Below the pieces are notes generated by a model. The model was not told the origin of the DNA. It did not search any database and saw nothing but the letters and a program-made list of their open reading frames with translations. Both the position numbers and the translations under genes were made by a program. This document shows, piece after piece, positions 1-33,198 of a DNA stretch of 33,198 nt (position 1 is its first letter; the number at the start of each line of letters is the position of its first letter). Origin of the DNA: a bacterium (GTDB taxonomy: Bacteria > UBA10199 > JADGCS01). The stretch covers positions 1-33,198 of the forward strand of contig JAHJDR010000067.1 in the NCBI GenBank assembly GCA_018812345.1, given 5' to 3'.

Positions 1-2
1 CT

Positions 3-266
3 GTAATTGTACAAAGAAATTTATCAGAGCAAGATTTAGGTCTTATCATGAAAAGAGGGCTAAAGGTTTTGGCTTTGTTTGCCACAAACCACACAAAGGT
101 TGATGAAATGGCACAGGTCATTTTACCCATTCCCACATATGCGGAACAATCAGGTTGTTTTGTAAATTGCAATGGCATGACGCAGTCATTCAAGAAAGCC
201 TTTGATCCACAAGGTGAGGCTAAAACGATACAGGAATATATTGCAGAGATAGGAGCTCTTTTATGA
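3..266 (+). CDS. C-terminal end of NADH-quinone oxidoreductase subunit G-like protein (partial)
   Basis: The reading frame is open from the window edge, so the 5' part lies outside; 87 residues remain. The segment with ATNHTKVDEMAQVILP followed by TYAEQSGCFVN and FDPQGEA matches the conserved C-terminal part of NuoG and related molybdopterin oxidoreductases, where 'P..TYAE..G.F.N..G..Q....A..P.GEA' is typical. In complex I this peripheral-arm subunit carries Fe-S clusters and passes electrons from NADH toward quinone; the cluster-binding region is not in view. The stop overlaps the ATG of the next gene (ATGA), so the two are probably cotranscribed and translationally coupled. Formate dehydrogenase or another molybdopterin family member cannot be excluded from the tail alone. 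Confidence 0.8.
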   Translation, partial: VIVQRNLSEQDLGLIMKRGLKVLALFATNHTKVDEMAQVILPIPTYAEQSGCFVNCNGMTQSFKKAFDPQGEAKTIQEYIAEIGALL

Positions 267-943
267 GTTTAGCAAAAAAATATTGGGATGAGTTTTACAC
301 AAAGAATTCTTTTACCTCAGGAAAAGAGCCCTCACCATTTTTGCAGGAAATGTTACCGCGCTTGCAAAAAGGCAAGGCCCTTGATGTGGGTATGGGTGAA
401 GGTGTGAATGCTGTGTATTTGGCTAAAAATGGATTTGATGTAAAAGGTTTTGATATTTCTCCTGTTGCTGTGGAACGGGCGACCTCTTATGCCAAAGATA
501 ATAACGCGGCTGTTGAATGTAAGGGCGCTGATTTAGATTTGTTTCTTTTTAAACTCATGGAATACCATACCGTTATCATGACCTATTTTAAGCCAGCAGT
601 GAAACGCTACTATTCAGAGCTTATACGGACTTTAAAACAGGGTGGTACTATTTTAGTAGAATCATACCTCCTTGAAGATCGTAAAGAAATCATTCCCCAA
701 GATGAAGCCTATCGTGATTATTATTTCAAACCTAATGAACTTCTTCATCACCTTAAAGGTTTGCGCATTCTCTATTATAATGAAGGTCTTGTTGACGGCA
801 GACACGTTCTCCAATGCGTAGCACAAAAACCCATGGATAAAGATGTGGCCAAGTACAATGCCTTTGATATGGGCAGTGGTGAAAAACCTAAAAAAGACTC
901 AGCCCGCGAAGCCTTAGAGGCCATGTTTAAGAAGAAAGATTAA
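263..943 (+). CDS. Class I SAM-dependent methyltransferase (TehB/thiopurine-type)
   Basis: This 226-residue protein carries the SAM-binding motif I ALDVGMGEGVNAVYLA at about residues 39-54, followed by the acidic motif II GFDIS near 62-66, as in class I Rossmann methyltransferases. The start WDEFYTKNSF followed by PSPFLQEMLPRL resembles small TehB-like and thiopurine methyltransferase-like proteins. The last 35 residues are charged (DMGSGEKPKKD, then REALEAMFKKKD) and look like a disordered tail. Its ATG overlaps the stop of the NuoG-like gene, so it belongs to that operon end. It converges on the next minus-strand gene with a few bases of overlap at the stops. The substrate cannot be read from sequence. 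Confidence 0.8.
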   Translation: MSLAKKYWDEFYTKNSFTSGKEPSPFLQEMLPRLQKGKALDVGMGEGVNAVYLAKNGFDVKGFDISPVAVERATSYAKDNNAAVECKGADLDLFLFKLMEYHTVIMTYFKPAVKRYYSELIRTLKQGGTILVESYLLEDRKEIIPQDEAYRDYYFKPNELLHHLKGLRILYYNEGLVDGRHVLQCVAQKPMDKDVAKYNAFDMGSGEKPKKDSAREALEAMFKKKD

Positions 944-1464
944 TTATCAACCACCTTTTCAAGGTCGGCTAAGGGGATATCAACGCCTTCTCTATTTATG
1001 TAAACACGTGCCGAGATACTTGTAACATCAAGTGTGGCATAGTCGACATGAAAAACAAAATCTTGAATTGTTGTGACAGTGCCATCGGGAAGAGCAACCG
1101 TTTCACCTATGGCAAACGGTGTTCTGCCAGGTGCTACAGCTGCAGTGTAACCTTTGGCATGGGCGACAAAAATTCTTGTATCTGGTGTTGAGTCGTTTCT
1201 AACACCCATAGATCGTAGTTTTCCATTAGGTTGTGTGTACTTAAGGGAAACATCATACAGATCTTCGCCTTCTTTTTTTGTGGCCGGACATTTTAGTTCA
1301 GCATTTTCTCTTGAGCCAATGATCTCACATTCTCTGATATTCACTTGATATTGTGTGGTAAAAGTTTCCATGGTGCCATCATTGTTGATGTCAGCCTCTT
1401 TGAGCACACCTGTGTGATGGGTGATATTTGGGTCACTGCCCCCCATATAAAATAGAACATTCAT
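940..1464 (-). CDS. Small protein with EF-hand-like Ca-binding loop, function unknown
   Basis: I chose the ATG at 1462-1464 because a perfect AGGAGG lies 5 nt upstream (complement of 1470-1475); this gives 174 residues. The frame stays open to 1716, but that extension runs through intergenic repeats and lacks a ribosome site. Near the N-terminus there is MGGSDPNI and then DINNDG (D25, N27, D29, G30), the core of EF-hand, dockerin and thrombospondin-3 calcium loops. The rest looks beta-rich and polar, with two cysteines in CEIIG and KCPA. No signal peptide is visible with this start. It is divergent from the gene at 1875, which begins in a similar way (MG-S-N-x-I then a DxNxDG loop), so the two may be diverged paralogues. 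The biological role is unknown. Confidence 0.6.
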   Translation of the reverse strand: MNVLFYMGGSDPNITHHTGVLKEADINNDGTMETFTTQYQVNIRECEIIGSRENAELKCPATKKEGEDLYDVSLKYTQPNGKLRSMGVRNDSTPDTRIFVAHAKGYTAAVAPGRTPFAIGETVALPDGTVTTIQDFVFHVDYATLDVTSISARVYINREGVDIPLADLEKVVDN

Positions 1465-1647
1465 ATATGCCTCCTGTATGAAGGTCGTATAAAAAAACAG
1501 ACAGGGAGAAGCAAGGTTTATTGTAAAAAACACAATAATAATAATAGGATAAAGGCGTGCTTTTCTATGTTTATCTTTTGAGGTTTCTGAAAGTGAGGGT
1601 ATCTCATGACCTGATCCTGTCGAAGGTTTTGTGTCCGAAAGTGCTTG

Positions 1648-1661
1648 CCCCGTTTGCGGGG
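1648..1661. repeat. CCCCG/CGGGG hairpin repeat unit
   Basis: CCCCG at 1648-1652 and CGGGG at 1657-1661 form a perfect 5-bp stem around TTTG. The same hairpin with the same pyrimidine-rich loop recurs at 14341-14356 and, inverted, at 18622-18634 and 18647-18662. A degraded copy lies at 1771-1784. No T-run follows, so it does not look like a terminator; a small dispersed palindromic element is the better reading. Confidence 0.6.
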
Positions 1662-1832
1662 GAACGTCACCTTTTGGAGACAATAAGATCTTGCCATCAA
1701 AGCATTGACACCCCATTTCCCTTACCCTATGAAAAGTTTGGGCATGTGTTCGTAATGCGTTGTGCGCTTGTCCCGTTTGTGGGGTTCTGCGTACTGCGTA
1801 AGATCAAAAGAGTTAAGCATGAAATAATTATA

Positions 1833-1860
1833 TTAACTGTTGGCTGTCAGCTGTTAGCTG
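1833..1860. repeat. Degenerate 7-bp tandem array
   Basis: Four consecutive 7-mers fit the consensus TYAGCTG (units starting at 1833, 1840, 1847 and 1854), each with at most about two changes and no change of phase. The array ends 4 bp before the AGGAG of the gene at 1875, so it would lie in the leader of that mRNA. It belongs to the set of heptad arrays found throughout this window. Confidence 0.75.
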
Positions 1861-1874
1861 ATTTAGGAGTGTTT

Positions 1875-2417
1875 ATGAGTGATGGACTTGCGATGGGCAG
1901 CAATAATGCCATTATCGATTTGAACGCTTTTTCTTGGGAAGATCATAATGGAGATGGTGTGCAAGCGTTTGATGAGCTTTATCATCAAGGTGAGCCAATG
2001 ACACCTGAGCAATTGGCTTGTTACCGCCAAATGACAGATCCCATAAATGCGCAGCGCATTGGCACTTTAGCAGTGATAAAAGATGTTCCTCATAGTATTG
2101 ATCCTGAAACCCAGATGGCTTCTGAGGCTTGGCACCCTATTCTTGATGTTCTTGATTTTTACAGCGAGCAATATTTCAGAGTAGGCAATGTTCGTATTGA
2201 GAGAGCAGAAATAAAAGAAGATGATATCTGTATTCACAACGCCTGCATGCCAGGTGAGTCTAGCACTTTGATCTATATTAATGCACAATTTCATAACGGA
2301 ACGATCTTTTCCAACGTTTTACGCTACTCAGCCTTGACCCCTGAATTTGCTGATGCAAAGTTAGCGGTAGCACTTGATGGAGAAATCGGTCGCGCTTTAG
2401 AATTATCTCAGGAATAA
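1875..2417 (+). CDS. Small protein with canonical EF-hand loop, function unknown
   Basis: The ATG at 1875 is preceded by AGGAG at 1865-1869 (5-nt gap), giving 180 residues; the open frame upstream to 1557 runs through repeats and is not believed. Residues 23-34 read D-H-N-G-D-G-V-Q-A-F-D-E, a textbook EF-hand loop with ligands at positions 1, 3, 5 and 12 and Gly at 6. Only one loop is obvious. The remainder is acidic, and two cysteines flank NA in CIHNAC. No signal peptide is visible. It is divergent from the 940-1464 gene and converges on mfd. Its start resembles that gene, which suggests an old duplication. The role may be calcium binding, but no partner is apparent. Confidence 0.65.
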   Translation: MSDGLAMGSNNAIIDLNAFSWEDHNGDGVQAFDELYHQGEPMTPEQLACYRQMTDPINAQRIGTLAVIKDVPHSIDPETQMASEAWHPILDVLDFYSEQYFRVGNVRIERAEIKEDDICIHNACMPGESSTLIYINAQFHNGTIFSNVLRYSALTPEFADAKLAVALDGEIGRALELSQE

Positions 2418-2463
2418 ACCACTCATAATACTCATCAGTACCCCTATCGATTGTTGTATTGGC

Positions 2464-5400
2464 CTAGGAGAGTTTTTCTAAAAATCTGATCACATAATCA
2501 ATGAGCTCATTTGAGGATTTAAAAGTGCGTTTAACCCCAAAGCGTCCATCACGAGAAATGGTAAATTGTTTGGGATCTTTTTGTATGGCTTGTGTAAAAA
2601 CATTTGTGTCTATTTGGTGATCAGGGTGGAAACTAAAGAAAAGTAAATTCCCGTTTTGTTTAATTTGAGAAACAAGAACTTGTTTGCTTAAGATTTTAAT
2701 ACGAATCAAATTGATGAGGTTATTGAGTTCATCAGGAATTTTACCAAAACGATCAAGCCATTCATCCTGTATTTCTTGGATTTCATCAAGGTCTTGGCAG
2801 GAGCTGATTTCTTTGTACAAAACAAGGCGGAGTTGTTTGTCGGGAATGTAGTCATCAGGAATCTTGGCTGGAATGTTTAATGATAACTCTGGTTCAAAAT
2901 CCTCTGGTATATGTTTGTTTTTAAGCTCATTTACAGCTTCTTGTAGCAAATGAATGTAAAGATCATAACCAATAGACGCAATGTGTCCTGATTGCTCATC
3001 ACCCAAAATATTTCCCGCACCTCTAATTTCCAAATCGTGAGAGGCGACTTTGAAACCACTTCCGAGTTCTGTAAACCTTTGAATAACGGCCAGCCTTCTT
3101 TTTGCTTTATTTGTTTGTAAATTCTCATGGGGCACAATGAGGTAACAATAAGCCTGACGATCGCTACGGCCAACTCGGCCACGTAATTGATACAGTTGTG
3201 CCAGGCCAAAAGTATCAGCGCGATTAATGAGCATGGTATTGGCGTTGGGAATATCGAGGCCTGATTCAATGATTGTTGTGCAAACAAGGATATCAAACTT
3301 ATGTTCCATAAAGGAGATCATGATTTCTTCTAAATCATTTTCTGGCATTTGACCGTGGGCAAAACGCACCTTAGCTTCTGGAATAAGTTTTGAAATTTGT
3401 TTTGCTATTTTATCAATGGATTGTACGCGGTTATGTACAAAGAAGACCTGGCCTCCTCGTCGGATTTCTTTCATCATGGCATCACGGATAGTGATTTCAT
3501 CAAAGTAGCACGTGTATGTTCTTGTAGCCAGGCGATCAGCGGGAGGTGTGTTGATGATCGAAAGATCGCGAATACCTGTTAAAGAAAAATTGAGCGTTCT
3601 GGGTATGGGGGTTGCTGTGAGAGTGAGGACATCGACCATATTCTTTAACTTTTTAACTTTTTCTTTGTGAGTCACCCCAAAACGATGTTCTTCGTCAACA
3701 ACGAGTAAGCCGAGGTCTTGAAATATTATATCTTTTGATAAGAGACGGTGAGTGCCTACAGCAATATCAACTTGGCCTTTTGCCAGCTTTTCGATAGTCT
3801 TTTTTTGCTCTGCAGGTGATCGGAAGCGCGAAAGTAGCGCTATGTTAATGGGATAGTTTTTAAAACGTTCTACAAATGTATGGTAGTGTTGGAAAGCCAA
3901 GACTGTTGTCGGAACAAGAAGGGCTACTTGTTTACTGTTAAGGACGGCTTTAAAGGCGGCTCTTATGGCGACTTCTGTTTTGCCATAACCCACGTCACCG
4001 CACACAAGCCGGTCCATAGGTTGTGTTTTTTCCATGTCATCTTCAACAGCGGCAATGGTCGTGATTTGATCAGGTGTTTCATCAAATCCAAACGTTGCTG
4101 AAAATTCTTCCATGGATTCTGTGTGCGGTGTAAAAGAAAAGCCAACGCGTGTTTCTCGTTTGGCTTGAATTTCTAGAAGTTCTTTTGCCAGTCTTTTGGC
4201 GGCTCGTTTTGCTTTTGTTTTGGTTTTAAGCCATGTTTTGGCGCCAAGTTTATCAAGTTGTGGAACAGCCTCATCCTGAGCGGCAAATTTTTGTAGCCGA
4301 TTTAGTTTATCGACAGGGACATAGAGCTTATCACCACCCAAGTATTCTAAAAGAACAAAGTCATTTTGATTCGGATCAACATCCAGTTTGACTAGTCCTT
4401 GATAAAGGCCTACCCCGTGATCAAGGTGAATCATGTAATCACCGACATGCAACTCAGAAAAAGAATTAAAGACTGTTGACGGCAATGACTTTCGGTGAGC
4501 TCTTTTTGTTTTCTTTCCAAAAATTTCTTCGTCAGTGATCCACCATTGTTTCAATGTATCACTAAAAAAGCCTTCGTGAAGCTCTCCTACAAGTAAGGTG
4601 ACCAGTCTTTCAGAAAGATTTCCTAAAAGAAGCTGTTTGATCACATCGGCTTGTAATACCTTGTCAACAAGGCGTCGTGGTAAATCAAAACGTGAAAGAA
4701 GGTCGTTGACGCGTTCTTGTTGCACATTGTTTGAACAAACAATGAAACAGCTTATGCCAGAGAGCCGTTTATCATTAATTTCTGAAACCAAGGGAGCCAG
4801 TGAATGGATTTTAGAAATTTGTGAAGAAATTTTAGATTTCAAAACAAGATTTGATTGTGATTCACCAGAAAGAATAGGGGTTTGTTCTGTGGCAAGGACA
4901 TCAAAAGACAAATAAGTAAAATTATCTAAATGTTCACTAAGGTCATTATCATCCAGGAGAAGCTCCTCAGCTTTAATGATGGTATCAATGTGATCAGAGT
5001 CATTCCTATGTTTGTTTAAATCGAAAATTTGTTGTTTCGTATAGGCATAAAGAGGTTCTGTTGTTGCTTGAATGATAATGGTTTGTGGTTTTAAATAGTC
5101 AAAAAGAGAGCCTACTTGATTGTAAAAAAGCGGAAGAAAAAATTCGATGCCGTGAAAGTAAATTCTGTTTTGAATAAAATCTTCTATCTGATCTCTTTTA
5201 AGTTTTTGGATGTTTTTAGTGTCAGCTCGTTTTTTGAGGTCTGATTTCCAGTTTGTATTGACCCACGAGGGCGTCATGCTGATGTTTTCTGGGTTTTGTT
5301 TTTTGAGCTTGGGATTGTTGTAATGATGTAAGTAAATTTCATGAGCAGGAATAAGGACTATTTCACCAATGGAATCGGCTGTTCTTTGGTTTATGGGATT

Positions 5401-6015
5401 GAAGGATTTGATGTCTTCAATTTCAACATCAAAAAAATTAATGCGATGAGGTGTGTTGTATTGAGGGCTAAAAATGTCAATAATATCCCCGCGCACAGCA
5501 AAATGTCCTGGATCTTCGACAACAGCATAACGCTCATAGCCCATAAAGATGAGTTTTTGAATGAGCTCCTCTCGATCAATTAGATCATTCTTTGTTATGG
5601 TGATGTTCAATTCAGTGAAAATAGCTTTTTGAATTGTTCGTCGTAAGAGCGCTTTTTTGGGAACAATCAGAAAATCCAGCTGTCCTGTCAGGAGTTTAAA
5701 ATAAATGCTTTGGCTTTTTAGTACAGCCCTTCTCAAGGGTGATAAACCAGAATAGAGAGGAACATCGTACACGGGGAGCTTGTCTATGCGTGCGTGGGGA
5801 TAGAAAAAATTGATTTCATCTGTTAATTTATCAGCGTGTAGGGCATTGTCTACGATGATGCACTGTGGTTTTTTTGTTGTGTGAAATGTTTGTACAAGAA
5901 AATGCGCAAAACGCCCCCCGGCAAAATCCTTGAGGAGGATTTTGTTGTGAGTATTAAAAAGCGTAGTAAGGTCGCTCTTTAGTCGCCGGTTCTCAGTTCT
6001 CGGTTCTCGTGTCAT
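2464..6015 (-). CDS. mfd: Transcription-repair coupling factor Mfd
   Basis: Mfd removes RNA polymerase stalled at DNA lesions and recruits UvrA for repair. The 1183-residue length is normal for the family. A UvrB-like N-terminal region is followed by the RNA polymerase-interacting, CarD-like domain at about 524-580 (VGDYMIHLDHGVGLYQG, then LPVDKL-type LYVPVDKLNRL). The RecG-like translocase has Walker A GDVGYGKTE near 673, DEEH at 774-777, TATPIPRTL near 800, and the RVGRSDRQAYCYL motif. The C-terminal TRCF domain follows. The start is uncertain: the ATG at 6015 has no Shine-Dalgarno, and its first 12 codons (TREPRTENRR) are encoded by a 7-bp repeat array. I see no other usable in-frame start before conserved sequence, so I kept it. 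The gene stands alone. Confidence 0.97.
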   Translation of the reverse strand: MTREPRTENRRLKSDLTTLFNTHNKILLKDFAGGRFAHFLVQTFHTTKKPQCIIVDNALHADKLTDEINFFYPHARIDKLPVYDVPLYSGLSPLRRAVLKSQSIYFKLLTGQLDFLIVPKKALLRRTIQKAIFTELNITITKNDLIDREELIQKLIFMGYERYAVVEDPGHFAVRGDIIDIFSPQYNTPHRINFFDVEIEDIKSFNPINQRTADSIGEIVLIPAHEIYLHHYNNPKLKKQNPENISMTPSWVNTNWKSDLKKRADTKNIQKLKRDQIEDFIQNRIYFHGIEFFLPLFYNQVGSLFDYLKPQTIIIQATTEPLYAYTKQQIFDLNKHRNDSDHIDTIIKAEELLLDDNDLSEHLDNFTYLSFDVLATEQTPILSGESQSNLVLKSKISSQISKIHSLAPLVSEINDKRLSGISCFIVCSNNVQQERVNDLLSRFDLPRRLVDKVLQADVIKQLLLGNLSERLVTLLVGELHEGFFSDTLKQWWITDEEIFGKKTKRAHRKSLPSTVFNSFSELHVGDYMIHLDHGVGLYQGLVKLDVDPNQNDFVLLEYLGGDKLYVPVDKLNRLQKFAAQDEAVPQLDKLGAKTWLKTKTKAKRAAKRLAKELLEIQAKRETRVGFSFTPHTESMEEFSATFGFDETPDQITTIAAVEDDMEKTQPMDRLVCGDVGYGKTEVAIRAAFKAVLNSKQVALLVPTTVLAFQHYHTFVERFKNYPINIALLSRFRSPAEQKKTIEKLAKGQVDIAVGTHRLLSKDIIFQDLGLLVVDEEHRFGVTHKEKVKKLKNMVDVLTLTATPIPRTLNFSLTGIRDLSIINTPPADRLATRTYTCYFDEITIRDAMMKEIRRGGQVFFVHNRVQSIDKIAKQISKLIPEAKVRFAHGQMPENDLEEIMISFMEHKFDILVCTTIIESGLDIPNANTMLINRADTFGLAQLYQLRGRVGRSDRQAYCYLIVPHENLQTNKAKRRLAVIQRFTELGSGFKVASHDLEIRGAGNILGDEQSGHIASIGYDLYIHLLQEAVNELKNKHIPEDFEPELSLNIPAKIPDDYIPDKQLRLVLYKEISSCQDLDEIQEIQDEWLDRFGKIPDELNNLINLIRIKILSKQVLVSQIKQNGNLLFFSFHPDHQIDTNVFTQAIQKDPKQFTISRDGRFGVKRTFKSSNELIDYVIRFLEKLS
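5982..6009. repeat. 7-bp tandem array overlapping the mfd 5' end
   Basis: Three near-identical heptamers, GTTCTCA then two copies of GTTCTCG (5989-6009), follow a degenerate fourth at 5982-5988. The array lies inside the annotated mfd coding sequence and encodes residues of its extreme N-terminus. The same heptamer occurs in the array upstream of groES at 33030-33064. Confidence 0.8.
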
Positions 6016-6092
6016 GATAAGATGATTTCATTCATTTTTTTCTAAAATAATCTTTTTTTTGTAGGAAAGACAAGCCCTATAATAATAATGAC

Positions 6093-6120
6093 TTTAGTCT
6101 TTGGTCTCTGGTCATTGGTC
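6093..6120. repeat. Degenerate 7-bp tandem array
   Basis: Four units fit the consensus TTTGGTC (starts 6093, 6100, 6107, 6114) in perfect 7-bp phase. The array lies in the divergent gap between mfd and the 6185 gene, 65 bp upstream of the latter's ATG. Confidence 0.75.
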
Positions 6121-6184
6121 TGAAATCACGAAACTCTCATTGCAAAATTGTCGATAACTTATTAGAATTAAAAAAGAAAAAGTT

Positions 6185-7768
6185 ATGAGTGATTTTTCAG
6201 CAACCAATAAACCGCAAATAATAGATGATCCATCAAAGGCTAATGATAAAGTAGGCTTAGAACCAGAACGGCCTACTGAACAGGCCGCTCGTGATTCAGA
6301 GGTTGTTGATAAAAAACAAGCTGAAGATGCTAAGCAGTTAGAAAAAAAGGACAAAGCTGCTGAAGCGGAGCAGACGCAGAAAAAAGAAACAGAGCAGAAA
6401 CAAACCAGAGAGCAACAAACAACACAGAGACCCAGCACACAGGAGCGGTCAGGTTTTCAAAAAGAACGTGAGGGATTTCGTCCCGAAAAAAAACCAGAGC
6501 AATTTGGTCATAAACCTAATTTAAGCCCTGAAATAGCAAAACAAAGGGAACAGGAAAGCGCGCAGCAACGGCGCTTACCAGATACCTATAAACCTGAAAA
6601 GACGCAGGAATACGTCCAACAACTTATCAAACAAGGAAAAATTAATCCCGAAACCTTGCCAAAAGATATTAGAAAAGTACTCACTGAAAAGTTTTTTAGA
6701 ACAGGACATCTCAATGGCTCTCCTCTACATCAAAAATTGCAAGAGCAAGCAGGTTTGCGTGAGATGGTTCGTCAAACAGCACAACAGAATGCAGAGAAAC
6801 CAATGACAAAAGGAGAGCTTCTTCAATTTGCACGATTACGTAATCAAGCAGAAAACAAGAAACAAATTCGCAATATTTTACGTTATGAATTAGCTAAGGC
6901 AAAACAGCAAAAAATGGCGCAACAAGTACAATCTATTAAGCAGCAAACGCAGGATTCTAGCAAACAAAATTCGCAACAAACCAGGCGATCTCAAATGTCT
7001 CAGATTGAAATGGCACGGCAACAATTTTCTCAAAAAATTTCTCAGTCAGCATCACAAAGTAAGTTTGAAAAGGTTTTACAGCAGGTATTGGCCGGCAGTA
7101 AAAAAGCAGTTCCTTCACTGCCAGATGGTGTTGCGGCAAAGTTTCTTCCTAAAAACTCTGCGGAATGGAATGTCTTTTTTAAAAACATGGCCAACATGAA
7201 CAGTGGTGAAGTTAGTAGCAAGGGTAAGCTAGCGAGCATGATACAAGCGCTTTATCGTGGTTTATTTCAAAAAGGACAGGGTGGCCAGCAGTTTCTTGTT
7301 GCTGATTTTGCTATGAGTGAAGGGGGCGAGGTTTTTGAAAACAAGTTTTCGCAACTTCTTTTAAATGACCCTAAACTATTAGAAATGTTTAAGCAGCTTA
7401 ACCCTGGTGATGTGATTCCTCATGAAATAATGCAAAAACTTGGCAGTGAATTCGAGTTCATTAAACTCATGAACCTGTTACAAATAGCGGCCCTCTCAGA
7501 AGAACAGAAAGCAGAAATACTAAAAGCGTATCGCCAACAACAATCACCAGAAGCACAAAAAAAATTGGAAATGGCTTTGCTGGGTTTTCGGAAAGGCAAA
7601 GACAAAAAAGAACAAGAAGCTAAAGATGCCGTGGTTTATCCGGGATATGGTTCTGATAAAAAGGAACGTGTAAAGGGTAATACCAAAATGTTTATTTATA
7701 TGTTTTGGGCTGTAAGCGGTATCACGTTAGCCCTTATTTCCTATATTCTCATCAGACATTTTTTTTAG
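6185..7768 (+). CDS. Gln/Lys-rich protein with C-terminal membrane anchor, function unknown
   Basis: I do not recognise this 527-residue protein. Residues 1-160 are low complexity and rich in E, K, Q and R, likely disordered and partly coiled coil. Residues 160-300 remain Gln-rich and helical. From about 300 to 480 there is a more ordered helical region (PDGVAAKFLP, AEWNVFFKNMANM, MIQALYRGLF, MNLLQIAALSEEQKAEIL). The only hydrophobic segment is at the very end, MFIYMFWAVSGITLALISYIL, followed by RHFF. With no signal peptide, the topology is that of a tail-anchored protein with a large cytoplasmic domain. The ATG follows a weak purine-rich stretch (AAAGAAAAAG). A link to the Get3-like ATPases further along is only a speculation. 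Confidence 0.85.
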   Translation: MSDFSATNKPQIIDDPSKANDKVGLEPERPTEQAARDSEVVDKKQAEDAKQLEKKDKAAEAEQTQKKETEQKQTREQQTTQRPSTQERSGFQKEREGFRPEKKPEQFGHKPNLSPEIAKQREQESAQQRRLPDTYKPEKTQEYVQQLIKQGKINPETLPKDIRKVLTEKFFRTGHLNGSPLHQKLQEQAGLREMVRQTAQQNAEKPMTKGELLQFARLRNQAENKKQIRNILRYELAKAKQQKMAQQVQSIKQQTQDSSKQNSQQTRRSQMSQIEMARQQFSQKISQSASQSKFEKVLQQVLAGSKKAVPSLPDGVAAKFLPKNSAEWNVFFKNMANMNSGEVSSKGKLASMIQALYRGLFQKGQGGQQFLVADFAMSEGGEVFENKFSQLLLNDPKLLEMFKQLNPGDVIPHEIMQKLGSEFEFIKLMNLLQIAALSEEQKAEILKAYRQQQSPEAQKKLEMALLGFRKGKDKKEQEAKDAVVYPGYGSDKKERVKGNTKMFIYMFWAVSGITLALISYILIRHFF

Positions 7769-7813
7769 TCCCTATTCTCTTGATATGTGTACCTTTTTTA
7801 GCCTGTTATCTCC

Positions 7814-7842
7814 TTGATAAACAACATAAAATGTAGTAAAAT
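7814..7842 (+). promoter_or_regulatory. Candidate sigma-70 promoter of the CBS gene
   Basis: TTGATA at 7814-7819 and TAAAAT at 7837-7842 are separated by 17 bp, close to the sigma-70 consensus, and lie 20 bp before the ATG at 7863. This is motif matching in AT-rich sequence only. Confidence 0.4.
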
Positions 7843-7862
7843 TAAATGGTTAGAGGTATTTT

Positions 7863-8282
7863 ATGTTTGAAGCTAAAACAATCATGACGAAAGTTGTTGT
7901 TACGGTGCGACCAGATACGCCGGCCATGGAGGCGGTGCGTCTTTTGGTTAAGAATTCTATTAGCGGTTTGCCCGTGGTTGATGATGATAACAAATTGGTT
8001 GGTATTGTTTCTGAAAAGGATCTGCTCAAATTTATACATGATCCTGAAGAAAAAGCCCTTACTGTTTCTAGTTTGATGACAAAAAAAGTAATTTGTTTTG
8101 ATGAAAATACAAGTGGCGTAGAAATTTGTAATTGTCTTGTAAAGAATAATTTTCGTCGTGTCCCTGTTTTGAAAGATGGACGCCTTGTTGGTGTTGTGAG
8201 TCGTCGTGATATTTTAAGAAAAATATTAGAAATGAAGAATGTGAATATTACAAATACGCGACTTGAAGGGGAGGATGCGTGA
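7863..8282 (+). CDS. CBS-pair domain protein
   Basis: The 139-residue protein consists of two CBS motifs and little else. The first runs from about residue 6 to 60 (IMTKVVVTVRPDTPAMEAV, SGLPVVDDDNKLVGIVSEKDLL) and the second from about 66 to 126 (LMTKKVICFDENT, FRRVPVLKDGRLVGVVSRRDIL). Such pairs form a Bateman module that binds adenosyl ligands such as AMP, ATP or SAM and usually acts as a regulator of a partner enzyme or channel. No effector domain is fused. It has its own candidate promoter and ends in a perfect hairpin. The partner is not evident, though pgi follows on the opposite strand. Confidence 0.93.
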   Translation: MFEAKTIMTKVVVTVRPDTPAMEAVRLLVKNSISGLPVVDDDNKLVGIVSEKDLLKFIHDPEEKALTVSSLMTKKVICFDENTSGVEICNCLVKNNFRRVPVLKDGRLVGVVSRRDILRKILEMKNVNITNTRLEGEDA

Positions 8283-8310
8283 CAACGTCTTTTATTCTAA
8301 AAGACGTTGT
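8282..8310. other. Perfect 13-bp hairpin overlapping the CBS gene stop
   Basis: Bases 8282-8294 pair with 8298-8310 without mismatch around a TTC loop. The stem begins in the TGA stop codon of the CBS gene. No T-run follows on either strand (ATTGAAAAAT on the plus strand), so it is not a canonical intrinsic terminator. It may protect the mRNA 3' end from exonucleases. Confidence 0.6.
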
Positions 8311-8316
8311 ATTGAA

Positions 8317-8353
8317 AAATACATAAATACATAAATGAAAAATGAAAAAGTGA
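8317..8353. repeat. 8-bp then 7-bp periodic AT-rich array
   Basis: Two copies of AAATACAT (8317-8332) are followed by two of AAATGAA (8333-8346) and a diverged third. The period changes from 8 to 7 within the array. Low complexity makes this weaker than the other arrays. Confidence 0.45.
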
Positions 8354-8416
8354 AGAATTTGAAACACACAAGGCGAATATATGGAGTTTTGTGGCGTAAT
8401 GAAGAATGATATTGAA

Positions 8417-9793
8417 TTAGAAGATTAAATTTGGGTTTTTAGGTGCCGTGGTTAGTTTTTCTTTGTATTCCTCAAATCCTTTTCTTTCCATTAAGCCAAA
8501 TGTGAATTGTTTAATGCGTTCTACGGCGGGCTGGTCAAAGGCGTTGATGTTTAATAATGTGCCCATGTAAGGTATGACGTTCATGAAGAGCTGGTACAGC
8601 TGTCCGAGTTGATATTCGTTTATTGTTGTGAGTTTAATTGTGCCATTCGGTCTATTGTTTTCTCTGAGCGTTTCTTCTGTGGCTGTTTTTTCAGCAGCCA
8701 TGAGTTCTTGAAGTGTTTTACCGGCAAGAAAATCAATGCGCTCATCACCCATTTTTTCTTCATTGAGCAAGCCTTGCGTTGTAAAGTCTTCAACATCAAC
8801 AAAATAGATGAGTTTGTCTTTGGGGCCTTCAAGATACAATTGTAATTGTGAGTGTTGATCGGTGACTCCTACACTCTTGATAGGTGTGGAACCAATAAAC
8901 TTTTCATCCCCATTAACAGTGTAGCGTTTACCAAGAGATTCTCCCCAAAGTTGTGCAAACCAATCAGAAAATAATTTTAATCGCTCAGAATAAGGTAGCA
9001 TAACAACCTGTGAAAGGTTGTTTTCTTGCATGAGAGAGTGTGTGCACAAGGCAAATAAGGCTGCTGGGTTTTGTGCTAATATGTTTTGGCGACAGGCTTG
9101 TTCGCAATGGTAGGCGCCTTCTAATAGTGCGGCAATATCAATACCAGCCATAGCAAGTGGGAATAAACCCACTGAAGTGAAAACAGAAAATCGGCCACCC
9201 ACACCAGGAGGTACGGGAAGGCTAGGAAGATTGTTGTTTGTGGTTAGCTCACGTAAAAAACCTTTTTCAGGGTCAGTGATCATAAAAAATTGAGAAGGTT
9301 TATTCGCGAAAAACTTTTTAATAAATAAATATTGGGCCAGTGTTTCTGATGTGGCGCCTGATTTGGAGATAACAATAAACATGTTTTTATCATCTTTTAT
9401 GAGCGAGAGAAGTTCTGTTAAACTATCTGGCTCAATATAGTCGATGACATAAAGGCGTGGCGCATTTTTGTGTGTTAAGCGAAGGGCATTGCCAAAGGGG
9501 CCTTTTAAGGCGTAATAAATGGAAGCTGTACCCAGAGCTGATCCCCCAATACCTAAGACCACAATATTATCTATGTCTTGATAACGAGCCGCTTCCTTTT
9601 TTATGTCATCGCATAGGAGAGACTCTTCAGGAAGGGAAGAATAGGGGAGTGAGCCCGTTTGTTTTAAGGCCATGATGGCCTGGTGCATTTCTTTAAACGG
9701 CATTTCTAGGCTTTGTATGTCTTTGAGGCCATTAGAGATGGCAGGTTGAAATATATTATTTAAATCGAGGGTAATTTTATGACGTTCTTTCAT
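8417..9793 (-). CDS. pgi: Glucose-6-phosphate isomerase
   Basis: The enzyme interconverts glucose 6-phosphate and fructose 6-phosphate in glycolysis and gluconeogenesis. Recognisable parts are VVLGIGGSALG in the first SIS domain, VISKSGATSETLAQY for phosphate binding, and the family signature region PPGVGGRFSVFTSVGLFP. With the ATG at 9793 the protein has 458 residues, the short bacterial form. An in-frame TTG lies five codons upstream (9806-9808); neither has a Shine-Dalgarno. I prefer the ATG because the extra residues (MYSPP) are not family-like. It is transcribed away from a repeat-rich gap. Enolase further along serves the same pathway but is not in an operon with it. Confidence 0.95.
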   Translation of the reverse strand: MKERHKITLDLNNIFQPAISNGLKDIQSLEMPFKEMHQAIMALKQTGSLPYSSLPEESLLCDDIKKEAARYQDIDNIVVLGIGGSALGTASIYYALKGPFGNALRLTHKNAPRLYVIDYIEPDSLTELLSLIKDDKNMFIVISKSGATSETLAQYLFIKKFFANKPSQFFMITDPEKGFLRELTTNNNLPSLPVPPGVGGRFSVFTSVGLFPLAMAGIDIAALLEGAYHCEQACRQNILAQNPAALFALCTHSLMQENNLSQVVMLPYSERLKLFSDWFAQLWGESLGKRYTVNGDEKFIGSTPIKSVGVTDQHSQLQLYLEGPKDKLIYFVDVEDFTTQGLLNEEKMGDERIDFLAGKTLQELMAAEKTATEETLRENNRPNGTIKLTTINEYQLGQLYQLFMNVIPYMGTLLNINAFDQPAVERIKQFTFGLMERKGFEEYKEKLTTAPKNPNLIF

Positions 9794-9845
9794 GGGGGGT
9801 GAATACAATGAATAAGGTAGTTTGACGAGATATTTTTTGTATTTG

Positions 9846-9936
9846 TCATTCCCGTCCGCCTAAGGCGGAGCAATCCAGGTCCCGTCATTGCGAGCGAAGC
9901 GCGGCGCGCAAAGGAAGTGCCCTTGGGGTTCAATCC
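9846..9936. repeat. Left arm of composite inverted repeat (two REP-like units)
   Basis: The outer unit (9846-9879) begins TCATTCCCG, holds the perfect palindrome TCCGCCT-A-AGGCGGA at 9855-9869 and ends CAATCCAGG. The inner unit (9884-9936) begins GTCATTGCGAGCGAAGCG and ends CAATCC. Both resemble palindromic repeat families common in proteobacterial genomes. Inverted relatives of both lie at 10038-10106. Confidence 0.75.
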
Positions 9937-9951
9937 TGGGCTGTTGTACAT

Positions 9952-10028
9952 AATTGACAATTGACGATTTGCAATAAGCAATTTGCAATTGAGGTTGCCA
10001 ATAGCTAATTGTCATTAGCATATTGTCA
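9952..10028. repeat. Long degenerate 7-bp tandem array (11 units)
   Basis: Eleven consecutive heptamers keep exact phase from 9952. The first six fit AATTGAC or AATTTGC; after two transitional units the last three fit ATTGTCA or TTAGCAT, close to the reverse complement of the first group. The array therefore has internal inverted symmetry and lies at the centre of a larger inverted repeat. Confidence 0.8.
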
Positions 10029-10037
10029 ATCATGCTT

Positions 10038-10106
10038 GAATTGCTTCACCATTCGCTACGCTCAGGTTCGCAATGGTATACTGGATCCCTACTTTTGCAG
10101 GGATGA
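10038..10106. repeat. Right arm of composite inverted repeat (two REP-like units, inverted)
   Basis: Bases 10038-10075 (GAATTGCTTC ... TTCGCAATGG) read, on the minus strand, as a relative of the inner left unit with CATTGCGA and GAAGCAATT at its ends. Bases 10081-10106 hold CTGGATCCCT and AGGGATGA, the minus-strand form of the outer left unit; ATCCCT at 10085-10090 pairs with AGGGAT at 10099-10104. Confidence 0.75.
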
Positions 10107-10153
10107 TTTGCCAAACTCTTGCATCTAAACAAAATATTCTTTATGAGGTTTGT

Positions 10154-10618
10154 ATGTCGTTAAACAGCCAAGAAAACCAACGCATCATGGCTCTCGACGT
10201 GGGCTCAAAAACCTGTGGCATCGCCATGACAGATCCAATGGCAATCATTTGTCAACCTGTGACAACGATTACCTATAAAGGGATTGGGGATGAGGGGCGT
10301 GTTTTTGAGGCTCTCAGAGTTCTTTTTGTAGAGACAGAGCCAAAAACAATTGTGGTTGGGCAGCCCTCAAAAACAGATGGGTCTGAAAGCAAGCAGGCAA
10401 AAAAAATACAAACATTTATTGTGGGTTTAAAAAAATATTTAAAATCACATCATGTGAAACCAGATCTTTTTGAATGGGTATATTGGGACGAGTCCTTTAC
10501 CTCAACAGAGGCGCATGCATTCCTAAAAGAGCTTTCAGTTAAACATGCCAAAAGGAAGAAGGTCATTGATAAGATGGCTGCTGTAATCATATTACAAAAT
10601 TATCTAGACTCCCTTTAA
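10154..10618 (+). CDS. ruvX: Putative pre-16S rRNA nuclease / Holliday junction resolvase YqgF (RuvX)
   Basis: The ATG at 10154 has GAGG at 10145-10148, giving 154 residues, normal for YqgF. The upstream part of the open frame translates repeats and is left out. The RNase H-like fold is shown by MALDVGSKTCGIAMTD, with its catalytic Asp, then TIVVGQP and the C-terminal DESFTSTEAHAFL with VIDKMAAVIILQNYL, matching the family's 'DER..T..A' and 'D..AA..ILQ.YL' motifs; here Arg of DER is replaced by Ser. In Escherichia coli the protein matures the 5' end of 16S rRNA. The last bases overlap the stop of the convergent MscS-like gene. Confidence 0.92.
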   Translation: MSLNSQENQRIMALDVGSKTCGIAMTDPMAIICQPVTTITYKGIGDEGRVFEALRVLFVETEPKTIVVGQPSKTDGSESKQAKKIQTFIVGLKKYLKSHHVKPDLFEWVYWDESFTSTEAHAFLKELSVKHAKRKKVIDKMAAVIILQNYLDSL

Positions 10619-12063
10619 AAACCAAAACGCCATAATGTTTGTAGCATAGCGGCTTGGTTGGTTATTTCCCTTTGATTTCCGGTGTTATCATCATCTTCAA
10701 CGTCTTCAGGTTCTTCTGGTGCGGGAGCCTTTGGTTTTGTTTTTGGTCTGAGCAAAGCTAAGTAGGGCTCCAGTTCTTTCTTATCGCTGATATCACGATT
10801 ATCATAGTGGTCTACAGGTTCAGCCAATAAAAAAGCATTGGGGATTTGACGAATCACAGGAACTCGTGTTGCTGCTAATTCACGAATGTTGATGTATTCG
10901 GGAAGTTCAGAAGTCGGAAGTTCTCTATCTTCTTCATCCAAGCCTTGTGCTTCAGGTGCATCTGTGATGTCTGTTTTCGCGCTTTGCTCTCTGGCTATGT
11001 GAACACCATTTTTTCTCACATCACCATTCATATTATCCAAATCAACTTTTTGTGGATCAAAGAAATTGATGAGGTACGTGTGCGTAAGGTTTGTATAAAG
11101 AACATAGCCTTTTTTATCATCAACGCTAATATAATTTCCGATTCTATATGTAGGATTATATTTTACTCTGATATAATTTGTGAGATCGAGGAAGAATTGC
11201 TTGGCTAAAATAGACAAACCTAAAACGCCAATGCCTGCTGTCGCTATTAATACATGGGCATTCCCACCAACGAGAATAAAGGAAAAGACAGCAGCGAGCG
11301 CCACAATGGCAATTCGTGTGGCGCGACTAGATTGTGTGAGAAAATGTTTTTTGCCTTCAGAGAGATCAGAGTTGTTTATGAGCCTTTGAAAAATCTGCTG
11401 TAATTTACTTGTTCCAAACCATGTTACGAGATTAATAACACTAAACACACCAACTTTGACACCGAGTTCGAAAAGGTAGTTCATTTGCTGCAAATCAATG
11501 AGTTGAAACTGTTCTAGTTTCAAAAATTCTGCCAATGATGTTGCGAGCGGCGATGCTGTGCTTCCAAAAAGAGATAGAGGAGATTCTTTTAATATTTCCA
11601 GCGCCTCAGGAATTTCAAGACTCCCAATAGCACTAGCTACTTCGGTAGGTTTGATATCCCCAAATGCTTGGGGATTGTTTGTTTGCAGGGCTGTTAGAAT
11701 TGTTAGCCCATGCGTGGTTATTTGCTCCCTCTCGCTTTCTGCCATTGTTTGAACAGGAGAATTCAAACTTGGTTTTGGCACCCTTGTCATCTCTTCTGTT
11801 TCTTGCCTTGCAAAAGGCGCTTTCATTCCTATGTGAGAAGGTGGTAGCGTTTGTAGATCAACATGCTTTCCCGTAAGAACGTGATCAAGCCTTGAAAGTG
11901 GAGTATTGTTTTGGACCTTAGTTGCAGGTTCGTTAGATCTTGTGATCATTTCTCTTGAAGTTGCGTGCAATGCCAAAGAACAATCGGTTATCCCAGGCAT
12001 GATGCTTGGTTGTAACCGCAAAGCAGTCAGTGAGAAGGAAAACGGCGTTTCTAAGTGATACAT
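10615..12063 (-). CDS. MscS-like small-conductance mechanosensitive channel, divergent
   Basis: This 482-residue protein has a hydrophilic N-terminal region of about 195 residues, then hydrophobic segments at roughly 198-216, 250-265 and 270-288. The third, GIGVLGLSILAKQFFLDLTNYI, with the following YRIGNYISVDDKKGYVLYTNLTHTYL, matches the pore helix and beta domain of MscS (family pattern: Gly/Ala-rich helix, 'F..GD.I.....G.V..I...', 'T'). Such channels release solutes during hypo-osmotic shock. The C-terminal 130 residues are acidic and proline-rich (APAPEEPEDVEDDD), unlike the usual MscS vestibule. AAGGA lies 7 nt before the ATG. The match is clear only over about 80 residues, so the function is inferred. 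Confidence 0.65.
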   Translation of the reverse strand: MYHLETPFSFSLTALRLQPSIMPGITDCSLALHATSREMITRSNEPATKVQNNTPLSRLDHVLTGKHVDLQTLPPSHIGMKAPFARQETEEMTRVPKPSLNSPVQTMAESEREQITTHGLTILTALQTNNPQAFGDIKPTEVASAIGSLEIPEALEILKESPLSLFGSTASPLATSLAEFLKLEQFQLIDLQQMNYLFELGVKVGVFSVINLVTWFGTSKLQQIFQRLINNSDLSEGKKHFLTQSSRATRIAIVALAAVFSFILVGGNAHVLIATAGIGVLGLSILAKQFFLDLTNYIRVKYNPTYRIGNYISVDDKKGYVLYTNLTHTYLINFFDPQKVDLDNMNGDVRKNGVHIAREQSAKTDITDAPEAQGLDEEDRELPTSELPEYINIRELAATRVPVIRQIPNAFLLAEPVDHYDNRDISDKKELEPYLALLRPKTKPKAPAPEEPEDVEDDDNTGNQREITNQAAMLQTLWRFGF

Positions 12064-12212
12064 ACGTTTTCCTTTCTACATATTGTTAAATAACTAATTA
12101 AAATTCTGGAGACCTTTACCCTAGAAAGCAATATGAAGATCAGGACAATAACTATAAAGGATTACTAGATTCCCTGATAATGAGTTCTAATAAACTGATA
12201 TGACTTGTATTG

Positions 12213-12224
12213 TTTTTTTTTTTT
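12213..12224. repeat. T12 homopolymer upstream of the MscS-like gene
   Basis: Twelve consecutive T (A on the coding strand of the minus-strand gene) lie about 150 bp upstream of its start, in the 259-bp gap that otherwise holds only the terminator at 12254-12286. It could act as an A-tract promoter element or vary in length by slippage. Confidence 0.4.
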
Positions 12225-12253
12225 GTTAAAAAATGGACGTAATGCAATAAGTC

Positions 12254-12286
12254 AAAAAAAAGGGACTGACTTTGGCAGCCAATCCC
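12254..12286 (-). terminator. Rho-independent terminator of the outer-membrane protein gene
   Basis: On the minus strand GGGATTGGC (12286-12278) pairs with GTCAGTCCC (12270-12262) through nine pairs, two of them G-U, around a 7-nt loop, and is followed by eight T (12261-12254). It lies 37 bp after the stop of the 12323-12877 gene in the right orientation. Confidence 0.8.
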
Positions 12287-12322
12287 CAATAAATTAAATA
12301 AAATCAAATGAGTATAGATAGA

Positions 12323-12877
12323 TCACTTAAAGTGATACGCAAAACCCACACGACCTTCACCGCGATTAAGAAGCACGGCTGATTTGAAAATAAGTTCTGT
12401 TTTCACAGAGAATTCTTCTGTAATGCGGAAGTGCATTCCAAACCCAACATTGCCTACAGGAGCTACTGAGCTCGAGCTAACAAGAGCGCCGATACCAAAG
12501 ATAATGTAGGGGTTGAACGTGTCATTTTTTAAGAAATAAAAATGGCCTAAAACATCACCTGTAAAAAAGTTTTCTTTGATAATGGCTCGCTGTCTGCTGG
12601 CGTAGACAAGGCGGTTATATCCCAGATCAATCTCTCCAGAGATTTGGTCAGAAAATCCCAGTTCAAATGAAACATTAAAACCAAAACCTGCAGTTTTGGT
12701 GTTACCTGCTGCTGAAAAGCCAAAATAAAGGCTTTCCCAGTCAGAGTTCATTTCATAATAACCAACAGCTGAGATACCAATGACCTTTTCTCCTTTCATA
12801 GAGAACGCTTGGGCTTGTGTTATGTGAATAAAGAATACAATAAATGTAAGTGCGATTATAATTTTTAGTGTTTTCAT
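12323..12877 (-). CDS. Predicted outer-membrane beta-barrel protein
   Basis: A 184-residue secreted protein. Residues 1-24 are a clear signal peptide (MKTLK, a hydrophobic core, and AQA at the likely cleavage site). The mature part alternates polar and hydrophobic residues in short strands ending in aromatics, with Gly-rich turns (GFGFNVSFELGF, EIDLGYNRLVY, YIIFGIGAL, NVGFGMHFRI, GRVGFAYHF), the look of an 8-stranded OmpA/OmpX-like barrel. The near-terminal Phe fits the signal recognised by the BAM machinery. It is a single-gene unit with its own terminator. A weak AAGAAG lies ahead of the ATG. Substrate or partner unknown. Confidence 0.8.
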   Translation of the reverse strand: MKTLKIIIALTFIVFFIHITQAQAFSMKGEKVIGISAVGYYEMNSDWESLYFGFSAAGNTKTAGFGFNVSFELGFSDQISGEIDLGYNRLVYASRQRAIIKENFFTGDVLGHFYFLKNDTFNPYIIFGIGALVSSSSVAPVGNVGFGMHFRITEEFSVKTELIFKSAVLLNRGEGRVGFAYHFK

Positions 12878-12950
12878 ATAATTAACTTCTTAATTTAAAT
12901 GAGGATTATACGTCAATAGTTATTGATTATTCTTTGTGATATGCATAAAG

Positions 12951-12982
12951 GGTTCGCAGGTTCACGGGGTTGCGGGATTGTG
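12951..12982. repeat. 8-bp periodic array upstream of enolase
   Basis: Four 8-mers related to GGTTCGCG (starts 12951, 12959, 12967, 12975) run in phase about 50 bp upstream of the enolase ATG. They are G-rich and stand out from the AT-rich surroundings. Confidence 0.55.
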
Positions 12983-13032
12983 AGGCTCTGTTACTAACGG
13001 TTTAAAAAATAAGAGTTTTTTAGGAGAAAAAT

Positions 13033-14322
13033 ATGGCAAAAATTACATATATTAATGGAAGAGAAGTCCTTGATTCACGAGGAAACCCTACAGTTGAGGT
13101 TGAGCTTGTTCTTGATGACAAAATTAGTTCCCGTGCCATAGTTCCTTCAGGAGCTTCTACAGGTGAGCATGAGGCTTGTGAACTTCGTGATAATGAGAGC
13201 AATCGTTATTTGGGTAAAGGTGTTCTTACGGCTGTAAAAAATGTTAATACAGAAATCAAAAATGAATTGAATGGATTTGATGCTGATGATCAGGCTAAGA
13301 TGGATGATTTGCTTTGTTCTCTTGATGGAACAGAAAATAAATCACGCTTAGGCGCTAATGCGATATTAGGTGTTTCTATGGCTTATGCGCGTTCTTTAGC
13401 GCAACACAAAGGCCTTCCTCTTTATGAATATTTTGCCTCTTTACATGGAGTATCCGGAAACACACTTCCTGTTCCTATGATGAACATCCTCAATGGTGGC
13501 TCTCACGCTGATAATAATGTCGACTTACAAGAGTTCATGGTTATGCCCATTGGCTTTGATACTTTTGCACGATCTCTACAAGCCGGAACAGAAATTTTCC
13601 ATAACCTTAAAAAGGTTTTAAAAGGCAAGGGGTTGAATACAGCCGTTGGTGATGAAGGTGGTTTTGCGCCAAATCTAAAATCTAACACAGAAGCCATGAC
13701 GGTTATTTCAGAAGCGGTTACTGCGGCAGGTTATAAATTAGGAACAGATATTGTTTTTGCCATTGATACGGCAGCCAGTGAATTTTACAAAGAAGGACAA
13801 TATGTATTAGCCAATGAAGACGTTTCCAATAAAACGGCTGCTGATATGATCGCCTTTTATCAAAAACTTAAAGATCAATTTCCTATCATGTCTCTAGAAG
13901 ATGGCTTGGGCGAAAATGACTGGGATGGTTGGAAAATGTTAACAGATCAAATGGGTTCATCAATGCAAATCGTGGGTGACGATCTTTTTGTGACAAATAC
14001 AAAATTGTTGTCACGAGGCATTGAAAGCAAAACAGCCAATTCAATTCTGATTAAGGTAAATCAAATTGGAACAATTTCTGAAACCATTAATGCCATTCGC
14101 ATGGCACAGGAAGCTGGTTACACAACAGTCATTTCACATCGTTCTGGTGAAACAGAAGATACAACCATTGCTGATTTAGCTGTAGGAACAGATGCTGGCC
14201 AAATTAAAACAGGCAGCCTTTGCCGTACAGATCGCATTGCCAAGTATAATCAATTATTGCGCATTGCAGATAATCTTGGTGCAAATGCCAAATTTGCAGG
14301 TAAGTCTTGTTTTAAGTTTTAA
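13033..14322 (+). CDS. eno: Enolase
   Basis: Enolase converts 2-phosphoglycerate to phosphoenolpyruvate in glycolysis; in many bacteria it is also part of the RNA degradosome. The 429 residues match the family length end to end. Visible landmarks are [32 protein letters not shown], the catalytic Glu208 in GDEGGF, Mg ligands Asp245 (AIDTAA), Glu289 (SLEDG) and Asp316 (GDDLF), the catalytic Lys341 in [10 protein letters not shown], and [14 protein letters not shown] lies 7 nt before the ATG. It appears monocistronic; a CCCCG hairpin and periodic arrays, not a classical terminator, follow the stop. Confidence 0.98.
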
Positions 14323-14340
14323 TAGCTCGTCGCTCGCCTG

Positions 14341-14356
14341 CCCCGTTTTTGCGGGG
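14341..14356. repeat. CCCCG/CGGGG hairpin repeat unit
   Basis: CCCCG at 14341-14345 and CGGGG at 14352-14356 flank TTTTTG, 18 bp after the enolase stop. Its flanks (TGCCCCG ... CGGGGTCGC) match, in inverse orientation, the unit at 18647-18662. Without a following T-run it is a dispersed repeat rather than a clear terminator. Confidence 0.6.
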
Positions 14357-14360
14357 TCGC

Positions 14361-14395
14361 TAGTGTCCAGTGCCCAGTGCTCAGTGCTCAGTATT
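14361..14395. repeat. 7-bp tandem array after enolase
   Basis: Five units fit the consensus CAGTGCT (starts 14361, 14368, 14375, 14382, 14389), two of them identical, all in exact 7-bp phase. Confidence 0.8.
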
Positions 14396-14405
14396 TGTTC
14401 ATATA

Positions 14406-14494
14406 CATCGGCCCATCGGCCCAAAAACGATTGTCTCGATTGTACCGCGCCTCAATTTTACCCTGGAACTCTGGCACCCAGGCACTCCGGCACC
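14406..14494. repeat. 8-bp periodic arrays between enolase and kinase genes
   Basis: Two identical copies of CATCGGCC lie at 14406-14421. Four units fitting CTGGCACY lie at 14463-14494 (starts 14463, 14471, 14479, 14487). The whole gap (14323-14538) is richer in G and C than its neighbours and holds no gene. Confidence 0.65.
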
Positions 14495-14538
14495 AAATTC
14501 CCCAAGCCCCCGAGAACCCGCGATCCCATTCCCCCAAG

Positions 14539-16287
14539 TCATTTACAAATCATATATCCTGATTTCTGATTAAAGGCTGCTTTGCAATGAGTGAGCGCAT
14601 TTTTACTGACAACAATACTTTTACGAACCGATTTATTGTTTGGAGGATAGGTTACTGTTATTGTTTGTTTGCCTGTGGGAACGCGAAATGTCGTGGGTGT
14701 GGCGCCTGATTTTCCATTGCTCATACGCGCTTGTCCCCAGGGACGAGCAGTGATTTTTACAAGTCCATAAGAAAGGGGCTTAGTGATTGTTTCTATAAGA
14801 TTAAGACTTTTGCTTCGTGCCAAGGCCTTATCATCAAAGGGGTTATTACGGTTTGATTCTAAAGCGATGTCCCCTGCTTGTCTTGGCCATTGAGGGAAAT
14901 AGGCTGCCAGAGGCTTGATATCTTGAGGGGTTACTGTCAGCGGCTCATGTCGTGGAGAGGCATAGATCATAATATTCATGCTCATGAGAGATAGGTAACA
15001 CAGAAAAAAAGCAATAAACAGAGAGTGCGTTCGTGGAACAAGAGATGTTTTTTTTGCTATGAGCCATGATTGTTTTAGGCGTGTAACAATGTCGTGACGT
15101 ATAGGAAGATTGTTTTGGCGCTGATAAACAATGTTTATGGGATCATGCTGTTGGAGGGCCTGTGGTCTTGTCTTTTGTTTCGCGTTAGTTGCAAGGCTGT
15201 TTGTTGTCATGATGGAGAGGTTTGAAATAATGCTGTTATCAATGATTGTATCAGGTTCAATGATCGTTAAACTTCTGGTGATTGTTTTAGGTATTTCTTT
15301 CAAAACCTTTGACTGCGTATAGAGAGATGTTTTTTCATTAAAGGAGCTTTCTCTGAGTACGTTTGTGTGTATTTCATGTGAGAAGTTTGCTGTTAAAAAT
15401 TCACGCAAATCATCATGGTCAGCGTGAAGCTTAAGTTTTTTTTCAACAGCTTTAATAGCGTGTAACATGTCTCGTGCGCTTTGAAACCGATTAGCTATGT
15501 CTTTGGATAAAGCTTTGATAAGGATTTCTTTAACGGATTCATTAATGTTGTGTGGAAAATTAACTTGGGAGCATTTAACTTTCTCAATAATCGAAAGATC
15601 ATTTCTGCCATCAAAGCACTTTTTGAGAAAAAGCAATTCATAAAAAAGCGCACCTAAAGCAAAGATATCTGTTAAATGATTGACTTCGTTTCCCAGCGCC
15701 TGTTCCGGTGACATGTAACTAAACTTTCCTTTTAAGGCACCAGCAGCTGTTTCAGCAGATTTGCCCATAATTTTAGCAATGCCAAAATCAGTTATTTTAA
15801 CACACCCTTCGCGGCTAACCAGGATGTTTTGCGGGGAGATGTCACGGTGAACAATATTGAGATTTCTATTATCGGCAGTTTGACGTGTGTGTGCAAAATC
15901 AAGGCCTTTGCAAATTTCTTTAATGATAAAACAAACAAGATTAAGTGGGATTTGTTGCTCACAACTTTTGAGTTTGTTAGTCAAAGACCTTAGGTCAAAG
16001 CCATTAACAAACTCCATGACAATGAAATATGTTTCCTTTTCTTTTGCGAGTTCAAAAATTTGAACAATATTATTATGCTGTAGATGAACCAATATTTTGG
16101 CCTCATCAATAAGCATGTCAATGAATTCTTGTTGGTGGGACCAAAAGGGCAGGATTTTTTTGATGGCTACATTTTTTTCAAATCCTTCAATACCAACAAG
16201 CTTAGCCTGATAAATAGTTGCCATACCGCCCTTGGCTATTTCACGCATAATGAGGTAGCGACCGAGTTTTTGAAAGGCGTTTGCCAT
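14539..16287 (-). CDS. Membrane Ser/Thr protein kinase with C-terminal PEGA domain
   Basis: A 582-residue Hanks-type kinase. The catalytic domain spans about 10-290: glycine loop AKGGMATIY, ATP-binding Lys43 in VAIKKI, Glu62, catalytic HRDISPQN (147-154), DFG at 167-169 and YMSPEQ at 191-196; all key residues are present. After a linker, one membrane helix lies at about 421-443. The periplasmic tail ends in a PEGA-like domain (508-561: GLVKITARPWGQ, PTTFRVPTGKQTITVTY). Known relatives use the outer domain to sense or bind surface structures, but the signal here is unknown. The ATG at 16287 has no Shine-Dalgarno. It is divergent from the deaminase fusion. A second PEGA-type protein is encoded at 20807-22051. 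Confidence 0.93.
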   Translation of the reverse strand: MANAFQKLGRYLIMREIAKGGMATIYQAKLVGIEGFEKNVAIKKILPFWSHQQEFIDMLIDEAKILVHLQHNNIVQIFELAKEKETYFIVMEFVNGFDLRSLTNKLKSCEQQIPLNLVCFIIKEICKGLDFAHTRQTADNRNLNIVHRDISPQNILVSREGCVKITDFGIAKIMGKSAETAAGALKGKFSYMSPEQALGNEVNHLTDIFALGALFYELLFLKKCFDGRNDLSIIEKVKCSQVNFPHNINESVKEILIKALSKDIANRFQSARDMLHAIKAVEKKLKLHADHDDLREFLTANFSHEIHTNVLRESSFNEKTSLYTQSKVLKEIPKTITRSLTIIEPDTIIDNSIISNLSIMTTNSLATNAKQKTRPQALQQHDPINIVYQRQNNLPIRHDIVTRLKQSWLIAKKTSLVPRTHSLFIAFFLCYLSLMSMNIMIYASPRHEPLTVTPQDIKPLAAYFPQWPRQAGDIALESNRNNPFDDKALARSKSLNLIETITKPLSYGLVKITARPWGQARMSNGKSGATPTTFRVPTGKQTITVTYPPNNKSVRKSIVVSKNALTHCKAAFNQKSGYMICK

Positions 16288-16299
16288 GCGTTAAACATA

Positions 16300-16398
16300 A
16301 TGGCAAGATGGCTTAAAGCCAAGATAAAAGAGGGTTTGCTGTTGTTGATGGTGTTTCTGTTAGGGGTGGTAGGTGTTCTAGAATTAAAGCAAGTGTAA
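16300..16398 (+). CDS. Possible small membrane peptide (32 aa)
   Basis: ATG at 16300 opens a 32-codon frame: a basic start (MARWLKAKIKEG), one hydrophobic stretch (LLLLMVFLLGVVGVL) and a short polar end. This composition is typical of small bacterial membrane proteins, but there is no Shine-Dalgarno and AT-rich DNA yields such frames by chance. It overlaps the likely leader of the divergent kinase gene. Confidence 0.2.
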   Translation: MARWLKAKIKEGLLLLMVFLLGVVGVLELKQV

Positions 16399-16442
16399 GG
16401 GCAGCTTAACAACGGCATAGCTAATTCTAGAAAGTCATTTTA
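16376..16442. repeat. 11-bp perfect inverted repeat
   Basis: TTCTAGAATTA at 16376-16386 is the exact reverse complement of 16432-16442, with 45 bp between the arms. It could be a binding-site pair or an RNA stem in the kinase leader. Confidence 0.5.
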
Positions 16443-16628
16443 CTGCCTAACAAGAATTTGATATCAAAGGAAAAAAAGGATTTCATTTTTATAGTTGTCA
16501 GCAAACCCACATCACACTATCTGTATGAGTGTCTAATATTTGAACGCTTTTAGACGCAGTGCATTGTATAAAAGAATAAAAATGAGTAACTTGTCTTCTA
16601 CGCATTTGTTTTAATCTTAATGATTAAG

Positions 16629-16656
16629 ACGAGCGACTAGCGACGAGCGACTAGCG
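16629..16656. repeat. 7-bp tandem array running into the deaminase start
   Basis: Four units alternate ACGAGCG and ACTAGCG (starts 16629, 16636, 16643, 16650), and the fifth heptad position (16657-16663) contains the ATG at 16661. The array occupies the place where a ribosome binding site is expected. Confidence 0.85.
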
Positions 16657-16660
16657 ACGC

Positions 16661-17653
16661 ATGATCATAGGACTTACAGGTAAAAATGGTTCAGGCAAAG
16701 GTGTTGTTGCTGACTATCTTAAAAAAGCAGGTTACATCTACTATTCTCTTTCAGATATGATTCGTGAAGAGATTAAGCGTGTGGGTCAAGAAGTTAATCG
16801 TGAAAATCTGATTGCCATGGGGCGAAAGCTCAGAGAAGACGGCGGTCCTTCTGTATTGGCGGATAAGGTTTTAGACCTTCTGGACATAGATAAAAATTAC
16901 ATTGTTGATTCTGTTCGTAATCCTTTTGAGGTGAGAGCCTTAAAACGAAGAAAAGATTTTTATCTGTTTTGTGTGGAGGCGGATCAAAAAGTTCGCTTTG
17001 AACGAACCAAAGAACGCGCGCGTGAAAATGATCCTACTGATTTTGAAACATTTGTTACTTTAGAAGAAAAAGAACTCAACAGCACTGATCCTGCAGCGCA
17101 ACAGCTTGTAGCAACGGCAGCGCTGGCAGATTTTATCATCGATAATAGTAGCACGTTAGAAGATGTTCAGAAGAGAACAAAAGAGATTTTATTGGAACTC
17201 GTAAAAAAAAACACTAGGCCAGACTGGGACACTTATTTCATGAACATTGCTCAAAATGTGAGTTTGAGGAGCAATTGTCTTAAAAGAAAAGTAGCAGCGA
17301 TTATTGTAAAAGATAAACGCATTATTTCAACAGGATATAACGGAACGCCAAGAGGGGTGAAAAACTGTTCTGATGGAGGGTGTCCTCGCTGTGCATCATT
17401 TGCGCCTAGCGGGACCGGTCTTCATGATTGCTTGTGTTCTCATGCAGAAGAAAATGCGATTGTGCAAGCGGCGTACCATGGTGTTTCCATAAAAGAGGCG
17501 ACTCTTTATTGTACTTTTTCTCCCTGTCTCACCTGCACCAAAATGATTCTTAATTCTGGTATTAGGGAGGTCGTATACAACGCCAATTATCCATTAGGCG
17601 ATGTGGCTTTACGGCTGATTGAAGAAGCAGGATTACAGCTCAGAAAAATGTAA
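16661..17653 (+). CDS. P-loop NMP-kinase-like / dCMP deaminase fusion protein
   Basis: Two domains share 330 residues. Residues 1-175 are a P-loop kinase-like domain with Walker A GLTGKNGSGKG (4-14), resembling dephospho-CoA and nucleotide kinases. Residues 188-330 are a zinc deaminase: HAEENA at 261-266 (His ligand and catalytic Glu) and PCLTC at 288-292 (two Cys ligands), with the extra Cys residues C236, C241 and C244 usual in dCMP deaminases. The second domain should convert dCMP to dUMP for thymidylate synthesis. Yeast Dcd1 and AvcD-type antiphage deaminases also have a P-loop domain before a deaminase; AvcD is larger. No Shine-Dalgarno precedes the ATG, because a 7-bp array fills that position. 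The methyltransferase gene follows after 6 bp. Confidence 0.88.
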   Translation: MIIGLTGKNGSGKGVVADYLKKAGYIYYSLSDMIREEIKRVGQEVNRENLIAMGRKLREDGGPSVLADKVLDLLDIDKNYIVDSVRNPFEVRALKRRKDFYLFCVEADQKVRFERTKERARENDPTDFETFVTLEEKELNSTDPAAQQLVATAALADFIIDNSSTLEDVQKRTKEILLELVKKNTRPDWDTYFMNIAQNVSLRSNCLKRKVAAIIVKDKRIISTGYNGTPRGVKNCSDGGCPRCASFAPSGTGLHDCLCSHAEENAIVQAAYHGVSIKEATLYCTFSPCLTCTKMILNSGIREVVYNANYPLGDVALRLIEEAGLQLRKM

Positions 17654-17659
17654 GTTCAT

Positions 17660-18613
17660 ATGAAAAAAAATAATAAGATTTTGGTAGCTAAGGGAGGCTT
17701 TCTGGCCTCTACTTTTAGAGAAAAAGGTTTAAAAGAATGTGTTGCTAAGATATGGGCTGCCATTAAAATGAGTGTGCCATTATTTCTTTTTGGTAGGCGT
17801 ACCAATAAAAGTGTTGGTGCTTATTTTGATCTCATTACAGATGATGGTCGTCTGTTTTATGGGGACAGTTTTCACTTTGGTTATTTTCCAGGTGATGAAG
17901 AAACTCTTTCCCAGGGGCTTGATGCCCATACAGATTTGGTAGCACAGATGGCTTGCGTGCAAGAAGGAAAACAAATATTAGATATTGGCTGTGGAATTTG
18001 CGATCCTGCAAAACGTATTGCAAAAAAACATAAGTGTCATATTACAGGTGTTAATATCAGCTCAGAGCAAGTCAAACAAGGTCGAGAACTTGTCGCAAAA
18101 GAAGGTTTGGCAGATCGTATTGATGTTCAAGAAGGCAATGCCCTTTCACTGGACTTTAAAGACGGTTCGTTTGATGCTGTTCTATGCTTGGAGGTCGCGG
18201 GCGATATCTGCGTGAATCAAAAACAAAAAGAAATTCTCGTTAAAGAGCTATACCGCGTATTAAAGCCAGGAGGGCATGTAGGATTTTCTGATTTGGTTTT
18301 TAAAAGTGTTCCCACAAAGGATGATGAACGTTCCATGCGCACGATATTGTATCATGAAGGCGAAGAACTTATAACAGACTGGCCCACATATTTTTTAAAA
18401 CAGGGTTTTGTCATCAAAGATCAAAAAGACATCATCAAAGAAACAATGAAAACCTGGAAACATTCACTCGCTGTTTATGAAGAAAATACGACTATTGTTG
18501 AAAAGCGTTACGGAAAAAGTGTTGCCCAATCAACCATGGCACATTTACGAAAAATTCCCATCATCTTAGAGAAACATGCCTCATTCCCTGTTTTATCTCT
18601 CTACAAACCTTAA
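17660..18613 (+). CDS. SAM-dependent methyltransferase (sterol/tocopherol/glycine-betaine type)
   Basis: A 317-residue class I methyltransferase. Residues 1-65 form an N-terminal extension, then YFDLITDDGRLFYGDSFHFGYF introduces the core, as in methyltransferases acting on sterols, tocopherols, cyclopropane fatty acids or sarcosine. Motif I is ILDIGCGICDPAKRIA (about 109-124), followed by ITGVNIS, the post-I acidic region DVQEGNAL, and LKPGGHVGFSDL. The gene begins 6 bp after the deaminase stop with no strong ribosome site, so the two are probably cotranscribed. The substrate is unknown, and the nucleotide-metabolism neighbour gives no firm hint. It converges on the PhoH gene across a 64-bp gap with two CCCCG hairpins. 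Confidence 0.85.
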   Translation: MKKNNKILVAKGGFLASTFREKGLKECVAKIWAAIKMSVPLFLFGRRTNKSVGAYFDLITDDGRLFYGDSFHFGYFPGDEETLSQGLDAHTDLVAQMACVQEGKQILDIGCGICDPAKRIAKKHKCHITGVNISSEQVKQGRELVAKEGLADRIDVQEGNALSLDFKDGSFDAVLCLEVAGDICVNQKQKEILVKELYRVLKPGGHVGFSDLVFKSVPTKDDERSMRTILYHEGEELITDWPTYFLKQGFVIKDQKDIIKETMKTWKHSLAVYEENTTIVEKRYGKSVAQSTMAHLRKIPIILEKHASFPVLSLYKP

Positions 18614-18621
18614 ACGCATGA

Positions 18622-18662
18622 CCCCGCAAACGGGCCAGGCGCACGACCCCGCAAAAACGGGG
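18622..18662. repeat. Two CCCCG/CGGGG hairpin repeat units (inverted orientation)
   Basis: Between the convergent stops at 18613 and 18678, CCCG/CGGG arms at 18623-18634 flank CAAA, and CCCCG/CGGGG arms at 18647-18662 flank CAAAAA. Both are inverted copies of the units at 1648 and 14341. They may terminate both transcripts weakly, but there is no T-run. Confidence 0.6.
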
Positions 18663-18677
18663 CTGGCGTGCTACGCA

Positions 18678-20234
18678 CTACGAAGAATAAACCTTCCAAT
18701 CATCAGTGTCTTGAGACATTTGGCTACGGTAATTATGTGTGAGTGTGACAAGAGCAGAGTATGGTTTGTCTAAATAGTGCTTAATCGTATGTGTGAGTCC
18801 ATTGATGGAGCGCGAACAAAGTGGGTTGTCCACTTGCAAGGGATCTCCCATGATAATAACCTTACAGCCTTCGCCCAATCGGGCTATAATCGTTTTAATT
18901 TCATAAGGCGTAAAGTTTTGAGCTTCATCAATAATGAGAATTGTGTCTCTGAAAGAGCGACCACGCATAAAGCCGGAATAGGTGAGTTCGATCACTTCAG
19001 AGTTGGGTGGTAAGTATGAGCAACCATTAATTTTCTTTTTGTTAGTTTCTTCAGAGCGTTTGTCACCAAAATCATTAGCAAACTTTGGGTGTTTGAGCAT
19101 GTCATCAAAAGCAAAAAGTTCATTGAGTGTAGATTCTCTGTGGGCGTCTATATAGGGGCCCAAGTGTGGTTTGATTTTATCGTACAGAGATCCTGGTAAG
19201 GCGCCCACATCACGGCGACGGCCACCAATAATTTCTGTTGGTTTGAGGAGAACAACTTTTTTGTAAAAGCCGTCACGCTTTGCCATGCCTCGTTTTTGTG
19301 ATTCTTCTTTGTCATACCAAAGGATCATATCGATGGTAGAAACATAGCTTAAAAGGGTTTTTCCAGATCCTTGTGTGCCACAAAGAAAGAACAAAGAAAT
19401 ATCTTTCGGATAAATGCCATATTGTAGAGCCAGATATTGTTCCATATCGAGCGGGGAAATGCCAAGGATGTTATCCATGGTTTGTGTGCCCACACGAACT
19501 TGTTTGCTGTATTCATGGCGTTTGAGAAATTCTACACGTGCATTGTGAAAATCAACAATACGGCTCTTTGTAGTGTTATAGCTATTGTCTGCTATGACTC
19601 GGGCGTATTCATATTTTCCATGTCCCACAAACTTAATAAATTGATTAATATAAAGGGTACGATTTAAAAGTTTTGACGCTGTTTCCAAATCAATAACACC
19701 ATTATTGGCATGGAGTTTTTCTTGTAGCAACGGATTTCCCGTAATAACACCTTCATGAACAATATCGGCGCTGACTTGTAAAAACTGAGGATCTTCTACG
19801 GTGATGCCACGACTGGTAAATTTGATATGGTACTTTTCTTTGTTTGTGAGGATGATAGGCGCTTGGGGTTCCTCTGCAGACCAGATGCTTAAAATTTTCT
19901 TAATACAATCGACAACGGAAAATTTATTATGAGCTTTTTTATCTACTTCTAAAAGAACAATGTCTAAACCTTGTGAGGCTTCAAATATGGAAAAACCCAT
20001 GTTGTGGTCGATGTTATAGTCTTTAAATTGTTTAAGATATTGAAGAACATCAACAGTGCCGCCGCCATGGTGCGCTTCTTTGAGCTCATCAAGTCCTCGA
20101 ATAAAGGGCGTGGGAATGACAACGAGGTTCTTTTTATCCTCTTTTTTGCAATCCAGACATTTAAAAACATCTGGACCACCTAAGTCATAGATGTCAACAA
20201 AAGGTAAAAATATGGAATGATACGTGTTAATCAA
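18678..20234 (-). CDS. PhoH-family ATPase with degraded N-terminal PIN-like domain
   Basis: I prefer the TTG at 20232-20234, which has AAGGAG 6 nt upstream; the ATG two codons earlier abuts that site directly. The product has 518 residues. The C-terminal half is PhoH: Walker A CGTQGSGKTLL (about 287-297 counting from the ATG), Walker B ILIIDEAQNFTPYE, IIMGDPLQVDNP and the final HNYRS motif. The N-terminal 160 residues align by eye with the PIN nuclease domain of PIN-PhoH proteins (VVIPTPFIRGLDELK, APIILTNKE), yet acidic positions look replaced: Asp in LINTY, Glu in IRGLD and Asp in TNKE. PhoH2-type relatives are RNA helicase/nucleases. The gene starts 11 bp after the stop of the 20246-20719 gene and is likely cotranscribed with it. 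Confidence 0.88.
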   Translation of the reverse strand: MINTYHSIFLPFVDIYDLGGPDVFKCLDCKKEDKKNLVVIPTPFIRGLDELKEAHHGGGTVDVLQYLKQFKDYNIDHNMGFSIFEASQGLDIVLLEVDKKAHNKFSVVDCIKKILSIWSAEEPQAPIILTNKEKYHIKFTSRGITVEDPQFLQVSADIVHEGVITGNPLLQEKLHANNGVIDLETASKLLNRTLYINQFIKFVGHGKYEYARVIADNSYNTTKSRIVDFHNARVEFLKRHEYSKQVRVGTQTMDNILGISPLDMEQYLALQYGIYPKDISLFFLCGTQGSGKTLLSYVSTIDMILWYDKEESQKRGMAKRDGFYKKVVLLKPTEIIGGRRRDVGALPGSLYDKIKPHLGPYIDAHRESTLNELFAFDDMLKHPKFANDFGDKRSEETNKKKINGCSYLPPNSEVIELTYSGFMRGRSFRDTILIIDEAQNFTPYEIKTIIARLGEGCKVIIMGDPLQVDNPLCSRSINGLTHTIKHYLDKPYSALVTLTHNYRSQMSQDTDDWKVYSS

Positions 20235-20245
20235 TATCATCTCCT

Positions 20246-20719
20246 TTATGTGCCAAAAATTCCTTCAAGGAGGCGATAATCTTGTTTAAGATAATCAACC
20301 TTACGTTGTAAGGGGCCCCGTTCTATTATGGCATTGAATAAAGCAAGACCATTGCGTCGTAAAATATCCTCATGAACGCCATGTCTTTTTTCAAGTGTAA
20401 ACATTATTCGTTTTAGTAAGGGGCTGCCTAATTCTTGGTCGTGATTAAAATCTTTAAAAAAATCATGAACTTTAACATTCAGCTCACAAAGAGCCTGGAA
20501 ACTATCAGTGCTTTTACATTGATTAAGGGTTTCTTCGAGTTTTTGATAAATAACATTGATTTGTTCAAAATGAATGTCTTGAAGAGCCCCTGATTGTGTG
20601 GAAAAGTCAATTAAGCTGGCAATGACAGCACAACCAACAATATTTCCCAGCTCATCTTTATTGTCGACTAATAGAGATAACTTATTAAGAAGGTCATATA
20701 GTTGATATTGGGTATCCAC
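20246..20719 (-). CDS. Small helical protein upstream of PhoH gene, unknown function
   Basis: A 157-residue protein starting at a GTG (20717-20719) with no strong ribosome site. It is predicted to be nearly all alpha-helical (YQLYDLLNKLSLLVDNKD, INVIYQKLEETLNQ, ALCELNVKVHDFF, RKVDYLKQDYRLLEGIFGT), without transmembrane segments, signal peptide or catalytic motifs. I do not recognise a family. Its stop lies within the ribosome site of the PhoH gene, so translation of the two is probably coupled, and a role as a partner or regulator of that ATPase is a reasonable guess only. Confidence 0.7.
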   Translation of the reverse strand: MDTQYQLYDLLNKLSLLVDNKDELGNIVGCAVIASLIDFSTQSGALQDIHFEQINVIYQKLEETLNQCKSTDSFQALCELNVKVHDFFKDFNHDQELGSPLLKRIMFTLEKRHGVHEDILRRNGLALFNAIIERGPLQRKVDYLKQDYRLLEGIFGT

Positions 20720-20806
20720 TAAGAAAATTGTACCTGATTTTTATGAGATAATCCAATATAAAAACAGAAACTTAGGAATAATATCGAAATGGCTTATAAT
20801 CCACAT

Positions 20807-22051
20807 TTAAGGTGTTGTGGGAAGAGGGCCGCTAATGCTGACTTCAGAGGAGGAAGGGTTGTTTCCAGATCTACCCAAAGTAAACGCCGTGATAATGCCT
20901 GTAACGAGGGTAATGCCAAGGCCAGCAATAAGGTAAGGTGTTAGCTTTCTTTTTGATTTGATTTGAGGAGGATCGCTGATTTTACTTTGCAGTGGTTTTT
21001 TAAAGGCTGTTGCTGAAAGTGAGAAGAGTTTTTTGGAGATGGTTTTTGCTATTGTATTGGCATCTTCATAGGGATCGACAACATCATAAGAGAAGGTTTT
21101 ACTGACAGTCCCCCTCTTGACATCCACAGCTGTGACAAGAAGCTTACTCATACTACCTAAATCATTCAACTTTATTAAAATTACGCGTGAGGCATTTATC
21201 GACTGTCCTAATTGTTGCGCATTTTTTGCCAAAGAAAGAAAATCACGATTCGTAAAACCAATGTTTTTTTTCAACGTGTTAACAATATGCCCATAATGTC
21301 CCTTGATAAAGGCGGTGGTATTTTCGTGTTTGACTACAACTTTCTTCAATTCTGAACCTGCAGAAATTAGTTGGGTTGTGTTTAGAGGGACTAATATGTC
21401 TATTGTTGGTCCTATGCCGCGATAAACACCATTAACATAAATAGGTGTTTTTGTGTTTTGATTTACGGTGATGGTTAATGAGGCGGTTTTATTTTTTGTC
21501 AAATAGGCGGCTCTGGCTTTTGTAAAATAGCGACGTAGTTTTGGAGAATATTGATAACTGTCCAGTTGTTTTCGACTAAGATCATAGGAAACACAGTCAA
21601 GCATGCTGTTCCAAGCATCTTTGTTTTGTCCTAATTCCCATTCAATTTGCGTTTTTAGTAAATTTGCTTTGATGAGAGATTCTTGTGAACCGGGTTTTTT
21701 TTTGAGTTTAATAAGGCTCATTTTCACGAGATCCAATGCCGGTTTTAATTTAAAAGCGAGAAATAAATATTCAGCTTCTAGGTAGAGAAGGTCTCCTTGT
21801 GTCTGGTCTTTTTTATTAGGGGTTGTTTGGTTAAAGTATGATGCAATGTGTGTGCTTGAGGCAATTTGCCATCGAAAGGATTTTTGGATGTTTTTTTCAA
21901 GCTGTTGTCGAATATTTCTTAAATCACGTGCCGGAGTTTGATCATAAACTTCGATGACAGCCATGCTTTTTTTTGTCAGTCCATAACAAGGGTTCGTCAT
22001 GAAGGGGGCAAAGAGAAGAAGTGCCGCCAAAATGATAGTCATTGATTTCAT
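20807..22051 (-). CDS. Secreted PEGA-like protein with C-terminal membrane helix
   Basis: The ATG at 22051 has AAGGA 7 nt upstream, giving 414 residues; a TTG two codons earlier is less likely. A signal peptide (MKSMTIILAALLLFAPF ... CYG) is followed by a helical TPR-like region (LLYLEAEYLFLAFKLKPALDL, SLIKANLLKTQIEWELGQNKDAW), then a beta domain at about 188-250 (ASLTITVNQNTKTPIYVNGVYRG) that resembles PEGA domains. A mixed domain follows (SRVILIKLNDLG, LLVTAVDV). A hydrophobic helix near 375-398 (PYLIAGLGITLVTGIITAF) precedes a short Pro/Ser-rich end. Similar architectures occur in myxobacteria-like genomes. It probably sits in the periplasm anchored by the C-terminal helix; function unknown. 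Confidence 0.75.
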   Translation of the reverse strand: MKSMTIILAALLLFAPFMTNPCYGLTKKSMAVIEVYDQTPARDLRNIRQQLEKNIQKSFRWQIASSTHIASYFNQTTPNKKDQTQGDLLYLEAEYLFLAFKLKPALDLVKMSLIKLKKKPGSQESLIKANLLKTQIEWELGQNKDAWNSMLDCVSYDLSRKQLDSYQYSPKLRRYFTKARAAYLTKNKTASLTITVNQNTKTPIYVNGVYRGIGPTIDILVPLNTTQLISAGSELKKVVVKHENTTAFIKGHYGHIVNTLKKNIGFTNRDFLSLAKNAQQLGQSINASRVILIKLNDLGSMSKLLVTAVDVKRGTVSKTFSYDVVDPYEDANTIAKTISKKLFSLSATAFKKPLQSKISDPPQIKSKRKLTPYLIAGLGITLVTGIITAFTLGRSGNNPSSSEVSISGPLPTTP

Positions 22052-22161
22052 AAACAAGTCCTTTTGGCTTACTGAGTATGCAATCCCTGTACCAAAGAAG
22101 ACAATCTAATATTATGAATAATAACAATAGAATAAGGTTTTTGTTTGTACGGACACACGAC

Positions 22162-22187
22162 ACACTGTTAAGTGTACTAAACAGTGT
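22162..22187. other. Inverted repeat in the gap between transporter and PEGA genes
   Basis: ACACTGTT at 22162-22169 pairs with AACAGTGT at 22180-22187 around a 10-nt loop. A T-rich stretch (TGTTTTATTATTT) follows only on the plus strand, opposite to the flanking genes, so its role as a terminator for them is doubtful. Confidence 0.35.
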
Positions 22188-22218
22188 TGTTTTATTATTT
22201 GTACATTGTTTAGACTTT

Positions 22219-24057
22219 TTATTTTTTAGGTTCTTCTTTAAACTTTTCAATTTTGAAATTCATTTGCGGAAAGCGTTGTGGGAGTTTTGTAATTTTCATC
22301 ACCATAATGCCTGTTGAAAAGCGATCTATCCATGAAGACATGGGCCAGCCAAAGTGAACGGTAATATTTTTATGTGGCAGTTCATAAGCTATGAGTTCTA
22401 GAATGGCTTCAATTTTGTAAAAAATATTACCACGATTAAAGGGGATTCTAAAATGGTTATCACCCAACTTAGGTGGGATTTTTTGCCTTGGTGAGAATAA
22501 AGTAACTTTTGTGGTTATATCATAGCCTTTTGCTAAACGGGTTTCTTGAAATCTTCTGAAATAGATATGAATGTTTTCTCCTTCTTGCTCAGCAATATAA
22601 AGGATCATTTCAAAAGGCGTTTCACCCTTGGCAATTTGTTTTGTTTCTGGGGCGCGTTTGCGCGTGCCCAGAAAACCTAAGAGTAGACAAATTGCTGTGG
22701 CCCCCCCCCAGAGTGCAAAGCCTAAAGGCTTGTGCATGATGAGGTAGATAAAACAGCTAAAGACAATGATAAACAAAAAGATTGTGCCTGCCATTTTGAT
22801 GTGAAATTCGTGTTTTTGCTCAGTGCCTTTTTGATAATTATAAATGAGGAGAGCGCCGAGATTAATGACAAATGTGGCAACAAGCCCTACAGCATACATG
22901 GCTGCTAGAGCCATTTGTTGTCCTTGTGTTGCTATAATAATAAGAGAAAAGAAGATCGCGATACCGATATGGATGCGGTAGAGAGAGGCTCTTTTATTGG
23001 TTTCATTAAGCCAATGAAAGCCGTAACGATTGGCAACACGTTCCACTAGTTCACTGCCGGCAACACAGGATGTGTTGATTGCCATAATGAGGCAAAGACT
23101 GGCAATGATGGCAACAAGAATACCAAACCATTCCCCTCCCATCATGATACCAAAGTGTGTGATAAGATCTGTTTCGTGAGCGGCAAAATCTATTCTGGGA
23201 TTTGATAAGACAAGCACAGAAATACAGGGGGTGAAAATGCCCACTGTCAGAGCGAGAAAAATATAAGCTTTTTTAATGTTGTGCCATGATTCAGAAATTC
23301 GTGCGACTTGAAGAACCGATTCTACGCCAGCATAAGCCAAAATACAGTTTGAAACAGAGGCCACCATAAAAGAATAACCACCCACAAAGCCGCCGCCAGT
23401 GAAGCCTTCAGTTGTTTGTTTAAAACCTTCTTTTATGCGTTCCAAATTACCCACATCAAAATCAATGATACCGGCTGTTAATAAGTTTAGCAGCACAACG
23501 GCTGTCATGAGGAATATAATGAAAACAACCCGAGCATTTTCACGAATGCCAAGAATGTTAAGGCCCGCAACAAGCCAAATAATGGTCAGTTCTGCTATGA
23601 GCTTAATATGCCAGCGCATTTCAAAAGCAATGGAAGCTACGTTTTCAACAGCACTGACAGCGGAGATAGCTGCTGTGAGGACATAGGTGATTAAAATAGA
23701 TGCCACAGCAACAAAAGAGATAAAAGGACCTAATACGAGATAGGAAAAATTATAAACACCACCACCTTTCATTTTATGGCGCTCTAAGATTTCGGCAATT
23801 TTGATCATGCGCGTTGAAAGATAGCGAATAAAAAGAGAGGTTAGGGGGAGAAAGATAATGGCAGTGACACCAATGTAGCGATAAGCCTCGCTGGGTGCAT
23901 AGTAAATGCTTGTTAACTCATCCATTAAGGTGATGACACCAATGGCAAGCCAAGACAACCACAGCATTCCTGATTTATAATAGGATAAGAGATCTTTTTT
24001 TGTGAAAAGGTAAATCGCAATCGAAATAAGGATGGCATTTAGAATAATAAAGGTCAT
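22219..24057 (-). CDS. APC-family amino acid/polyamine permease-like transporter with cytoplasmic tail
   Basis: This 612-residue protein has about 12 hydrophobic segments over residues 1-464, with APC-like landmarks: the early KGGGVYNFSYLVLGPF, and later YAGVESVLQVARISESWHNIKKA, similar to the 'GxE......E..NP.K..P.A' motif of amino acid permeases. The C-terminal 148 residues are soluble (TRKRAPETKQ onward) with a mixed fold (MILYIAEQEGENIHIYFRRF, NITVHFGW), possibly a regulatory domain; I do not recognise it. A run of nine G codes for W450-A453. No Shine-Dalgarno is seen before the ATG. The substrate cannot be told. Confidence 0.82.
   Translation of the reverse strand: MTFIILNAILISIAIYLFTKKDLLSYYKSGMLWLSWLAIGVITLMDELTSIYYAPSEAYRYIGVTAIIFLPLTSLFIRYLSTRMIKIAEILERHKMKGGGVYNFSYLVLGPFISFVAVASILITYVLTAAISAVSAVENVASIAFEMRWHIKLIAELTIIWLVAGLNILGIRENARVVFIIFLMTAVVLLNLLTAGIIDFDVGNLERIKEGFKQTTEGFTGGGFVGGYSFMVASVSNCILAYAGVESVLQVARISESWHNIKKAYIFLALTVGIFTPCISVLVLSNPRIDFAAHETDLITHFGIMMGGEWFGILVAIIASLCLIMAINTSCVAGSELVERVANRYGFHWLNETNKRASLYRIHIGIAIFFSLIIIATQGQQMALAAMYAVGLVATFVINLGALLIYNYQKGTEQKHEFHIKMAGTIFLFIIVFSCFIYLIMHKPLGFALWGGATAICLLLGFLGTRKRAPETKQIAKGETPFEMILYIAEQEGENIHIYFRRFQETRLAKGYDITTKVTLFSPRQKIPPKLGDNHFRIPFNRGNIFYKIEAILELIAYELPHKNITVHFGWPMSSWIDRFSTGIMVMKITKLPQRFPQMNFKIEKFKEEPKK
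22701..22709 (-). repeat. G9 homopolymer inside the transporter gene
   Basis: Nine consecutive C on the plus strand (G on the coding strand) span codons 450-453 of the permease (TGG GGG GGG GCC). Slippage by one base would truncate or replace the last membrane segment and the cytoplasmic tail. Confidence 0.8.
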
Positions 24058-24112
24058 AAAAAAACGTGCTAAGAAATCCTTGCATAAATGTCAGTGACGT
24101 ACACCATGTTAT

Positions 24113-25537
24113 TTAGGCAAAGGGATTATTGATATCAGCAATATCCTCCCAATAAAGTAAATGTGCTGTTCTTTTTTTGACATCTGGCTTGAGCCATACA
24201 AAACTTTTATTTCTTTCAAAAATGCTGCAATCAGGATCTTTAAATGAAGGGGACCAATATCCTGCATTCAGATATTCAATGCCATCTATTTTTTTATGTT
24301 TGGGCGCATGTGTATGACCGCAAATGAGTCGGTTCACTTTTGTAATTTTTGTGGCTAAGGTGATGATTTCATTTGAAATAGATATTTTTGTAATGGGTTT
24401 AATTGGCTCAAAATTATGTACATATAAAAAGAAAAGGGGAATCAGTAGAGGTAAGATAATGTACATCCACGAAAAAGAAACGTTCCAAACAAGGTGTAAT
24501 AAAGTGACAATCTGAAAAGAGAGGTAAAGCAAAATAAGAAAAAGGAGAGCTCTATCAAGCCACAGGACACGCATTATTTTAAAAACATTCCAGGCAACAG
24601 GGTGAGCATGGAGTTCTCGTAAGGCGCGGACCATGCTGGGTTCTGCATTCGCATTTTTGGCAATGTCTTGGTATTGATCTTCTATTGTGAGCGGGTTTTT
24701 TATGCGTGGCATGAGGTTGTCGCGTATTGAAATCAAGCATGTGGCCATTGCGCCAAACAGCCAGTCTACAATGAGGAAAGGCTGTGTTCTCATCGTATTA
24801 AGATAAAACTTTAGGTAGCCAGTAAAAGAAAGCAAGAAAGTTTTGTCAACATGCGGGTTAAAAACGCCCATACCATTAATCATATAGCGATGTGTTAAAT
24901 TGCCAAAAGGGAGACGGATAAAGGCTTTGCTGGGACGTTTGAAAAAAGGCGTTACAGGGTTTAAAATGCTGCAATACGGATCGTATTGATTGCCGTGTTC
25001 CACGAGGGTGTCATTATTGCTAATATAAAACCAGTGGCAGAACCGTACGTGTTTTTTGTTTTGATCTGTGATGCCTATGGCTTCAAGAACGCGTTCTTGA
25101 ACTGTTTTCCAATGGAGCTCAAGATCATGATTGCCTATAATAAAGATGAGGTCATGCCCCTCTTGTACAAATTGATATAAGGCTTGAAAAAAAACAGGAT
25201 GGTGCTCAATAATTTTCTCAATTTTAAAAAGCGATTTTTCTTCTTCTGAATTAAGCCCCCGTTTTTTTTCTAACCAACTGATTTTAAAGTTGGGGTTTTC
25301 CGGAAAGGCCATGACACTATCAAAATCGAAAATGTCACCAGCCAGTATGAGTTCAATATCCTTTTTTATGTTTTGTGTTGCCTTTTGTATTAGGTTGGCT
25401 ACGTGTTCATCAGAGAAATAATCTTTACGATTAAACTTTTTCCATAGGGGCCGTTTTTTACGTTCAGGTTCTGCTATGGTGAGATGAAGATCACTTAAGA
25501 TAAAGGAGTGTTTTGCTTTTTTAAAAGGAAGTACCAT
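24113..25537 (-). CDS. Calcineurin-like metallophosphoesterase with inserted membrane hairpin
   Basis: All five metallophosphoesterase blocks are present in 474 residues: SDLHL (15-19), GDIFDF (67-72), GNHDLE (135-140), EHGNQYD (180-186) and GHTHAPK (407-413). The two-metal site should therefore be intact. Relatives include UDP-diacylglucosamine hydrolase LpxH and other phosphodiesterases. Between the fourth and fifth blocks lies an unusual insert of about 220 residues that includes two membrane helices near 329-350 and 354-374 (ALLFLILLYLSFQIVTLL; MYIILPLLIPLFFLYV), so the catalytic domain is probably tethered to the inner membrane on the cytoplasmic side. No strong ribosome site is seen. 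It lies 55 bp upstream of the transporter gene on the same strand. Confidence 0.88.
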   Translation of the reverse strand: MVLPFKKAKHSFILSDLHLTIAEPERKKRPLWKKFNRKDYFSDEHVANLIQKATQNIKKDIELILAGDIFDFDSVMAFPENPNFKISWLEKKRGLNSEEEKSLFKIEKIIEHHPVFFQALYQFVQEGHDLIFIIGNHDLELHWKTVQERVLEAIGITDQNKKHVRFCHWFYISNNDTLVEHGNQYDPYCSILNPVTPFFKRPSKAFIRLPFGNLTHRYMINGMGVFNPHVDKTFLLSFTGYLKFYLNTMRTQPFLIVDWLFGAMATCLISIRDNLMPRIKNPLTIEDQYQDIAKNANAEPSMVRALRELHAHPVAWNVFKIMRVLWLDRALLFLILLYLSFQIVTLLHLVWNVSFSWMYIILPLLIPLFFLYVHNFEPIKPITKISISNEIITLATKITKVNRLICGHTHAPKHKKIDGIEYLNAGYWSPSFKDPDCSIFERNKSFVWLKPDVKKRTAHLLYWEDIADINNPFA

Positions 25538-25667
25538 AAATAAAGAGCAGCCATATCTATTCTTTTGTTGCTTGTCATGTAGATATTGTTATGGGTCGTA
25601 TAATATCAACTAAAGATTAGTTTTGTAAACAGTGTTTTTTATATTGTATGGCGCTTTCGATAACAAC

Positions 25668-25697
25668 TTGAATAATAAACAGGAATCGATTTATAAA
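25668..25697 (+). promoter_or_regulatory. Candidate promoter of the receiver-protein operon
   Basis: TTGAAT at 25668-25673 and TATAAA at 25692-25697 are 18 bp apart and 26 bp before the ATG at 25724. Sigma-70-like by motif only. Confidence 0.35.
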
Positions 25698-25723
25698 TTT
25701 AAATCACAGTAACGGAGTATATT

Positions 25724-26089
25724 ATGTCTAAGAAAATAGTGCTTATTGATGACGAAGAAGATTTTTTAGAACTTATGACGACCATGCTTGAATTTCATAA
25801 CTATGATGTGACAGCCTATTCACAAGCAGATCAGTTTGTGGCTAAACTTGATGAAGAAACCTATGATCTTGTGGTAACAGATTTACTCATGCCTGTTATG
25901 ACGGGTTTCGAAGTTTTGGAAAATATTAGGGCAAAGGAGTCCTATAAGAAGATTCCGGCAATTGTGCTTACAGCTAAACGGCTTAATGGAGATGAACAGA
26001 AACTTATTAAGAAGTATGGTGGTCAGGTTCTTGAAAAGCCGTTTGAGCCTCAGGCTTTAGTTAGTAAAATTCAAAGTTTATTAATGTAG
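25724..26089 (+). CDS. Stand-alone response regulator receiver (CheY-like)
   Basis: A 121-residue receiver domain with no output domain. The phosphorylation site is Asp53 in VVTDLLMP; acidic residues Asp9 and Asp10 (LIDDEED), Thr83 in VLTA and Lys105 in LEKPFEP complete the active site, so it should be phosphorylated by a histidine kinase and act through protein contacts. GGAG lies ahead of the ATG (ACGGAGTATATT). No kinase is encoded nearby. The next gene follows after 52 bp on the same strand. Confidence 0.93.
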   Translation: MSKKIVLIDDEEDFLELMTTMLEFHNYDVTAYSQADQFVAKLDEETYDLVVTDLLMPVMTGFEVLENIRAKESYKKIPAIVLTAKRLNGDEQKLIKKYGGQVLEKPFEPQALVSKIQSLLM

Positions 26090-26141
26090 TGCTCAAAAGT
26101 TGTAACAGCCATATTTAAAGAGATTAAAGAGAAAGTATATT

Positions 26142-26864
26142 ATGAAAAATAAAAAAGAGCGGGAAATTATTTCAATTGAGTATACTTTTGTTTTTGACGA
26201 AAATGATGAAAAGAAATTTGAGATTAAACTTGATGCACAAACACTTGATTTGATTCATTCTGATTCTCCAAAAGAATATCCTGAATGGACGCTTCTTGAG
26301 AATAACCGTTGTTCAAATTGTACGCTCAAAAAAGAAAAGGGAAGATACTGTCCTGTTTCCATGAATATCCATGATCTCGTGACCTCATTTAGTCACTTAA
26401 TGTCACATGAAATTGTTACGGTTGTTGTGAGAGCACATGATCGCATATACACAAAAGAGGTTCCCATACAAAAAGGACTGAGTTCTTTAATGGGTATTTA
26501 CATGGTGACAAATGAATGCCCTGTTATGTCAAAGCTAAAACACATGGTTCGATTTCATTTGCCTTTTGCCTCACCTTTGGAAACTGTAAATCGTATTTTG
26601 TCCTCGTATTTGCTGGCTCAATACTTTCGTGCGCGAAATGACCAAACAACTGATTGGGATCTTGTGCATCTTAAAGATTTATATCAAGAAATTCGTATTG
26701 TGAATCAGGCGATTATGAAACGCATGGTAAATTTGGACAATAAAAACGATGCCCACCTCAATGCGCTGGTTTGTTTAGACACCTTTGCCATGGCAATTTC
26801 TTATGTTGATGATACGAGTGTCTTAAGTAGGCTAGAATCTGTTTTTAGTTCTTATCTTGATTGA
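26142..26864 (+). CDS. Conserved protein with CxxC...C motif (possibly DUF6901-like)
   Basis: A 240-residue soluble protein with an acidic beta-rich start (ISIEYTFVFDENDEKKFEIKL, written here in part), then P-E-W-T-L-L-E-N-N-R followed by CSNCTL and GRYCPV near residues 57-72, which could bind a metal or form a redox centre. A stretch SSLMGIYMVTNECPVM precedes HMVRFHLPFASP and a helical half (VNRILSSYLLAQYF). From memory this resembles proteins annotated as DUF6901, but I cannot verify the name. No membrane or signal segments. Spacing suggests cotranscription with the receiver gene, so it may be its target, as an inference. It stops 5 bp before the stop of the convergent PDZ gene. Confidence 0.78.
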   Translation: MKNKKEREIISIEYTFVFDENDEKKFEIKLDAQTLDLIHSDSPKEYPEWTLLENNRCSNCTLKKEKGRYCPVSMNIHDLVTSFSHLMSHEIVTVVVRAHDRIYTKEVPIQKGLSSLMGIYMVTNECPVMSKLKHMVRFHLPFASPLETVNRILSSYLLAQYFRARNDQTTDWDLVHLKDLYQEIRIVNQAIMKRMVNLDNKNDAHLNALVCLDTFAMAISYVDDTSVLSRLESVFSSYLD

Positions 26865-26868
26865 GGTG

Positions 26869-27579
26869 CTATATTGTTGATTTAGAGGGCGTCGTATTGC
26901 TGCTATCGTCTGTTTTGGGCGTTTCTGTATTTGTGTAGGAAATTTGAATCGTTTTGTAGTTACCATCTCTAATGAGAACAACTTCTTTGTTCTTTTTATC
27001 TAATAGTTTGTAGCGCAATGGCATGCCCTGTGAATAATGGCGTCCATTAACACGTATGATGCGGTCCCCTTTTCTTAAGCCCATTTGATAGAAAACAGAA
27101 TCAGTAATAATATCTGTAACGAAAATACCGCCACGAGAACGATCATAATAAAAAGGGAGAATTTTCTTCATCAAAGGTTCAAGATAAAAATCATTTCGTT
27201 CTTCCCATGCTGTGATTTCAGGCTTCACACCGAGAACGTTGATGACATGATTTGTTTGTTTTGTGGTTGAAAAGAGTGGTGTGCTCACAGTGTATTCAGG
27301 AGCGGGCATGTATTGTTTGTATGTGCCGGCATTGATTTGCGTGTTCAGTGCCGTCAGCTTGCTCGATAAAGATTCAATAGTGCTTTGTTGTTGTGTGATT
27401 GTTGCTTGTAGTGCTGCCATTTGTTTTTTTATGGCGGGTTCAATATCGTTTGTTTGTTTTTGAGCAAGTTCTGTGAAGTATTTATTGTTTAAATCAGAAA
27501 TTTGCAGGCCAAAAAACCCCACAGTCAGCATGATAACGATTAATAATGTAAGATAAATGAAACTAAGTGTTTTACTCAT
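26869..27579 (-). CDS. Membrane-anchored coiled-coil PDZ-domain protein
   Basis: A 236-residue protein whose residues 7-27 form one membrane helix (FIYLTLLIVIMLTVGFFGL). Residues 37-83 are a likely coiled coil (Q-rich, MAALQATITQQQSTIESLSS). The C-terminal region at about 148-217 (GIFVTDIITDSVFYQMGLRKGDRIIRVNG) is a PDZ domain like those of HtrA/DegS proteases and GspC secretion proteins, but no protease domain is attached. The short acidic tail is Ser/Thr-rich. AGGAG lies 6 nt before the ATG. It probably acts in the periplasm as a scaffold or in type II secretion; no other secretion genes are in view. Confidence 0.82.
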   Translation of the reverse strand: MSKTLSFIYLTLLIVIMLTVGFFGLQISDLNNKYFTELAQKQTNDIEPAIKKQMAALQATITQQQSTIESLSSKLTALNTQINAGTYKQYMPAPEYTVSTPLFSTTKQTNHVINVLGVKPEITAWEERNDFYLEPLMKKILPFYYDRSRGGIFVTDIITDSVFYQMGLRKGDRIIRVNGRHYSQGMPLRYKLLDKKNKEVVLIRDGNYKTIQISYTNTETPKTDDSSNTTPSKSTI

Positions 27580-27712
27580 AAAATTCTCCTGGCTAAGCCA
27601 TAAATGGCACCGTACTACTTGATGTCTAAGATTTCAATAGCCCAATGCCTAGAACACTATAAAATTGCAAGATTATTTCATTTTTGATAGCTGTGCTTAA
27701 CTGGAGGCGTTG

Positions 27713-28192
27713 ATGAATCTTGAGAAATTAGGCGTTTTAGTATTTCTTAAATATTTTCAGGAGTTTGGTGGAGCTAGAAAGCACCTGGTTGCCTCATTGC
27801 GTGAACTATTGCTTGCCACATCTGAGTCCATAGAGGCTACAAATCGTATAACTGCTGAAAATCAGGCATTTAAAAAAATCGACTCTGTTGAAACTATCCT
27901 AGCCCTTGTTAATGATATTGTGAAGACCACGGCTGGGCGTTTACGAAGCGCTGAAGGTTTAGCCACTAAGATTTCAGAGGAAAAAATCAAAAAAGAAATG
28001 ATGCAAACCATGATTGAAGCCATAAATGAGGAGATTGAACAGGTCTCTGATCGCGTTGACCCTCATAAACAAGCAAAAATTGATGCCCTCATGACGGTTC
28101 GAAATGTTTTTACTAGACAATTGTATGATGATTATATTTATGGAGAAGAGGTTGACGGATGGGATGAAAGCGATAAGGTTGTTAATGAATAA
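27713..28192 (+). CDS. Small helical protein, first gene of the phaR-ATPase operon
   Basis: The ATG at 27713 has GGAGG 5 nt upstream, giving 159 residues (an in-frame TTG one codon before is ignored). The protein is almost wholly alpha-helical (MNLEKLGVLVFLKYFQEFGG, VETILALVNDIVKTTAGRL, MMQTMIEAINEEIEQVSDR) with an acidic C-terminus (GEEVDGWDESD). No known motif, signal peptide or membrane helix. It is 32 bp ahead of phaR on the same strand. Function unknown; the operon context with a PHA-type regulator and Get3-like ATPases suggests a connected role. Confidence 0.75.
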   Translation: MNLEKLGVLVFLKYFQEFGGARKHLVASLRELLLATSESIEATNRITAENQAFKKIDSVETILALVNDIVKTTAGRLRSAEGLATKISEEKIKKEMMQTMIEAINEEIEQVSDRVDPHKQAKIDALMTVRNVFTRQLYDDYIYGEEVDGWDESDKVVNE

Positions 28193-28224
28193 GGCCTGCG
28201 CGTGAATTCTTTAAAGGAGGTTCT

Positions 28225-28785
28225 GTGAGAGAAAGTGCCAAGAAAACGATTATTATTAAGCGTTACCAAAACAGAAAGCTGTATGACACACAAAACTCAA
28301 CATATGTTACTCTTGATGATATAGGAAGCATGATCCGACACGGTGAAGATGTGCGCGTTATTGATAATAAATCAAAAGAAGACCTCACGAGCATTACCCT
28401 CACTCAAATTATTTTTGAAGAAGAGAAGAAAAATAAAAGTCTTTTACCACTTCATACCTTAAAAAATATTATTCGTGATGGTGGTGGTGCCATTAAAGAC
28501 TTTGTAAACAAAACAACCGATACCGTTCACACACGTATTTCAACGGCAAAGGACAGTGCAGAAACAATTTATTCTAAATTTGAAGATGTTCTAGGACATG
28601 ATGAAGAAAACTTAATTAAAGAGATGTTTCAGAAGACTCAAGACCTATCAAAAAACATTGAAGGTAAAATCAAATCAACTGTAGGCACGTTTTCTCATGT
28701 GAGTGGGCTGCAAAATGAAGTGCGAAAACTCAGACAGCGTGTGCTTTATCTTGAGAAAAAACTTAGACAATACGAACAACGTTAG
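28225..28785 (+). CDS. phaR: PhaR-type polyhydroxyalkanoate synthesis regulator
   Basis: The start is GTG at 28225 with a strong AAAGGAGG 4 nt upstream. Residues 9-70 form the PHA/PHB accumulation regulator DNA-binding domain, shown by IIIKRYQNRKLYDTQNSTYVT and VIDNKSKEDLTSITLTQII. In known systems PhaR represses phasin and PHA genes and binds PHA granules. The C-terminal part is helical and phasin-like, with a coiled coil at about 163-184 (LQNEVRKLRQRVLYLEKKL). Length 186 residues is normal. No PHA synthase is nearby, and in this type of genome the regulator may control something else. A perfect 7-bp hairpin spans its stop codon before the ATPase gene. Confidence 0.9.
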   Translation: MRESAKKTIIIKRYQNRKLYDTQNSTYVTLDDIGSMIRHGEDVRVIDNKSKEDLTSITLTQIIFEEEKKNKSLLPLHTLKNIIRDGGGAIKDFVNKTTDTVHTRISTAKDSAETIYSKFEDVLGHDEENLIKEMFQKTQDLSKNIEGKIKSTVGTFSHVSGLQNEVRKLRQRVLYLEKKLRQYEQR

Positions 28786-28795
28786 GTTCGTTGTT
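28775..28795 (+). promoter_or_regulatory. Intercistronic hairpin at the phaR stop
   Basis: AACAACG (28775-28781) pairs perfectly with CGTTGTT (28789-28795) around a 7-nt loop that contains the phaR TAG. The stem lies just before the ATPase ATG at 28805, where no Shine-Dalgarno is visible, so it could couple translation or define an mRNA processing site. Confidence 0.45.
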
Positions 28796-28804
28796 GGTCC
28801 AGCC

Positions 28805-29728
28805 ATGTGTCTTAATAAACTTTTCAATAAACGACTTCTCTTTGTCAGTGGAAAAGGTGGAGTAGGGAAAACATCAGTGTCCGTGCTCCTCGCTCTTTTA
28901 AGTGCAAAGCTTAAAAAGAAAACACTTCTTGTTGAAATGAATGCGGCAGGTCGCATTGCGCCCATTTTTAAATGTGATAGTATTGGGCATGATGAGGTGG
29001 CTCTGGCGCCTTATTTGTCTGGTATCAACCTTTTGCCAAAACGTTGTTTTGAAGAATATGTCTTGAGTCAGGTTCGTTTCAAGAAGATCTATGAACTTTT
29101 TTTTGATAACAAGTATGTTACAAACTTCATTAGAGCTGTGCCGGGGTTAAATGAGCTTCTCATGCTAGGGAAAATTTATGATCTTGAAAAAGATTATAAA
29201 AGTCGTGTGATGGGAAAAAAAGAATATGATCTCATTATTGTCGATGCGCCCGCAACAGGTCATGGCTTATCAGCACTTGAGGTGCCTAAAGTTGTGATGG
29301 ACGCTGTGACAGTAGGTCCTTTACACACGCATGCCAAACACATTCTAGAATTGTTAGCCAATAAAGAAAAAACCGCTTTTTGTATGGTAACTTTAGCAGA
29401 GGAAATGCCGGTTTGCGAAGCCAAGGAATATTCTCGGGCGATAAAGTATCGTACAGATATGGGGTTTGGTCCTCTTTTTGTTAATGCGCTCATGGAAAAA
29501 CCTGAGAAACTTAACATAAAGGGGTCGTTAAAAAATGATTTTAAAATATTTCAGGCCTATCATGAATTGGCCAACAAGCGATACCAACTAAATGCTACGC
29601 ATAGAAAAGAAATTGATCGTTTATTTGACGGTTTTTCTAAAGTGTTTTTACCCTATCAGTTTAAGGGTCTTTCTGAGCAAAAGGATTTTGGTAAGCTGGT
29701 ACAACAATTAATAGGGGATGTGTCGTGA
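28805..29728 (+). CDS. Get3/ArsA-family ATPase, subunit with signature lysine (Rv3679/BagA-like)
   Basis: The only sensible start is the ATG at 28805 (307 residues), although no Shine-Dalgarno is seen; the open frame further upstream overlaps phaR. The deviant Walker A SGKGGVGKTS (15-24) keeps both the P-loop Lys22 and the intradimer signature Lys17. The switch region is DAPATGHGLSALEVP. The pattern TLLVEMNAAGRIAPIF, PGLNELLMLGKIYDLE and FCMVTLAEEMPVCEAKE resembles mycobacterial Rv3679, which forms a heterodimer with Rv3680. Arsenic pump partners and the Cys metal site of ArsA are absent, so an arsenite role is unlikely. It overlaps the next ATPase gene by 4 bp. Confidence 0.9.
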   Translation: MCLNKLFNKRLLFVSGKGGVGKTSVSVLLALLSAKLKKKTLLVEMNAAGRIAPIFKCDSIGHDEVALAPYLSGINLLPKRCFEEYVLSQVRFKKIYELFFDNKYVTNFIRAVPGLNELLMLGKIYDLEKDYKSRVMGKKEYDLIIVDAPATGHGLSALEVPKVVMDAVTVGPLHTHAKHILELLANKEKTAFCMVTLAEEMPVCEAKEYSRAIKYRTDMGFGPLFVNALMEKPEKLNIKGSLKNDFKIFQAYHELANKRYQLNATHRKEIDRLFDGFSKVFLPYQFKGLSEQKDFGKLVQQLIGDVS

Positions 29729-30813
29729 CAGAGTGTGGACAACATATTTATCTTGTTTGTGGCAGTGGTGGGGTTGGCAAAACAACAACGTCTGCTAGTT
29801 TTGGGCTCAAACAAGCTATGGCGGGAAAAAAAGTTATTGTTCTGACCATTGACCCTGCCAGAAGATTGGCTACAGCGCTGGGTTTAGAAAAATTGTCTGA
29901 CACACCCAAGAAAATTGACATTTCTAAACAGTATAAAGGCCCCGGCGAGCTTTATGCCATGATGCTTGATACCAAGAGGACCTTTGATCGCTTGGTGGAT
30001 AAATATGCTAGCTCAACAGAGGCGCGGAATCGTATCTTTCACAATAGCATTTATCAACATTTGTCAAAAATGCTTGCTGGCACTCAAGAATACATGGCCA
30101 TGGAACGATTATATGAAGTGGCGAAAAGTCAGGAGTATGATGTTTTAATCGTTGATACCCCCCCCATGCAAAATGCCATAGAGTTTTTGCGGGCTCCTGT
30201 AAAAATGATGGATATGATTAATAATTCCATGTTGCACTTACTGCTTAAGCCAACCATGTCTTTGGGAAAGTCAGGGTTTAGGTTGCTGGAAAGAGGGTCT
30301 GAGCAGGTTTTAAAGATATTCGATCGCATTACGGGTTTTGCTTTCATGCAAGATTTATCAGAGATGTTAATAGCTTTTAAAGATTTGTTGGCAGGGTTTG
30401 AAACCAGGGCGGGTGAAGTTGATGATTTATTAAAAAATAAAACATCAGAATTTATTTTTGTTACAACCACTTCAGAGCATGCGTGGGATGAACTGAGGAA
30501 GTTTTATAATCAGCTGAAAGAAAGAGACTATAAATTAGGGCGTGTGATTGTTAATAGAGTTTATGATGGTGATGTTTTTAGTCCTGCCAAATTAAAGGTG
30601 TTGCATACAAAACTGAAAAAAGAAGTGGGTGCTCATACAGCAAATAGCTTGGTCGATAATTATAAAAAATTCTTGCCCCTGATTAAAGAAGATAGAAAGC
30701 AGATCAAATCTTTTGAAGAGCTTGTTTCCAAAGACAAGGTTACAACCATTCCTCTTTTTTATGGGGATGTTTGTGATGTGAAGGGGCTTTATAAGATGAG
30801 CTGTGCTTTGTAG
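29725..30813 (+). CDS. Get3/ArsA-family ATPase, partner lacking signature lysine (Rv3680/BagB-like)
   Basis: The start is GTG at 29725 with AGGGG 7 nt upstream, overlapping the previous stop (GTGA). The 362-residue protein has Walker A CGSGGVGKTTT (12-22): P-loop Lys19 is kept, but the signature lysine is Ser14. Other motifs are LTIDPARRLATALG, the long AGTQEYMAMERLYE segment and the switch DTPPMQNAIEFLRAP; these match mycobacterial Rv3680, which also lacks that lysine as I recall it. The two proteins are therefore expected to form a heterodimer. Eight C in a row encode T145-P147 in the switch. It ends the operon before a strong terminator. Confidence 0.9.
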   Translation: MTECGQHIYLVCGSGGVGKTTTSASFGLKQAMAGKKVIVLTIDPARRLATALGLEKLSDTPKKIDISKQYKGPGELYAMMLDTKRTFDRLVDKYASSTEARNRIFHNSIYQHLSKMLAGTQEYMAMERLYEVAKSQEYDVLIVDTPPMQNAIEFLRAPVKMMDMINNSMLHLLLKPTMSLGKSGFRLLERGSEQVLKIFDRITGFAFMQDLSEMLIAFKDLLAGFETRAGEVDDLLKNKTSEFIFVTTTSEHAWDELRKFYNQLKERDYKLGRVIVNRVYDGDVFSPAKLKVLHTKLKKEVGAHTANSLVDNYKKFLPLIKEDRKQIKSFEELVSKDKVTTIPLFYGDVCDVKGLYKMSCAL

Positions 30814-30846
30814 TTAGTTGCTAGTTTTAATGTTATCATTAGGCAC

Positions 30847-30883
30847 AAAAAAACCCCGCTTCCTTTTGGAAGCGGGGTTTTTT
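30847..30883. terminator. Bidirectional rho-independent terminator
   Basis: A perfect 10-bp GC-rich stem (CCCCGCTTCC at 30854-30863 with 30868-30877) and a TTTT loop are flanked by seven A (30847-30853) and six T (30878-30883). It therefore works in both directions and separates the convergent ATPase operon and groESL. Confidence 0.92.
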
Positions 30884-30918
30884 GTTTTGTAAATTAGATA
30901 GCAGTTTTGCTAAAGCGA

Positions 30919-31000
30919 CATCCCGTATAATCAATGCTTTGCATTGATCACGGGATGAACATCTCGTAAATTTTCATGCGATTTGAAATCGCCTGAAAAT
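30919..31000. repeat. Two adjacent long hairpins downstream of groEL
   Basis: Hairpin 1: CATCCCGT (30919-30926) pairs with 30950-30957, and inside it ATCAATGC (30930-30937) pairs with 30941-30948 around TTT. Hairpin 2: 30970-30976 pairs with 30994-31000, and 30978-30984 with 30986-30992, with one mismatch. ACATCCCGTA (30918-30927) and ACATCTCGTA (30959-30968) repeat at the left flank of each hairpin. There is no T-run, so this is a structured repeat element rather than a terminator. Confidence 0.7.
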
Positions 31001-31009
31001 AACGATCTG

Positions 31010-32680
<1,671 letters not shown>

Positions 32681-32707
32681 TCACAAAGCTCATTAATCGC
32701 TTTGTGA
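32681..32707 (-). promoter_or_regulatory. groES-groEL intercistronic hairpin
   Basis: TCACAAAGC (32681-32689) pairs perfectly with GCTTTGTGA (32699-32707) around a 9-nt loop, and the stem can extend by three pairs, one G-T, into the groES stop codon. It occupies most of the 45-bp gap ahead of the groEL ribosome site. No T-run follows in the direction of transcription, so read-through is expected. Confidence 0.6.
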
Positions 32708-33010
32708 TTAGTTTTCAATAACGGCTTGAACATCCTCTTCACGCATGATGAGGTATTCGTTGCCATCAACTTTAATTTCTGTTCCGGAATACTTTGAGAA
32801 AAGGATTTTATCGCCAACTTTAACATCAAGAGGCAATACTTTACCATCTTCTAAAGATTTACCATTACCAACAGCTAAGACTTCACCTTCTTGGGGTTTT
32901 TCTTTTGCTGAATCAGGAATGATTATTCCACCTTTAGTTTTTTCTTGTTCTTCAAGTCTCTTTACGATGATGCGGTCATGTAAAGGACGGATTTTCAGAG
33001 TGTTTGCCAT
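32708..33010 (-). CDS. groES: Co-chaperonin GroES (10 kDa)
   Basis: GroES forms the heptameric lid of the GroEL cage. The 100-residue protein begins with [16 protein letters not shown], has the mobile loop [20 protein letters not shown], and then [29 protein letters not shown] and YLIMREEDV, all standard. AAGGAGG lies 9 nt before the ATG. It is the first gene of groESL; a heptad array and a promoter candidate precede it. Confidence 0.98.
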
Positions 33011-33029
33011 ATTCAGTACCTCCTTAATC

Positions 33030-33064
33030 GGTTCTTATTTTTCGGTTCTCGGTTCTCGTTTTTA
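33030..33064. repeat. 7-bp tandem array upstream of groES
   Basis: Five heptads are in phase (starts 33030, 33037, 33044, 33051, 33058), three of them GGTTCTC or GGTTCTT. The array begins 5 bp upstream of the groES ribosome site and would lie in the mRNA leader. The same heptamer builds the array at the mfd start. Confidence 0.8.
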
Positions 33065-33160
33065 TCAAAAACCGAGTAACTGAAAATGATATGGTTACAA
33101 ATTAGTAATCTTTGAAAGATCTGGTCATATATTATACGACCTCTAATTATTGTGATGGTG

Positions 33161-33188
33161 AATATAGACATATTTTGTCCAATGTCAA
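33161..33188 (-). promoter_or_regulatory. Candidate sigma-70 promoter of groESL
   Basis: On the minus strand TTGACA (33188-33183) and TATATT (33166-33161) are 16 bp apart. An imperfect palindrome (GGTCATATA / TATACGACC, 33123-33142) lies downstream in the leader. No complete CIRCE operator is found inside the window. Confidence 0.5.
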
Positions 33189-33198
33189 TAGTGCTAAG

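Follow-up and report, generated by a model that had tools for sequence, protein, structure and literature searches.

The divergent pgi-ruvX interval, between two housekeeping genes, carries a composite block at 9845-10106 in which two dimers of REP sequences are nested one inside the other around a heptad-built core. The layered structure is real and combines known parts in an unusual way, and its core is most likely a miniature, non-autonomous element that entered the spacers of REP dimers. The window, meaning the whole stretch of 33,198 nucleotides analyzed, is contig C311 of a 3.06-Mb draft genome in 435 contigs (G000). The components of the block follow one another in the order outer, inner, core, inner' and outer':

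9845..9879, + strand: outer REP, CGTC-type, GTCATTCCC...CAATCCAGG
9884..9939, + strand: inner REP of the GTCATTGCGA type, with a degenerate tail, CAATCCTGG, and an enlarged loop
9940..9947, no strand: short spacer from the inner REP tail to the core
9948..10034, + strand: heptad core, a subfamily I copy of the 87-bp dispersed element, ACATGATTG...CAATCATG
10035..10076, - strand: inner' REP of the GTCATTGCGAACC...GGTGAAGCAATCCAG type, degenerate
10081..10106, - strand: outer' REP, TCATCCCTGC...GGGATCCAG, which pairs with the outer REP in the DNA fold
8417..9808, - strand: pgi, flanking gene (Pfam PF00342)
10154..10618, + strand: ruvX, flanking gene (Pfam PF03652), start taken as 10154

The open ruvX frame extends upstream past its likely start, reaching back to 10073 within the inner' REP (10073-10153). 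No Rfam family reached its gathering threshold, and the search for a promoter or terminator role returned nothing beyond weak consensus matches.

Both the outer and the inner units belong, in degenerate form, to the CGTC-type REPs (GTCAT..ATCCAG) and make up two nested heterodimers, outer/outer' and inner/inner', each an inverted pair with its ATCCAG-like tails facing inward. Loops and stems differ between the partners in both layers, with the GTCAT and ATCCAG ends as the main common part, and the inner and outer' copies are degenerate as members of the type. Like CGTC-type REPs elsewhere, these sequences have a CGTC/TGTC tag, a palindromic stem and a CCA tail, occur predominantly as inverted dimers, and have no flanking transposase. 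Each unit has relatives in the genome: the outer REP has a 94% identical sister at G000:C241:6117-6150, part of a core-less dimer, the inner type recurs at C412:13448-13496, and relatives of inner' are found on C169, C290, C291, C369 and C371. A strict REP pattern matched the genome 23 times, and we judged 20 of these matches to be REPs. Most lie in tail-inward pairs, at C169, C241, C283 and C336 and, where the partner is degenerate, at C43, C371, C409 and C357; the strict REPs on C281 and C290 have no visible partner. Where core-less dimers occur in this genome, their spacers measure 14-16 nt in the GTCATTGCGA type and 23 nt in the GTCATCCC type. Both unit families are thus genome-wide repeats found mainly as inverted pairs, rather than units scattered in random orientation with no excess of such pairs, and the layout is therefore not chance; the sequence-only reading, which had seen two REP-like families recurring in reversed order and orientation, was right on this point. 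The REP pattern is also present in many relatives of the same class, and the pairs readable among the matches listed for G019 have spacers of 2-16 nt. At C169:3387-3431 and C172:628-677, the loop of a REP seems to hold another palindrome, a nesting inside one REP.

The center of the block had been read as a heptad array, and it did not grow locally: 9948-10034 represents a single copy of an 87-bp element dispersed through the genome, of which three search queries recovered approximately 50 full or partial copies, a count that is itself approximate. By eye we assigned them to three subfamilies according to their ends: I (CATGATTG/CAATCATG), II (GTTAATGAC/CATGAAC) and III (TTTATTGG/CAATTATT). 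Thirty near-complete copies align nearly gaplessly over 12 heptads. Among 59 other genomes the core had no full match, with a single exact hit of 20 bp, in G040. We also found no match for the core in phages, for the whole block in plasmids, or for one exact pattern in viral contigs, and an origin in mobile genomes was rejected on the basis of these collections. As in MITEs, the core is short, non-coding and dispersed, with terminal inverted repeats (CATGATTG/CAATCATG in subfamily I). Inspection of the flanks of 13 core copies revealed no consistent target-site duplication, and no autonomous element sharing the core ends turned up among the part of the single-end matches examined. Some copies are rearranged. 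Permuted core halves, in the order right half, spacer, left half, occur at C48:1748-1875, C342:79-198 and C365:223-342, with a REP between them at C48, and C254:1-80 and C272:1624-1700 are chimeras in which one core half is swapped for heptads of another family (TTGGATA/ATTGATT).

Cores abut REPs far more often than expected by chance. Nine of the 12 complete subfamily I copies are bordered by a REP on one side or on both, its tail towards the core (C311, C172, C275, C357, C343, C291, C336, C219 and C369); the other three are C240 and both copies at C335. A copy intermediate between subfamilies I and II, at C45, has one abutting REP. Spacing is nearly fixed. On the left, the distance from the ATCCAG-like tail to ACATG is 8, 8, 8, 8, 8 and 9 nt in the six subfamily I copies with a close left REP, the 9-nt case being the copy in the window, and on the right it is approximately 1 nt in all seven subfamily I copies that have a right REP, some with degenerate tails. 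In total, a core is found within 25 bp of 8 of the 20 strict REPs, whereas random intergenic placement would give 0.52 (binomial P ~2e-8, a guide only, as the 25-bp limit was chosen after seeing the data and the core count is approximate). These observations uphold two proposals made from the sequence alone, that the block was assembled in layers and that there is a preferred target. It is mainly subfamily I that shows this association: a REP lies close by at C412 and C48 in subfamily II, none abuts a subfamily III copy, and abutting REPs are missing from many copies, among them most of subfamily II and the whole of subfamily III. REPs on both sides of a core are found at C336, C357, C275 and in the window; most copies have no REPs, and we saw no long mosaic arrays. 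The mean pairwise alignment score is 0.86 for cores, against 0.37 and 0.41 for the 40-bp flanks and 0.35 for shuffled flanks. Because the cores are alike and their flanks are near the shuffled level, we conclude that cores entered different REP contexts. The spacer of the core-less dimer at C241 (reverse strand) starts with TCTTTGCAA, as does the junction of the core-bearing copy at C343.

Fold prediction, one of the checks proposed along with the layered arrangement, yielded nested stems for 9845-10106 that, as DNA (z -3.6) and as RNA (z -3.0), beat 199 of 200 shuffles. The array had further been said to turn from AATTGAC to its near reverse complement ATTGTCA. This turn is present, but it carries little evidential weight. 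Apart from its middle base, the heptad TTGNCAA equals its own reverse complement, so that such a turn is to a large extent trivial. In the core alignment, Watson-Crick pairing is 67.5% at the best center and 64.6% and 63.5% at centers one heptad off. Compensatory covariation is absent from the core (762 pairs observed versus 765 expected in shuffled columns, z -0.7), and the covariation term of RNAalifold on the core alignment is approximately zero, leading us to reject a selected secondary structure of the core. Given a self-complementary heptad, similar symmetry at other centers and no covariation, the array inversion does not count as independent evidence of a layered palindrome. The terminal repeat of the core (CATGATTG/CAATCATG) is nevertheless real.

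Going by pgi, the closest named relative found is a deltaproteobacterial MAG (60% identity); over the 3.5 kb compared, its sequence is the same as that of the same-family genome G001. In G001, pgi-ruvX synteny is conserved and the composite is absent from the interval. The G001 interval instead holds two small open frames that look like a putative toxin-antitoxin pair, along with 167 bp that are repeated close by in G001. No empty allele was found among strains. With REPs found across the class, the core confined to one genome, and a G001 interval free of the composite, the comparison favors cores having entered REP dimers rather than the reverse, a direction that rests on distant relatives rather than on alleles.

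A further suggestion, that REP mobilization and heptad formation share a mechanism, did not hold. We combined genome-wide searches with a sample of 60 contigs (368 kb, of which 31 kb is intergenic). Across these contigs, matches at lags 7, 14 and 21 are in excess in intergenic but not in coding sequence, and there are 53 arrays of period 7 versus 0 to 14 for periods 5, 6, 8, 9 and 10. The same lag test gave no heptad signal in the same-family G001 (z 0.3). The period-7 arrays are many, degenerate and exclusively intergenic, with unrelated unit sequences, and a non-core heptad array lies within 200 bp of a REP at just 1 of 16 REP loci (C281). Since heptad arrays other than the core are not enriched at REPs, we rejected a shared mechanism. 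Over-representation of heptads is known in other bacteria (PMC4692102).

A link to a RAYT-type Y1 transposase is also unsupported. The genome has six Y1-transposase (Y1_Tnp) genes, and none shows GTCAT..ATCCAG REPs or the core in the adjacent 250-300 bp to either side, as far as the contigs reach (contig ends truncate two of the loci). At least four (C15, C117, C120 and C14) adjoin GGGGTCA-type repeats instead, which leaves RAYT mobilization without support. The composite resembles a REPIN in having an inverted REP doublet capable of forming a hairpin in the predicted fold, but no RAYT flanked by the same REP was found.

We give about even probability to an explanation by three stacked insertions, with subfamily I of the core preferring REP-dimer spacers. 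A tail-inward dimer of CGTC-type REPs (outer/outer') would have come first; a second dimer, of the GTCATTGCGA type (inner/inner'), would then have entered its spacer; and the 87-bp non-autonomous, heptad-built core would finally have entered the spacer of the inner dimer, with subfamily I ends coming to lie approximately 1 nt away from the REP tail on one side and 8-9 nt away on the other. We infer both this order and catalysis of the insertion by an enzyme acting in trans; a hairpin target and the lack of an obvious target-site duplication would be compatible with such an enzyme working by a single-strand (Y1/HUH-like) route. Tentatively, and at somewhat less than even probability, we propose that this gene-less element recognizes the REP-dimer spacer at a measured distance from the tail, independently of REP transposition. 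The 14-23 nt spacers of core-less dimers, however, do not match the 9 nt that remain next to the core, so that clean insertion fails to explain all junctions without the loss of a few bases, and one-sided copies need either a single-REP target or later loss.

The main rival, which we consider rather unlikely, is that REP-core-REP' moves as a single REPIN-like unit of approximately 150 bp and that core-only copies are decayed units. REPINs are REP doublets with a spacer between them (PMC3116915), the copy at C336 gives a good fold when taken as a whole (z -6.3), and a near-fixed spacing of 8-9 and 1 nt with inward tails, being fixed on both sides, fits unit movement too. However, REP classes vary between copies while the cores stay alike, many copies (all of subfamily III, most of subfamily II) have no abutting REP, and none of the Y1 transposases seen has the REPs of the composite beside it. 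It is less probable still that CGTC REPs serve as borders for recombination, a role proposed for Neisseria dRS3, with the core a cassette exchanged between REP pairs. This idea draws on the inclusion of dRS3 among CGTC-1 REPs (PMC3733652) and on Neisseria NIMEs, which combine dRS3 with RS units of 30-160 bp (PMC3898611), but REPs here are few (~20 strict), the two sides often belong to different classes, most core copies have no REP, and clusters of the dRS3 type were not seen.

REPs might instead have inserted preferentially beside pre-existing heptad palindromes, and REP dimers within other palindromes have been described in A. variabilis and H. neapolitanus (PMC3733652). We regard this as improbable: REPs are class-wide whereas cores occur in G000 only among the genomes searched, and REPs lie mainly beside one subfamily, with other heptad arrays not linked to them. 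Hardly credible, finally, is a single inverted duplication of the block by template switching, which the palindromic overall layout would suggest; the arms are different REP variants with mainly their ends in common, and the core is about equally symmetric around other centers, so that this origin is largely refuted.

The composite relates to several known systems. The CGTC-type REP superfamily, which includes Neisseria dRS3 and Rickettsia RPE-4/RPE-6, its dimers and its lack of a dedicated transposase were described by Di Nocera et al. 2013 (PMC3733652), and the dimers here match in their GTCAT tag, short stem, CCA(G) tail, mostly inverted and often heterodimeric arrangement, and in having no dedicated transposase found. 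They differ in two ways: an independent, dispersed element of 87 bp occupies the spacer, and one dimer is nested within another. NIMEs (RS units with dRS3; PMC3898611) likewise pair intergenic repeat units of ~30-160 bp with CGTC-type REPs, but here the core is heptad-built, most copies are REP-free, and long mosaic arrays were not seen. REPINs (Bertels and Rainey 2011, PMC3116915) share inverted REP pairs, a spacer and a predicted hairpin; here there is no REP-flanked RAYT, copies are few and diverged, and the spacer element is independent of the REPs. The REP-targeting insertion sequences IS1397, ISPpu9/10 and ISPsy8 (Tobes and Pareja 2006, PMC1525189) also place mobile DNA at a fixed position relative to REPs, but these are complete ISs inserted within a REP, in contrast to a gene-less 87-bp element between two REPs. 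Heptameric repeats of Xanthomonas (GGGAATC) and Nostoc (PMC4692102) are also intergenic 7-bp units, sometimes in inverted pairs, whereas the heptads here are degenerate and a fixed stretch of 12 is dispersed as a unit.

CGTC-type REPs occur in several phyla with no transposase tied to them, and a miniature element that apparently uses REP-dimer spacers would give a handle on the structure that is recognized. With dimers that have and lack the core present in one genome, the series could be ordered in time given strain data.
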